In this document: positions 1 through 64,000 of the stretch, in pieces | How positions within the stretch are numbered: position 1 is the first letter of the stretch | Layout: each line of letters starts with the position of its first letter | Assembly: GCA_030446745.1 (NCBI GenBank) | Contig: JAUJMS010000007.1 | Span: 68,108-132,107 of the forward strand | Length of the DNA stretch: 64,000 nucleotides | Direction of reading: 5' to 3' | From: Egibacteraceae bacterium | Lineage (GTDB): Bacteria > Actinomycetota > Nitriliruptoria > Euzebyales > Egibacteraceae | Translations under genes and position numbers: made by a program | Notes under the pieces: model-generated | The model's database searches: none | Told to the model about the DNA's origin: nothing | Seen by the model: the letters and a program-made list of their open reading frames with translations, nothing else

Positions 1-63
1 GTCGCGGACAACCGCTGGCCGGCCACCGGCACGACGACGACGCTGACCGTCACCGTCGGCTGA
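1..63 (+). CDS. C-terminal fragment of a CDS truncated by the window edge (…VADNRWPATGTTTTLTVTVG*)
   Basis: Open frame from base 1 to TGA at 61-63; too short for family assignment. Confidence 0.4.
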   Translation, partial: VADNRWPATGTTTTLTVTVG

Positions 64-65
64 CG

Positions 66-488
66 TCAGCCCGCCGGGTCGGGCGGGCGGCGCAGCGCCT
101 TCGTCTCGCCGCGGCGGCGCTTGGACTCCAGCCGCCGCCGGCGCGCCGCGCGGGTCGGTGCCGTCGGCCGGCGGGACGGGTCCTCGTGGAGCGCGCCCGC
201 GACCAGCGCGGCGAACCGCGCCACCACCGCGTCGCGGTTGCGCGTCTGCGAGCGGTGCTCGGAGGCGTGGACGACGAGCACGCCGTCGGCGGTGACGCGG
301 CCGCCCAGCCGCCGGCGCACCCGCGCTTTCTGCTCAGGGGTCAACGCCGCCGAGGCCTCGACGTCCCAGCGCAGCTCGACCTTCGTCGACGAGGTGTTGA
401 CGTGCTGGCCGCCCGGGCCGCCGGCGCGCGAAAAGCGCCACACCAGCTCGGCGTCGTCGATGGCGACGCGCGGGGCGACGCGGATCAT
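66..488 (-). CDS. arfB: Peptidyl-tRNA hydrolase ArfB / class I release-factor domain protein
   Basis: GGQ motif in RAGGPGGQHVNTSSTKVELRWD; basic C-terminal tail; start MIRVAPRV. Confidence 0.85.
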   Translation of the reverse strand: MIRVAPRVAIDDAELVWRFSRAGGPGGQHVNTSSTKVELRWDVEASAALTPEQKARVRRRLGGRVTADGVLVVHASEHRSQTRNRDAVVARFAALVAGALHEDPSRRPTAPTRAARRRRLESKRRRGETKALRRPPDPAG

Positions 489-534
489 CGCTCCGTCGCC
501 GGCTCCCGCGGCGCGAGGGGGACGGCGTTGACGT

Positions 535-564
535 CGAGTTTCCGCCTGCACCGGCGGAAACTCG
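535..564. repeat. Perfect inverted repeat CGAGTTTCCGCC-tgcacc-GGCGGAAACTCG in the divergent arfB / selenoprotein intergenic region
   Basis: 12-bp arms and 6-nt spacer read directly. Confidence 0.7.
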
Positions 565-655
565 CCCTCAAACCGGCGGCGAGGTGGCGGCCGGCGACCA
601 CGGTCCGTCCGGGTTCAGCCGCTCCGCGGCTCCCCGCGGTGGCTAGGGTGGCGGC

Positions 656-1219
656 ATGCGACTCCCGCGCTCGGCCGCCGTGGTCGTGCTCGCGGCAGCC
701 CTGCCGGCCTGTGGTGGCGGTGCCGGCACGCCGCCAGCCGCCGCCCCGACGGGCCCGAGCGCCCCGGCCACGGTCGCGGAGGCCGGACCGCAGGGCGTCG
801 CGCCAGCGGTGCCGGCGGCGCTTGACTTCTCGTTGCCGGGCGTCCTCGGCGGACAGGTCGACGGCGCCGAGCTGGCCGGCAAGGACGTCGTCTTGTGGTT
901 CTGGGCGCCGTGGTGACCGTCGTGCAACCGGGAGGCTCCCGGGGTCGCGCAGGTGGCGCGACAGTACGGCGACCAGGTGACGATCGTTGGGGTGCCCAGC
1001 CTCGACAACGTCGGCGCGATGCGCGACTTCGTGGAGCGCCACGGCTTGCAGGACCTGCGTCACGCCGCGGACGTCGACGGGGTGGTGTGGAAGGCCAACG
1101 GCATCGTCGGGCAGCCGGCGTGGGTCTTCGTCGACGGCGAGACGGGGGAGCAGGCTCAGCACCTGGGCAGCCTCGGCGAAGAAGGCCTGACCGAGGTCGT
1201 CGAGCAGCTCACCTCCTGA
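656..1219 (+). CDS. Selenocysteine-containing TlpA/MPT53(DsbE)-like thioredoxin-fold lipoprotein; TGA at 914-916 read as Sec
   Basis: Frame continues through a single TGA: VVLWFWAPW-U-PSCNREAPGVAQVARQYGDQVTIVGVPSLDNVGAMRDFVERHGLQDLRHAADVDGVVWKANGIVGQPAWVFVDGETG. The TGA replaces the first Cys of WCxxC. N-terminal signal with lipobox (LPAC). tRNA-Sec is present in the same window. Confidence 0.9.
917..943 (+). promoter_or_regulatory. Candidate bacterial SECIS element (stem CCGGGA 928-933 / TCCCGG 937-942, loop GGC 934-936)
   Basis: Hairpin starts 11 nt after the TGA. The apical loop is 17 nt downstream and begins with GG, as in bacterial SECIS elements. Confidence 0.65.
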
Positions 1220-1252
1220 CCACGCCCACCGGCTCCGCCGGCGGGCAACCCC

Positions 1253-1831
1253 TCAGCCGGCGCTCCATTCGCCCTGCCAGGCGGTCATCTGCTCGATCTC
1301 GGCACGCTGCGCCGCGGCGATCTCCTCGGCCAGCGCCGCCACGTCGGGGTTCTTGCCGTCGGCTTGCACCTGTTCCGCCGCCTTCACGGCGCCCTCGTGG
1401 TGGGCGGTCATCAGCTCGAGGAACCTCAGGTCGAACGCGTTGCCGCTGAGGCTGCGCAGCTCGTCGAGTTCCGCGGAACCCGCCATCCCCTCCATCGCCA
1501 TCTCGTCGTCGTGGCTGTCGCCGTGGCTGTCGCCGTGACCGCCGGCGGCCTCGCCGCCAGCTGCGCTGAGCATGCCCTTCATGGTGGCGATCTCGGCGGC
1601 CTGGGTCTCGGTGATCGTCGCGGCGAGCTCCTCGAGCTCCGGCCGCTCGCTGCGGTCAGCGACCAGCGCCGCCATCTCGACGGCCTGCTCGTGGTGGGGG
1701 ACCATGTCGGACAGGAAGGCGACGTCGGCCTCGTTGTAGGCGCCGCCCGAGGCGGCGGGGCCGCCGCCGCACGCCGACACCAGCAGCGCGGCAACGACGG
1801 TGGTCAGGACGGCGAAACGGTGCGAGCGCAT
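1253..1831 (-). CDS. DUF305 family lipoprotein with His/Asp/Met-rich insert
   Basis: Lipobox VSACGGG; two copies of the DMVPHHEQAVEMA / LELMTAHHEGAVKAA signature; insert GHGDSHGDSHDDEMAMEGM. Confidence 0.85.
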   Translation of the reverse strand: MRSHRFAVLTTVVAALLVSACGGGPAASGGAYNEADVAFLSDMVPHHEQAVEMAALVADRSERPELEELAATITETQAAEIATMKGMLSAAGGEAAGGHGDSHGDSHDDEMAMEGMAGSAELDELRSLSGNAFDLRFLELMTAHHEGAVKAAEQVQADGKNPDVAALAEEIAAAQRAEIEQMTAWQGEWSAG

Positions 1832-1922
1832 AGGTTCTCCCAGCAGATGACGACTCGCCGCCACGCTACCCGTCGGCGCCCCGGCGCAACGCCGTGACCG
1901 CGCCGACTGCGCGTGCAACGCC

Positions 1923-2513
1923 GTGACCGCGCCACGCCCTGCCGGCTACCCCGACGAGCTGACCGAGGTCGCGCTGCTCGACGACGGGACCGCCGTCGAG
2001 TTCCGTGCCATCGCGCCCGACGACGCCCCACGGCTGGAACGACTGTTCTGGCGCCTGTCGCCCGAGTCGCTGTACCGCCGCTTCTTCACGCCGATGACCC
2101 ACCCGCGCCCCGAGATGCTCGTGCGCCTGACCACCGTCGACTACGTCGACCGGCTCGCACTCGTCGCGGTCGTCGCCGACGAGGTCGTCGGTGTCGCGCG
2201 CTACGACCGGCTCGCCGCGGTCGCGCCGCCGGGGCTCCGCGTCGACCCCGGCGAGGCGGAGGCGGCCGTCATCGTCGAGGACGCCTGGCAAGGCCGCGGC
2301 ATCGCCACCCGTCTGCTGTGGCGGCTGAGCGCGGCGGCGCGGGCGCGCGGCGTCACCGCCTTCGTCGCCGAGGTGCTCGCCGAGAACCGCCCGATGATGG
2401 GCCTGCTGCGGGTGCTGTCCCCAGACGTCGAGGTGTCGCTGTCGGGGCGCGAGTACACCGTGCGCCTGCCGCTGGCCGCGCTGCGCCAACACCCCGCGTC
2501 CCGCCCGGGCTGA
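1923..2513 (+). CDS. GNAT family N-acetyltransferase
   Basis: Acetyl-CoA loop VEDAWQGRGIATRLLWRLSAAARARGVTAF. Confidence 0.75.
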   Translation: MTAPRPAGYPDELTEVALLDDGTAVEFRAIAPDDAPRLERLFWRLSPESLYRRFFTPMTHPRPEMLVRLTTVDYVDRLALVAVVADEVVGVARYDRLAAVAPPGLRVDPGEAEAAVIVEDAWQGRGIATRLLWRLSAAARARGVTAFVAEVLAENRPMMGLLRVLSPDVEVSLSGREYTVRLPLAALRQHPASRPG

Positions 2514-2537
2514 CGGTTCGGCGCCCGTGGGTGTGCG

Positions 2538-3257
2538 TCAGGCGCCCAGCGCGGCCACGCGCTCCCGGACGCGCCGGGTCAGCGGCGGGCCGTGCGCCGG
2601 CGCGAGCACGGCGACGTCGAGCGCGGCGATGCGCCGCAGCGTCGCCGCCTCGCCGCTGCGGCACGACCGCAGGGCCGCGGGCCCACGCCACACGCCGCCG
2701 AGCGTCCACACCGCGTCGCCGGCGAGCAGCACCCGAGCGTCGGGCAGGTGGAGGGCGATCGACCCGGGGGTGTGGCCGGGTGCGGCCACGACGACCGACC
2801 CGGCGGCGACGTCCAGGCGCTGCCCGTCGTCGAGCGGCCCCGCCGACGGCACCGCTTCACCGGGTGCCAGGAACCGGCCAAGGTGCCGCGCGGACCAGCT
2901 CGCGTCCTCGCGGCGTGCGGCTCGCTGCGGGCGCGTGACCTCGCCGCGCACGGCGGGCAGGTCGGCGCGCCCGGCGAAGATCCGCGAGTTCGCGTTCGAC
3001 CGGACGAAGCGGGCGGCACCCCCGCCGGCATGCGCATGCCAGTGGGTGAGCACCACGTCGCCGATGCGGCGCGGGTCCAGGCCGAGCAGGCGGATGCTGC
3101 GGACCAGCCGTGGCGCGCCGGCCGCGGGTCCCGGGTCGACGACGGTCAAGCCGGCCCCGTCGCCGGTGCCGTCGTTGGCGAGCACGTAGGCGTTGGTGGC
3201 GTAGCCGACCTCCACCCGCCAGATCCCCGCGGCGAGCGGCTCGGTGCGGTTGTCCAC
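2538..3257 (-). CDS. MBL-fold metallo-hydrolase
   Basis: VVLTHWHAHAGGG, APGHTPGSIALHLPDARVLLAGDAVW, LAPAHGPP motifs. Confidence 0.8.
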   Translation of the reverse strand: MDNRTEPLAAGIWRVEVGYATNAYVLANDGTGDGAGLTVVDPGPAAGAPRLVRSIRLLGLDPRRIGDVVLTHWHAHAGGGAARFVRSNANSRIFAGRADLPAVRGEVTRPQRAARREDASWSARHLGRFLAPGEAVPSAGPLDDGQRLDVAAGSVVVAAPGHTPGSIALHLPDARVLLAGDAVWTLGGVWRGPAALRSCRSGEAATLRRIAALDVAVLAPAHGPPLTRRVRERVAALGA

Positions 3258-4981
3258 TAGCCGGCGCAGATCAGGCGCAGCGGTGGCCGCGCGCCGCGTA
3301 CCTTGCCGTCGCGCTTCGCCGGCAGCGGGGCGCGGACCCGCCGGCAGCTGTACAGCTCCTCGGCGCTGACCGCGGCGACGTCGTCGGCGAGGTCGCGCAG
3401 CGTCGTCGTCGCGCGCGGGCCGAGCCGGTTGCCGACGACCGCCAGGTGCCGCGCCCGCCCGTCGGGGCCGACGACGGTGCCGACCAGCGAACGCACGTCG
3501 AGCAGCGAGCCGGTCTTGCCGTACAGCCGGTGTTCGGCGACCGTGCCGCGCAGGCGGTAGCGCAGCGTGCCGCTGTCGCCCGCGACGGGCAGCAGCCCGC
3601 GCCAGCGTGGGCCGAGCGACGAGCCCCACAGCCCCGCCTGCAGGCCGGCGAGGAACGACGGCGACGCGCGGTTCGCCCGCGACAACCCCGAGCCGTCGGC
3701 CACGACGACGCCCGACCAGTCCAGTTCCAGCGGTGTCAGCGCCGCATGCGCCGCGCGCGCCGCGCCGGTCCAGGTGGCATCGCCGGCCGCGGCGCCGACC
3801 GCGCGGAAGATCGTGTCGGCGAAGGCGTTGTCGCTCTCGCGCAGCATGTGGCGCAGCAGCACCTCGAGGCGGGGGCTGGCGATGCGCGCGACCGGCCGCG
3901 TGTTGGCCCGGCGGCGCGCCGTCGTGCCACCGCCGCGCGCGGGCGCCGGGCGGCGCGCCGTCGCGACGCCGCCGTCCACGCGCACGCCGCGGACACGCAG
4001 CAGCGTGCGCAACGATCGCGCCGCCTGCAGGGCCGGGTCCTTCGCCGCCTCGGCCTGCAGCAGGCCCCCGGTGACGAACAGCCGCCGACCGCCGTCGACC
4101 GTCAGCCCTGACACGCGGGTGGCGTCGAGCTGGTCGAAGTACCGCTGCAGCCAGCCGGCGGCTGCCGGCTGCGGCGCGAACACGCTCGGGTCGCCGATGA
4201 CGCGCCCGGTCACCCGCCGGACGCCGGCGCGGCGGACGTGCCGGGCGAGCCGCTCCAGCGGCGTGCGCGGCCGTTCCGGCTCCACCGCGGCGAACGTCGG
4301 GCCGGCCAGCGCCGGGTCGCCACTGCCGACCAGCACGAGATCGCCGTCGACGACGCCGCGCTTGTTGGGACGGTCGGTCGCGTGCACCGCCGTGACGAAG
4401 CGGTGGCCGGAGCCCAGGCGTGCCAGGGCCGCCCCCGCGGTGAGCAGCTTTTGGGTGGAGGCGGGCAGCAGTGGGACGTCTGCCTGGTGCGCGTACAGCG
4501 TCGTGCCGCGCTCGTCGAGCACCACGACGCCGACCCGGTTGCCCAGTCGCGAGCGCGTCACCGCGCGCGTCAGGCGACCGGCCAAGCGCCCGTGCACTGC
4601 CGGGGTGGAGGTCGGTGCAGGCGTTCGTGCGGCCGCGGTCGTCGGCGGTGGCGGGGAGGGCGCCCGAGGTGACGGCGCCGGTGCGGGTGTCGTCGCCGCC
4701 GTCGGTGCCGGTGCGGCGGTGGCGGCCAGTGACGGTGGCGGCGTCGGTGCCGCGACGGGCGTCGGCGCCTGGGCTCTCGCCTGCCGGCGGGCGGCCGGCG
4801 GCCGCCGTGGCGTCGGTGTCGAGCCAGCCGACGGCGACGGCGGGTCAGCGGGTGGTGCCGCGGTCGGGACCGCGACGGTGCCGGCACGGACCGGCGCGTC
4901 GGCGACCTGCGGTCGTGCGACGAGAAGCCCGGTGCCGATCACGGCGCCGATGACCAGCACGGCAAGCGCACGTGACCACAT
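3257..4981 (-). CDS. dacB: D-alanyl-D-alanine carboxypeptidase/endopeptidase (PBP4, S13)
   Basis: LLPASTQKLLTAGAAL (SxxK), SDN motif (LRESDNAFADTIF), YGKTGSL (KTG); Pro/Ala-rich N-terminal linker. Confidence 0.88.
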   Translation of the reverse strand: MWSRALAVLVIGAVIGTGLLVARPQVADAPVRAGTVAVPTAAPPADPPSPSAGSTPTPRRPPAARRQARAQAPTPVAAPTPPPSLAATAAPAPTAATTPAPAPSPRAPSPPPPTTAAARTPAPTSTPAVHGRLAGRLTRAVTRSRLGNRVGVVVLDERGTTLYAHQADVPLLPASTQKLLTAGAALARLGSGHRFVTAVHATDRPNKRGVVDGDLVLVGSGDPALAGPTFAAVEPERPRTPLERLARHVRRAGVRRVTGRVIGDPSVFAPQPAAAGWLQRYFDQLDATRVSGLTVDGGRRLFVTGGLLQAEAAKDPALQAARSLRTLLRVRGVRVDGGVATARRPAPARGGGTTARRRANTRPVARIASPRLEVLLRHMLRESDNAFADTIFRAVGAAAGDATWTGAARAAHAALTPLELDWSGVVVADGSGLSRANRASPSFLAGLQAGLWGSSLGPRWRGLLPVAGDSGTLRYRLRGTVAEHRLYGKTGSLLDVRSLVGTVVGPDGRARHLAVVGNRLGPRATTTLRDLADDVAAVSAEELYSCRRVRAPLPAKRDGKVRGARPPLRLICAG

Positions 4982-5056
4982 CGGGCCCAGCGTAGTGCGC
5001 CGTCCCGGGGCGCCACGTCGCGCCGAGGGCCGGCGGCGCGCGGCGGCGCCGTCCGG

Positions 5057-6292
5057 TCAGGAGCGCGCGAACGTGGCGACGACCTCGACGTGCGCCGTCT
5101 GCGCGAACTGGTCGACGGGCACCGCCCGGGTCAACTGCCATCCGGCCCCCGCGAGGGCGGCGGCGTCGCGGGCCAGCGCGGCGGGGTCGCAGGCGACGTA
5201 GACGATGGTGCGCGACACGACGGCGGCAAGGTCGTCCATCAGCGCGATGCCCGCCCCACGGCGGGGCGGGTCGAGGACCGCCACGTCGACCCGGCGCCCG
5301 GCGTCGCGCAGCGCTGCGACGGCCGGACCGGCTGGCGCGCGCACGACGTCGGCGAGGTCGCGCAGGTTGTGCGTCGCGTCGGCGACCGCCGCCGGCGAGG
5401 ACTCCACCGCCGTCACGGCGGCGCCGTCCGCGGCGAACGCGCGGGCGAACATGCCGACACCGGCGTACAGGTCGAGCGCGGTGTCGCCGGAACGCACGCC
5501 GGCGGCTTCGCGGACGAGGGCGACGAGGGTCTCGGCGCCGGCGCGGTTGGCCTGGAAGAAACTGCGCGGCGAGACGCGGAACGCAAAGCCGGCGACGGAC
5601 TCCGTCAGCACCGTTCGGCCGCGCAGCGACGTCGTGCGTGCCGCTGACGCCAGTGCGACGGGCACGTCGCCGGGGGGAAGCGCGACGTCGCGCCGGCGCG
5701 ACGACACCGGCGCGTGCACGACCACCGCACCGCCGCTGGGAGCGCTGCGGATCTCGACCTCCGCCGCACCGGCCCAGTCGTCGCCGGCGGCGTCGCGCAG
5801 CGCCTGCGTGGCGTCGTCGAGCAGCAGGCAGCGGTCGACGGGCAGCAGCGCGTCGCTGCCGGCCCGGCGGTACGCAAGTCGCCCGCCCCGGTCGACGGCG
5901 AACCGGGCGCGGCTGCGGTAGCCGTAGCTGCCGGCCGGCACCGTCTCGGCAACCGGCGGGTCGGTGATCTTCCCCAGCCGCTGGAGCTGGTCGACGACGA
6001 CCTGGCGCACCATCGCCGCCTGGCGCGACCCGGCGACGTGCTGCAGGCGGCAGCCGCCGCAGCGCCCGGGCCCGAAGTACGGGCACGGCGCGGTCACCCG
6101 GTCGGGCGACGGCTTGACGACGTCGAGCAGGCGCGCGCGGGCCCACGACGCCCGGCTCGTGACCACTTCGGCGTGCACGGTCTCGCCCGGGATCGCGTAG
6201 CCCACGAACACGGCCCGCCCGTCCGCGAGGCGTCCCACCGCCTCCCCGCCGTGCGCCATCCCGCGCAGCTCCACGACCTCGCGAGCCGGCAT
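5057..6292 (-). CDS. TrmA/RumA family RNA (uracil-5)-methyltransferase
   Basis: TRAM-like N-terminus, CPYFGPGRCGGCRLQH cluster, LDLYAGVGMF, DPPRRGA, YVACDPAALARD. Confidence 0.88.
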   Translation of the reverse strand: MPAREVVELRGMAHGGEAVGRLADGRAVFVGYAIPGETVHAEVVTSRASWARARLLDVVKPSPDRVTAPCPYFGPGRCGGCRLQHVAGSRQAAMVRQVVVDQLQRLGKITDPPVAETVPAGSYGYRSRARFAVDRGGRLAYRRAGSDALLPVDRCLLLDDATQALRDAAGDDWAGAAEVEIRSAPSGGAVVVHAPVSSRRRDVALPPGDVPVALASAARTTSLRGRTVLTESVAGFAFRVSPRSFFQANRAGAETLVALVREAAGVRSGDTALDLYAGVGMFARAFAADGAAVTAVESSPAAVADATHNLRDLADVVRAPAGPAVAALRDAGRRVDVAVLDPPRRGAGIALMDDLAAVVSRTIVYVACDPAALARDAAALAGAGWQLTRAVPVDQFAQTAHVEVVATFARS

Positions 6293-6316
6293 GGGCTCGA
6301 TGCTACCGTCGCGGCG

Positions 6317-7155
6317 ATGGCCTCCTCGCGCCGGCGGGTGCTGCTCGCCGCCGCCGCCGCCGCCGGCGTGGTGCTCGTGCTCGTCGCGGCGGTTGCCGCC
6401 GCGCGGCTGCGCGACGACGGTCTGCCGGGGCGCCGCCGGCGCTCGTCGGGATGCTCGACACGATGCCCGCCGGCGCCGCCGCCCGCAGGCTCTACTTCTC
6501 CTCCGGCGCCCCCGGCTTCGGATCGCTGCTGGGCCCGCGCATCCCGGGCGACGCCGTCGAGCGCGCCTACGGTCTGCCCGCCAACGCCACGGTGCTGGAG
6601 AGCGGCTCGCCGCCGGGGACGCTGCTACGGGGGCGCTTCGACGTCGAGCAGGTCGCGCGGCGCCTCGCCGCGTTGGGCTACGCCCGCTCGGTCGAGAACG
6701 GCTGGACCGTCCTGCGCCGCGGCCCGGACGCCCACGGCCCGCTCGGTGCGGCGGTCGAGGCGACGGCGCTGCGCGGCGACACGGTGTTTCTCGGCGGCAC
6801 CGCCGACGTGGCGGCGCTGCTCGACGGCCCCGCGGCCGCGTCGCTGCCGTGGGTGCGGCGCCTGGGCAGGGCGGCGGGTCCCGACGCGACGGCCGTGGCG
6901 CTGGGACCGCCGCCCGACGGCCTGGATGCCCTGGCCCGCCGCGCCGGGGCGTCGCCGGAGCAGCTGCTCGAGCAGGCCGGTGGGCGCGTGCCGCTCACCC
7001 GGTACGCCGGCTGACTCGTCGCGTTCGGGCCGGTACGCGGGGGCGCCGCCGGCGTCGGGGCGGTGGGCGACCCGCCGTCGGAGGGGGGGCTGCGTGCGCT
7101 GCGCCGGGAGCTGGAGCGCGGCGCCGTGGCGTTCCTCGTCGTCGCGCCCGGCTGA
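6317..7155 (+). pseudogene. Exported/lipoprotein-like protein gene disrupted by a frameshift (~6430) and an in-frame TGA (7012-7014)
   Basis: MASSRRRVLLAAAAAAGVVLVLVAAVAAARLRDDGLPG continues in the -1 frame as APPALVGMLDTMPAGAAARRLYF…; beyond TGA 7012 the frame continues as LVAFGPVRGGAAGVGAVGDPPSEGGLRALRRELERGAVAFLVVAPG*. Confidence 0.5.
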
Positions 7156-7214
7156 TGTCGGCGCCGGGGCAGGGAAACGGGGCGCCGCGGCGAATATCGA
7201 TCTCGGGGGCGGAA

Positions 7215-7257
7215 CGAAGAGGCGGGGCCACGCCGGGCGACTGGCCCCGTCTCTTCG
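7215..7257. terminator. Strong hairpin CGAAGAGGCGGGGCCA-cgccgggcgac-TGGCCCCGTCTCTTCG
   Basis: 16-bp stem with one G·U, between convergent genes 6317..7155 (+) and 7354..8310 (-). Confidence 0.6.
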
Positions 7258-7353
7258 GCGTTCCGGGCCCTCGAGCGGCCGGCCTGCGGCAACCGATGCG
7301 CGCGCCGCCGAATCGCCCGGAACAGGCGCGGAACCCTCGTCGGGCGCTGAGCC

Positions 7354-8310
7354 TTACTCCGGTTGCCAGTCGGGCATGTACCCCACCGCGTCCAGTTGCC
7401 GCTTGGTTCCGTCCAGGAGAACGCGAACGATGCGTCCCTCGGAGTACAGCGGCTCCGAATACGCGTCATGGATGCCAACCAGGAGGCTCTTGCCGTTCGG
7501 CGCCCAGCTGATGCCCCTGATGTTCCCGCCGTCGAGGCCGCGGAACCTGCAGTCGAGCGTCTTGCGGCGACTGCCGTCGGCGCGCACAACGTGAACGCAC
7601 TCCGCCTCGTCGGTGCCCGGCGTCACGAACGCCAGTCGCCGGCCGCCAGGCGCCCAGGTGACATCGGTTGCACCTCGGGTGCCGGGCACCACCCGGCGCT
7701 CGCGCCCGTCGGGGCGAATCGTGTGGACGCGGCGGACACCGTCGACGCGGCGGATGTACGCGATCCTGCCCCGCGACGACCACTCCGGCAGCGTCCCGGA
7801 CGTGATGGCCCGCTCGCTGGGGGTGCCGTCGAGGTTCATGATCATGATCTTCTTGGTGTTCCCCGCCGCCGTCGTGCGCTGGAAGACGACGCGGTTGCCG
7901 GTCGGTGACCACCCGGGACGCGTGTCGATCGGCTGATCGTCTTCCGGTTCGGCCTCGGGCGCTGTGAGTGTGCGCCTGCCGGTGCCGTCGGCGTTGATCT
8001 TCTTGATGCGATAGCCCGTCGACACGTAGACGATCTTCTTCCCGTCGGCGTCCCATGAGGGGTCGTTGCCGATGGCAAGATCTCTGGCGTCACCGCCCGA
8101 CGGCGTCTGCGACACGATCATCGGTCCGAGCGGCGGCGGTGCGTCGCAGTGGCCGCCCTCTTCGGCGGGGCAGTTGTCCCAGTCGTAGCGCGGCTCCACC
8201 GCGACGATGCGACCGTTGTCGCCGGGCCAGGCCGCGGAGGCCGGACCGGCGAAGGCGACGCTGAGCAGCAGCGCCAATGCGATGGTTATCCCCTGCGTTC
8301 GTGTTCCCAC
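7354..8310 (-). CDS. Exported TolB/WD40-like beta-propeller protein
   Basis: Signal peptide; repeated D-G-x-x-R + P-x-W-S/A-P-x-G blades (PGWSPTGNRVVF, VTWAPGGRRLAFV, ISWAPNGKSLLVG). Confidence 0.75.
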   Translation of the reverse strand: MGTRTQGITIALALLLSVAFAGPASAAWPGDNGRIVAVEPRYDWDNCPAEEGGHCDAPPPLGPMIVSQTPSGGDARDLAIGNDPSWDADGKKIVYVSTGYRIKKINADGTGRRTLTAPEAEPEDDQPIDTRPGWSPTGNRVVFQRTTAAGNTKKIMIMNLDGTPSERAITSGTLPEWSSRGRIAYIRRVDGVRRVHTIRPDGRERRVVPGTRGATDVTWAPGGRRLAFVTPGTDEAECVHVVRADGSRRKTLDCRFRGLDGGNIRGISWAPNGKSLLVGIHDAYSEPLYSEGRIVRVLLDGTKRQLDAVGYMPDWQPE

Positions 8311-8426
8311 GGCGGACCCGCCTTCTCCCCTGCTGCCGGGTGTGACATCGCCATTACGCCACCGGCGCGGCAAGCAGACGATAAGCACGAGCTAAGGGCT
8401 CGCACTCGTTTCCGTAAACACTTGGG

Positions 8427-8466
8427 AACGGCGGCCGGAGCCGGCCCGCACCGCCCGGCCGCCGTT
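8427..8466. repeat. Inverted repeat AACGGCGGCCGG…CCGGCCGCCGTT upstream of the TolB-like gene
   Basis: Perfect 12-bp arms with 16-nt spacer. Confidence 0.55.
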
Positions 8467-8756
8467 CGGTGCCATCGTTGCAGGCGACCAGGCTGCCGCG
8501 GCCGCAGCACCACGCCGATCCGGCGGCCGTGGAGCTGGTCTTCGTCCCGCTGCGCAGCCTGGTGGCGCTGATAGCGGGCGCCGTGGCCATCGCGCTCCCC
8601 CGCTTCGAGCACAGGCCCGACTTTTTTTTCGCCGCGGGGAGGAGGTCGTCCCGCGAGGGCGAATCCTTACCATCACCACGATGCACCATCGGTCAGGCGC
8701 GGCGGCCTCGATCGGCAGGGTGCACACCGTGTCGGGCGCGGCGGCCCGACGCGAAC

Positions 8757-8790
8757 TCGAGACCCCGGGGCTTGCCCCGGGGTCTCGAGC
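8757..8790. terminator. Near-perfect palindrome CTCGAGACCCCGGGGC-TT-GCCCCGGGGTCTCGAG downstream of prmA-like gene
   Basis: 16-bp arms read directly, located just 3' of the minus-strand CDS ending at 8803. Confidence 0.6.
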
Positions 8791-8802
8791 ATTCCGGAAA
8801 CA

Positions 8803-9576
8803 TCAGCGGTGGCGCCCCAGCAGCACGACCCATTCGCGCCCCGGTCGCACGACGACGGCGAGTCCCAGCGCCTCCAGCGCCGCCCTGCCGTCCGCCGCCC
8901 GCTCGCGCCCGACGCCGGAGGCCACCAACGTGCCGCGCGGCGCCAGCCGCGCCGCCAGATCCGCCGCGACCCCGACAAGTGTCGCGGTGTCGAGGTTGGC
9001 GAGCACGACGTCGAAGGTGCCGTCGGCGGCGTCCGCCGAGCCGAGCCGCACGTCGAGCGTCACGCCATTGGCGGCGGCGTTGCCGCGGGCGGTGGCGACC
9101 GCCAGCGGGTCGGTGTCGACGGCGACCACCGCCGTGGCGCCCAGGCGCGCCGCGGCCAGCGCCAGGTCGCCGGTGCCGGTGCCGACGTCGAGCACGCGCG
9201 CTCGGTGCAGCGCCAACTCCTGCAACGCGGCGAGGCAGCCGGTCGTCGTCTCGTGGTGTCCCGTCCCGAACGCCTGCGCCGGCTCGACGACGAGCACGAC
9301 CGGCGCGCCCGCCGGCGCCGGCAGCCACGGCGGCACGATGGTGACGGCCCCGACGGTCACCGGCGCGATCCCCGCCTTCCACGCCGCGTTCCAGTCGCGC
9401 GGCTCGACCGGCACCCAGCGGCCATTCAGCGGCAGGTCGGCAGGACGGCCGGTCAGGTGGACCGTGGCCCGGCCGTCCTGCTCGGCGATGCCGAGCAACC
9501 CGGCGGCCTCGAGCGCGGCGAGGTGGAGGTTGACCTCGTCCAGCGACAGGTCGGTGTGCAGCGCCCAGGTCGTCAC
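8803..9576 (-). CDS. prmA: Ribosomal protein L11 methyltransferase-like (PrmA family)
   Basis: PAQAFGTGHHETTTGCLAAL, VLDVGTGTGDLALAAA, VLANLDTATL motifs. Confidence 0.75.
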   Translation of the reverse strand: MTTWALHTDLSLDEVNLHLAALEAAGLLGIAEQDGRATVHLTGRPADLPLNGRWVPVEPRDWNAAWKAGIAPVTVGAVTIVPPWLPAPAGAPVVLVVEPAQAFGTGHHETTTGCLAALQELALHRARVLDVGTGTGDLALAAARLGATAVVAVDTDPLAVATARGNAAANGVTLDVRLGSADAADGTFDVVLANLDTATLVGVAADLAARLAPRGTLVASGVGRERAADGRAALEALGLAVVVRPGREWVVLLGRHR

Positions 9577-10133
9577 AGCCGCGTGACGAGCGCGCCGAGG
9601 TCGGCCGGCGGGCGCGGCGCCGGCACGCAGTCGTCGGGAACGGTGCCGAGGTAGATCCAGCCGGCGACCGTCTCGCGATCGGCGAGACCGAGCAGCTCGC
9701 GTACCGCCGGTGCGTCGCCGTACCAGCCGGTGCGCCACATCGCCCCGTAGCCCAGCGCGTGGGCGGCCAGACAGATCCCGTACGCCGCGCACGCGGCCGA
9801 CGCCAGCTGCTCCCAGTCGGGCACCTTGCGCGCCGGCGTCGGCCGCGCGACGACCGCGACGATCAGCGGGGCGCGCCGCGGCTTGTCCCGCGCCGCGGCC
9901 CAGGCGTCCGCGCCGGCGCCGGGTTCGCGCTCGGCGTGCGCCGCCGCGTACGCCGCGCCGAGGCGGTCCAACCCCGGACCGTCGACCACCACGAAGCGCC
10001 ACGGCCGCAGCCGGCCGTGGTCGGGCGCGGCGACGGCGGCCTGCAGCAGCGTGGCCAGCTCGTCGTCGGACGGGGCCGGCTCCACGAGCCGGCCGACGCT
10101 GCGCCGGCCGGTCAGGCAGGCCAGCGCCTCCAC
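9573..10133 (-). CDS. Nitroreductase family protein
   Basis: TGRRSVGRLVEPAPSDDELATLLQAAVAAPDHGRLRPWRFVVV; SAACAAYGICLAAHALGYGAMWRTG. Confidence 0.85.
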   Translation of the reverse strand: MEALACLTGRRSVGRLVEPAPSDDELATLLQAAVAAPDHGRLRPWRFVVVDGPGLDRLGAAYAAAHAEREPGAGADAWAAARDKPRRAPLIVAVVARPTPARKVPDWEQLASAACAAYGICLAAHALGYGAMWRTGWYGDAPAVRELLGLADRETVAGWIYLGTVPDDCVPAPRPPADLGALVTRL

Positions 10134-11773
10134 TACGTCGCGAGCTGGTAGTCGCCGAAGCGCTGGCGCAGCACCTTCTTGTCGAACTTGCCGACCGAGG
10201 TCTTGGGGATCTCCTCGACGAACACGACGTCGTCGGGCACCTGCCACTTCGCGACGTGCTCGCCGACGTAGCCGAGCAGCTCCTCCTTCGTGACCGCGTC
10301 GTCGGCCTTGACGACGCACGCGAGCGGGCGTTCGTCCCACTGCGGGTGGGGCACCGCGATGACCGCCGCCTCGACGACCTTGTCGTGCGCGATGAGCAGG
10401 TTCTCCAGGTCCACCGTCGAGATCCACTCCCCGCCGGACTTGACGAGGTCCTTGGTGCGGTCGACGAGCTTGATGTAGCCCTCGGCGTCGATGACCGCGA
10501 CGTCGCCGGTCTTGAGCCAGCGCGTGCCCGCCGCGTCGGTGACGAAGCGGTCCTGGCCGCCGCGGCCGTCGGGGGCGTCCGGGTCGTAGTAGGCGTCCGC
10601 GATCCACGGGCCGTTGATCTGCAGCTCGCCCATGGTCTCGCCGTCCCACGGGGCGATCTCGCCCTCCGAGGTCTCCAGGCGCACCCGCAGTGACGGGGCG
10701 GGGATGCCCTGGGTCAGCCGGGTGCGCAGGACCTGGTCCTCGGCGACGGTGGACTTGACGTTGGCGACCGACCCCAGCGGTGAGGTCTCGGTCATGCCCC
10801 AGGCGTGGACGATGCGGATGCCGAGCTCGTCGAAGCCGCGCATGAGCGGCTCGGGCACCGCCGAGCCGCCGCACAGGATGCGCTCGAGGGTCGACAGCGA
10901 CGCCGGGTCGACGGTGCCGGCACGAATCGCCTGCAGCACGCCGAACCACACCGTCGGCACGGCCGCCGAGACGGTGACGCGCTCCTCGGCGGTCAGCGCC
11001 GCGATGCTCGCCGGGTCGGCCATGAACCGACCGGGCATCGCGAGGTTCGCGCCGGTCAGCAGCGCCGCGTACGGCGTGCCCCAGGCGTTGGCGTGGAACT
11101 GCGGCACGATCGGCAGGCACACGTCGCGCTCGGACAGCCCGATGAAGTCGGCGAACAGCGACGCCATCGCGTGCAGCACCGACGAGCGGTGGCTGTAGAC
11201 CACACCCTTCGGGTTGCCCGTCGTGCCCGACGTGTAGCACATCGCGGCGGCGTCGTTCTCGCGCAGCGTCGGCCAGGAGAACTCCGGCGCGGCGCCGGCG
11301 AGCAGCTCCTCGTAGTCGACCGCGCCGTCGATCCCGCCGGCGCCGTCGAGGTCGTCCATCGCGACGACGGTGTTGACGGTATCGGTCCCGCTGACCGCCT
11401 GCCACGCCGGTGCCAGCGAGGTGTCGGCGAACACCACCTTGTCCTCGGCGTGGTTGACGATCCAGCTGATCTGCTCGTGGTGCAGGCGCGGGTTGAGGGT
11501 GTGGACCACCGCCCCCATGCACGGCACCGCGAGATACAGCTCCAGGTGGCGGTCGGAGTTCCACGCGAACGTGGCGACGCGGTCACCCGGACCCACGCCC
11601 ATGTCGCGCAGCGCCGACGCCAAGCGCGTGACGCGCTCGACGACCTCGGCGTAGCTGCGCCGGCGGACGCCGTCGGCGGTCTTGGTCGCCACGTGCTTCG
11701 TCGGGTACAGCTCGGCCACGCGCTCCAAGACCATCCGCAACGTCAGCGGCACGTCCTGCATGAGACCTTGCAC
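10133..11773 (-). CDS. Long-chain fatty-acid–CoA ligase (AMP-binding)
   Basis: CYTSGTTGNPKGVVYSHRS, WGMTETSPLG, WLKTGDVAVIDAEGYIKLVDRTKDLVKSGGEWIS. Confidence 0.92.
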   Translation of the reverse strand: MQGLMQDVPLTLRMVLERVAELYPTKHVATKTADGVRRRSYAEVVERVTRLASALRDMGVGPGDRVATFAWNSDRHLELYLAVPCMGAVVHTLNPRLHHEQISWIVNHAEDKVVFADTSLAPAWQAVSGTDTVNTVVAMDDLDGAGGIDGAVDYEELLAGAAPEFSWPTLRENDAAAMCYTSGTTGNPKGVVYSHRSSVLHAMASLFADFIGLSERDVCLPIVPQFHANAWGTPYAALLTGANLAMPGRFMADPASIAALTAEERVTVSAAVPTVWFGVLQAIRAGTVDPASLSTLERILCGGSAVPEPLMRGFDELGIRIVHAWGMTETSPLGSVANVKSTVAEDQVLRTRLTQGIPAPSLRVRLETSEGEIAPWDGETMGELQINGPWIADAYYDPDAPDGRGGQDRFVTDAAGTRWLKTGDVAVIDAEGYIKLVDRTKDLVKSGGEWISTVDLENLLIAHDKVVEAAVIAVPHPQWDERPLACVVKADDAVTKEELLGYVGEHVAKWQVPDDVVFVEEIPKTSVGKFDKKVLRQRFGDYQLAT

Positions 11774-11852
11774 AGCGACCTCCTGATGGCTCGGGTCGAG
11801 AACTATGCCCCTCGGGTGCAGCGGTCGTGCGTGGCTGGCTGGCGCGGTGGGA

Positions 11853-12164
11853 TCACGCCCTGGTCTTGGACTGCGCGACCTCGAAGGTCCACACGCTCGA
11901 CCCGGTCGCGGCCGGCCCGTCGGCCGACGCCTGCGCGTGGCCCTGGCCGAACGCCTGCGAGCTCAACCAGGCCTGGAACGACGCCTGCGAGTCCCAGCGG
12001 GTGTAAACGAGGTACGCGTCTTGTCCCTCGACGGGACGCAGCAGCTCGAACGCCTCGAAGCCGTCCATCTTGTCGACCTCGCCGGCGCGGTTGGCGAAAC
12101 GCTGCTCGAGCGTGTCGCGCATCGCCGCAGGGACGGTCAGGACGTTGATCGCGACGAACGACAT
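11853..12164 (-). CDS. Antibiotic biosynthesis monooxygenase (ABM) domain / heme-degrading monooxygenase-like
   Basis: VAINVLTVPAAMRDTLEQRFANRAGEVDKMDGFEAFELLRPVEGQDAYLVYTRWDSQASFQAW. Confidence 0.8.
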   Translation of the reverse strand: MSFVAINVLTVPAAMRDTLEQRFANRAGEVDKMDGFEAFELLRPVEGQDAYLVYTRWDSQASFQAWLSSQAFGQGHAQASADGPAATGSSVWTFEVAQSKTRA

Positions 12165-12227
12165 ACGGGCATCCTTGGTCGGGGCCGGCCGGGCCCGGAA
12201 TCGTAGTGGGCGCGGGAGGAGGACGAG

Positions 12228-13040
12228 ATGGCCGACGCCGGCGCGGCGCTCACCGCGGCGACGCGCTGCGTGCTCGCGGTGGCCGGCGGTGACGCACCGC
12301 TGGTGACACCGACGGCGTGCTGGTCCGACGGGGCGGCCGTGTGGCTGTCGCTGCCGGCCGACGGCCGCGACGTCGCCACGTTGCGGCGCTGCGGCCGTGC
12401 CAGCCTGTGGCTGCCACCCTCGGGCGACGCCGCGCGCGGGACGGCGGTCGCCGGTCCGGCGCGGGTCTACGGGTTGCACGAGCCGCTCGGGTTGGCGCTG
12501 CACGGACCGGTCGTCGCCGCGGCGATGGCGGCGCGCGCGGCGCAGTCGGCTGGCGCGGTGGTCGCGCGCGCGCAGGCGGTCGCGCGCGCCCCGCTGCGCG
12601 CGCTGCCCCACACCCGCGTCGCGCTGCGTGTCGCCGCCGACGAGGTCGAGTCGGTGGAGCTGCCGGCTCCGGGCGCCGGCGTCGCGCCGGCGCTTCCGAC
12701 CGTGGTGGCACCCGCGGTCCGCCGGGCCGTGGCGGGGCGCCGCGACGTCGTGCTCGCCACCGGCGCCGCTGGCGGTGTCGTCGTCGGCCCGGCGGCGTGG
12801 AGCGCCGGCTTCGCCCTGACCGTGCCGCCGCAACGCTTGCTGCAGGCCGGCACGCCGGCGGTGGTGGCCGTCCTTGGTGAGCGGTCGGGGTCTTCGGCCG
12901 GCGACGTCGGTCTGCTGCTGGCCGGCACGCTGCGGCACGGCGGGGTCTTCGCGCCCGGGACCGCGACGTTCTGGGTGGGCGACGACCGGCGCAGCGTGGC
13001 CGTGCCCGCGCCGACGGCCGCGTTGACGCTGCCGGACTGA
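12228..13040 (+). CDS. Pyridoxamine 5'-phosphate oxidase-like / hypothetical protein
   Basis: Open frame with ordinary composition; TPTACWSDGAAVWLSLPADGRDVATLRRCGRASLW resembles flavin-split-barrel N-terminus. Confidence 0.5.
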   Translation: MADAGAALTAATRCVLAVAGGDAPLVTPTACWSDGAAVWLSLPADGRDVATLRRCGRASLWLPPSGDAARGTAVAGPARVYGLHEPLGLALHGPVVAAAMAARAAQSAGAVVARAQAVARAPLRALPHTRVALRVAADEVESVELPAPGAGVAPALPTVVAPAVRRAVAGRRDVVLATGAAGGVVVGPAAWSAGFALTVPPQRLLQAGTPAVVAVLGERSGSSAGDVGLLLAGTLRHGGVFAPGTATFWVGDDRRSVAVPAPTAALTLPD

Positions 13041-13537
13041 TGGGCACGGCCACGCCGACCTGCGTCTACCGCGTCGACGGCGCGCTCGTCGAGCGGTTGG
13101 ACGCGTGCCTGGGCCCGCCGCTGGACTCCTACGTCCGCGGTTGGCAGGTGTGGCTCGAGGACAACGGCCCGAACGGTGAGCGCCTGGAGTGGCGCCTGCA
13201 CCCGCCGGCCGGCTTCCGGATGCCGCGCGGCGTCGACCCGCACGACTTGTTCGACGTCGTCCTGGCTGGAGTCGCCGACGCCCCGGCGGGCGCGGCGATC
13301 GACCTCGGCAAGGAGCGGCGCACCCTCGCTCAGGTGTGGGAGGTGCTCGAGGTGTTCCCCACCGACGACGACGTGGCGCCCGACGCGCTCGCCGCCGCGG
13401 CGACCGCGGTGCTGGGCGGACGGGCGCCTGACGCCACTGGTCGCGTCGACCACGGCCGCCTCGGCGACCTGTGGCGCGGGCGGCGGGGCGACTTCTCGGT
13501 CGGTGCGGCGCTGCTCGCCACGCTCGAGCAGCGGTGA
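13040..13537 (+). CDS. Conserved hypothetical protein
   Basis: Adjacent to the preceding ORF (start at 13040 overlaps its stop); no family recognised. Confidence 0.5.
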   Translation: MGTATPTCVYRVDGALVERLDACLGPPLDSYVRGWQVWLEDNGPNGERLEWRLHPPAGFRMPRGVDPHDLFDVVLAGVADAPAGAAIDLGKERRTLAQVWEVLEVFPTDDDVAPDALAAAATAVLGGRAPDATGRVDHGRLGDLWRGRRGDFSVGAALLATLEQR

Positions 13538-13592
13538 CGCACGGGGCGTTGCCGTTCCGAGTGGGCGCGACGACGCTCTACCCTGCCCGGGC

Positions 13593-14408
13593 ATGAAGCC
13601 AGTCGCGATGCACAACGGCCAACGGATGCCGCTGGACGAGGTGCGCCTGGCGATCACCGACGAGGGGGTCGCGCGCGGTGACGGGGCGTTCGAGACGATC
13701 GGGGTCTGGGGCGGTCGGCCGTTCCGCCTCGACGACCACCTCGCCCGGCTGGCGGCCTCGCTCGCTGCGCTCGGCCTGGCGCCGCTGGACCGCGACGCCG
13801 CCGCCGCCGACGCCCGTGCGCTCGTGACCGACCTGGCCGACGACGCTGCGCTGCGCGTCTACGTCACCGCGTCCGGCACCCGTGTCGTGACGCTGACGCC
13901 GCAGCCGGTGCGCCCCCCGGTGCGGGCGCTGGTCGTCCAGCAGGCGCCGTGGATCCGTCCGCTCGGCAGCTACGGGCCCGCAGGCGCCAAGACGATGTCG
14001 TATGCGGCGAACATGGCGGCCACGCGCACCGCCCAGCGCGCCGGCGCCGACGACGCGCTGTTGATCTCGCTGGAGGGTTGGGTGCTGGAAGGCCCGACCT
14101 TCGCCGTGATCTGGGTCGCCGACGACCGGCTGTACGCCCCGCCGGCCACGCTTGGGATCATCGACTCCATCACCCGCCGCACGGTGCTCGAGCTCGCCGC
14201 CGCGCAGGAGCTCGCGGTCGTCGAGGAGCCGCGCCCGCTGGACCACCTGCTCGGCGCCGACGAGGTGTGGGCGTGCTCGTCGGTGCGCGACGTCATCGCG
14301 GTGCGGCGCGTCGACGAGGTGGCGTTCGACGGCCCCGCGCCGCTGCGCGACCGGATGTCGGCGGCGTTGGAGGCGGCGCGCCGCGGCGCGGCAACCGGGG
14401 CCGATTAG
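13593..14408 (+). CDS. Class IV aminotransferase (PabC/BCAT-like)
   Basis: DEGVARGDGAFETIGVWGGRPFRLDDHLARL; AGADDALLISLEGWVLEGPTFAVIWV; GIIDSITRRTVLELA. Confidence 0.88.
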   Translation: MKPVAMHNGQRMPLDEVRLAITDEGVARGDGAFETIGVWGGRPFRLDDHLARLAASLAALGLAPLDRDAAAADARALVTDLADDAALRVYVTASGTRVVTLTPQPVRPPVRALVVQQAPWIRPLGSYGPAGAKTMSYAANMAATRTAQRAGADDALLISLEGWVLEGPTFAVIWVADDRLYAPPATLGIIDSITRRTVLELAAAQELAVVEEPRPLDHLLGADEVWACSSVRDVIAVRRVDEVAFDGPAPLRDRMSAALEAARRGAATGAD

Positions 14409-15052
14409 CCGTCGGCGGCTTGGCGCGCCCTCGCGCGGCGGAACGTCTCGAGGTCGGGATCGACGGTGCGGTCGCGCTTGAGCTCGGAGAAGTTGTCGTA
14501 ACGGGTGAGCCACGCGACGCAGCGCCACAGCTCGACCGCGTCCTCGTCGGTGGGCACGTTGCTGATGACCGGCCCGAAGATCGCTGGACCGTCGCCGCCG
14601 TCGAGCACGATCGTCGGCACGCCGAAGCTACGGGTGGACTCGACCAGCGCGTGGTGCTCCGCGCACACCGTCTCCCAGGTCTGGTCGTCGCCCGTCGCCT
14701 TGTCCTGCAGCGCCCCCGGGAGTCCCGCCTCTTCGAGCGCCGCCGCGATGACGGTCGGGTCGTCCGGCGCCTCGCCGCGCTCGTGGATCGCCGCGCCGAG
14801 CGCCGCATAGAAGCGCCCCGCCGCGTCGTTGCCCGCCTCGTCACGCACCGCAACGGTGGTGCGCAGCCCCGGCGCCGAGCGGGCGTGCCCCTTGAGCCGG
14901 CTCTCCTCACTGCCGGCGTTGACCAGCTCCAGCGAGAACACCGCCCACTCGACGCTGACCTCGCCGAGCTGTTCGAGGCGGCGCACCCAGCGGGAGGTCT
15001 GATAGCACCACGGGCACAGCGGGTCGAAGTGGAAGCGCACACGTTCGGTCAC
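14405..15052 (-). CDS. Rv2466c-like DsbA-family (mycothiol-dependent reductase-like) protein
   Basis: FHFDPLCPWCYQTSRWVRRLEQLGEVSVEWAVFSLELVN. Confidence 0.85.
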   Translation of the reverse strand: MTERVRFHFDPLCPWCYQTSRWVRRLEQLGEVSVEWAVFSLELVNAGSEESRLKGHARSAPGLRTTVAVRDEAGNDAAGRFYAALGAAIHERGEAPDDPTVIAAALEEAGLPGALQDKATGDDQTWETVCAEHHALVESTRSFGVPTIVLDGGDGPAIFGPVISNVPTDEDAVELWRCVAWLTRYDNFSELKRDRTVDPDLETFRRARARQAADG

Positions 15053-15111
15053 GTCGGGAAGGCTCCTGTGAGGTCGCGGAGAGGCGGTACGCCCAGCCTT
15101 CCCGGTGCCGG

Positions 15112-16320
15112 TCAGCCGGGAACCCGCTCCCGGACGTAGCCCACGACGCGCGCGGCGCTGGCGGCGATCGGCACGGACAGGAACGCTCCGAGAACGCCGA
15201 GCAGGACCGCCCCGGCCGACAGGGCGGCGATGACCGCGAGCGGGTGCAACTCGGTCGCCCGGCCGAGCAGGATCGGGGCGAGGACGTGGCCCTCGACCTG
15301 CTGCACCGCGACGATGAGCAACAGGACGGCGATGGCGGCGCCGGGTCCGTTGGTCGCCAGGGCGACGAGCACGGCGACGCTGCCGGCGAGGAACGCGCCG
15401 ACGATGGGAAACAGCGCGCCGAAGAACACCAGCACCGACAGCGGCAGGGCGAGCGGGACCCGCAGGACCACCAGCCCGATGCCGATCACCACCGCGTCGA
15501 CGAGCCCGATGAGCAGCAGCCCGCGGATGTAGGCGCCGATGGTGAACCACACCCGGTCGCCGCACGCCTGGACGTCGGCGCGGATCCGCTCCGGAAACAG
15601 GTCACGCAGCCACCCGGCGATGCGCGAGCCGTCCTTGAGGTAGAAGAACAACGCGAACAGGCCGAGGACCAGGCCGGCGAAGCCCTCCACCAGAACGACG
15701 CCGGCCTCGACGAGACGCGGGCCCAACTCGCCCGCATCGTCGGAGGCCTGGGCGCGGACCCGTTCGATCAGGGCGTCCACCGGCACAGGGTCGAGTCCGA
15801 GCGGTCCTGACCGCAGGTAGCTGCGCACCTGGCCGTAGCCGCGCTCGAGGCTGTCGGCGAGCCCTTCCAGCTCCGCGGCCACCGACGGCGTGAGGACGCG
15901 GAACAGCAGGACGAACAGCGCGATCGCGCCGACGAGCACGATCAGCGCCGCCGCCGCGTCCGGCACGCCACGGCGCTTCAGCGCGTCCGCGGGCGGCACG
16001 AGGACGGCGGCGGGGAACAGCGCGAGGACCAGCGGGACGACGACGACGGTCAGCGCGCCGAGGACGATGGCGGCGCCGACGGCGAGCACGGCCACGCCGA
16101 TCAGCGACCACGACAGCGCCCCGATGCGCACGAGCGGGCGCTGTCCCAACGGCACCGGCGGCGTCGCGGCGGTGAGCGCGTCGGCCGGTCCGCCACCCGA
16201 GGGCGGCGCCGGCGCGGCGGGCGGCGCGGGCGGCGCGCCCGCCGGCGTCGCGGCCGGGGTCGCGGCGGTGTCCGCGCCCGGCGTGCTGGCCCCGCCGCGT
16301 GGTCTCCTGCGAAGCGCCAT
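15112..16320 (-). CDS. AI-2E family transporter (PerM-like)
   Basis: Multiple TM segments; EGFAGLVLGLFALFFYLKDGSRI; APILLGRATELHPLAVI. Confidence 0.85.
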   Translation of the reverse strand: MALRRRPRGGASTPGADTAATPAATPAGAPPAPPAAPAPPSGGGPADALTAATPPVPLGQRPLVRIGALSWSLIGVAVLAVGAAIVLGALTVVVVPLVLALFPAAVLVPPADALKRRGVPDAAAALIVLVGAIALFVLLFRVLTPSVAAELEGLADSLERGYGQVRSYLRSGPLGLDPVPVDALIERVRAQASDDAGELGPRLVEAGVVLVEGFAGLVLGLFALFFYLKDGSRIAGWLRDLFPERIRADVQACGDRVWFTIGAYIRGLLLIGLVDAVVIGIGLVVLRVPLALPLSVLVFFGALFPIVGAFLAGSVAVLVALATNGPGAAIAVLLLIVAVQQVEGHVLAPILLGRATELHPLAVIAALSAGAVLLGVLGAFLSVPIAASAARVVGYVRERVPG

Positions 16321-16369
16321 CGCCGTACCGTAACGGGCGCCGGCGGCGAGCGACCGCACCTCGGGTGTG

Positions 16370-17689
16370 TCAGCCGTCCTCGAGGCAGGCGCGCAGGGCC
16401 GCGATCATCGGCGCGACGTCGGCGGCCGCGGCCTGCTCGCGCACCGAGTGCATCGACAGCATCGGGGCGCCCACGTCGACGGTCGCCAGGCCCAGCCGCG
16501 TCGCGGTCAGCGGCCCGATCGTCGAGCCGCACGCGAGGTCGGCGCGGCTGACGAAGGACTGGACCGCCACGCCGGCGTCGCGGCAGCGCGCGACGAACCA
16601 CGCGGCCGTGGCGGCGTCGGTGGCGTACGCCTGGTTGGCGTTGTGCTTGACGACCGGACCACCGCCCAGGCGCGGGCGATGCTCGGCGTCGTGGCGGTCG
16701 GCGTAGTTCGGATGCACCGCGTGCGCCATGTCGGCGCTGACCAGCCGTGACCGCGCCAGCGCGATCGGCAGTGCCTGGGGGTCGGCGCCGCGGTCACCGC
16801 CGTCGCCGGTCGCGGCGACGACCCGGGCGACGACCTGCGCGAGGAACGGGCCGCGCGCGCCCTCGGCGCTGGCCGAGCCGACCTCCTCGTGGTCGTTGGC
16901 GACGACGATCTGCGTCGCGGCGATCGGGGTGGCGCCGAGCAGTGCCGTCAGTCCGGTGAAGCACGACGCGAGGTTGTCCAGCCGCGGCGCGAACAGGTAC
17001 GCCCCGTCGGCGCCGCCCAGCGCAGCCGGCTGCGTGTCGGCGGTGACCAGGTCCCAGCCGAGCAGCGCGTCGCGCGCTTCGCCCGCCGCCTCGGCGACCG
17101 CGTCGAGGACGTCGCCGGAGCCGTCGGCGCCCCACAGCGGCACGAGGTGGGTCTGCGGGTTGAGCTCGAGCCCCTTCTCGCGCAGCTCACGGGAGAGGTG
17201 GATCGCCAGCGACGGGATGCGCAGCGGCGCCCCGGGCAGGCGCACCAGCAGGACGGTGACGCTGCCGTCGTCGGCGGCCACCGCGACGCGCCCCGCCAGC
17301 GTCAGGTCACGGTCCAGCCAGGTGTGCGCGAGCACACCGCCGTACGGCTCGACGCCGACCTGGCGGTAGCCGCAGCGCCGGACGTCGGGGCGGGGACGGA
17401 CCTTGAACGCCGGCGAGTCGGTGTGCGCTCCGACGATCCGCATCCCCGCGTCGGCGGCCGGCGCGGCGCCGACGACGAAGGCGGCGACGCTGCTGCCGTC
17501 GCGCACGACGTAGCGCCGGTCTCCGGGCGCGAGCGTCCAGCGCTGCGCCTCGTCCAGCGGCGTGAAGCCGGCGCCGTCGAGCAGACCCGTCATCGCCGCG
17601 ACGGCGTGGTACGGCGACGGCGCCGCGTCGACGAAGGCGAGCAGCTCGCGCGCCGGCTCGGCCGCCTCGCCCGCGCCGCGCGCGGTCAC
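16370..17689 (-). CDS. M18 family aminopeptidase
   Basis: FVDAAPSPYHAVAAM, GAHTDSPAFKVRP, NDHEEVGSASAEGARGPFL, SADMAHAVHPNY. Confidence 0.92.
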   Translation of the reverse strand: MTARGAGEAAEPARELLAFVDAAPSPYHAVAAMTGLLDGAGFTPLDEAQRWTLAPGDRRYVVRDGSSVAAFVVGAAPAADAGMRIVGAHTDSPAFKVRPRPDVRRCGYRQVGVEPYGGVLAHTWLDRDLTLAGRVAVAADDGSVTVLLVRLPGAPLRIPSLAIHLSRELREKGLELNPQTHLVPLWGADGSGDVLDAVAEAAGEARDALLGWDLVTADTQPAALGGADGAYLFAPRLDNLASCFTGLTALLGATPIAATQIVVANDHEEVGSASAEGARGPFLAQVVARVVAATGDGGDRGADPQALPIALARSRLVSADMAHAVHPNYADRHDAEHRPRLGGGPVVKHNANQAYATDAATAAWFVARCRDAGVAVQSFVSRADLACGSTIGPLTATRLGLATVDVGAPMLSMHSVREQAAAADVAPMIAALRACLEDG

Positions 17690-17714
17690 GGTCGCATCCG
17701 CGCGCCGGTCGCCG

Positions 17715-21437
<3,723 letters not shown>

Positions 21438-21604
21438 GGGACGCTTCACCGCGATTCGTGTGCCGTCGGATGCCGTCGGAACGGGTCGCGCGGCGGACGC
21501 CGGGACATCGCCGCCGGGCATGGCCGATGCTAACGCGCGTCCCGCCCAGCCCTTACCCGAAGGCGTGTCCGGTCAGGCCATGCGCCCACCGATGACGAGG
21601 TGTC

Positions 21605-22270
21605 GTGGACCAGTCTCAGGAATCCAGCGGCGATCCCCCGGCGGTACCCGGCACGGCCAGGGCGGCGGCGCCTGACGACGTCGGCGTCGGGCCGCACCCA
21701 CGGCCGTGGCCCGACGACGCGCGCCTGGACCCGGCGCTGCTCGCCGAGGGCGACCGGCGCAACGTCGTCGACCGCTACCGCTACTGGCGCGTCGAGGCGG
21801 TCGTCGCCGACCTCGACGCGCGGCGTCACCCCTTCCACGTGGCCATCGAGAACTGGCAACACGACCTGAACATCGGGGCGGTGGTGCGCAACGCCAACGC
21901 CTTCCTCGCCGCGGCCGTGCACATCGTCGGGCGGCGCCGCTGGAACCGGCGGGGCGCGATGGTCACCGACCGCTATCAGCACGTGCGCTACCACGCCACC
22001 GTCGATCAGCTCGCCGCCTGGGCGGCGGCTGAGGGGCTGCCGCTGCTCGGCGTCGACAACATGGCGGGCGCGGTGGCGATCGACACGGCCCACTTGCCGC
22101 GCGCCTGCGTCATGCTGTTCGGGCAGGAGGGGCCGGGCCTGTCCGACGCCGCCCGCGCCACCGTGTCGCAGGTGCTCACGATCCGCCAGTTCGGCTCGAC
22201 GCGGTCGATCAACGCCGGCGTGGCGAGCGGCATCGCGATGCACGAGTGGATCCGCCGCCACGCGCGCTAG
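21605..22270 (+). CDS. TrmH/SpoU family RNA methyltransferase
   Basis: NWQHDLNIGAVVRNANAF, VMLFGQEGPGLSDAAR, IRQFGSTRSINAGVASGIAMHEW. Confidence 0.88.
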   Translation: MDQSQESSGDPPAVPGTARAAAPDDVGVGPHPRPWPDDARLDPALLAEGDRRNVVDRYRYWRVEAVVADLDARRHPFHVAIENWQHDLNIGAVVRNANAFLAAAVHIVGRRRWNRRGAMVTDRYQHVRYHATVDQLAAWAAAEGLPLLGVDNMAGAVAIDTAHLPRACVMLFGQEGPGLSDAARATVSQVLTIRQFGSTRSINAGVASGIAMHEWIRRHAR

Positions 22271-22344
22271 AAACAGCGGTGCCGGTGGGCGCGGTCAGTC
22301 GGGCCGGCGCCGGAAGAGATCGTCGAGGTTAGAAATGCGCCGCG

Positions 22345-22470
22345 ATGCGAACCACGGTCACCCTCGACCCGGACGTCGCGGCGGGTTGCAGCAAGCGGCC
22401 CGGGAACGCGGCGTCTCGTTCGAGCAGACGCAGGGGGCGCGACTCAGGGGCGCCCCGGCGCGCGGCGCGC
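22345..22470 (+). pseudogene. VapB-type antitoxin fragment (frameshifted/truncated)
   Basis: MRTTVTLDPDVAA in one frame continues as LQQAARERGVSFEQT in the -1 frame; no intact toxin follows. Confidence 0.5.
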
Positions 22471-22857
22471 GACCGCGACCGCCCAGGCAATCAGCGGCAG
22501 CTGCAGCGGCAGGCGCAGCCAGGCCACGAGCGGCGAGCCGAGGATTCCGCCGGCCCCTGGCAGGCCGCCGTCGAGCGCCATCTGGACGTTGGCGGGAAAC
22601 AGCACGACGAACAGCGCCGCCGCCGCCCAGCCGCCGAGGCGCCGGGTGCGCGGGACCGCGAGCAGCGCGGCACAGCCGAGCTCCGCTGCGCCGCTGAGCT
22701 GCACCCACGCGCGTGGCGCCGGCAGGACGCGCGGGACGATGCGCGCGTAGGCGTCGGTGGCGGCGAAGTGCGCGACACCGGCGGCGGTCAACCCCGCCGC
22801 GAGGACCAGGGCCGGCCACGCGCGGGGCGGCCGGCGGGGCGCGGCGCTGGTCAGGAC
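22444..22857 (-). CDS. DoxX-like membrane protein
   Basis: Four predicted TM segments: ALVLAAGLTAAGVAHFAATDAYARIVPRVLPAPRAWVQLSGAAELGCAALLAVP…; start codon unclear. Confidence 0.6.
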   Translation of the reverse strand, partial: VLTSAAPRRPPRAWPALVLAAGLTAAGVAHFAATDAYARIVPRVLPAPRAWVQLSGAAELGCAALLAVPRTRRLGGWAAAALFVVLFPANVQMALDGGLPGAGGILGSPLVAWLRLPLQLPLIAWAVAVARRAPGRP

Positions 22858-24164
22858 AGCAGCTCGTCGACGTCGAGGCGCCCACCGGCGGCGGTGAACT
22901 CGGCAGCGACGGCGTCGCGCAGGCCGTCGTCGGTGAGAAAGTCGGCGGCGGTGAGCGCCAGGCCGATGGCGCCGTCGACCACGCCGGCGTCGGCGCGCTC
23001 GCTGCGCGCGTGCTCCGCGAACTCGGGGTTGTGGATCGACACGCCGGCGGGCGCGATCGCGAGGGTCGGGTGGATCGCCGGCACCCGCACGCTGACGTTG
23101 CCGAGGTCGGTCGAGCCGGTCAACGCTGCCGGGACGACCCCTTGCGGCAGCGCGCGGCGCCCGCGGGTCGCGACGTTGACCGCCCAGCGCGCCGCGAGCG
23201 CACCGTTGCTGCGCACCGGCAGGTAGACCGGCGTCGGGTCCCAGCCGAGCTCCAGGCGCGTGCCGGTCATCGTCGCGGCGGCCTCGAAGACCGCGGTCGC
23301 GCGGTCGGCGAGCACCGCGAGCGTCTCGGGCTCCGCCGAGCGCAGGTAGAAGGTCAGCGACGCGAGCTCCGGCACGATGTTGGGCTTCTGCCCGCCGTTC
23401 GTGATGATGCCGTGGACCCGGTCGGTCGGGAGCATGTGCTGGCGCAGCTGCGCCATGCCGGTGTAGGCGTTGACCGCCGCGTCGAGCGCGTTGCGGCCGA
23501 GGAACGGCATCGCCGACGCGTGCGCGGACAGTCCGTGGTAGGTGACGTCGACCGTGCGTACGCCGATCCACGGGTGCTCGGCGGCCTCGAAGCCTGCGGG
23601 GTGCAGCATGACGACGGCGTCGACCTCGTCGAACCCTCCGGCCCGGGCGATCAGCTCCTTGCCGCCGCCGCCCTCCTCGGCCGGCGTGCCGATGAGCTCG
23701 ACCGAGCCGTCCATGTCGCCGACCACGGCGGCGAGCGCGAGGAACGCGCCGACGGCCGTCGCGCAGATGACGTTGTGGCCGCAGGCGTGGCCGATCCCCG
23801 GCAGCGCGTCGTACTCGGCGAGCACCGCAACGCACGGACGACCTGTGCCGGCGCGGGCGCGCAGGGCGGTGTCGACGCCGTAGGCCCCCACGTCGCTGTC
23901 GTGTCCGTGGCGGCCCAGCAGCTCGGCAACCGCCGCGACGGCGTGGTGCTCCTCGTAGCCCAGCTCGGGATGGGCGTGAACGTCGTGGGACAATGCGACG
24001 AGGTCGTCGGCGACGCGCTCGACGGTGGCAGCAACGGCCGTGCGCACGTCGCCGGGTGCGCCGGCGTGCGGCGAGTCGAGCGGCTCGGCATCCGCGGCGT
24101 CGCGCTCGATCGCCGCGAACAGCCGCTCGAGGTGGCCGGGGTAGGGCGATGCGGGGGTAGCCAT
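22851..24164 (-). CDS. M20 family amidohydrolase (AbgB/p-aminobenzoyl-glutamate hydrolase-like)
   Basis: HAHPELGYEEHHAVAAV, LAEYDALPGIGHACGHNVI, GTPAEEGGGGKELIA. Confidence 0.88.
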   Translation of the reverse strand: MATPASPYPGHLERLFAAIERDAADAEPLDSPHAGAPGDVRTAVAATVERVADDLVALSHDVHAHPELGYEEHHAVAAVAELLGRHGHDSDVGAYGVDTALRARAGTGRPCVAVLAEYDALPGIGHACGHNVICATAVGAFLALAAVVGDMDGSVELIGTPAEEGGGGKELIARAGGFDEVDAVVMLHPAGFEAAEHPWIGVRTVDVTYHGLSAHASAMPFLGRNALDAAVNAYTGMAQLRQHMLPTDRVHGIITNGGQKPNIVPELASLTFYLRSAEPETLAVLADRATAVFEAAATMTGTRLELGWDPTPVYLPVRSNGALAARWAVNVATRGRRALPQGVVPAALTGSTDLGNVSVRVPAIHPTLAIAPAGVSIHNPEFAEHARSERADAGVVDGAIGLALTAADFLTDDGLRDAVAAEFTAAGGRLDVDELLS

Positions 24165-24277
24165 GAGCGCGAGCCTACGCCCTTGCGGGCGCGCGCCGGC
24201 CGACAACGTGCTGCGGGCGGCGCGCGTCACCCCACCATTGTCCGATCGTTGTGACGTAAACAACCGGGGATCTCTCG

Positions 24278-24923
24278 ATGACCGACCCGAGGACGCTCCA
24301 TCACCGTTGACCACGCGCCGCCGTTCCCGCCGGAGGTCGCCGATGGCGTTCGCCGGGGGGACGCCGATGCGCTCGCGGCGGTGTACCGCGCGCTGATCGA
24401 CCCGCTCACCGCCTACCTGCGGTCGCTGGTCCGCGACCCCGATGTCGCCACCGACCTCGCCCACGAGACGTTCATCGAGCTGGTCCGCGCCTGTCGCGGC
24501 CTGACTGGGGGGCCGCACCAGATCCGGGGATGGGTGTACCGGGCGGCGCAGCGCAATGTCATCGACCACAGCCGCTACCGCGGTCGCCGGCCGGAGGACC
24601 TGGTGGCCGAGGCGCCGGACCGGCCGTCGCCCGAGGCGGGCCCGGACGAACTCGCCGTCGGAGCCGAGGACACCGAGCGCCTCCGCGCGGCGCTCGCGCG
24701 GCTTTCGCCAGACCAGGCGCAGGTGCTGTCGCTGCGCTTCCTCGCCGGGCTGTCGGCGCCGGAAGTCGGCGTCGTCCTGGGCAAGCGAGAGGGTGCGGTG
24801 CGCGCCCTGCAGCACCGCGGCGTGACCGCGCTGGCACGGATCCTGAAGGCTCCAGCCGTACTGCAACGGGCTGCGGCGACGCCACAACAGTACGCAACGC
24901 TTTCGGGACTGGGCGCAAGGTGA
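24278..24923 (+). CDS. ECF-type RNA polymerase sigma factor (5' end probably frameshifted)
   Basis: DPDVATDLAHETFIELVRACRGL…RGWVYRAAQRNVIDHSRYR (region 2) and LARLSPDQAQVLSLRFLAGLSAPEVGVVLGKREGAVRALQHRGVTALAR (region 4). No ATG/GTG/TTG in frame upstream of 24381 although homology-like sequence VDHAPPFPPEVADGVRRGDADALAAVYRAL continues upstream. Confidence 0.8.
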
Positions 24924-25238
24924 CCGACAACCGCCATTGAGCGGCCTGGCAGCGACGAGGCGCTCGTTCGGGCGTCGCTCGTCGCCGCGTTCGGCGCACC
25001 CGTCGACGGGGTCACCACGGCGGCGGAGATCGCCGCGGGGACGCAGCGCCGACCGAGCCGGGGTCGGAGCCGCCCACCGAGACGCCGACGCCGACTCGCT
25101 CGCCGTCGGCGACGCCGAGCGTCGAGTTCAGCCGTCGACCGCAGTCCGGCGCTGGCGGCGGTCAGCTACGGGACCGGCCGGGCGGCGAGACGTCCCCCAC
25201 GCCGACGCCGTCGCCGTCGGGCCGCGGACGACCGTAGG
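24920..25238 (+). pseudogene. Sigma-factor companion protein with P/T/S-rich tail, frameshifted
   Basis: GTG start overlaps the sigma-factor stop; MTDNRH, then ERPGSDEALVRASLVAAFGAPVDGVTTAAEIAAGTQR and PTEPGSEPPTETPTPTRSPSATPSVEF…TSPTPTPSPSGRGRP* in alternating frames. Confidence 0.4.
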
Positions 25239-26046
25239 CCGACGACGGCATCGGGCCCGCGTCGACGAGCGAGCCCCGCACGACGGTCACCGCACTCCCG
25301 CCGAGTTCGACGCGCTTCCCGCGGACGGTGACCGCGACGGTTCCGCCTCGCCGCGAGCACTGGAACCCGATCAGCGCCTCGCGGCCCAGCCGCGCTGCCC
25401 ACCACGGCCCCAAGGCACAGTGCGCCGACCCGGTGACGGGGTCTTCGGGCACGCCGATCGCCGGCGCGAAGAAGCGTGACACGAAGTCGACGCCGTCGCG
25501 ATCGCTGGGCGCGGTCAGGATGACGCCGCGCGCGGTGAGTGCGGCGAGCCGCGCGATGTCGGGGGCGGCGGCCGCGACCTCCTCCTCGCCGGCGACCTCC
25601 ACGAGCCAGTCCAGCCGGTTGCGCGCGCTCGCGACCGGGGTGACGCCCAGGGCGTCGCACAGCGCGCCGGGCGCCGGGGCGGCGACGGCCGGCTCCGCCG
25701 GGAAGTCGAGTGTGATGCGGTCGCCGGCGCGCGTCGCGGTCAGCGGTCCGCTGGCCGTCGCGAACACCAGCGGGTGCTCCGGGTCGGCGCGGGCGTCCTC
25801 CCACAAGGCGTGCGCCGACGCGAGCGTCGCGTGCCCGCAGAGGTCGACCTCGGCGGTCGGCGTGAACCAGCGCAGTGCCCAGTGGTCTCCCGCGGGGACC
25901 AGGAACGCGGTTTCCGGCAGGTTCACCTCGCCGGCGACGGCCTGCATCCAACTGGCCTCGGCCGGCGCGTCGAGCACCACGACCCCCGCCGGGTTGCCGC
26001 GAAACGGCCGGTCGGTGAACGCATCGACGATGAACAGCGGCACCAT
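25162..26046 (-). CDS. PhzF family isomerase/epimerase
   Basis: VDAFTDRPFRGNPAGVVVLD, LPETAFLVP, LRWFTPTAEVDLCGHATLASA, EDPVTGSAHCALGPWW. Confidence 0.92.
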   Translation of the reverse strand: MVPLFIVDAFTDRPFRGNPAGVVVLDAPAEASWMQAVAGEVNLPETAFLVPAGDHWALRWFTPTAEVDLCGHATLASAHALWEDARADPEHPLVFATASGPLTATRAGDRITLDFPAEPAVAAPAPGALCDALGVTPVASARNRLDWLVEVAGEEEVAAAAPDIARLAALTARGVILTAPSDRDGVDFVSRFFAPAIGVPEDPVTGSAHCALGPWWAARLGREALIGFQCSRRGGTVAVTVRGKRVELGGSAVTVVRGSLVDAGPMPSSAYGRPRPDGDGVGVGDVSPPGRSRS

Positions 26047-26099
26047 GGCCCGACTGTAGAACGAGGATTCACCATCGCGTCGACGACGGAGGCAGTGGC

Positions 26100-27209
26100 G
26101 TGAAGCTGACCGGGTTCGAGCTGCGCCGCGTCGCGATGCCCCTGGTCGCGCCGTTTCGCACCTCGTTCGGCACCGAGCACGCCCGCGACGTCCTGCTCGT
26201 CCGTGCGCTGGCCGACGACGTCGAGGGCTGGGGCGAGTGCGTCGCCGGCCTCGCGCCGCTGTATTCCTCGGAGTACGTCGACGGGGTGGCCCAGGTGCTG
26301 CGCAGCCACCTGCTGCCGGCGGTCCTCGCGGCGGGTGAGCTCACCGCCGCCGAGGTCGCGCGCGTGCTGCAGCCGTTCCAGGGGCACCGGATGGCCAAGG
26401 GTGCCGTCGAGATGGCGGTGCTCGACGCCGAGCTGCGCGCCGCCGGCATGCCGCTGGCCGCCTACCTCGGCGCCGTGCGAGACGCCGTCGACTGCGGCGT
26501 GTCGGTGGGGATCGCCGACGACGTGGGCCGGCTGCTCGACGAGGTCGCCGGCTACCTCGGCGAGGGTTACCGGCGCATCAAGCTCAAGATCGCGCCCGGC
26601 TGGGACGTCGAGCCGGTCGCGGCGGTCCGCGACGAGTTCGGCGACGAGCTGCTGCTGCAGGTCGACGCCAACGCCGCGTACACGCTTGCCGACGCGCGGC
26701 ACCTGGCGCTGCTCGACGCGTTCGACCTGCTGCTGATCGAGCAGCCGCTGCCCGAGGAGGACCTGCGCGGGCACGCCGCCCTGGCCGCGAAGCTGGCCAC
26801 GCCGGTGTGCCTCGACGAGTCGATCGTCAGCGCCGCCGCCGCGGTCGACGCGATCGCGCTGGGCGCCTGCAGTGTCGTCAACGTCAAGGCGGGGCGCGTC
26901 GGCGGCTACCTCGAAGCACGGCGGGTCGCCGACGTGTGCGCCGCCCACGGGGTGCCGGTGTGGGCGGGAGGGATGCTCGAGACCGGCCTGGGGCGGGCCG
27001 CGAACGTCGCGCTGGCCGCGCTGCCCAACTTCGTCCTGCCCGGCGACACGTCGGCGTCGCGCCGTTACTACGCCCAGGACCTGACGACCCCGTTCGAGCT
27101 GCGCGACGGTCGGCTCGCGGTGCCGCGAGGCGCGGGGCTGGGCGTGGCGCCGCTGCCGGACGTGCTGGAGGAGCTGACGACGGCCGTCGAGCAGGTCACC
27201 GCCCGGTAG
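26100..27209 (+). CDS. MenC/N-acylamino acid racemase (NSAR/OSBS) enolase-superfamily enzyme
   Basis: GYRRIKLKIAPGWD (KxK), QVDANAAYTLADA, LLIEQPLPEEDLRGHAALA, CLDESI, VNVKAGRVGGYLEA, WAGGMLETGLGRA. Confidence 0.9.
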   Translation: MKLTGFELRRVAMPLVAPFRTSFGTEHARDVLLVRALADDVEGWGECVAGLAPLYSSEYVDGVAQVLRSHLLPAVLAAGELTAAEVARVLQPFQGHRMAKGAVEMAVLDAELRAAGMPLAAYLGAVRDAVDCGVSVGIADDVGRLLDEVAGYLGEGYRRIKLKIAPGWDVEPVAAVRDEFGDELLLQVDANAAYTLADARHLALLDAFDLLLIEQPLPEEDLRGHAALAAKLATPVCLDESIVSAAAAVDAIALGACSVVNVKAGRVGGYLEARRVADVCAAHGVPVWAGGMLETGLGRAANVALAALPNFVLPGDTSASRRYYAQDLTTPFELRDGRLAVPRGAGLGVAPLPDVLEELTTAVEQVTAR

Positions 27210-27343
27210 CCCGGAGCGCGGCGACGCGTTGCGGCCAGCGGGCCGCCCCCGCGGCGTCTAGCGTGCGTCGCGCCCGCGTAGCGAGGGCGGAGCTCTCGCG
27301 GCGCGTGCGGCGCTGTCCGTCGTGCACAGATGAGGAGTGGTGG

Positions 27344-28384
27344 ATGCGAGCTGCCGTCTTCCGTGGCCCTGGCGACGTCCGGGTGGAGCAGGTGCCCGAC
27401 CCACGCATCGAGGCGCCGACGGACGCCGTCGTGCAGGTGACCCACGCGTGCATCTGCGGCTCGGACCTGTGGTCCTACCGCGGTCTGGTCGACGTCCCTG
27501 ACCTACCGTCCGAGGGCCGGCGCGTCGGCCACGAATGGCTCGGTGTCGTCACCGACGTCGGGCCAGAGGTCCGCAGCGTCGCGCCCGGCGACCGCGTCAT
27601 CGCGCCGTTCGTGTTCTCCGACGGCACGTGCGAGTTCTGCACACAGGGTCTGCACACGTCGTGCGTCAACGGCGGCGTGTGGGGCGGCGACCACGACGGC
27701 GGCCAGGGCGAGGCCGTGCGCTCGCCGTTCGCGGACGGCACCCTCGTGCGGCTGCCGCCGGACGTGGCGGACGAGCCGGCGCTGCTCGCCGCGGCGCTGC
27801 CGCTGACCGACGTCATGGCGACCGGGCACCACGCCGCCGTCAGCGCCGGAGTGACGGCCGGGAGCACGGTGGCGGTCGTAGGCGACGGCGCGGTCGGGCT
27901 GTGCGGCGTGCTGGCGGCGCACCGACTCGGCGCGGAGCGCATCATCGCGCTGGGCCACCACCGCGACCGCCTCGACCTCGCGAGCCGGTTCGGTGCCACC
28001 GACGTCGTGATCGACGACGACCCGGTTCCCGCGGTGCGCGATCTCACCGGCGGCGGGGCGCCGTGCGTACTCGAGTGCGTCGGCACACAGAGCGCGGTCG
28101 AGACGGCGCTGGACGTCGCCCGCGACGGCGGCACGGTCGGCTACGTCGGCGTGCCCGCCGGGGTCAAAGGTGTGCCGCTGAGCAAGATGTTCGGGCGCAA
28201 CATCGCGCTGCGCGGCGGCGTGGCGCCGGCCCGCGCCTACCTCCCGGAGCTGCTCGCCGACGTCGCCGCCGGCGAGCTTGACCCGTCGCCGGTGCTCGAC
28301 CGCACCGTCGACCTCGACGGCGTCCCCGACGGCTACGCCGCCATGGCGCAACGCACCGCGATCAAGGTCATGATCGAGATGTGA
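27344..28384 (+). CDS. Zinc-dependent alcohol dehydrogenase (MDR superfamily)
   Basis: CICGSDLWSYRG, GHEWLGVVTDVGPEV, VAVVGDGAVGLCGVLAAHRLGAERII. Confidence 0.92.
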   Translation: MRAAVFRGPGDVRVEQVPDPRIEAPTDAVVQVTHACICGSDLWSYRGLVDVPDLPSEGRRVGHEWLGVVTDVGPEVRSVAPGDRVIAPFVFSDGTCEFCTQGLHTSCVNGGVWGGDHDGGQGEAVRSPFADGTLVRLPPDVADEPALLAAALPLTDVMATGHHAAVSAGVTAGSTVAVVGDGAVGLCGVLAAHRLGAERIIALGHHRDRLDLASRFGATDVVIDDDPVPAVRDLTGGGAPCVLECVGTQSAVETALDVARDGGTVGYVGVPAGVKGVPLSKMFGRNIALRGGVAPARAYLPELLADVAAGELDPSPVLDRTVDLDGVPDGYAAMAQRTAIKVMIEM

Positions 28385-28408
28385 CCTCCGGGCCGGTGGT
28401 CTCGGCTT

Positions 28409-28927
28409 TCAGTGGCCCAGCGCGGCCTCGACCTGCGCGGCCGTGAGCGCCAGCAGCGCGCTGCGGTCCGTGGGCTCCATGGCGGACCCCGATGCTCCAC
28501 GCCGGTACCAGCGGGCACGGCCCTGCGACGGGTCGACGACGAGCACCTCGTCGACCTGTCGGGCGGCGTAGAACGCGAGCTTGGCGTACGACTCGTCGCC
28601 TGGCGACACGATCTCCACGACGACTGCGGCCGTCGGAACGAAGGTGGCGTCAGGGACGTCGCGCAGGTACGCCCGGTCGGGCACGCGGTAGTCGTCGGGC
28701 TCGCCGATGTTCAGCGGCCCCGATCCGGTGAGCCCGGCACGGCGCGCGAGCGGTCCGAGCAGCTCGGCAAGCAACTGGTCGACGACCCCGTGCCGTGGGT
28801 GCGGCGCCGGCGCCACGTGGTAGTCGCCCTCCCAGACCTCGTCGAACAGGTCCTGCCCCAGCGCGTGACGCCGGCGCAGCCACGCCTGGACCACCTGGGG
28901 CGGGTCGCCGACGAGCACGGTCCTCAC
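28409..28927 (-). CDS. Uma2 family endonuclease (DUF820)
   Basis: YRVPDRAYLRD…AAVVVEIVSPGDESYAKLAFYAARQVDEVLVVDPSQGRARWYR. Confidence 0.82.
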   Translation of the reverse strand: MRTVLVGDPPQVVQAWLRRRHALGQDLFDEVWEGDYHVAPAPHPRHGVVDQLLAELLGPLARRAGLTGSGPLNIGEPDDYRVPDRAYLRDVPDATFVPTAAVVVEIVSPGDESYAKLAFYAARQVDEVLVVDPSQGRARWYRRGASGSAMEPTDRSALLALTAAQVEAALGH

Positions 28928-28997
28928 GAGGGCGATCGTACGTGTCCATGTCGCGCGTGGTCGGCCCGCCGCCGCCCGCAGCGAGCACACTGACGCC

Positions 28998-29873
28998 ATG
29001 AGGCAGACGCGGGCCACGACGGACGTCGCCGCGGTCGCCGCCGCGGCTGCGGCCCGGGTCGCCGCGCGCGCCGGGCTGGACGTCGCCGAACTCGATGACC
29101 TCCCCTCGATCGAGCGGGCGTCGCAGCTGTTCGCCGATATCTGGCACACGCCTGGCGACCGCAGCCAGATGCCCGTCAGCCTGATGCGCGCGCTCGCCCA
29201 CGCCGGCTCCTACGTCGCCGGCGCCTCGTTGTCCGGCACGCTGGTCGGCGCGATCGTGGGCTTCGTCGGCATCCACGACGCCCGCCTGGTGCTGCACTCT
29301 CACATCCTCGGCGTCGTGCCCGCCGCGCGGGGCCGCTCGGTGGGCTTCGCGCTCAAGCTGCACCAGCGGGCGTGGGCGCTGGCCCGCCACATCGACACCA
29401 TCATGTGGACGTTCGACCCGCTGGTGCGCCGCAACGCCTTCTTCAACCTGTCAAAGCTCGGGGCGATCGGCTCGCGCTACGAGGCGAACTTCTACGGTGC
29501 GATGGACGACGAGTTCAACGCCGCCGACGAGACCGACCGCCTCGTGGCCGAGTGGCAGTTGCTTGAGCCCGGCGTCGTGGCCGCCGCCGAAGGCCGCCGC
29601 GGCGAACGCGACATCACGCCGGACGCCGCCGGCATCCTGCTCGACGTCGCCGCCGACGGCAGTCCGCTGAGCCGCGCGGCCGACGGTGACACGCTGTGGT
29701 GCCGCATTCCCGAGGACGTGGTCGCGCTGCGCCGCGCCGACCCGGCCGTCGCTCGCCGCTGGCGATACGCCCTGCGCGACACCCTCGGCGCGGCCGTCAA
29801 CGACGGCTACGTGGCGTCGGGGATGACCCTCGACGGCTGGTACACCCTCACGCCGCGCGGGTGGCCGTGCTGA
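28998..29873 (+). CDS. COG3375-like predicted GNAT superfamily acyltransferase
   Basis: LFADIWHTPGDRSQMPVSLMRALAHAGSYVAGA…SHILGVVPAARGRSVGFALKLHQRAWALARHIDTIMWTFDPLVRRNAFFNLSKLGAI. Confidence 0.75.
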   Translation: MRQTRATTDVAAVAAAAAARVAARAGLDVAELDDLPSIERASQLFADIWHTPGDRSQMPVSLMRALAHAGSYVAGASLSGTLVGAIVGFVGIHDARLVLHSHILGVVPAARGRSVGFALKLHQRAWALARHIDTIMWTFDPLVRRNAFFNLSKLGAIGSRYEANFYGAMDDEFNAADETDRLVAEWQLLEPGVVAAAEGRRGERDITPDAAGILLDVAADGSPLSRAADGDTLWCRIPEDVVALRRADPAVARRWRYALRDTLGAAVNDGYVASGMTLDGWYTLTPRGWPC

Positions 29874-30971
29874 ACGACGTGCTGGCACGCTTGCGGGCGC
29901 ACCGCGGCGACATGCTCGCCGACCTGGAGGGCCTCGTGGCGGTCGAGTCGCCGTCACACGATGTGGCGGCGACGCGCCGCGCATACCGCGGCCGTCGCGC
30001 GCCGGCTGCTGGACGCCGAACCGCACCGCTGCGCGGTGGCCGGCCGGGAGCATCTGCGGTGGACGTCCGGCCGGCCGCGCGTCCTGCTGCTCGGCCACCT
30101 CGACACGGTGTGGCCGCGCGGCACGGTGGCGCGCTGGCCGTTCGCGGTCAGCGACGGCAACGCCACCGGACCGGGCGCGTTCGACATGAAGGCGGGAGTC
30201 GTGCAGGGCCTCCACGCGCTGACCGCCCTGGACGACCTCGACGGCGTCGTGCTGTTGCTGACCACCGACGAGGAGATCGGATCGCCGACCTCCCGCCCCC
30301 TGATCGAGGAGACCGCCCGAGGCGTCGAGGCCACGCTGGTCTTGGAGCCAAGCCTCGCCGGGGCGCTGAAGACCGGCCGCAAGGGCGTGTCGGACTACCG
30401 CGTGGAGATCGCGGGTCGGGCGGCGCACGCCGGTCTGGAGCCGGAGAAGGGCGTCAACGCCCTGCTCGAACTGGCGCACCAGGTGCTCGCCGTCGCCGCC
30501 TTGGCGGACGCGGAGCTCGGCACCACCGTGACGCCGGCCGTCGCCGCGGCCGGCACCGCGACGAACGTCGTGCCGGCCACCGCGTCGTTCACCGTCGACT
30601 CGCGGGCGGTCAGCGACGCGGAGCAGCAGCGCGTCGACGCGGCCCTGCGCGGTCTCACCCCCGTGCTGCCGGGCGCGGCGCTCACCGTGCACGGCGGCAT
30701 CAACCGGCCGGCGCTGCCAGAGACCGCGTCGGCGCAGCTGTTCCGCCGGGCTCAGCGGCTGGCGACGACGCTGGGGTTCGGCGCCCTGGAGGGGCGCACC
30801 GTCGGCGGCGGGTCCGACGGCAACTTCACCGCGGGGCTCGGGATCCCGACGCTCGACGGGCTGGGCGCGGTCGGTGACGGGGCGCACGCTGAGGGGGAGT
30901 ACGTCGTGGTCGACGCCATGCCGGAGCGGGCGGCGCTGGTGGCGGCGCTCGTGACCGAACTGACCGGCTGA
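29864..30971 (+). CDS. M20 family carboxypeptidase/desuccinylase-like (apparent frameshift near 29970)
   Basis: VAVLNDVLARLRAHRGDMLADLEGLVAVESPSHD in one frame, then RRLLDAEP…LLLGHLDTVWPRG…GAFDMKAGVVQG…TTDEEIGS…GGSDGNFTAGLGIPTLDGLGAVGDGAHAEGEYV in another. Confidence 0.8.
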
Positions 30972-31050
30972 TGCTCGTCGCTCGTCCGCCGGTGCTCCCG
31001 CAGACCGCAAACTCGAGGGATGTCATCGGCCGCCCGGATACCATGCGCTC

Positions 31051-31305
31051 ATGGCGGCGAGACGCTTCCGAGTCTTGGTCGAGTGGGATCGCGAGGACGA
31101 TGTCTGGGTGACCTACGTCCCCTCGCTCGGCCACCTGTCGACGTACGGGGACACCCGGGAGGAGGCACTCGAGCACACCCGCGAAGCGGTACTGGGCTCT
31201 CTCGAGGCGGCTGCCAAGAGCAACCTGCCGGTTCCCGCGGAAGACCACCATTCCGACGTCGTCGAGATCGAGGGGCCGCGCCCTGACGCGACTCCCTCGC
31301 GTTAG
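31051..31305 (+). CDS. hicB: HicB-type antitoxin
   Basis: RFRVLVEWDREDDVWVTYVPSLGHLSTYGDTREEALEHTREAVLGSLEAAAKSNLPVP. Confidence 0.82.
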   Translation: MAARRFRVLVEWDREDDVWVTYVPSLGHLSTYGDTREEALEHTREAVLGSLEAAAKSNLPVPAEDHHSDVVEIEGPRPDATPSR

Positions 31306-31540
31306 CGGTCGAGAGCTTGTGCGGGTGCTTTGCCGTGGCGGTTACGAGCTGACACACGTCCGCGGCAGCCACCACTACCTTCGCCGCTCGGACGGCGCCG
31401 GGCTGGTCGTCGTACCGGTGCATGGCAGTCGCGACCTACCCCCCGGTACCCTCCGCTCGCTCCTGCGCCAAGCCGACCTCACAGCAGAGCAGCTGGCGGA
31501 CCTGCTCTGGTCAGATCTGCTCGCCTGGCTCCACCGCTGA
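31283..31540 (+). CDS. hicA: HicA-type toxin (domain begins at a CTG inside hicB; alternative GTG at 31319)
   Basis: LTRLPRVSGRELVRVLCRGGYELTHVRGSHHYLRRSDGAGLVVVPVHGSRDLPPGTLRSLLRQADL. Confidence 0.82.
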   Translation: MTRLPRVSGRELVRVLCRGGYELTHVRGSHHYLRRSDGAGLVVVPVHGSRDLPPGTLRSLLRQADLTAEQLADLLWSDLLAWLHR

Positions 31541-31558
31541 GCGATGCTGCGCCACTGC

Positions 31559-32170
31559 TCACGGAACGACGGAGCGGCACTCCAGTGTTGCTGAACGACA
31601 GATGTCGGCCCACTCCTTCTCGCGTATTTCAAAGACGACGACGTCCGTGGCGTCGGTGCTTGTCAGCTTCAGGTGCCAACATCCCGGACCGGTGATGACT
31701 GCGTCCGCCGCCCAGTGAGGCGGCCATCCAGACGCCAGTCGCCGCTGCCCAACTGGAAGCGCCACACCCCTGGCGGTGGCGGTCGGACCATTGAAGAGCA
31801 GGCGTCCCGGTCCCGTCTTTCGCGTCGCGGTCATCCGCAGCTCCTGCGCGGACTCCGACCGGTCGGCGACGAAGATCTGCGCCGAACCGGGCGCAGCTCT
31901 CAAGTGCACGTCGAATTGGTCGCCCACAAAGACGGTGCTGTCCTCAGCGTAGTCGCGCACGGCAACGGTGGTGACGCCGCACGACGTACCGACCTGCGTC
32001 ACGGCTGGCGGCGACGCCGGCGCCGGAGGCGTCGGGGAGCCGTGAATCGGAATGGCGCGGGGCTCCGGCCGAAGATCCGATCTGGCCATCGTTCCCACCG
32101 CAGCGGCCATCAGGGCAGCAACCGCCAAGGCCCCGAGAGGAGAGGGTCGGAAAGGCATGACGCTCGCCAT
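31559..32170 (-). CDS. Exported protein of unknown function
   Basis: N-terminal hydrophobic segment; ends …AVITGPGCWHLKLTSTDATDVVVFEIREKEWADICR. Confidence 0.55.
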   Translation of the reverse strand: MASVMPFRPSPLGALAVAALMAAAVGTMARSDLRPEPRAIPIHGSPTPPAPASPPAVTQVGTSCGVTTVAVRDYAEDSTVFVGDQFDVHLRAAPGSAQIFVADRSESAQELRMTATRKTGPGRLLFNGPTATARGVALPVGQRRLASGWPPHWAADAVITGPGCWHLKLTSTDATDVVVFEIREKEWADICRSATLECRSVVP

Positions 32171-32173
32171 CGC

Positions 32174-32605
32174 CTACAGCCCACGACGGCTGTCGTCATT
32201 CCCGCCATGGGACCCGTCGCTCGCGCCGCGACGCGAAGACTTGGGCTCGTCGTTGGTGCATCGGGGGGTCGTCACCTCGACCTTGGCGCTGCGCCGGACG
32301 AAGTCCAGGAGGTCGGCTGCGCGGATGAGCCCCGCTTCGGCAGTCGACCCACGACCGCTGATGGCATCTTCGACCCACTCGCGGATCAGCGCGGTCGGGC
32401 GCACAGCGCGCTCCGCCGCGATCGCGCGGACTTCGTCGAGCGTGCGCTTGGGCAGTCGCAGCGACACGACGATCATCGGGTCGACGAGGGGTTCGACAAT
32501 GCGGCCGCGCTCCATCTCCTCTGCCGTGTCGTGGCCGTCGTAGTACTCGATCAGTTCGTCGAGGTGCCGTCGGCTCATCGTCATCGCTCTCCGGCGCCCG
32601 CTCAT
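32174..32605 (-). CDS. Ribbon-helix-helix (CopG-like) protein
   Basis: VVSLRLPKRTLDEVRAIAAERAVRPTALIREWVEDAIS. Confidence 0.65.
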   Translation of the reverse strand: MSGRRRAMTMSRRHLDELIEYYDGHDTAEEMERGRIVEPLVDPMIVVSLRLPKRTLDEVRAIAAERAVRPTALIREWVEDAISGRGSTAEAGLIRAADLLDFVRRSAKVEVTTPRCTNDEPKSSRRGASDGSHGGNDDSRRGL

Positions 32606-32768
32606 GGCGCCTCATGGAACCACCACGGCCGCAGAGTAGTAGGCGCGGACTAGCCACCGGGCTCGTGTGGAATGCTGAACGACCGAGCCGGTCAGGGTTG
32701 TCCCCCTCGGGATGGAGGGGACGATGGCCGCACCGTGCCTCGAGCGCGCGAAACCTGGAGGAGCGACC

Positions 32769-33269
32769 GTGAACACGACTCGTCCGCGCTCACAGACGTT
32801 GTGGGCGGCCGCCGCGCGGGGCGCTGCTGCCGGGTTGCTCGGCGTCGTGGTCATGACCGCCGCGGAGAAGCTGGAGCAGGCGTTCACGCACCGCCCCGAC
32901 TCGTACGTCCCTGGTCGGACGCTGTTGACCCTGGTGGGTCACCACCCCGACGACGACGCAAAGCCGTTCTTGTGGAACCACGCCATGCATTGGGGAACGG
33001 GGGCGCTGTTGGGCGCTCTGCGTGGCGTGTGGGCCGAGGTCGGGCTGCGCGGCCCGCGGGCGAACCTTGCCCATACCGTCGTTCGGCTGGCCACCGATCA
33101 AACCGTCGAGAACGCCACCGGCGTCGGCGCGCCGCCGCACACGTGGCCGGTGCTCGAACAAGTCGTCGACGTTGCTCACAAAGCGGTCTACTCCTTCGCC
33201 ACGGGTCTTTTCGCCGACCGACTCATCGAACCCAGCTTGGAGTCACGACGCGGCGTGACGAGCCATTAG
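32769..33269 (+). CDS. Conserved membrane protein of unknown function
   Basis: GTG start after GGAGGA; ARGAAAGLLGVVVMTAAEKLEQAFTHRPDSYVPGRTL…HAMHWGTGALLGALRGVWAE. Confidence 0.6.
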   Translation: MNTTRPRSQTLWAAAARGAAAGLLGVVVMTAAEKLEQAFTHRPDSYVPGRTLLTLVGHHPDDDAKPFLWNHAMHWGTGALLGALRGVWAEVGLRGPRANLAHTVVRLATDQTVENATGVGAPPHTWPVLEQVVDVAHKAVYSFATGLFADRLIEPSLESRRGVTSH

Positions 33270-33298
33270 CTAGCGCTGTCGGCGCCTTACGCCGGGGG

Positions 33299-33329
33299 GT
33301 GACCCTACGGTTCCGTACCGTCATAGCGT
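33299..33329 (+). promoter_or_regulatory. MerR-type promoter candidate: GTGACC – 19-nt spacer with dyad CTACGGttCCGTAC – TAGCGT
   Basis: Partial dyad GAC..TACGG-tt-CCGTA..GTC inside a 19-nt -35/-10 spacer upstream of methyltransferase 33420..34064. Confidence 0.4.
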
Positions 33330-33419
33330 GCGTACACCTCGGTCGCGTCAAGGGCGTAAAGGCGGCATATGCTGACGTCGAAGTCCTATAGCAGCGACAA
33401 GTCATGGCATGACCTCGAG

Positions 33420-34064
33420 ATGACGGCGCTGGAGCCGGGAGACGCGTTTCGCATTGTGCGCGCCGGTTACGACCGGCTTGGGGAGCGATACAGGTCGTGG
33501 TCGGTGGACGTGTCAGTCCGGTTTCGGCAACTCAAGGTCGTGCTGGAGCGAGTGCCAGCGGGCGGAGTCGTCGTCGAGCTTGGCTGCGGCGACGGGGAGC
33601 CGGTGACACGGCTTCTCAGCGAACACTACCGCGTCGTTGCGGTTGACGCCTCGGTGGTACAGCTGTCGATGGGGAGACGCGCTGTCCCCAGGGCGATGTT
33701 CGTTTTGGCCGACATGACGGAGTTGCAGTTCAAGCCTGGAGCAGTGGACGCCGTCGTATCGTTCTATGCACTCGGCCACGTGCCCGCCCGCCGGCATGCC
33801 GCACTCTTTCGGTCGATCGCGCAATGGCTGCGTCCCGGAGGCCTCGTCATGGCCAGTGCTCCAACCGGCGTCGGCGACGCCGTGGAAGCGAGCTGGCTTG
33901 GCGTCCCAATGTTCTTCGGAGGCATCGGCGAGGCAGCGACCCGCGCTGCAGTCCACCAAGCCGGATTGACGCTGGAGCGCGGTGAGGTCATCACCGAGGA
34001 CGAGGGCGATGGCGAGACCGCCGAATTTCTCTGGCTCACCGCAGTTAAGCCACCGGTTTCGTAA
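33420..34064 (+). CDS. Class I SAM-dependent methyltransferase
   Basis: VVVELGCGDGEPVTRLLSEHYRVVAVDASVVQL; FVLADMTELQFKPGAVDAVVSFYALGHVP. Confidence 0.85.
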   Translation: MTALEPGDAFRIVRAGYDRLGERYRSWSVDVSVRFRQLKVVLERVPAGGVVVELGCGDGEPVTRLLSEHYRVVAVDASVVQLSMGRRAVPRAMFVLADMTELQFKPGAVDAVVSFYALGHVPARRHAALFRSIAQWLRPGGLVMASAPTGVGDAVEASWLGVPMFFGGIGEAATRAAVHQAGLTLERGEVITEDEGDGETAEFLWLTAVKPPVS

Positions 34065-34277
34065 GCCGTCGTGCCGTTGTCAAGAGAAGTTGCCCTACCA
34101 GGCGTAGAACCAGCAATCTGTGACGACCGATTCGCCTGCCGGGTGTGCGTATACGAGCCCCTAGATGTGCGTCCCTACGCCGACTACTCCGTACCGTGCC
34201 GGAACGGGCAACCGCGCCTATGATGAGTGGCTAGGTTAGTTAGCCTCGGACCACCCGCATGTGGAGGAGGGCGGCCC

Positions 34278-34625
34278 TTGCCACTCATTGACGTGACCTA
34301 CAACACCTCCGTGCCCCAGTCAGAGCTTCGGCACCTGGCAAACGTGCTGCCCGACATAGTGGCGGAAGCGATCGACCGCCCAGAGGAACCTTGGGTTGGT
34401 CCGCCAGCCGAAGGAGACTTTGAAATCCGGTTCCGATCCAGGGGTCGGCTCGACGTCGGCGAACTCGACTGCGTCGTCGAGATTCGGACGAAACTGTTTC
34501 CGAGCCGTGTAGAGAACAAGCGGGAGCGTTCCACCCTGATCCTGGATCGTCTGTCGGAGCAGCTGAGCTTGGACCAGCTTGGTGTATGGCTGATCCTCCT
34601 CGAAGGCGCCTGGGCTCAAGGTTAA
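34278..34625 (+). CDS. Tautomerase-superfamily-like small protein
   Basis: TTG start after GAGGAGG; (M)PLIDVTYNTSVPQSELRHLANVLPDIVAEAID with Pro immediately after the initiator. Confidence 0.45.
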   Translation: MPLIDVTYNTSVPQSELRHLANVLPDIVAEAIDRPEEPWVGPPAEGDFEIRFRSRGRLDVGELDCVVEIRTKLFPSRVENKRERSTLILDRLSEQLSLDQLGVWLILLEGAWAQG

Positions 34626-34815
34626 CTAGGCGTCGAGCTTCCGCCCAAGGCGACGAAGGCGGAGCTGGAAGCGTTGATCGCTGACGCCGAGGCGGCGAAG
34701 ACGAACGGCAAGAGCCGCAGCTTCATGAGCGGCAGCATGATCGGAGCGGCTGGTCGTCCGTCGGCTCGACGGCGTAGGGGCCGAAACCGACTCCGACCTG
34801 CGGTTCCGGGTCTAG

Positions 34816-34908
34816 CGGAGGCGGACGGGAATCGAACCCGCCAGGCGACCGGAGGCCGCCTCATCGGTTTTGAAGACCGTGGAGTCCACCAGGAACCCAG
34901 ACGCCTCC
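34816..34908 (-). tRNA. selC: tRNA-Sec (anticodon TCA)
   Basis: Minus strand: GGAGGCGT…CACGGT-CTTCAAA-ACCG…AGGCG-gcctccggt-CGCCT…GCGGG-TTCGATT-CCCGT-CCGCCTCC-G. 7-bp perfect acceptor stem, TCA anticodon (complement of 34871-34873), long variable arm, discriminator G, CCA not encoded. Confidence 0.9.
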
Positions 34909-35197
34909 CTGCGAGAATCGTGCCAGACCCGGCGGCGTTGCGCCCCACGCGCGCTGGTTCGTGACCCCGCTCACGCTGGCGACACGTCCGGTGGCTGCGG
35001 CCAGTCCGCGCGGGCGGCCTCGTTGGCCGGCACGGTGGCACGCGCGCCTCGGGTTGTGGCTCTCCACGCTGTCGACCGGAATGCCCGGCCGGCGTTACCC
35101 CGTGGCGACTCGCTCGTTACGTTGGTTGGCGGCTCTTCGGAGGGCAGCGCCTGGCTGTCGCAGCGGCGCGGCTACAGAAGACATCTCAGGGACACCT

Positions 35198-36325
35198 GTG
35201 CGCAGAAGCTTTGTGGTGCTGCTCGTGGCGGTCGTCGTTGCCACTGTTGCTCCGGTAGGTGCGAGCACCGCGGCGTGGACACCGACCTACACCGCGGGCG
35301 TCTCGATGCCGAACGTGCCGTCGTTGAACGCCTTCAGGGACGGTTCGGTGTTCGCGGTCATCGACGGCTATCGCGTCACACGCAGCCGTGACGGCGGAGT
35401 GACGTGGACGGCCAGCCTCGAGCAGCCGACCAACGGTGGCGGCTTCCAGATGCCTCTGAGCATGGCCACGCCCAACATCGGCTACGCGGCCAGCGCGAGC
35501 TTCCTGTCACGGACGCGCGACGGAGCCGAGACGTGGCGGAACGTCCGAGTACCGTTCGTGACGAAAAGCCACAGCGAGTCGATCGAGGCGCTCGCCACTA
35601 CCGACCGCGGCAGAACCGTCGTGCTCGCCAAAAACGGGTTCGAGTTCGTCGACGAGGCGGGGCCCCAGCATCTGCAAGGCTGTCCCGACATGCTGCGGTC
35701 CACGCCTATCCAGGTCACGCGCAACGCCGGACGCACGTGGCAGCGGTCCGACCTCGGGTTCCCGTCCCAGCCTCGAGCGGTAGAGATGCATGACCGCCTG
35801 CGCGGCACGCTCCTGGTCTTCCCGAAGAAGTACGAGCCGCCGGTCAAAGCCGAGGACGGTGGGTGCGCCAGCGGTAGCGGCGAGCGGCTCACGCGCATCC
35901 GAGTGATGACGACCGTTGACGGAGGTCGGACTTGGCGGCGGAGCTTCGCGTGTTCCACGGCCTGCGCTGCTACATGGGTCAACGACCGGCGGCTCGTGGT
36001 CGCCGAGACCGACGGATCACTTCATGTCAGCGACGACCGGGGTGCCTCGTACCGACGCCTCGGTACCGTGTTCACGGCCGCCGACGGCGAGCGCAAGTTC
36101 CTGCACGCGATCGACTTCGCCACGCGTAAGGTCGGCTACGCCGCCGTGTACGGCAACGGGACCTACCGAACCGCCGACGGAGGGCGGACATGGGCCCTCG
36201 AGCGCATGGAGCCGGGTGAGGTCGGTGTCGGATTGTTCAACGTCAACGACGTGGCGGCTGTCGGATCCGCCGGCGCGGTGGCTGCGAGCACAACCGCATT
36301 GAGTACACGTCAAACGCTCCCCTAA
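35198..36325 (+). CDS. Exported BNR/YCF48-like (sialidase-fold) repeat protein
   Basis: Signal peptide RRSFVVLLVAVVVATVAPVGAS; repeated SRDGGVTWTASL, TRDGAETWRNV, TVDGGRTWRRS, TADGGRTWALE Asp-box-like motifs. Confidence 0.75.
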   Translation: MRRSFVVLLVAVVVATVAPVGASTAAWTPTYTAGVSMPNVPSLNAFRDGSVFAVIDGYRVTRSRDGGVTWTASLEQPTNGGGFQMPLSMATPNIGYAASASFLSRTRDGAETWRNVRVPFVTKSHSESIEALATTDRGRTVVLAKNGFEFVDEAGPQHLQGCPDMLRSTPIQVTRNAGRTWQRSDLGFPSQPRAVEMHDRLRGTLLVFPKKYEPPVKAEDGGCASGSGERLTRIRVMTTVDGGRTWRRSFACSTACAATWVNDRRLVVAETDGSLHVSDDRGASYRRLGTVFTAADGERKFLHAIDFATRKVGYAAVYGNGTYRTADGGRTWALERMEPGEVGVGLFNVNDVAAVGSAGAVAASTTALSTRQTLP

Positions 36326-36456
36326 CGCCGCGTCGCCCGCCCCAATTGCCAGCCGCCTGACGGTGGCCGGTATCGCTGACGGCACATCCCTCCAGACGCC
36401 GAAGGTAGTCGTCGAGGTTGGGCTGTGTCGTGGCGCCCCCCGCTAGCCTGGACGGC

Positions 36457-37311
36457 ATGGTCGAGTTGCTGCACTGGGTCACGAGCCCTCCTGCGTTGCG
36501 ACGCCCCGTGCTGATCGTGGCGCTGGAGGGATTCGTCGACGCGGGCGTCGTCGCCGCCACCGCGGGCGCGTTCCTGCGTCACCGCTGGCAGTCCGAGCCG
36601 TTCGCGCGCTTCGACCGCGACGCGCTGATCGACTACCGGGCGCGGCGGCCCACGGCGGTGGTCGACGCGGGGCGCCTGCGGCGCGTCGAGTGGCCCGACG
36701 TCGAGGTGTTCGCCGCGACCGTCGACGGCCCGCGCGACGCGACCCTGCTGCTCGGCCCCGAGCCCGACATGCGCTGGAACGCCTTCGCCGACGCCACCGT
36801 GGCCCTGTGCCGCCAGCTCGGCGTCGACGTGGTGCTCGGCCTCGGCGCCTATCCCGCCGCCACGCCGCACACCCGCCCCATCCGCATTCTCAAGGCCACC
36901 AACTCCGTCGCGGGCGATCTCGTGCCGGAGGCCGGCGACATCTCCGGCTACACCGGTCCGGTCGGTGCCGGCACCGCGTTGCAGGACGCGCTCGCGGCCG
37001 CCGGCATCCCGGCGGTCGGCCTGTGGGCGGAGGTGCCGCACTACATCGCCGGGTCGCCGAACCCAGCCGGCGCCCTCGCGCTGGTGCGGCTGCTCGCGGC
37101 GACGCTGCACACCGAGGTCGACACGACCGAGCTCGAGGCCGCCGCCAAGCTCCACGACGAGCAGGTCGCCGAGGCGGTCGCCGAGCATCCCGACGCAGGC
37201 GAGATGGTGACGGCGCTCGAGGCGCTGTACGACCAGGGAGGCCACGAGGACGGCCTGCCGTCCGGCGAAGCGATCGCCGCCGAGATCGAGCGGTTCCTGC
37301 GCCAGCAGTGA
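36457..37311 (+). CDS. PAC2 family protein
   Basis: PVLIVALEGFVDAGVVAATAGAFL; LLLGPEPDMRWNAFAD; GLWAEVPHYIAGSPNPAGALALVRLL. Confidence 0.88.
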   Translation: MVELLHWVTSPPALRRPVLIVALEGFVDAGVVAATAGAFLRHRWQSEPFARFDRDALIDYRARRPTAVVDAGRLRRVEWPDVEVFAATVDGPRDATLLLGPEPDMRWNAFADATVALCRQLGVDVVLGLGAYPAATPHTRPIRILKATNSVAGDLVPEAGDISGYTGPVGAGTALQDALAAAGIPAVGLWAEVPHYIAGSPNPAGALALVRLLAATLHTEVDTTELEAAAKLHDEQVAEAVAEHPDAGEMVTALEALYDQGGHEDGLPSGEAIAAEIERFLRQQ

Positions 37312-37347
37312 CGCGGCCTGTCTGCCGACGCCGCCAGGCCCTGCGGT

Positions 37348-37734
37348 CTAGCGGCGCAGGTTCATCAGGCGCACGGTGCCCGAGGCCACCAGCGCCCCGT
37401 CGGTGTCGCTGACCTCGACGCGCCACAGCTGCAGGCTGCGCCCGCGTTGGACCGGCAGCGCCTCGACGTGCAACGTGCCGTCGCTGACCGAGCGCAGAAA
37501 GTCGGTGTGGTTGGCGACGCCGACCGCGACGCCGTCGCCGGCCAGCCACAGGTTCGCCCCGATGCTCGCGGTGGTCTCGACCACCGTGGCGTAGACGCCG
37601 CCGTGGACGATGCCGTGGGGTTGGTGCAGGTGCGGGGCGACGGGGACGGTCGCGACGACCCGCTCGCCGCTCGCTTCCACCACCGACGTTCCGACCAGCT
37701 CGTCGAAGGGGCTGACGGCGGGCTCGGTGTCCAT
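37348..37734 (-). CDS. PaaI-type hotdog thioesterase
   Basis: HLHQPHGIVHGGVYATVVETTASIGANLWL. Confidence 0.85.
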   Translation of the reverse strand: MDTEPAVSPFDELVGTSVVEASGERVVATVPVAPHLHQPHGIVHGGVYATVVETTASIGANLWLAGDGVAVGVANHTDFLRSVSDGTLHVEALPVQRGRSLQLWRVEVSDTDGALVASGTVRLMNLRR

Positions 37735-37772
37735 CGCCGCAGCGTAGTGGCGGTCACGGCATCATCGGCGCC

Positions 37773-38612
37773 ATGAGCGACCACACCGCCAGCGCCCCGT
37801 CGATCGACGACGTCGACGAGTCGAGCTTCGCCACCGCGGTCGTCGAGGCCAGTCACACCCGGCCGGTCGTCGTCGACTTCTGGGCGGCGTGGTGCGCCCC
37901 GTGCCGACAGCTGTCGCCGCTGCTGGAGCGCGTCGCCGCCCGCCACGCCGACGACGTCGCGGTCGTCAAGGTCGACGTCGACGCGGCACCGCGACTCGCC
38001 GCCCGCTACCGCGTCCAGGGCATCCCGTCGGTGAAGGCGTTCCGCGATGGGGCGGTCGTCGCCGAGTTCACCGGGCTGCAGCCCGAGGCCGCCGTGGAGC
38101 GCTTCTTCGCGGCGCTGGCGCCGACGCCCGCCGACCGGCTCGCCGCCCAGGCCGAGACCGCCCCGCCCACCGAGCAAGAAGCACTGTTGCGTGCGGCGCT
38201 GGAGGAACAGCCCGACCATCCGGCGGCGTGCGTCGCGCTCGCGCGCCTCCTGCGGGACCGGGGCGACGCCGACGAGGCCCGACGCCTGCTCGACCGCGTG
38301 CCCGCCGATGCCGCGGCGCGCCGCCTGTTCGCCGAGTTGCAGCTGTCCGTCGACGCCCCGACCGCCGCCGAGCTCGACGACCTGCGGTCGCATGCCGCGG
38401 CCGGCGACGGCGATGCGCGCCTCGCGCTGGGCCGCGCGCTCGCCGCTGGCGGCGACGCGGCGGCGGCCCTGCCGGTGCTGATCGACGCCGTGCGCGAGCC
38501 CGCGACCCGCGACGCGGCCCGCGCCGCCGTGCTCGAGGTGTTCGCCGTCCTCGGCGACGACAGCGACCTCGTTCGGGCCTGGCGGCCCCGGCTCGCCTCG
38601 GCGCTGTTCTAG
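37773..38612 (+). CDS. Thioredoxin with C-terminal TPR-like region (CnoX/YbbN-like)
   Basis: VVDFWAAWCAPCRQLSPLLERVAARH; helical TPR-like C-terminal half. Confidence 0.85.
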   Translation: MSDHTASAPSIDDVDESSFATAVVEASHTRPVVVDFWAAWCAPCRQLSPLLERVAARHADDVAVVKVDVDAAPRLAARYRVQGIPSVKAFRDGAVVAEFTGLQPEAAVERFFAALAPTPADRLAAQAETAPPTEQEALLRAALEEQPDHPAACVALARLLRDRGDADEARRLLDRVPADAAARRLFAELQLSVDAPTAAELDDLRSHAAAGDGDARLALGRALAAGGDAAAALPVLIDAVREPATRDAARAAVLEVFAVLGDDSDLVRAWRPRLASALF

Positions 38613-38624
38613 TAGGGTGCGCCG

Positions 38625-39101
38625 ATGCCTGACGAGATCGAGATCCTCCCCGGCGACCAGGCGGCCGTGGACGAGGGCCCCAAGAGCGCCATCACCGAGC
38701 CGAGCAAGCTCATGCGCATCGCGGTGATGCTGCGGGAGCTGCAAGGGGAGGTGCGCCGAGCGTCGCCGGACCAGGCGGGGCGCGACCGGCTGCGCACCGT
38801 CCACGAGCGCGCGCTGCACGAGCTGTGCGACGTCTTGTCGCCCGACCTGCAGGACGAGCTGCGCGACCTGACCCTGCCGTTCGAGGACGGGACGCCCACC
38901 GAGTCCGAGATCCTCATCTCGCAGGCGCAGCTCGTCGGCTGGCTCGAAGGGCTGTTCCAGGGAATCCAGGTCACGCTGTTCAACCAGCAGGCCCAGGCGC
39001 GCGCCCAGTTCGAGCAGATGCGCCGCCGCGGCCTGCCGCCGGGCAGCAGCCCCGACGACGGTGGCGACGAGCGGCCCACGAGCACCGGTCAGTACCTGTA
39101 G
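38625..39101 (+). CDS. bpa: Bacterial proteasome activator Bpa (PafE)
   Basis: DUF2587-type sequence EPSKLMRIAVMLRELQGEVRRA…ILISQAQLVGWLEGLFQGIQVTLFNQQAQARAQFEQMRRRGLPP with C-terminal GQYL. Confidence 0.92.
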   Translation: MPDEIEILPGDQAAVDEGPKSAITEPSKLMRIAVMLRELQGEVRRASPDQAGRDRLRTVHERALHELCDVLSPDLQDELRDLTLPFEDGTPTESEILISQAQLVGWLEGLFQGIQVTLFNQQAQARAQFEQMRRRGLPPGSSPDDGGDERPTSTGQYL

Positions 39102-39169
39102 CGGGTCTTCGTTTCGCGGCGCGCTCGGTCGCGGCTATCGTGACCGCGCCGGACGGTCGAGGAGTCGCG

Positions 39170-39523
39170 ATGGGGCGGGCGAAGCAGCTGTGGGAGGAAC
39201 TCGGCGCGGCGATGGAGCGCGCCGACGCCGACGCGATCGTCGAGCTGTACGCCGCCGACGCGGTGTGGCTCGAGCCGCACAACCCGCCGCACGAGACGAA
39301 CCTGCTCATCCAGGCGTACCTCAAGGACTGGCTGCTGGCGCGCGAGAGCGTCGATGTCAACGTCAAGCGCATGCTCGAGTCCGACGACGGGCGCACCGTG
39401 GCGGTGGAGTGGGCGGTGTCCTACACCGCCGCCGGCCGCCGCTGGAACGACCTGCCCCGCTCGACTTGGCTCGAGGTCGACGAGGCCGCCGACGCCATCC
39501 GCTACCAGCGCGACTACTACTGA
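39170..39523 (+). CDS. SnoaL-like/NTF2-fold protein
   Basis: LGAAMERADADAIVELYAADAVWLEPHNPP; VAVEWAVSYTAAGRRW. Confidence 0.7.
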   Translation: MGRAKQLWEELGAAMERADADAIVELYAADAVWLEPHNPPHETNLLIQAYLKDWLLARESVDVNVKRMLESDDGRTVAVEWAVSYTAAGRRWNDLPRSTWLEVDEAADAIRYQRDYY

Positions 39524-40236
39524 CCGCGCCGCGGGGCGCCGCCGTCGGCCACGACCCCGGTCCGGTCGTCGGGCACAACTGCTGAGGCCTGGTCGTCGGG
39601 CGCGAGCCCGAGACGCTCCGGCGGGATGGCGATGAACAGCCCCTCGGCGTCGCAGAGCACCTGCTCGCCGGCGGTCATCTCCGCGCGCATGAGCAGTTTG
39701 CGTCCCGTGCGCTCAGCGAGCCACGCGCGGACCGACACGTCGGCCCCGACGGGCACCGGCGCGCGGTAGTTCACCGTCAGGCGGCCGGTGAACGCGGGAA
39801 CGCGGTACAGCACGAGCACGTAGCCCATCACGTCGTCGAAGACCGCCGCCACGACGCCGCCGTGCGCGCGTCGCGGGGCGCCCTCGAACGCCGGGCCGAG
39901 GTTGAGGTCGGCGACCGCCTCGTCGCCCTCCCGCCGGACGTGGATGGCGACCCCCATCGGGTTGGCCTGGCCAGACACGACGCACTCCGGGAAGTGGCTC
40001 ATCGCCGCGCCGTCGGCGGGCGGCTGCTCCCACAGCCGCCGCTTCATCGACTCGATGGGGCGGCTGCGCGCCGTCCCCTGCTCGACCGTGGCGGCCGTCG
40101 CGTCGGCGAGCTCGGCGATGCGGTGGAGCAGCGCCGGGTCCGCCTCGTGACCGACCACCGCGTGGCCGAGGCGGCGCAGCGCGGCGGCGGCGCGCTCGCG
40201 CGGAGCGGCGGGGGCGAACGGTGTCGCGTCGCTCAC
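39517..40236 (-). CDS. Hotdog-fold thioesterase (4HBT family)
   Basis: GPAFEGAPRRAHGGVVAAVFDDVMGYVLVLYRVPAFTGRLTVNYRAPVPVG. Confidence 0.82.
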   Translation of the reverse strand: MSDATPFAPAAPRERAAAALRRLGHAVVGHEADPALLHRIAELADATAATVEQGTARSRPIESMKRRLWEQPPADGAAMSHFPECVVSGQANPMGVAIHVRREGDEAVADLNLGPAFEGAPRRAHGGVVAAVFDDVMGYVLVLYRVPAFTGRLTVNYRAPVPVGADVSVRAWLAERTGRKLLMRAEMTAGEQVLCDAEGLFIAIPPERLGLAPDDQASAVVPDDRTGVVADGGAPRRGQ

Positions 40237-41138
40237 GCGGCGGGCTGCAAGCGCCGCAGCCGGACGCGCGCCACTCGCTCGCGGCCCCGCCGGACGCGCC
40301 CGACGCGCTCGTGACCGGGCACGGCGCCACCGACGCTGCCGTGCGGCCGGCGCTGGTACAGCACCCACCCCGCCAACGCGACGGCCCCCAGCCCGGCGCC
40401 CGCGACGACCTCCGGCGGCGGCTTCGGCACGGTGGACAGCCGGCTGCGCAGCGCCACCGGCCGGTTGAAGTCGGTCAGCGTCCAATCCCGGTCGCGGGCC
40501 ACGCGGCGCAGCTCGCGGTCAGGGTTCACGGCGACGGGGTGGCCGACGGCCTCGAGCATCGGCAGGTCGGTGACCGAGTCCGAGTACGCGTAGCTCGCCG
40601 CGAGGTCGAGCCCGCGAGCCTCCGCCTCGGCGCGGATCGCGACCGCCTTCGACTCGCCGTAGCAGTAGAACGCAAGCGTGCCGTCGTAGCAGCCGTCGGC
40701 GTCCAGCCCTGGCTGGGTCGCGATGACGTGCGGCACGCCGAGGTACTCGGCCAGCGGTTTGACGACCTCGACGCCCGAGGACGACACGAGGTACAGGTCG
40801 CGACCGGCGCCGCGGTGCTCCGCAAACAGCTCGAGCGCCTCCTCGTAGATCAGCGGGTCGATGGTCTCCTGCAGCGTCTCACGCACGAGGCGCTGCACCC
40901 GTTCGGCGTTCCACCCACGCGTCAGCTCGAGCAGCGCGACGCGTGACCGCTCCATGCGCGCCTCGTTGGCCCCGAGCAGCTGGTACGCCAGCTGCGCGTA
41001 CGCCCCCTTGACCACCACCGCCGGCGAGATGAGCCCCTCGCGGTACAGCGGGCGACCGAACGCCAAGGTCGACGACTTCGCCACGACGGTCTTGTCGAGG
41101 TCGAAGAACGCGGCAGCGCGCAGGGCGTCGTCAGCCAT
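40233..41138 (-). CDS. HAD-IB family hydrolase (SerB-like; Rv3661-like position)
   Basis: AAFFDLDKTVVAKSSTLAFGRPLYREG; DLYLVSSSGVEVVKPLAEYLGVPHVIAT; SYAYSDSVTDLPMLEAVGHPVAVNPDRELRRVA. Confidence 0.88.
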   Translation of the reverse strand: MADDALRAAAFFDLDKTVVAKSSTLAFGRPLYREGLISPAVVVKGAYAQLAYQLLGANEARMERSRVALLELTRGWNAERVQRLVRETLQETIDPLIYEEALELFAEHRGAGRDLYLVSSSGVEVVKPLAEYLGVPHVIATQPGLDADGCYDGTLAFYCYGESKAVAIRAEAEARGLDLAASYAYSDSVTDLPMLEAVGHPVAVNPDRELRRVARDRDWTLTDFNRPVALRSRLSTVPKPPPEVVAGAGLGAVALAGWVLYQRRPHGSVGGAVPGHERVGRVRRGRERVARVRLRRLQPAA

Positions 41139-41322
41139 CACCGCAGCGTAGCCGCTGCCCTGTCTGCGGCCGCGGTGGCGCCGGCGGCGGCGTGGGGGCG
41201 GCGGGAGGCGCGCGCGTGTCGGACGGATGTCCACAGCGGCGGCGACCCGCGAATCCCACGCCAACCCTGCGGCCCGTAGCGTCGCCTGCGTCGTCGCCAG
41301 CCGGGCCGGGAGAGGAGGTGGC

Positions 41323-42237
41323 ATGGTCCGCATGGAGGCACTGCCGGTCAGCGTCGAGCTGCCAGGGGTGCTCGCCGCCGAGGTCGCCGCGTTCGTCGAG
41401 GACGAGGCCGGCTGGCAGGTCGTCGGCGCGGGCGGGGCGTTGGCCCCGGTGCTGACCATCGCCGGGCGACCCGACGCCGGACCGCGCTGCGTCGTCGTCA
41501 CCGACGGGGCGCCGCCGGCGGAGCTCGTCGCCGACGCGCTGCTCGCCGGAGCGCTCGACGTCGTGGCGTGGCCGGCCGAGCGCCAGCGCCTGCTGGAGGC
41601 GCCGTTGCGCGTCCGGGGCACCCAGGATCCCGCCGCCGCCCCGCCGGTGTTCCGCATCGCCGGCGTCTGCGGCGGTGCCGGCACGTCGACGGTGGCGCTG
41701 GCGGTCGCGGGACTTGTGGCCTGGGCGGGAGGTCGCGCGCTCGTGGTCGGCGGCGACGACCTGCTGGCGCTGGCGGGACTGGACGCCTGGGCCGGCCCCG
41801 GCGCCGTCGAGCTGGCCGCACTTGCGCCCGCTGACGCGGCGGCCGAGGTGGCGGCGCTCGCGCGGCCGGTTTCCGCGGTCGACGGCCTGACCGTCCTCGG
41901 CGGCGGCGGCATCGTCGGCGCCACCACCGGATGGCCGGCCGACGTCGTCGTGGCAGACCTGCGCGTTCCGGGTGACGTGCGCGGCGCCGATCTCGCCGTC
42001 GCGCGCTGCGACGGGTCGCTGCGCGTCGCCGCCGGCAGCCACGTTCCGGTCGTCGTAGTGGGGGACGGCCCGCTGGATCGTGCCGCCGCCGGCCGGCTGC
42101 TCGGGCGCACGCCGGTCGGGTGGTTGCCGCACTCGGCGCGCGTGGCACGCGCCGGCGTCGCGGGGCGGGTGCCGTCGGCGCTGCCGGGCTCGTGGCTCGC
42201 GGCGCTGCGCGGCGTGGTCACGCGGGTGCGTCCGTGA
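41323..42237 (+). CDS. CpaE-like/septum-site-determining-like protein (Ssd/Rv3660c-like) of the Tad locus
   Basis: AGGAGG RBS; RIAGVCGGAGTSTVALAVAGLVAWAGGRALVVGGDDLLALAGLDAWAG; immediately upstream of tadA. Confidence 0.75.
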   Translation: MVRMEALPVSVELPGVLAAEVAAFVEDEAGWQVVGAGGALAPVLTIAGRPDAGPRCVVVTDGAPPAELVADALLAGALDVVAWPAERQRLLEAPLRVRGTQDPAAAPPVFRIAGVCGGAGTSTVALAVAGLVAWAGGRALVVGGDDLLALAGLDAWAGPGAVELAALAPADAAAEVAALARPVSAVDGLTVLGGGGIVGATTGWPADVVVADLRVPGDVRGADLAVARCDGSLRVAAGSHVPVVVVGDGPLDRAAAGRLLGRTPVGWLPHSARVARAGVAGRVPSALPGSWLAALRGVVTRVRP

Positions 42238-43418
42238 CGGCGGCTGCGACGGTGGCGGCCGCTTTGGCGGTGCCCGGTGGCGCTGCGTCCGCCGGGGCGC
42301 TGCAGGTGGAGCGCGTCCGCCGGCGGGTCGCCGAGGACCCCCAGCTCGTCAACCGTGACGGGTCGGCTCCGGTGCTGGCGACGGTGCGGTCGGCGGTCGC
42401 CCGGGCGGTCCGCGAGGAGGGCGTGCTGCTGCCAGCGGCGGAGCTCGCCGCGTTGGTCCGCGACCTCGTCGACGCGCTCGCCGGTCTGGGCCCGGTGCAG
42501 CCGCTGCTGCGCGACCCCGCCGTCACCGACGTCATGGTCAACGGCGCCGACGAGGTCTGGGTCGAGCGCGACGGCGTCCTGCAACCCACCGCGATCCGGT
42601 TCCCCGACGCGGCCGCGGTCCACGCTGCGGTCCTGCGGGTCGTGGGGCCGCTCGGTCTGCGCCTGGACCGGGCGCAGCCGTTCGTCGACGCGCGGCTGCC
42701 CGACGGCAGCCGGCTCCACGCGCTGCTGCCGCCGCTCGCGCCCGGCGGACCGGTGGTGACCCTGCGCAAGTTCGCCGCGGTGTCGCACACCTGGGCGGCG
42801 CTCGCCGACACCGGCGCCGTGCCGGAACCCGCCGCTGCGATGCTGCGCGAGGCCGTCGCGGCGCGCCGGGCGGTGGTGTGCTGCGGGCGCACCGGCACCG
42901 GCAAGACGACGCTGCTCAACCTGCTGCTCGGCGAGGTGGGTGCCGACGAGCGCGTCGTCGTCATCGAGGACGCCCCGGAGCTGCGCCCCCGCTGCCCGCA
43001 CGTCGTGCGCCTCGAGACGCGCCCGCCCAACGCCGAGGGCGCCGGCGCGGTGTCGGTGCGCGACCTCGTGCGCCAGTCGCTGCGCATGCGCCCGGACCGG
43101 ATCGTCGTGGGCGAAGTGCGCGGTGTCGAGTTGGTCGACGTGCTCCAGGCGCTGGCCACCGGCCACGAGGGTTGCATGACGACGGTGCACGCCCGTGCCG
43201 CCGAGGAGGCGTTGGTCCGCCTCGAGGGGATGGCGCTGCTCGCGGGGCTGCCGCTGCCGGCCGCGAGGGCGCAGCTGGAGGTGGGCCTCGACGTCGTCGC
43301 CGCGCTCGGGCGCGGCCCCGACGGGCGTCGCGGGCTGGTGCAGGTCGCCGAGGTCACCGCCCGCGGCGGTGACGGGCCGTTGCGCGTGCGCGAGCTGTGG
43401 CGCCGGAGCGCGTGGTGA
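42234..43418 (+). CDS. tadA: TadA/CpaF-family secretion ATPase
   Basis: CCGRTGTGKTTLLNLLLGEV (Walker A), VIEDAPELRPRCPHVVRLETRP, RMRPDRIVVGEVRGVELVDVLQALATGHEGCMTTVHA. Confidence 0.93.
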   Translation: MTAAATVAAALAVPGGAASAGALQVERVRRRVAEDPQLVNRDGSAPVLATVRSAVARAVREEGVLLPAAELAALVRDLVDALAGLGPVQPLLRDPAVTDVMVNGADEVWVERDGVLQPTAIRFPDAAAVHAAVLRVVGPLGLRLDRAQPFVDARLPDGSRLHALLPPLAPGGPVVTLRKFAAVSHTWAALADTGAVPEPAAAMLREAVAARRAVVCCGRTGTGKTTLLNLLLGEVGADERVVVIEDAPELRPRCPHVVRLETRPPNAEGAGAVSVRDLVRQSLRMRPDRIVVGEVRGVELVDVLQALATGHEGCMTTVHARAAEEALVRLEGMALLAGLPLPAARAQLEVGLDVVAALGRGPDGRRGLVQVAEVTARGGDGPLRVRELWRRSAW

Positions 43419-44579
43419 GCGCGCGCCTGCTGCCGTCGGACCCGCCGGACCGCGTGGCGAGGGCGCGCCCGCGGCGCTCCGAACCGCCTGCGTCGCCGCT
43501 GAACTTCGCCGTGCTGCTCGAGCTGGAGGCGGCGCTGGCGGCGGGCGCCGCGCCGCCGCAGGCCGCCGCCGCCGCGGCCGGCGACGGTGTGCTCGCGTCG
43601 GTGGCGCGCGAGGTGCGCCTCGGCCGCTCGCTGGCCGACGTCGCGGCCGGGGTGGCGACCGGCGACCCCGCGGCCGACCTGCTCGTGCGGGCGCTCGCCG
43701 TCGCGGAGGTGACCGGTGCGGGGTCGTTGCAGGCCGTCGAGCAGGCGGTCGCGGCGGTCCGCGACGAGGCGTCGTTGCGCCGGGTTGTGGCGGTGCGCAC
43801 CGCGCAGGCCCGCGGCACCGCGGTGATCCTCGCCGCCGTCCCGCTCGCCGCGTGGGTGCTGCTCGTCGCGCTCGACCCCGTCGCGCTGCGCTTCTACCGG
43901 ACGCCCCTCGGCCTGCTCAGCGCCGTGGTCGCGGTCACGCTGGCCGCCACGTCGTGGTCGGTCATGCGCCGGCTGGTGCGCCGCGCCGGCGCTGCCGCGG
44001 CCGCCGCCGACCCGCTGACGGCGCCGCGCCCGGCCCCGGACTGGCGCCGCGGTGCCGCACTTGCCGTTCCGATCGCCGTCATGGTCGGCGCTCTCGTCGC
44101 GCCGCCGCTCGGCGTCGCGGCCGCGGCGGTCGTCGGCTGGGTCGGCGCGCGGTCGCGAGCTCCCGCCGGTCCGCCGGCCGGCAGCGCGCCGGAGACGGTT
44201 GAGCTCGTGTCCGTTGCCCTGACCGCAGGCCTGTCGATCGGACCGGCGCTGGCGGCCGTCGCGCCGCTCGCGCCGGCGCCAGGTGACGCCGTGCTGACGG
44301 CCGCGGCGCGCCGGGTGCGGGCCGGCTGGGCCGTCGACGCCGCGCTCGACGGCTCCGGACTCGCGGTGCTCGGCACGACCCTGGCCGCGGCCGAGCCGCC
44401 CCCGCGGCGCCGGCGCTGCGCCGCCTGGCGAACGACCTGCGCAGCGACCGCCGGGCCGCCGCCGAGGAGGCCGCCGAGCGCCTCCAGCTCGCTCTCGTCT
44501 TCCCCACCACCTGCTGACCCTGCCCGCGTTCGTGGTCGGCGTCGTGCCACCGCTGTTGTGGACGACGCTCAGCCGCTGA
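43415..44579 (+). CDS. TadB–TadC-like type II secretion F-domain protein(s) in one frame, 3' end frameshifted
   Basis: N-part LELEAALAAGAAPPQAAAAAAGDGVLASVAREVRLGRSLADVAAG; C-part PETVELVSVALTAGLSIGPALAAVAPLAPAPGDAVLTAAARRV; then frame -1 LRRLANDLRSDRRAAAEEAAERLQLALVF and frame -1 again LLTLPAFVVGVVPPLLWTTLSR*. Confidence 0.7.
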
Positions 44580-44611
44580 CGGGCAGGTCGGTCCGACCCC
44601 AAGGAGCTGCC

Positions 44612-44899
44612 ATGCACCGAAACCCCTGTGTCGCCTCCGTTCCTGTCGTCGACGGCCGCCACGCCGGCGACGAGCCCGCCAGCGCGCTGCGCGGTGGGCT
44701 GTCCCGACGCGTCGAGCGTCTCCGCGACGACGGCGAGGAGGGCGCCCAGGCCGTCGAGTACGCCATGATCGGCGGCTTGGGTGCCGGTCTCATCGGCCTG
44801 CTGTGGGCGATCGTCGGCCGCACGGGCATCCTCGACAAGGTCATCGAGGCGCTGCTGAGTGTGCTGATCGAGCTGATCACCGGATGGCGGCCCCAGTGA
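44612..44899 (+). CDS. Flp-type pilin (DUF4244 family)
   Basis: AAGGAG RBS; EEGAQAVEYAMIGGLGAGLIGLLWAIVGRTGILDKVIEALLSVLIELITGW. Confidence 0.88.
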   Translation: MHRNPCVASVPVVDGRHAGDEPASALRGGLSRRVERLRDDGEEGAQAVEYAMIGGLGAGLIGLLWAIVGRTGILDKVIEALLSVLIELITGWRPQ

Positions 44900-44916
44900 C
44901 GGAAGGAGGGGCGCCA

Positions 44917-45316
44917 GTGGTGCCCTCGCCTCCGACCGTCGTGGTGGCGGCACCGGCTCGGCGGCGCCACCGGCAGCCAGAGCCTCGAGCTCGCCCTGGC
45001 GGTGCCCGGCGTCGTCGTGCTGGTCGTCGTGCTGATCCACGCCGCCGTGCTCGGTGCCGACCTCGTGGCCGCGCAGGGCGTCGCGCGTGAGGCCGCGCGG
45101 GTCGCGGCGGTCGCCGACGACGCGACCGTCAAAGCGGCCGCCCAGCAGGCGGCCGGGCGCCGGCCGGTCGACGTGTCGCTCCATCCGCCGACGGCGGGAC
45201 GGGCCCCAGGCGGCGCCGTCACGGCGACCGTCCGGCTGCGCAGCGCGGCGTTCGCACCGTTCGGCGCCACGGTGTGGCTGCCGGCGCAGGCCACGATGCG
45301 CGTGGAGCAACGATGA
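44917..45316 (+). CDS. TadE-like protein (5' part apparently frameshifted ~44950-44975)
   Basis: GATGSQSLELALAVPGVVVLVVVLIHAAVLGADLVAAQGVAREAARVAAV; GTG start with RBS lies in another frame. Confidence 0.65.
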
Positions 45317-45817
45317 CCACCGCAGCACTGCGGCGGCGACGACGCACGGCCGGGGCGCTGCGGTGCCGACGAAGCACTGCCGCGGCGCTGGCGCGGCCTC
45401 CGAGACCCCGCGGAGGACGGCGCGGTCGCCTTGCTCGTCGTGCTGCTCGCGAGCCTGCTGTTGGGCGCCGCCGCCGTCGGCCTGGTCACCGTGGTCGATG
45501 TCTCCCTCGCCGCGGCCCGGGCGCGCACGGCGGCCGACGCGGCGGCGCTCGCGGCGATGAGCAGCTCGCCGCTGGCCGGCGGCGACGACGCCCCGGCGGT
45601 GGCCGCCCGTGCGGCCGCCGCCGCCAACGGGGCGCGGATCGCGGCCACCGACGATCGCGGCTGGCCGTTGCGCTACGCCGTGCACGCCGCCGTCGCCCCG
45701 CGCACCCGCGTCGCGCGCAGCGTCGTCGCGGTGGTGCAGACGCGGGCGACGGCGGCGGTACGGCCCTCAGGGGCGCCGCTCGACCCGCCGTTAGTACCTG
45801 TAGGGATGGACGAGTGA
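45313..45817 (+). CDS. TadG/Rv3654c-like secreted protein (5' part apparently frameshifted)
   Basis: DPAEDGAVALLVVLLASLLLGAAAVGLVTVVDVSLAAARARTAADAAALAAM; ATG overlapping the TadE stop is in another frame. Confidence 0.65.
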
Positions 45818-45932
45818 GTCCGGGACTGCACTGCGTTACCCTTGGCTGTACGGCCTGGCCGTCGCGGCGTGTCGCAGCACGCGCGCCGCGGACCGCCCGA
45901 CCGCGCCCGACGAGAACCAACCAGGAGCACCG

Positions 45933-46721
45933 GTGTCCTTGAAGCGCAACAAACCCGCCGCGCCGCCGCGCCCGCGCGAGGCGATCGAGCAGCGCGACGG
46001 GCTCACGATGCCCGACCCGCTGCGCGGGCAGGCGACGGGTCAGCAGGGCGGCGTCCGCTACGCGCTCGACGCCGTGCGGGCGCGCCCCGCTGGTCGCCGC
46101 GCGCTGTCGACGTTGGCGCTGCTGCTGTGCCTCGGGGGCGCCGGGATGTTCGCGTACCCGCTCGTGACCGACGTCTACGCCACCGAGGTGCTCCAAAAAG
46201 AGCTGGCCGACCGCTACCGCGCCCCCGAGTTCGAGCGGCGCTACGTCACCCGCACGATCGAGACCGGCGACCCGCTGACCCGCATCGTGCTCCCGCGCCT
46301 CGGCGTCAAGGCCCTCGTCGTGGAAGGCACCTCCACCGCGGCGCTGCGCGCGGGCGCCGGGCACTACCCGGGCACGCCGCTGCCCGGCGAGGACGGCAAC
46401 GTCGCCATCGCGGGCCATCGCACGACCTACGGCAAGCCGTTCAACCAGCTCGACGAGCTCGACGTCGGCGACGTCGTGCGGCTCGAGACCCCGGTGGCGA
46501 CCTACACCTACCGCGTGGTGCGGCATCCCGACGCCGTCAGCGGCTGCCCGAACGGCGCGTGCTGGGTGACGAACCCGGCGGACTGGGGCGTCGTCGCGCC
46601 AACGCGTGGAGCGATGCTCACGATGACGACCTGCCACCCCAAGGGCTCCGCCGCGCAGCGCCTGGTCCTGCGCGCCAAACTCGTGCGCACCGGACCTCCG
46701 CGCGCAAAGGGGCAGGGATGA
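45933..46721 (+). CDS. Class E sortase
   Basis: PLTRIVLPRLGVKALVVEG; GHYPGTPLPGEDGNVAIAGHRTTYGKPFNQLDEL; catalytic TMTTCHPKGSAAQRL. Confidence 0.9.
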   Translation: MSLKRNKPAAPPRPREAIEQRDGLTMPDPLRGQATGQQGGVRYALDAVRARPAGRRALSTLALLLCLGGAGMFAYPLVTDVYATEVLQKELADRYRAPEFERRYVTRTIETGDPLTRIVLPRLGVKALVVEGTSTAALRAGAGHYPGTPLPGEDGNVAIAGHRTTYGKPFNQLDELDVGDVVRLETPVATYTYRVVRHPDAVSGCPNGACWVTNPADWGVVAPTRGAMLTMTTCHPKGSAAQRLVLRAKLVRTGPPRAKGQG

Positions 46722-48238
46722 GCGCCTCCCGGGCTGTCGCGATGCCGGCGACGCGCGGCGTCGTAGCCGTCGTGCTACGGATCCTCGCGGCGGTGACGCT
46801 CGCAACGAGCTGGTCGCTGGGGGCCGCGTTGCCCGCGGCAGCAGAGGTGGTCGACTTCGGCGTCGAGAGCCCGTCCGCCGGCGCGGTCGTGGCGTCGGCG
46901 ACGCCGCTCGTCGCCTACGTCGACCGGACGACGCCGCCGCCTGACGAGGACGGCAACGTGCCCAAGGAGCGCGTCGAGATGCGCTCGCGCCTGCTCGACG
47001 GTGGTCGCAACCCGGTGTCGAGCAAGATCGTGCGGCTCACGCCCGGTGACCAGTCCGAGGTGCAGCCCGGGGTCGAGCGGGCGCGCTTCTTCGGTGAGAT
47101 CAACCCGTACTCGCTGGTGTGGCTGACCGTGCCCGCCGCGGCGCCCAACGGTCGCTACATCCTGCAGGTCCAGTTCCAGAACACCGCCGGTGATGTGTCG
47201 CGCGACCCCAGCGAGTGGCGCGACCACCCGATCGTGCTCGACGCGCCACCGCCGGCCACGACGGCCACCGCCGAGGTCGCGGATGCCGCGGCCAAGCAGG
47301 TTCGCGTCGACTGGAACTCCGTCGACGTCCCCGACTTGCTCTACTACGACGTCGAACGCCAGGCCGGCGGGGGGGACTGGGTGGCGGCCGCCGCCGGCGT
47401 CGACCCCGGCACGACGACCGTCACCGACAGCGTCGGTGAGGCCGGGTCGTATCGCTACCGGGTCGTCGCCGTGCGCGCCGGCGCGGAGAAGGGGTCGACG
47501 CTGTCGTCGACCTCCGCAGCGACCGAGTCGGTCACGGTCGCCGCTGCGACCGAGCCGCCCCCGACGGACGGCGACGACGGCGACGACGAAGGGCCCGACG
47601 ACACCGGCGGCGACGAGCCCGGCGACGATGAGCCCGGCGACGATGAGCCCGGCGACGGCGACGGCTCCGATGACGGGGGCTCCGAGTTCGAATTCGGCGA
47701 CGATGTCGGCGACGGTGGCGACGCCGGCAGTGGCGGCGGCGACAGCGGTCGCGCCGGCGCCGACGCCGGCGGTGGCGCCGGCCGTGGCGGTGGCGGGAGC
47801 CGCCTCGTGCCGCGCGCCGGCGGGTCGACGTCGGCCGATGGCGGCGGCACCGGCTCGTCCGGCAGTAGCTCCGGGTTCGAACTGACCGGGATCACGCCGC
47901 GGGCGGCGGACGACGACGACGACGACAGCGGCAGCGACGGCTTCGGCGACGGCGACGGCGTCGACCTTGCCGACGCCGGCGACGACGAGCAGCAGCCCGC
48001 CGTCGCCGCGCCCTCCGACGTTGACACCTTCCGCAAGAAGCTCGACTACGGCAACCGCGGCGAGCTGGTCGAGCGCATCCCGAAGGACGTGGTCCGCGAC
48101 GGCGGGTTCACCGAGGACGGCGGCACCCTGAGCATCGTCAACCGCGAACTCGACGAACAGCGGGTCCTGCCGGCGGTGGCGGGCGGGCTCGTGCTCGTGC
48201 TGTCGGCGGCGCACGTCCTGCGCTTCCTCAACGAGTAG
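46718..48238 (+). CDS. Exported FN3-domain protein with Asp/Gly-rich low-complexity stalk and C-terminal TM segment
   Basis: ATGA overlap with sortase; signal peptide; KQVRVDWNSVDVPDLLYYDVERQAGGGDW…YRYRVVAVRAG; GDDEP repeats; [24 protein letters not shown]. Confidence 0.75.
   Translation: MSASRAVAMPATRGVVAVVLRILAAVTLATSWSLGAALPAAAEVVDFGVESPSAGAVVASATPLVAYVDRTTPPPDEDGNVPKERVEMRSRLLDGGRNPVSSKIVRLTPGDQSEVQPGVERARFFGEINPYSLVWLTVPAAAPNGRYILQVQFQNTAGDVSRDPSEWRDHPIVLDAPPPATTATAEVADAAAKQVRVDWNSVDVPDLLYYDVERQAGGGDWVAAAAGVDPGTTTVTDSVGEAGSYRYRVVAVRAGAEKGSTLSSTSAATESVTVAAATEPPPTDGDDGDDEGPDDTGGDEPGDDEPGDDEPGDGDGSDDGGSEFEFGDDVGDGGDAGSGGGDSGRAGADAGGGAGRGGGGSRLVPRAGGSTSADGGGTGSSGSSSGFELTGITPRAADDDDDDSGSDGFGDGDGVDLADAGDDEQQPAVAAPSDVDTFRKKLDYGNRGELVERIPKDVVRDGGFTEDGGTLSIVNRELDEQRVLPAVAGGLVLVLSAAHVLRFLNE
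47600..47655 (+). repeat. 15-bp tandem repeat encoding GDDEP / D-G rich stalk
   Basis: Consecutive copies of gacgatgagcccggc. Confidence 0.7.
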
Positions 48239-50531
48239 GCCCCCGCTCGGCGAGTACCGCGGTCAGCAGTGCGACCGCGCCCCGCTTGTCCAGCGGCTCG
48301 TTGCCGTTGCCGCACTTCGGTGACTGCACGCACGACGGGCAGCCGTCGGCGCAGGCGCAGGTCGCCACGGCGGTCAGCGTGGCGCGCAGGTGGCGGTCGC
48401 CGCTGCGAAAGCCGCGCTCCGCGATCCCCGCACCACCCGGGTAGCCGTCGTAGATGAAGATCGTCGCGACGCCCGTGTCGGGATGCCACGCGGTCGACAG
48501 GCCACCGATGTCCCAGCGGTCACACATCGCGAACAGCGGCAGCAGGCCGATCGCGGCGTGCTCGGCCGCATGCGCGGCGCCCGGCACCCGTGCGGCGGGC
48601 AGCCCCGCCTCGGCCAGGACGCCGTCGGGCACGGCCAGCCACAGCGCGGTGGTGTCCAGGTGCAACCGCGGCAGGTCGAGCGACACGACGCCGAGCGACT
48701 CGTCGCTGAGGACCCGCCGGCGTTCGTAGCCCAGCACCTGCGTCGCGACCTCGACGCGGCCGAAGTGCAGCCGGCACCGCCCCCATGTCGCGGTGTTACG
48801 AACGGCCTGCACGGTGACGTCGGTGTCGCTGCGCGCGGAGGTGTACTCGTCGCCGTCGAACCGGCGCACCACGGCGGTGCGCTGCGCGAGGTCGAGCGTG
48901 TCGACGCGGTAGCTGCGGCCCTGGTGGAGATAGACCGCGCCGGGATGGACGGTGCGGAAGGCCCGCGCCTCGTCGACGTCGCCGACCAGTGCGCCCGTGT
49001 CGCCGTCGACGATGGTGAACGGCGCCCCTCCGGCGGAGCGGATCGACAGCCCCGCGGCGGGCGAGCCGCGGCCGGACCAGAACCAGCGTCCGCCCCGGGC
49101 CCGCAGGCGGCCGGCGGCGGCCTCCTGGGCGACGAGCGCCGCGACGTCCGCGGGCGCGAAGGTGTCGTCGGCGTCGTCCAGCGGCAGCTCGAAGGCGGCG
49201 CAGCGCAGGTGCGGTGCCAGCACGTAGGGATTCGTGACGTCGGCGACGGCCGCCTCCAGCGGACGGTCCCACAGCTGCGCCGGGTTGGCGACGAGGTAGT
49301 GGTCGAGCGGGTCGTCGGCCGCGACGAGGACCGCGACCGCCTCGCGGCCGCGGCGCCCCGCACGTCCGGCCTGCTGCCACAGCGACGCGACGGTGCCCGG
49401 CCACCCGGCGATGACTACGGCGTCGAGCGCGCCGACGTCGACGCCGAGCTCGAGCGCGTCGGTCGCCGCGACGCCGAGCAGTGACCCGTCGAGCAGGCCG
49501 CGCTCGACGCTGCGGCGCTCCTCGCCCAAAAAGCCGGCCCGGTACGCGAGGACGCGTTGCGGCGCGTCGCCGGTAGCCAGGCGCCGGCGGGCAGCCGCCG
49601 CGACCAGCTCGGCACCCTTGCGCGACCGCACGAACGCGAGCGTCGGGGTGCCGTCGGCGACCAGGCCGGCGAGCAGGTCGGCGGCCTCCGCCAGCGTCGA
49701 GCGCCGGGCGCCGGTCGCCGCGTCGACCAGCGGCGGCTCCCACAGCGCGAACGCGACCGGCGGGCGCGGCGAGCCGTCACGGTCGACCGTCGCGACCTCC
49801 AGGCCGGTCAAGGCGCGGGCATGCTCGCCCGGGTTGCCGATCGTCGCGGAGGCCAGCGCGAACAGCGGCGCGCTCGAGTAGTGGGCCGCCAGCCGGCGCA
49901 GCCGGCGCAGGATCGCGGCGACGTGCGCGCCGAACACTCCCCGCGCGACGTGGCACTCGTCCACGACGACCAGCGCGAGCCGATGCAGAAAGTCGCCCCA
50001 GCGGCGGTGCGCCGGCAGGATGCCAGCCGACAGCATGTCCGGGTTGGTCAACACCACGTTCGCGGTCCGGCGCACGGCCTCCCGCTCGCCGGCGGGCGTG
50101 TCGCCGTCGTAGGCGGCCGCGCGCACGTGCGGGAGGCGAAACGCTCGCAGCGCGCGCAGCTGGTCGTGCGCGAGCGCCTTCGTCGGCGCGAGGTACAAGG
50201 CGGTCGCCTTGTCGTCGACCAGCAGCCGCTCGAGCAGCGGCGGCTGGTAGCACAGCGACTTGCCGCTGGCCGTGCCCGTCGCGACGACGACGTGGCGACC
50301 GGCGCGCAGGTGGTTTCGCGCCTCGACCTGGTGGCGGTACAGCGACGGGATGCCGGTCAGGCGCAGCCGGTCGCCGAGCGGTGCGGGCAGGTCGTCGGGC
50401 AGCGCGACGGTGTCCGCCCGGCGTGCGGGCAGGTGCTGCAGCGCCACGACGCGCGGCCGCCCGGCCGCCGACGGATGCGCCGCGCCGAGCGCCGCGTCCA
50501 GGCGGCGCAGCACCGCGTCGGCATCCATCAC
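48228..50531 (-). CDS. DEAD/DEAH-box helicase with C-terminal DUF1998 Zn-binding domain (MrfA/Rv3649-like)
   Basis: [38 protein letters not shown]-terminal [28 protein letters not shown]. Confidence 0.93.
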
Positions 50532-50667
50532 CGCAAGGGTAGGCGCCGCCCGTCGACGCCCGTCTCAGGGCCGCGTGCGTTTCGCCCCGTCACGCGCCGG
50601 GAAGGTCAGCCGCGGCTGCCGTCGCCCGCGGCAGCGTTCGTTCGCAGCGTTTGCGAGGAGCCCCGTC

Positions 50668-51009
50668 GTGGAGTTGAGCCTGAACCACCGCAAGGAAGGT
50701 GACCGCACGGTCCTCGAAGTCGGGGGCGAGGTCGACGTCTACACGGCGCCCAAGCTGCGCGAGAAGCTCGTCGAGCTCGTCGGGGATGGCCACTACCAGA
50801 TCGTCGTCGACATGACGAAGGTCGAGTTCCTCGACTCCACGGGCCTCGGTGTCCTGGTCGGCGGGCTCAAGCGCGTCCGGTCCCACGACGGCACCCTGTC
50901 GCTGGTGTGCAACCAGGAGCGCATCCTCAAGATCTTCCGGATCACCGGCCTGACGAAGGTCTTCCCGATCCACGACTCCCTCGACGAGGCGCTGCAGGAC
51001 AGCGAATGA
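50668..51009 (+). CDS. STAS-domain anti-sigma factor antagonist
   Basis: [22 protein letters not shown]…[25 protein letters not shown]. Confidence 0.92.
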
Positions 51010-51046
51010 CGCCGGACCCTCCCGACGGCGGGCCACGCGCCGCCTG

Positions 51047-51481
51047 ATGGGCGACGTCGAGCTGCGGATCCCCCCCGACGTGCGCTACGTCGGGCTTGCG
51101 CGGCTCGTCGTCATGGTCGCGGCACGCCAGGCCGGCATGGTCCCGGACCGTGTCGAGGACCTCAAGATCGCGGTGAGCGAAGCGACGACCAACGCCGTGA
51201 ACGCGCACCGCCGCGCCGACGAGCAACGGCCGGTGGTGCTCAGCTTCGGCGCCACCGCGGCAGGGCAGTTCGCGGTCACCATCGCCGACGCGGGCCCGGG
51301 CTTCGACCCCGCGCCGCCGGAGGCGCACGACCGGCGAGACTGGTCGCTGGAGAACGGGCTCGGCGTGACGTTGATCCGCGGGCTCGCCGACGACGTGGAG
51401 TTTCGCCACCACGCCGGGATGGTCGTGCACATGCGCTTCGCCGTGGACATCGACGACCGCAACGCGGCGCTGGACGCCTGA
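51047..51481 (+). CDS. ATP-binding anti-sigma regulatory factor (RsbW-like)
   Basis: VEDLKIAVSEATTNAVNAHRR (N-box), TIADAGPGFDP (G1), NGLGVTLIRGLADDVEF. Confidence 0.88.
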   Translation: MGDVELRIPPDVRYVGLARLVVMVAARQAGMVPDRVEDLKIAVSEATTNAVNAHRRADEQRPVVLSFGATAAGQFAVTIADAGPGFDPAPPEAHDRRDWSLENGLGVTLIRGLADDVEFRHHAGMVVHMRFAVDIDDRNAALDA

Positions 51482-51570
51482 CCGCGGCGACGTCCACGCC
51501 TCCGCCGACACGGCGACACCGCGCCGCCGCTAGCATCCCCGCGGATCGATCCGAGGAGCGGGCAACGGGC

Positions 51571-52182
51571 GTGGACAGCCGCATCGCCGACACCGTCGCG
51601 GCCTACGACGCCGCGGCGCCGGCCTACCAACAGGCGTGGCGCCAACGCCGCCCGCTCGACGCCATCCGCAAGTTCGGTGGCCTCGTCGGCCGAGGTGGGC
51701 GCGTGCTCGACGTCGCCTGCGGCCCGGCCCTGGACGTGCGGCTGTTGCGTGACGCGGGCCTGTCGGTCGTCGCGGGCGACCGCTCCCACGAGTCGATGCG
51801 CCTGGGGCGGATGCTGTTCCCCAAGGGCGCGCTGGCCCGCTGGGACTTTCGCCGCCTGCCGTTTCCCGACGCGAGCTTCGACGGCATCTGGGCGCCCGCG
51901 GCGCTCCAACACCTGCCGCGCGGTCAGATCCGCCCGACGTTGGCCGAGTGGCGCCGCGTCCAGCGCGCCGGCCCGTTGTTCGTGACGTTCCGCGAGGGCG
52001 ACGGCGAGCTCGAGCCGGTCGAGGACCCGCCCGCCGGGACGGTCTACGCGACCACGATCAGCGCCGCGCAGCTGCGCGCGCTGCTGCTCGCGGCCGGCTA
52101 CCGCGAGGTCGAGGTCGAGTCGCGCCCCGACCCGCTGGAGCGCACCGACGTCACGTGGCTGTACGGGTGGGGGCGCCTCTGA
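51571..52182 (+). CDS. Class I SAM-dependent methyltransferase
   Basis: VLDVACGPALDVRLLRDAGLSVVAGDRSHESMRLGR; LPFPDASFDGIWAPAALQHLPR. Confidence 0.85.
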   Translation: MDSRIADTVAAYDAAAPAYQQAWRQRRPLDAIRKFGGLVGRGGRVLDVACGPALDVRLLRDAGLSVVAGDRSHESMRLGRMLFPKGALARWDFRRLPFPDASFDGIWAPAALQHLPRGQIRPTLAEWRRVQRAGPLFVTFREGDGELEPVEDPPAGTVYATTISAAQLRALLLAAGYREVEVESRPDPLERTDVTWLYGWGRL

Positions 52183-52210
52183 CGCGCGCGCCGGCCACGG
52201 CGGCCGCGGG

Positions 52211-54280
52211 TCAGACGAAGGCGGAGGCGAAGATCAGCGACACGATCGTCATGACCTTGACGAGGATGTTCATCGCGGGGCCCGAGGTGTCCTTGAACGG
52301 GTCGCCGACGGTGTCGCCGACGACGGCGGCCTTGTGCGGGTCGGACCCCTTGCCGCCGTGGTGGCCGGCCTCGATGTACTTCTTCGCGTTGTCCCACGCC
52401 CCGCCGGAGTTCGCCATGAAGATCGCCAGCGCGAAGCCGGACACGAGCGCGCCGGCGAGGAAGCCGCCGAGGGCGTCGACGGAGAGGAAGCCGATGACCA
52501 GCGGGACGACGATCGCCAGGCCGCCGGGCACGAGCATCTCGCGCAGCGCGGCGCTGGTGGAGATGTCCACGCAGCGGGCGTAGTCGGCGACCGCCCCCGG
52601 GCGGCCCTCGCGCAGGCCGGGGATCTCGCGGAACTGGCGGCGGACCTCCTCGATCATCCGGTTCGCGGCCCGGCCCACCGCGCTGATTGTCAGCGCCGAG
52701 AACAAGAACGGCAGCATCGCGCCGATGAACAGGCCCGAGAACACCGCGACGTCGCCGAGGTTCAGCGAGATCTGGCCGCCGTCGGCCTGGATCGCCTGCT
52801 CGAACGCCTTGAACAGGGCGAGCGACGTCACCGCCGCCGAGCCGATCGCGAAGCCCTTCGCGACCGCCGCGGTGGTGTTGCCCAACGAGTCGAGGCTGTC
52901 GGTGACCTCGCGGACCTCCGGCGGCAGCTGCGCCATCTCGGCGATCCCGCCGGCGTTGTCGGCGATCGGGCCGTAGGCGTCGACGGACACCACGACGCCG
53001 GTCGTGGCGAGCATGCCGATGGCGGCGAGCGCGATCCCGTAGATGCCGGTCAGCGGGTCGTTCGGATCGGCGAAGTCGGCGGCGAAGTAGGCGACGCCGA
53101 TGGCGATGACGACGAGCACGACCGCCGAGGCGACCGACAGCATGCCCGCCGAGATGCCGCTGAGAATCGTCGTCGCCGGCCCGGTTTCCGACGACGCGGC
53201 GATGTTCTTGACGGGGGGGTAGTGGTCGGACGTGTAGTACTCGGAGACGAAGCCGATGCCGGTGCCGACCGCCAGGCCGGCGACGACGGCCAGCGGGAAG
53301 CCCCACCAGTTGTCGACCACGTCGCCGAAGAACAGGTAGCCGAACACGAAGGCGAAGATCACCGTGAGCAGGGCCGCGACGTTCGTGCCGCGGTGCAGCG
53401 CCGCGGACAGGTCCTTGCCGGTGGCGTTGGGCTTGGTCTTGACGAAGAACGCCCCGACGATCGACGCGACCATTCCGAACGCGCCGATCGCGAGCGGGTA
53501 GACCAGCCCGGGGGCGCGCAGCGGCCCGGTGAAGGCGAACGCGGCCAGCGCGATGGGTGCCACGATCGAGCCGGCGTAGGACTCGAACAGGTCGGCGCCC
53601 ATCCCGGCGACGTCACCGACGTTGTCGCCGACGTTGTCGGCGATCGTCGCGGGGTTGCGCGGGTCGTCCTCGGGGATGCCGGCCTCGACCTTGCCGACGA
53701 GGTCGGCGCCGACGTCCGCGGCCTTGGTGTAGATGCCGCCGCCGACGCGGCTGAACAGCGCGATGGAGCTGCCGCCTAGGCCGAACGCGGTGACGACCTC
53801 GAACGCCCGGTCGACCTGCAGGATCTGCACGAACAGCACGTAGGCGATGGACAGCCCCAGCAAGGCGAGCCCGGCGACGGTGAAGCCCATGACCGCGCCA
53901 CCCCGGAACGCGAGCGGCAGCGCGACCTGCGCCCCAGAACGCGCGGCCTGCGTTGTCCGTGCGTTGGCCAGCGTCGCGACCGTCATGCCGACGAAGCCCG
54001 CCAGGCCGGACAGGACCGCCCCCGACACGTACGCCAGCGCGCCCCACGGCCGGCCGTAGGGCAGAAAGATCGCGATGAGCGCCGTCATCAGCACGACGAA
54101 CCCGGCGACCGCGAGATACTCACGGCGCAGGAACGCGCGCGCGCCCTGCTGGATGGCGGTCATGAGCTCCACCATCCGGGCGTTGCCGGGGTCGGCCGAC
54201 TTGACGGCTCCGTAGAACGTCCCTGCGAGGCTCAGGCCTGCGAGGGCCGCGATCGCGCTGAAGTACGGGGTCGATTCCAT
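52211..54280 (-). CDS. hppA: Membrane-bound pyrophosphate-energised ion pump
   Basis: GGGIYTKAADVGADLVGKVEAGIPEDDPRNPATIADNVGDNVGDVAGMGADLFESY; YGPIADNAGGIAEMAQLP; NSGGAWDNAKKYIEAG. Confidence 0.95.
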   Translation of the reverse strand: MESTPYFSAIAALAGLSLAGTFYGAVKSADPGNARMVELMTAIQQGARAFLRREYLAVAGFVVLMTALIAIFLPYGRPWGALAYVSGAVLSGLAGFVGMTVATLANARTTQAARSGAQVALPLAFRGGAVMGFTVAGLALLGLSIAYVLFVQILQVDRAFEVVTAFGLGGSSIALFSRVGGGIYTKAADVGADLVGKVEAGIPEDDPRNPATIADNVGDNVGDVAGMGADLFESYAGSIVAPIALAAFAFTGPLRAPGLVYPLAIGAFGMVASIVGAFFVKTKPNATGKDLSAALHRGTNVAALLTVIFAFVFGYLFFGDVVDNWWGFPLAVVAGLAVGTGIGFVSEYYTSDHYPPVKNIAASSETGPATTILSGISAGMLSVASAVVLVVIAIGVAYFAADFADPNDPLTGIYGIALAAIGMLATTGVVVSVDAYGPIADNAGGIAEMAQLPPEVREVTDSLDSLGNTTAAVAKGFAIGSAAVTSLALFKAFEQAIQADGGQISLNLGDVAVFSGLFIGAMLPFLFSALTISAVGRAANRMIEEVRRQFREIPGLREGRPGAVADYARCVDISTSAALREMLVPGGLAIVVPLVIGFLSVDALGGFLAGALVSGFALAIFMANSGGAWDNAKKYIEAGHHGGKGSDPHKAAVVGDTVGDPFKDTSGPAMNILVKVMTIVSLIFASAFV

Positions 54281-54311
54281 GACGTCTCCGAGCGGTTGGC
54301 GTCAACAACGG

Positions 54312-54330
54312 CGGGGGCGAGGAGCCCCCG
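54312..54330. terminator. Small hairpin CGGGGGC-gagga-GCCCCCG in the hppA leader
   Basis: 7-bp perfect stem between small ORF 54337..54477 and hppA start. Confidence 0.35.
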
Positions 54331-54336
54331 GTGCGG

Positions 54337-54477
54337 TCAGGTCCGAGCGGTCTGGGTCAGTCCCGTTCCGGGAGCCGCGAGCAGTGCGGTGAGGGCGGAG
54401 TCGACGAGCCAGAAGTACTCGGCACCGCCGAGGGTGAACTCCTGGTAGCCGCCGTCGGTGGCGAGGACGTGGATCAT
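54337..54477 (-). CDS. 46-aa small protein (MIHVLATDGGYQEFTLGGAEYFWLVDSALTALLAAPGTGLTQTART)
   Basis: ATG overlaps the TGA of the DtxR-like gene (ATGA); hydrophobic helix-like middle. Confidence 0.5.
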   Translation of the reverse strand: MIHVLATDGGYQEFTLGGAEYFWLVDSALTALLAAPGTGLTQTART

Positions 54478-55190
54478 GCGGATCGATCCCTGTCGTGGTC
54501 CAAGACGTCGTCGAGTGCGTCGGTGCGGACGAAGACCTGGCGGGCGATGCGTTCGCCGACGGTGCGGTCGCGGCCGTCGACGCGCAGCACGAGCGGCCCG
54601 TCGAACGGATGCTTGTCGCGCACCTCGACGACGACGCCGGGACGCAGCCCGAGGGTGCCGAGGAACGCCACGACCTCCGGGTCGGTCGACCCGGGCACGG
54701 CCACGACCGCCCGGTCGCCCGGCTCGAGGTCGTACAGCGGCGGGGTGTCGGGCGGCTCGGCGGCTTCGCGTGCGGGGATCGGGAAGCCGTGCGGGCACGT
54801 CGTCGGGCGGTCGAGCGCGATGTGCAGGCGCTCTTCGACCTCGTCGGGCAGGTCGTGCTCGAAGGTGGCGGCGAGGCGGTCGGCCTCGTTCCACGGGTAG
54901 CCGAGCATGTCGGACAGGAACCGCTCGACGATGCGGTGGCGCCGCATCGCGGCCGCGGCGGCCCGCCGCCCGCCGGCCGTCAGGCGCACCCCCTTGTACG
55001 GGGTGTGGGCGAGGAAGCCGCCGCGCGCGAGGCGCTTGACCGTCGCCGTCACCGTGCCGGGTGTCAGGCCCAGCGCCTCGGCGAGGTCGCCGGTGGCCGC
55101 GTTGGGCTGGCGCCGGGTCAGGCGGTACACCGCCTTGAGCGCCTCGCGCTCGGATTTCGACAGGGCCGCGCTGGGGTCCACGGGCGGCAA
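54474..55190 (-). CDS. DtxR/MntR/IdeR family metal-dependent regulator
   Basis: ATGDLAEALGLTPGTVTATVKRLARGGFLAHTPYKGVRLTAGGRRAAAAAMRRHRIVERFLSDMLGYPWNEADRLAATFEHDLPDEVEERL; C-terminal FeoA/SH3-like region. Confidence 0.9.
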   Translation of the reverse strand: MPPVDPSAALSKSEREALKAVYRLTRRQPNAATGDLAEALGLTPGTVTATVKRLARGGFLAHTPYKGVRLTAGGRRAAAAAMRRHRIVERFLSDMLGYPWNEADRLAATFEHDLPDEVEERLHIALDRPTTCPHGFPIPAREAAEPPDTPPLYDLEPGDRAVVAVPGSTDPEVVAFLGTLGLRPGVVVEVRDKHPFDGPLVLRVDGRDRTVGERIARQVFVRTDALDDVLDHDRDRSA

Positions 55191-55280
55191 CGCTACGGTT
55201 TTGCTCCCTCAAACTTCAAATCCACACGCCGCCGTCGGAGCTGCCCGGTCGTGTCGCAGGGCGCCGCTAGCCTGCCGGGT

Positions 55281-56282
55281 ATGAGTGCGCTGCAGCGGGT
55301 ACGCCGCGCCGACCGCGAGGCCGCCGAGGACCGCCTGTCGCCGGCGGGGACGCGCTCGGCCGCCTCGCGTGGGCGCGCCCAGCCGGAGCCCCCGGACTCC
55401 GACCGCACCGCCTTCGAGGTCGACCGCGACCGCATCCTGCACAGCAAGGCGTTCCGGCGCCTGAAGCACAAGACGCAGGTGTTCCTGGACCCCGACGGTG
55501 ACCACTACGTCACCCGCCTGACCCACGCCCTCCAGGTGACCCAGGTCGCGCGGGCGCTCGCGGTGGGCCTGGGACTGAACGAGCCGCTGGCCGAGGCGAT
55601 CGCGCTAGGCCACGACGTCGGCCACTCGCCGTTCGGCCACACCGGCGAGCAGGCGCTGTCGCCGTACGTCGACGGCGGCTGGCACCACGCCGCGCAGAGC
55701 GTGCGCATCTTCGACGTGCTCGACCCGGCGAACCTCACCGAGGAGGTGCGCGACGGGATCCGCGCCCACACCTGGCGGATCACGCCGGGGCCGGCGACCC
55801 CCGAGGGCGCGTGCGTCCGCTACGCCGACCGCATCGCCTACCTGTCGCACGACGCCCAGGACGCCGTCCGCGCGGGGTTGCTCGCGCCCGGCGACTTCCC
55901 CGCCGCGGTGCGCGACGCTCTGGGACCGCCTGGCGGGCGCTGGGTCGGGGCGCTGGTCACCGCGGTGCTCGACGCGAGCGCCGCCGCGGGAACCGTCACC
56001 ATCGTCGCGGACGCGGGCGCGGTGATGGCCGAGCTGCGCGCCTTTCTGTTCGCGCGGGTCTACGACCGCGCGGGCGCCGGGCCTCGCTCCGCCGCCGCGG
56101 TCACGGTCATCCGCCGGCTCGTCGAGCACCACCTCGCCCACCCCGCGGCCATCCCGGCGACCTACCGCGAGACCGGGGCGCCGCCCGCGACGCAGGTCGT
56201 CGACTACGTCGCCGGGATGACCGACCGCTACGCCGTCGCGACCTACGAGCGGCTGTTCGGCGAGCGTCTCGCCGTGTCCTGA
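55281..56282 (+). CDS. dgt: Deoxyguanosinetriphosphate triphosphohydrolase-like protein
   Basis: RDRILHSKAFRRLKHKTQVFLDPDGDHYVTRLTHALQVTQVARA, GHDVGHSPFGHTGEQAL, YADRIAYLSHDAQDA. Confidence 0.92.
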   Translation: MSALQRVRRADREAAEDRLSPAGTRSAASRGRAQPEPPDSDRTAFEVDRDRILHSKAFRRLKHKTQVFLDPDGDHYVTRLTHALQVTQVARALAVGLGLNEPLAEAIALGHDVGHSPFGHTGEQALSPYVDGGWHHAAQSVRIFDVLDPANLTEEVRDGIRAHTWRITPGPATPEGACVRYADRIAYLSHDAQDAVRAGLLAPGDFPAAVRDALGPPGGRWVGALVTAVLDASAAAGTVTIVADAGAVMAELRAFLFARVYDRAGAGPRSAAAVTVIRRLVEHHLAHPAAIPATYRETGAPPATQVVDYVAGMTDRYAVATYERLFGERLAVS

Positions 56283-56879
56283 CTACCCGCCGCTGGCAGC
56301 CGCCCGCCGCTGCGCCGAGTCACGCCGCCGCTGCGCCGCCTCGCGCCGGCGCTCGAGGCGCCCGACGAGCACCCACAGCTCCATCGGCAGCGAGTGCGGC
56401 GTCACCGACAGCGGCGCGCGCCGCGCCGCGGCCTCGAAGCGACCCTCCAGGCGGCGGCGAACGCCGGCGCGCGCGAGCACCGGCGCGGGGTCGTGGAGGT
56501 AGATGCCGACCAGCGGCATCGGCGACCGCCCGCGCCCGATCTCGTCGACGCGCACGGCGGCGACCTCGTCCCAGCCGACCGCGCCGACGCCCGGCAGGTA
56601 CACCGCGTCCGCGTCGTAGGCGACGAGCGGCTCGCGGCGCAACAGGCGCACGACGAGCCGGAATGCCAGCGCACCCCACAGCGTTGCGAGCAGTGCCCAC
56701 GCCAGCGACCAGGCCGGCTCGCTGCCGGTGACGCCGTCGGCGACCAGCAAGCCGACGAAGACGCCCGCGAGCGCGGCGAACGCCGCGAGCCCCGCAGCGG
56801 CCAGGGCGAGCTTCCAGCGCACGGGGCGCACGACCTCGCCGCCCCGTGCCTCGATGGCGGTCCAGTCCGGCGCCGGCAT
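56283..56879 (-). CDS. Membrane protein with PH-like domain
   Basis: Two N-terminal TM segments; DADAVYLPGVGAVGWDEVAAVRVDEIGRG. Confidence 0.6.
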   Translation of the reverse strand: MPAPDWTAIEARGGEVVRPVRWKLALAAAGLAAFAALAGVFVGLLVADGVTGSEPAWSLAWALLATLWGALAFRLVVRLLRREPLVAYDADAVYLPGVGAVGWDEVAAVRVDEIGRGRSPMPLVGIYLHDPAPVLARAGVRRRLEGRFEAAARRAPLSVTPHSLPMELWVLVGRLERRREAAQRRRDSAQRRAAASGG

Positions 56880-56947
56880 CCCCGAATGGTGCCACGCGTT
56901 GCCGCGGCGCGGTGTTGCGAACGAACCCGACGAGTACTGTGAGAACG

Positions 56948-59350
56948 ATGGCGAAGAATCTGGTGATCGTCGAGTCGCCCACCAAGGCGAAGACGATCGA
57001 GAAGTACCTCGGCCCGGACTACCGGGTGCTCGCGTCGTACGGCCACGTCCGCGACCTGCCGCGCAGCGACTTCGCCGTCGAGGTCGGCAACGGCGACGTG
57101 CACCTGCGCTACGAGGTCCCCAAGTCGTCGTCCAAGCACGTCAGCGCCATCCGCAAGGAGGCGAAGGCCGCGGAGCGCGTCTACCTCGCGACCGACCTCG
57201 ACCGCGAGGGCGAGGCGATCGCCTGGCACGTCGCCGAGGTCGCCGGCGTCGACCCCACCGAGGAGAACCGGGTCGTCTTCGCCGAGATCACCCGCGACGC
57301 GATCCTCGACGCGTTCAGCCATCCACGACGCATCGACGCGGCGCTCGTCGACGCGCAGCAGGCGCGCCGGGCGGTGGACCGCATCGTCGGCTACCGGCTG
57401 AGCCCGACGCTGTGGCGCAACGTCGCCAGCGGCATCTCCGCGGGGCGCGTCCAGTCGGTCGCGCTGCGCCTGATCTGTGACCGCGAGGACGAGATCCGCC
57501 GCTTCGTGGCGCAGGAGTACTGGTCGCTGCACGGCGCGTTCGACCGGACCGGAACCGCGTTCAGCGCGGACCTGCACCGCGTCGGCGACGCCCGGGTCAC
57601 GACCCCCAAGACCTACGCCGAGCAGGCCGAGAAGGGACGCGCCGACGGCTACCTGCTGATCGGCGACGAGGCCACCGCGACCGCGCTGGTCGACCGCAGC
57701 CGCAGCGTGGCGACGTGGACGGTCGCCGACGTGACGCGGCGCGAGACGCGCCGCAACCCCGCCCCGCCGTTCACCACCTCGACGCTGCAGCAGGAGGCGG
57801 AGCGCAAGCTCGGCTTCGCGCCGGGGCGCACGATGCGCGTCGCGCAGCAGCTGTACGAGGGCATCAACCTCGGCACCGAGACCGTCGGGCTCATCACCTA
57901 CATGCGCACCGACTCGGTCAACCTCGGCGACACCGCGCTCGCGGAGCTCGGCGAGCTCGTCCGCGAGCAGTACGGACCGCGCTACGCGCTCGACAAGCCA
58001 CGGCGGTACAAGGGCACGGCGAAGGGCGCCCAGGAGGCGCACGAGGCGATCCGCCCCACCAGCGCCCGGCGGCTGCCGGCGGCCGTGGCGGCGCGGCTGG
58101 ACCGCGACCAGCTGGCCCTGTACGAGCTGATCTGGAAGCGCACCGTCGCGACGCAGATGGCGCCCGCGGTGTTCGACAACGTGCGCGCCGACCTCGTCGG
58201 CACCGACGCGCAGGGCACCGAGCTGCGCTACCGCGCCACCGGTCAGGTGCTGCGCTTCGACGGCTTCATCGCCGCCTACGTCGAGTCGCGCGACGACGAC
58301 GAGGACGACACGGCGACCACCCGCGAGCTGCCCGACCTCGTCGACGGCCAGACCCTGACCCTGACCGACGTGCGCCCCGACCAGCACTTCACCACGCCGC
58401 CCCCGCGCTTCACCGGCTCGAGCCTGGTCAAGACCCTCGAGGCCGAGGGCATCGGCCGCCCGTCGACCTACGCCTCGATCATCCAGGTGCTCGTCAGCCG
58501 CGAGTACGTGCGCGTCGACTCGCGGCGGTTCTACCCGACGCCGCTCGGCGAGGTCGTCGTCGCCTACCTCAAGCAGCACTTCGGCGAGGTCGTCGACGTG
58601 TCGTTCACCGCGCGGATGGAAGACGAGCTCGACGAGATCGCCGGCGGGGCCGAGGCGTGGGGTCCGATGGTCAGCGAGTTCCTCGCCGAGGTCGACGACT
58701 GGATCGCCGAACGCAAGCCGGAGCGCCCCCGCATTCCCATCGAAGGCGCGAGCTGCCCGGAGTGCGGCGAGTCGATGGAGAAGGTGTTCTCCGGCAAGTC
58801 GCGGCAGTGGTTCGCGTCGTGCCACCGCTGGCCCGAGTGCAAAGGCACGCTGCCGCTGGACAGCTACGGCAACGTCACGACCGTCGAGCAGCTGCAGGTC
58901 GACCACGACGTCGCGTGCCCCGAGTGCGGCAAGGGCACGATCCGCCGCGACGGCCGCTTCGGCCCCTTCTACGGCTGCCAGGACTACCCGTCGTGCAAGG
59001 GCATCGTCAACGTCGAGAAGCGCATCGGCATCGCGTGCCCCAACTGCAAGGTCGGTGCGCTGACCGAGCGCACCAGCCGCTACGGCAAGCCGTTCTACGG
59101 CTGCAACCGCTACCCGGACTGCGACTTCGTGCTCTGGACGCAGCCGCTGGCGCAGCCCTGCCCCAACTGTGGCGGCCCGCTCAAGGCGCCGCGCAAGAAC
59201 GCGCGCAACCCGGTGGCGGTGTGCGCGTCCTGCGAGGCGTCGGTGCCCGTTGCCGCCGACGCGCCGCGGGTGCAGGCCGAGGAGTACGTCCCGCGCCGGT
59301 CAGCCGGCGGCGCGGACGACGCCGAGCAGGCCGGTGCCCGCGCCGGCTGA
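56948..59350 (+). CDS. topA: DNA topoisomerase I with C-terminal zinc ribbons
   Basis: LVIVESPTKAKTIEKYLG, TDLDREGEAIAWH, LITYMRTDSVNLG, CPECGESMEKVFSGKSRQWFASCHRWPECKGTLPL. Confidence 0.97.
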   Translation: MAKNLVIVESPTKAKTIEKYLGPDYRVLASYGHVRDLPRSDFAVEVGNGDVHLRYEVPKSSSKHVSAIRKEAKAAERVYLATDLDREGEAIAWHVAEVAGVDPTEENRVVFAEITRDAILDAFSHPRRIDAALVDAQQARRAVDRIVGYRLSPTLWRNVASGISAGRVQSVALRLICDREDEIRRFVAQEYWSLHGAFDRTGTAFSADLHRVGDARVTTPKTYAEQAEKGRADGYLLIGDEATATALVDRSRSVATWTVADVTRRETRRNPAPPFTTSTLQQEAERKLGFAPGRTMRVAQQLYEGINLGTETVGLITYMRTDSVNLGDTALAELGELVREQYGPRYALDKPRRYKGTAKGAQEAHEAIRPTSARRLPAAVAARLDRDQLALYELIWKRTVATQMAPAVFDNVRADLVGTDAQGTELRYRATGQVLRFDGFIAAYVESRDDDEDDTATTRELPDLVDGQTLTLTDVRPDQHFTTPPPRFTGSSLVKTLEAEGIGRPSTYASIIQVLVSREYVRVDSRRFYPTPLGEVVVAYLKQHFGEVVDVSFTARMEDELDEIAGGAEAWGPMVSEFLAEVDDWIAERKPERPRIPIEGASCPECGESMEKVFSGKSRQWFASCHRWPECKGTLPLDSYGNVTTVEQLQVDHDVACPECGKGTIRRDGRFGPFYGCQDYPSCKGIVNVEKRIGIACPNCKVGALTERTSRYGKPFYGCNRYPDCDFVLWTQPLAQPCPNCGGPLKAPRKNARNPVAVCASCEASVPVAADAPRVQAEEYVPRRSAGGADDAEQAGARAG

Positions 59351-60226
59351 CGCCGGCACGACCCGAACGGCGGGGTTGAGCGCCGGCCCGGCGACGTCGC
59401 GGCTGCGGTCCGCCAGCGCGGCCGCCGGGCGCGCGAGGCGCTGAGCCAGCGGCCCGACGACCGGCGCACAGCGCGTCCACGCGCGGTTGGCCAGCGGGTG
59501 CACGACCCGGCGCACCGGACCCAGGTGGAACGCGTCGCCTTCGAACCGCCACACCCGCACCTGCGCGCCCGTCGCGCGAACGAGCAGCTCTTCCAACGCC
59601 GGCGCGTCGAGCGGCCCGATGTGCGGCGCGTACCCGGACCAGCCGCCGAGGTAGCCCGACTCGTCCGGGGTCGACACGACGAGCAGCCCGCCGGGGGCCA
59701 CGCGCTCGAACAGCGCCCGCACGAACGCCAGCTGCTCGCGCGGGGCGACGTGCTCGACGACCTCCATGCCGGTCACCAGTGCCGCGCTGGCCGGCGCGAC
59801 CTCGGACAGCGCGGCGTGCACGGCGACGTCGGGGAACGCCGCCGTGGCGATCGCGCGCACCGCCGGGTCGCGGTCGACCAGGTGCAGCCGCGCACCCAGT
59901 CCCGCCGCGACCCACGCCGCGAGGGCCCCGGTGCCGCTGCCGACGTCGACCATCGTCGCGCCGCGGGCGACGCGTAGGCCGAGGTCGCGCGCCGCGAGGT
60001 AGTTCGCGACGTGGCGCAGCAGCGCTCGCGCGGTCCCGGCTCCGCCCACGTCACCGCCCTCGGCGTTGAGGTACAGCGCGCCGCGCGCGGCCTCGACGGC
60101 GTGCAGGTAGGCCGCGACGTCGGCGACGGCGTCGGCCAGGCCGTCCAGCCGCGGGCGCAGCGCGTCGGTCGAGGCGTCGGTGGCGATGGCGGTCCCCCGG
60201 AGCGCGAGGTCGCCCGGAGGGCTCAC
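59300..60226 (-). CDS. Class I SAM-dependent methyltransferase (convergent 51-bp overlap with topA)
   Basis: ATMVDVGSGTGALAAWVAAGLGARLHLVDRDPAVRAIA; VTGMEVVEHVAPREQLAFVRALFERVAPGGLLVVSTPDESGYLGGWSGYAP. Confidence 0.8.
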   Translation of the reverse strand: MSPPGDLALRGTAIATDASTDALRPRLDGLADAVADVAAYLHAVEAARGALYLNAEGGDVGGAGTARALLRHVANYLAARDLGLRVARGATMVDVGSGTGALAAWVAAGLGARLHLVDRDPAVRAIATAAFPDVAVHAALSEVAPASAALVTGMEVVEHVAPREQLAFVRALFERVAPGGLLVVSTPDESGYLGGWSGYAPHIGPLDAPALEELLVRATGAQVRVWRFEGDAFHLGPVRRVVHPLANRAWTRCAPVVGPLAQRLARPAAALADRSRDVAGPALNPAVRVVPASAGAGTGLLGVVRAAG

Positions 60227-60239
60227 CCGGTAGGCTTTC

Positions 60240-62453
60240 GTGGCGCCGCAGCGTATGCCGGTGCGACGCCCGGCACCACCGTCGGACGAGGGGGAGGCCA
60301 TGGCGGGCCAGGAGCAGGCGGCGGTCGGCTCGCTCGTCGGCGATGGCGCGGCGGGACTCGGTGGCTCGGCGTACCGCGACCTGCTGCGCAACCGCAACTC
60401 GCGCCACTACTTCGGGGCGGCGCTGGTCTCCAGCCTCGGCGACTGGACCGGCTTCGTCGCGCTGCAGGCGCTGGTGTCGCTGCTGTACGCAGGCAACCCC
60501 CGCTTCGCGCTGTTCAGCCTCGGCGGGATCATGATGGCGCGGCTGCTGCCGAGCCTGATCATCGGCCCGGTGTCGGGCGTGCTCGCCGACCGCTACGACC
60601 GCAAGCGGCTCATGGTCGCCACCGACCTCGTGCGCGGGACGCTGTTCGTGTTCGTCGCCTTCTCGCGCAACCTGACGACGCTGTTCTTGCTGACGTTCGC
60701 TGTCGAGTGCCTTGCGCTGCTGTTCCTGGCCGCCAAAGACGCGACGCTGCCGACGATCGTCGACAAGCGCCACCTCACGCAGGCCAACCAGCTCAACCTG
60801 CTGCTCGCCTACGGCACGCTGCCCGCCGGCGCGCTGCTCGCCACCGCGATCACCACCGCGCTGGTCGCCGCGGGCGTCGCCGGTCGCACCGCCACGGTCG
60901 TCGTGCTGCTCGTCGACGCCGCGACCTTCTTCGTCGGGGCGGCGCTGATCTCACGGCTGCGCCTGCCGGCGCACGGCCGCCGGCGCGACAGCCAGGAGGA
61001 GTCCACCGGCGTCGTCGACGAGCTCCGCGAGGGCGTGCGGTTCATCCGCGGCCTGCCGCTCGTGCGGGCGCTGATCATCGGCGTCGTCGGGGTCTTCTTC
61101 GGCGCCGGCGTCGTGGTGTCGGTCGGCCCGGAGTTCGTCCGCTCGTCGCTTGACCGCCCCGCGACGGACTGGCCGCGGCTGATGACCGCCGTCGGCGCCG
61201 GCCTGGTCGCGGGGATCCTCGCGGTGCCGAGCGCCACCCGGCGGGTGCCGAAGGAGCGGCTGTTCCCGATCTGTCTTGCCGCCACGGGTGCGATCGGCGC
61301 GGTCATGGCGTTTCTGCCCAACTTCCCGCTCGCCCTCGGCTTCGGGTTTCTGCTCGGTGCGGCCGCGGGGCTGAGCTTCGTTCAGGGCTACACGCTGCTG
61401 CACGAGTGCACCGACGACGAGACCCGGGGGCGGACCTTCGCCGCCTTCTACACCGCGACGCGCATCGCGCTGTTCAGCGCGCTCGGGCTCGCCCCGTTCC
61501 TGGCCGGCGCGATCAGCGGCTCGCTGGTGCTCAACGGGCGCCTGCTGCGGCTGTCGGGGGTGCGGATCACGATCTTCGCCGGCGGCCTCGTGGCGCTGTA
61601 TGCGGCGCTCAAGGCGTTGCGCGGCATGTATCGCGCGCTCGGGGAGGACGCCGACCGGCCGATGCGCATCCCCGGGGCTCCGGCGATGCCTGCGCGCACC
61701 GGCGGGGTGTTCGTCGCGTTCGAGGGGGTCGAGGGCGCGGGCAAGTCGACGCAGGTCGCGGCGCTCGTCGCGACGTTGGAGGCGGAGGGCCGTCAGGTGC
61801 TCGTCACCCGCGAGCCGGGCGGGCCGCCGGTCGCCGAGCGCATCCGCGACGTGCTGCTCGACCCCAACGCCGCCGGGATGGACCCGCGCACGGAGACGTT
61901 GCTGTACGCCGCCGCCCGTGCCGAGCATGTGCCCAAGATCGGCGCGCCGGCGCTGGAGGCCGACAAGATCGTCGTGTGCGACCGGTTCATCGACAGCTCG
62001 CTGGCCTACCAGGGCTTCGCGCGCGAGCTCGGCGACGCTGACGTCTACGAGGTCAACCGCTGGGCCGTCGGCGGGGTGCTGCCCGACGTCGTCGTGCTGC
62101 TCGACCTCGCACCCGACGAGGGGCTGCGCCGGGTCCGCGCGCGCAGCGACCGGCGGGCGCGTGCGGAACGGGCCCGGCCCGGGCCGCGCCCCGTGCGCCT
62201 CGGCGACGACTGGCGTGGCCAGGCCGCGCCCGACCGCCTGGAGTCGGAGGACCTCGAGTTCCACGAGCGCGTCGCGCGCGGCTACCGCGAGCTGGCCAAG
62301 CGCGACCGCGGTCGCTTCGTCGTCGTCAGCGCCGACGCCGACGCCGGCACGGTCGCGCGGTCGGTGCGCACCGCCCTGCACCCGTGGATCCCCCTGCCGC
62401 CGGCGACCAGGGCGACCGGCGCGCGCGCCGCGAGCGAGCACGAGACGGGGTGA
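60240..62453 (+). CDS. Bifunctional MFS transporter / thymidylate kinase fusion
   Basis: N-terminal MFS (GPVSGVLADRYDRKRLMVATDLVRG) followed in frame by VFVAFEGVEGAGKSTQVAALVATLEAEGRQVLVTREPGG…IVVCDRFIDSSLAYQGFARELG; likely start at 60301. Confidence 0.92.
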   Translation: MAPQRMPVRRPAPPSDEGEAMAGQEQAAVGSLVGDGAAGLGGSAYRDLLRNRNSRHYFGAALVSSLGDWTGFVALQALVSLLYAGNPRFALFSLGGIMMARLLPSLIIGPVSGVLADRYDRKRLMVATDLVRGTLFVFVAFSRNLTTLFLLTFAVECLALLFLAAKDATLPTIVDKRHLTQANQLNLLLAYGTLPAGALLATAITTALVAAGVAGRTATVVVLLVDAATFFVGAALISRLRLPAHGRRRDSQEESTGVVDELREGVRFIRGLPLVRALIIGVVGVFFGAGVVVSVGPEFVRSSLDRPATDWPRLMTAVGAGLVAGILAVPSATRRVPKERLFPICLAATGAIGAVMAFLPNFPLALGFGFLLGAAAGLSFVQGYTLLHECTDDETRGRTFAAFYTATRIALFSALGLAPFLAGAISGSLVLNGRLLRLSGVRITIFAGGLVALYAALKALRGMYRALGEDADRPMRIPGAPAMPARTGGVFVAFEGVEGAGKSTQVAALVATLEAEGRQVLVTREPGGPPVAERIRDVLLDPNAAGMDPRTETLLYAAARAEHVPKIGAPALEADKIVVCDRFIDSSLAYQGFARELGDADVYEVNRWAVGGVLPDVVVLLDLAPDEGLRRVRARSDRRARAERARPGPRPVRLGDDWRGQAAPDRLESEDLEFHERVARGYRELAKRDRGRFVVVSADADAGTVARSVRTALHPWIPLPPATRATGARAASEHETG

Positions 62454-63585
62454 CGGCGGCACACGTCTGGGACGTGCCGGGGCAGGAGCGCGCCGTGGCG
62501 GTGCTGCGCGGCGCCGCCGAACGCGGCGAGGTCGGTCACGCGTGGGCCTTCGTCGGCCCGGCCGGCGTCGGTCAGCAGGCGGCGGCGCGTTGGCTGGCCG
62601 CCACCTTGAACTGCCCCCGGCCCGATCCGCCGTGCGGCGCCTGCGACGTGTGTGCCCGCTGCCTTCGCGGCACGCACCCGGCCCTCGCCGAGTTCGTGCC
62701 GACCGGGGCGTTCCACCGTGTCGACGACGTGCGCGACACCTGGCTGCGCGCGTCGTCGCGGTCGCTGGTCGAGGGCCGCGTCAAAGTGCTGCGCGTCGTC
62801 GACGCCGACCGGCTGAACGAGGCTGCCGCGAACGCCTTCCTCAAGGCGCTCGAGGAGCCGCCGCCCGCGACGGTGTGGATCCTCGACGTCGCCGATCCCG
62901 ACGAGCTGCCCGACACGATCCTGTCCCGCTGCCGCGCGCTGCGCTTTCCGCCGTGGCCGCTGCCGGTGCTCGAGCGCGAGGCGGAGCGCCTGGGGATCGT
63001 CGACCCGGCCGAGCGAGCGCTGGCGGCGCGCGCCGCGCTGGGGTCGCCGCTGACGCTGCGGCGGCTGGCCGCCCCGGGCGGTCTGGACGACCTGCGGGCG
63101 CACCGCGCGCTGCCGCGCCGCCTGCGCGAGGAGGTCAGGCCGTCGCGCTCACCGCGACGCGGGCGCTCGACGACGAGGTGAAGCGCCGGACCGCGGTGCT
63201 CAAGGCCGAGGGCCGTGACGAGCTGGCCGCGCTCGCCGAGCGCTGCGGCGGCGAACCGCCCCGCGGCGCGGTGAAGCAGCTCGAGGACCGCTGGGCGCGG
63301 CGCGAGCGCGAGACGCGCGTCGCGACGCTGCAGGCGGCGCTGGACGACCTCGTCGCCTGGTACCGCGACGTGCTGCTCGTCGGCGCGGGCGGGGCGCCGG
63401 CGGCGGCGGTCAACGTCGACGCGGCCGACGCACTGCGCGCCGACGCCGCGGCGTTGGGGCCGCGGCGCGCGTTGCGCGCCGTCGACCTTGTCCTCGCCGC
63501 GCGCGAGGACCTGGAGCGCAACGTGGCGCACGGCCTCGCCCTGGAGTCGCTGTTCCTGCAGCTGTCCGCGCTGACGCTGACCTAA
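62450..63585 (+). CDS. holB: DNA polymerase III delta' subunit (apparent frameshift near 63135)
   Basis: VWDVPGQERAVAVLRGAAERGEVGHAWAFVGPAGVGQQAAARWLAATLNCP…CGACDVCARCLRGTHPAL…EAAANAFLKALEEPPPATVWILDVADPDELPDTILSRCRALRF; C-terminal part continues in -1 frame (AVALTATRALDDEVKRRTAVLKAEGR…). Confidence 0.85.
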
Positions 63586-63602
63586 CACGCCGCCCGCATG
63601 CG

Positions 63603-63631
63603 CGCTTATTGCGATAGAGTTGCAATAAGCG
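63603..63631. promoter_or_regulatory. AT-rich palindromic operator CGCTTATTGC-gatagagtt-GCAATAAGCG (Nur-box-like TTGCGA-N5-TTGCAA) upstream of cbiM
   Basis: 10-bp perfect arms, immediately upstream of a Co/Ni transporter gene, markedly AT-rich against the local GC content. Confidence 0.65.
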
Positions 63632-63651
63632 AGCACTTGCGAGGCAACGGC

Positions 63652-64000
63652 ATGCACATCCCCGACGGCTTTCTGTCCCTGCCGACCGCCGCGGCCACCG
63701 GGGCGGTGTCCGCGAGGGCGTCGCCTACGCCCTGCGCGACGCCCGCCGCCGGCTCGACGAGCGGCAGGTGCCGCTGGTCGGGCTCACCGCCGCGTTCGTG
63801 TTCGCCGTGCAGATGGTGAACTTCCCCGTCGCGCCGGGCGTCAGCGGCCACCTGCTCGGCGGGGCGCTCGCCGCCGTGCTGCTCGGCCCGTGGCTCGGTC
63901 TGCTCGTGCTGACGACCGTGTTGCTCGTGCAGGGCGTGTTCTTCGGTGACGGCGGCATCACCGCGCTCGGGGCGAACGTCACGCTCATGGGGCTCGTCGG
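63652..64000 (+). CDS. cbiM: CbiM-type energy-coupling Co/Ni transporter component (frameshift near 63714; runs off window)
   Basis: MHIPDGFLSLPTAAATGAVSA then -1 frame GVAYALRDARRRLDERQVPLVGLTAAFVFAVQMVNFPVAPGVSGHLLGGALAAVLLGPWLGLLVLTTVLLVQGVFFGDGGITALGANVTLMGLVG. Confidence 0.85.

Follow-up and report, generated by a model that had tools for sequence, protein, structure and literature searches.

A tRNA-Sec gene with a full selenocysteine machinery in a little-studied actinobacterial group

The only tRNA gene in the 64-kb stretch of DNA analysed here (the window, contig C13:68108-132107) is almost certainly a functional bacterial tRNA-Sec (selC) gene, in a genome that holds selA, selB and selD. 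It is an ordinary, well-supported tRNA-Sec accompanied by the full machinery. The analysis confirms a complete selenocysteine (Sec) trait in this little-studied group of actinobacteria, and in-frame TGA codons, here those of a redoxin-like gene and of selD, should therefore not be annotated as stops in such genomes. An earlier note, made from the letters of the window, had called the tRNA-Sec; on the sequence comparisons reported below that call is right, and its hints of oddity vanish once relatives are considered. The closest named matches to the genome are Euzebyaceae and Egibacteraceae, and to judge from these relatives the window probably belongs to the Nitriliruptoria, Actinomycetota, where Euzebyaceae are placed; a literature search on selenocysteine in Nitriliruptor or Euzebya returned no papers. 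The features discussed are collected in Table 1.

Table 1. Coordinates of the tRNA-Sec gene, its putative UGA-containing target in the window, a neighbouring gene and the Sec machinery (window positions unless a contig is given).
Feature	Position	Strand	Basis
Thioredoxin/redoxin-like selenoprotein gene (putative), WAPW-U-PSC	656..1219	+	Pfam AhpC-TSA/Redoxin/Thioredoxin; 22 homologues with one TGA
In-frame TGA, very probably read as selenocysteine	914..916	+	homologue comparison
SECIS-like hairpin CCGGGA-GGC-UCCCGG	928..942	+	fold; conservation; GCT codon excess
tRNA-Sec (UCA) gene	34816..34908	-	92 nt plus discriminator G73 at 34816; ARAGORN, RF01852, covariation
Anticodon TCA of tRNA-Sec, inside loop CTTCAAA (34875-34869)	34871..34873	-	sequence reading
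PAC2-family gene, context, not Sec machinery	36418..37311	+	Pfam PF09754; tblastn against relatives' tRNA-Sec flanks
selB	C13:35604-37448	-	304 bits with in-frame neighbours, cut-off 242
selA	C13:37505-38812	-	447 bits, cut-off 268
selD (locus L019)	G000 contig C18:8706-9629		368 bits, cut-off 125

Two independent detectors and a direct reading converge on the gene. ARAGORN returned a tRNA-Sec (tca) at 34815-34908 on the minus strand, as the earlier note had proposed that it be run. The covariance model, far from rejecting the fold, matched at 34908-34817 minus with 70.9 bits (Rfam RF01852; E 1.7e-12; model positions 1-91 of 91) against a gathering score of 47 bits. Direct reading agrees with both, so that the strand and coordinates first given were exact; the discriminator G is in place, and the anticodon is the same in the ARAGORN call and in the loop CUUCAAA. 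Across the whole genome the second-best RF01852 match reached 43.2 bits, under the cut-off, and the other sub-cut-off matches are probably ordinary tRNAs.

The fold read from the sequence has the features of a bacterial tRNA-Sec. The acceptor stem, GGAGGCGU/CCGCCUCC, consists of seven Watson-Crick pairs, the perfect 7-bp stem described earlier, followed by U.C at the 8th position and a CU linker. The D arm, GGGUUCC-UGGU-GGACUCC, has seven layers, six of them standard pairs (one G-U) and one U.C, and thus the stem of at least six layers and the 4-nt loop expected of the family. The anticodon arm is ACGGU-CUUCAAA-ACCGA with A.A as its top pair, and the T arm is GCGGG-UUCGAUU-CCCGU with five stem pairs, which gives an 8/5 acceptor/T domain of 13 layers, 12 standard pairs plus the U.C at the 8th acceptor layer. 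The variable arm is long, AGGCGGCC-UCC-GGUCGCCU; the earlier note had seen this arm but, as AGGCG/CGCCT, had made it 5 bp where it is 8 bp. With these go the UCA anticodon, G73 and the covariance score. CCA is absent from the gene, and GCTA comes next.

The T-C at the 8th acceptor layer and the A-A in the anticodon stem had been flagged as unusual. Both mismatches are present in the sequence, but relatives share them, so this gene is not odd in either respect. When 30 tRNA-Sec genes of its own class are aligned, the 8th acceptor layer forms no standard pair in 30/30, and at the top of the anticodon stem 16/30 have A.A or G.A; both are therefore inherited features. Among 30 tRNA-Sec genes from other Actinomycetota classes (23 parsed by script, 7 read by eye), the 8th layer is A.C, U.C, G.G or G.A in 24, C-G in five and U.G in one, a proportion that is approximate because these are the best-scoring loci of the sample, one per genome. 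The structure as a whole covaries in the class: all 8/8 variable-arm pairs covary, with compensatory changes on both sides, and the whole-structure covariation score is 0.259 against 0.080 in shuffles, well above slid controls too. At eight of the loci compared the anticodon loop reads CUUCAAC instead of CUUCAAA (last position A to C), with UCA kept.

Could the gene nonetheless be decaying, a pseudogene in a genome that is losing the Sec trait? Its mismatches at the 8th acceptor and top anticodon-stem pairs, the CCA that is not encoded and its position apart from selAB would all fit such a history. Yet both mismatches are conserved among relatives, the gene's own D-stem changes preserve standard pairs (G-C to G-U, U-G to U-A), selA, selB and selD are intact, and two UGA-containing genes still require the tRNA. 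We consider decay very improbable. A functional tRNA-Sec remains the preferred reading. The majority of the Actinomycetota tRNA-Sec genes sampled have a mismatch in place of the 8th acceptor pair, despite acceptor stem length being described as the main determinant of SelB binding (PMC7609411). This is mildly interesting and, because of that description, makes the recurring mismatch a small testable point; a limited literature search, a weak test, found no description of a widespread 8th-layer mismatch. The non-canonical layer (U.C, A.C, G.G) might be a product of selection, for instance if actinobacterial SelB is matched to it as an identity or anti-EF-Tu element, and not of neutral drift, although we hold selection to be the unlikely option.

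A second alternative is that the molecule resembles tRNA-Sec and carries another amino acid, as a selC*-type tRNA-Cys, an allo-tRNA or a UGA-suppressor tRNA-Ser would; a long variable arm and a long acceptor are common to such tRNAs (PMC7609411). The 8/5 fold with its 13-layer domain, the long D stem with a 4-nt loop, G73 and UCA speak against it, as does the full SelA/SelB/SelD set in the genome, and we give it a negligible probability. Two of these candidates also fail on specific features. The first pair of selC* tRNA-Cys is A1:U72 (PMC7609411), whereas here it is G1-C72, and G-C in 30/30 class tRNA-Sec genes. The acceptor domain of allo-tRNAs comprises 12 bp (PMC7609411), arranged 8/4 or 9/3, whereas the T stem here has five pairs and the domain 13 layers in total.

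In the bacterial pathway, SerRS serylates tRNA-Sec, SelA makes Sec, SelD supplies selenophosphate and SelB delivers the product to UGA codons with a SECIS. By this established scheme, SerRS would load serine onto the tRNA-Sec of the window, SelA would turn the bound serine into selenocysteine with selenophosphate from SelD, and SelB would bring the Sec-tRNA to UGA codons that have a SECIS hairpin after them; the genome has at least two such UGA codons, one in the redoxin-like gene and one in selD. The genome-wide search proposed in the earlier note found SelA, SelB and SelD, each over its curated cut-off, so that the absence of SelA and SelB, named as a possible refutation, does not apply. That note had recognised none of the three genes nearby and supposed the machinery to be dispersed. 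None does lie within the window, and selD is on another contig, but selA and selB are adjacent, with both reading frames intact, on the same contig as the tRNA-Sec, 64 kb from it and 29 kb to the left of the window, and were therefore invisible to the earlier reader. The selD gene contains one in-frame TGA, in SHGAG-U-ACKLAP, at the catalytic Cys/Sec position of that family. SelD proteins that contain Sec are already known as selenoproteins (PMC13188914 table 1). The TGA form of selD is frequent in this family, and several other class members have a TGA-less selD adjoining selA and tRNA-Sec. Formate dehydrogenase alpha was considered as another selenoprotein, but all its matches in the genome fell below the cut-off and lacked a TGA.

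The window itself holds one of the two putative targets. Read through its TGA, the gene at its left end encodes 187 residues with a redoxin/thioredoxin fold (Pfam), the TGA falling at residue 87. When the 61 genomes of the class were searched, the best 22 homologues (102-402 bits, from 21 genomes) each had exactly one in-frame TGA (22/22), and those from 74 bits downward had none; W[AT]PW-UGA-xxC occurs in all 21 loci inspected. The downstream hairpin has an apical loop GGC, beginning GG and thus containing a G as in a SECIS, 17 nt after the UGA. CGGGA-GGC-UCCCG is clear in about 12 of 21 homologues, and the other loci have weaker or different hairpins. The Ala codon that shapes the hairpin is GCT in 12/21 genes, compared with 18/481 other Ala codons of the same genes; the binomial p of ~1e-12 ignores shared ancestry, so this is only a strong trend. 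The 66-nt region around the UGA shows no excess of folding over its shuffles (z -0.39), which is what a hairpin this short should give in a GC-rich background. Taken with the tRNA, these comparisons make a Sec reading of the TGA at 914 very probable, as had been proposed.

Across the 61 class genomes, tRNA-Sec was found above a threshold of 56 bits in 45, selA over its cut-off in 42 and selD in 46, and the UGA-containing redoxin occurs in 21, of which 19 also have tRNA-Sec. Three genomes (G005, G010, G015) have Sec genes and no tRNA-Sec detected by Rfam or by the lineage model, and this imperfect co-occurrence likely stems from assembly gaps. G010 and G005 carry selB, selD with a TGA, and selA in full or in part, and in these two the tRNA-Sec is probably missing through such gaps. 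In G015 (contig C20:343603-346817 and 410403-410858; loci L163, L164), selA and selB are split into several frames, a redoxin gene and a selD, each with a TGA, are kept, and neither ARAGORN nor model R1 found a tRNA-Sec from selA to the contig end. The broken genes could be due to errors in sequencing, or this lineage could be on its way to losing selenocysteine.

Why does the tRNA-Sec lie so far from selA and selB? The earlier note had described it as isolated from other sel genes; the distance is real, but such spacing is normal within this Actinomycetota order, and a conserved neighbour accompanies the gene. In six genomes of the order a single contig carries both the tRNA-Sec and selA, tens of kb apart, and the redoxin gene, if it shares the contig, is found between the two (five genomes, this one included); in five class members tRNA-Sec, selD and selA are within a few kb of each other. 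A PAC2 gene is near tRNA-Sec in at least 10 relatives, and in several of these a thioesterase, a CnoX-like thioredoxin-TPR gene and a proteasome activator come after it, with the window's equivalent at 36418-39101. The shared arrangement and the PAC2 neighbour therefore point to a conserved position and not to a recent escape. Between tRNA-Sec and PAC2 sits a BNR-repeat gene (34961-36325), which has no counterpart in the relatives' tRNA-Sec flanks, and neither do several genes to the left of the tRNA (32712-34625; a methyltransferase and two frames without Pfam matches); both segments are possible lineage-specific insertions. At first sight the short frame at 34629-34964 seemed phage-like, yet Pfam gave no match for it up to E 1. 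We also considered an island integrated at tRNA-Sec, and found no supporting evidence: the 22-nt 3' end of the tRNA occurs only once in the window, and there are no informative direct repeats.

The assembly is MAG-like (2.71 Mb in 59 contigs, 85.5% complete, 4.05% contamination), which might suggest that the contig bearing tRNA-Sec and selAB is foreign to it; this is exceedingly unlikely, for the order selA - redoxin - tRNA-Sec is the same in relatives of the order, and PAC2-thioesterase-CnoX-Bpa match Euzebyaceae/Egibacteraceae MAGs at 62-83%.

Set against known systems, the putative selenoprotein of the window resembles predicted prokaryotic redoxin/thiol-disulfide selenoproteins of the UxxC type (PMC13188914 table 1), having likewise UxxC in a PF00578/PF08534 fold. 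It scores far under the cut-off of every curated NCBIfam subfamily (best ResA-like, 52 against 170 bits), and no named subfamily fits it there. The closest tRNA-Sec genes compared, found with the 5' half as query, are those of the Euzebyaceae/Egibacteraceae MAGs JACCVM010000040.1, JACCTL010000047.1 and JAUJMQ010000001.1, which are near-identical in that half, including the A.A, and share the PAC2 neighbour; the window differs from them in the BNR-repeat gene before PAC2 and in the 3' strand of the D stem, GGACTCC where theirs reads GGGCCCC. Unlike most bacterial tRNA-Sec genes, 93% of which encode CCA (PMC5330540), it does not encode CCA. With the bacterial tRNA-Sec (selC) family of RF01852 it shares UCA, the 8/5 fold, the long D stem with a 4-nt loop, the long variable arm and G73, and it departs from that family in the U.C at the 8th acceptor layer and the A.A atop the anticodon stem, both of which are frequent in its lineage.
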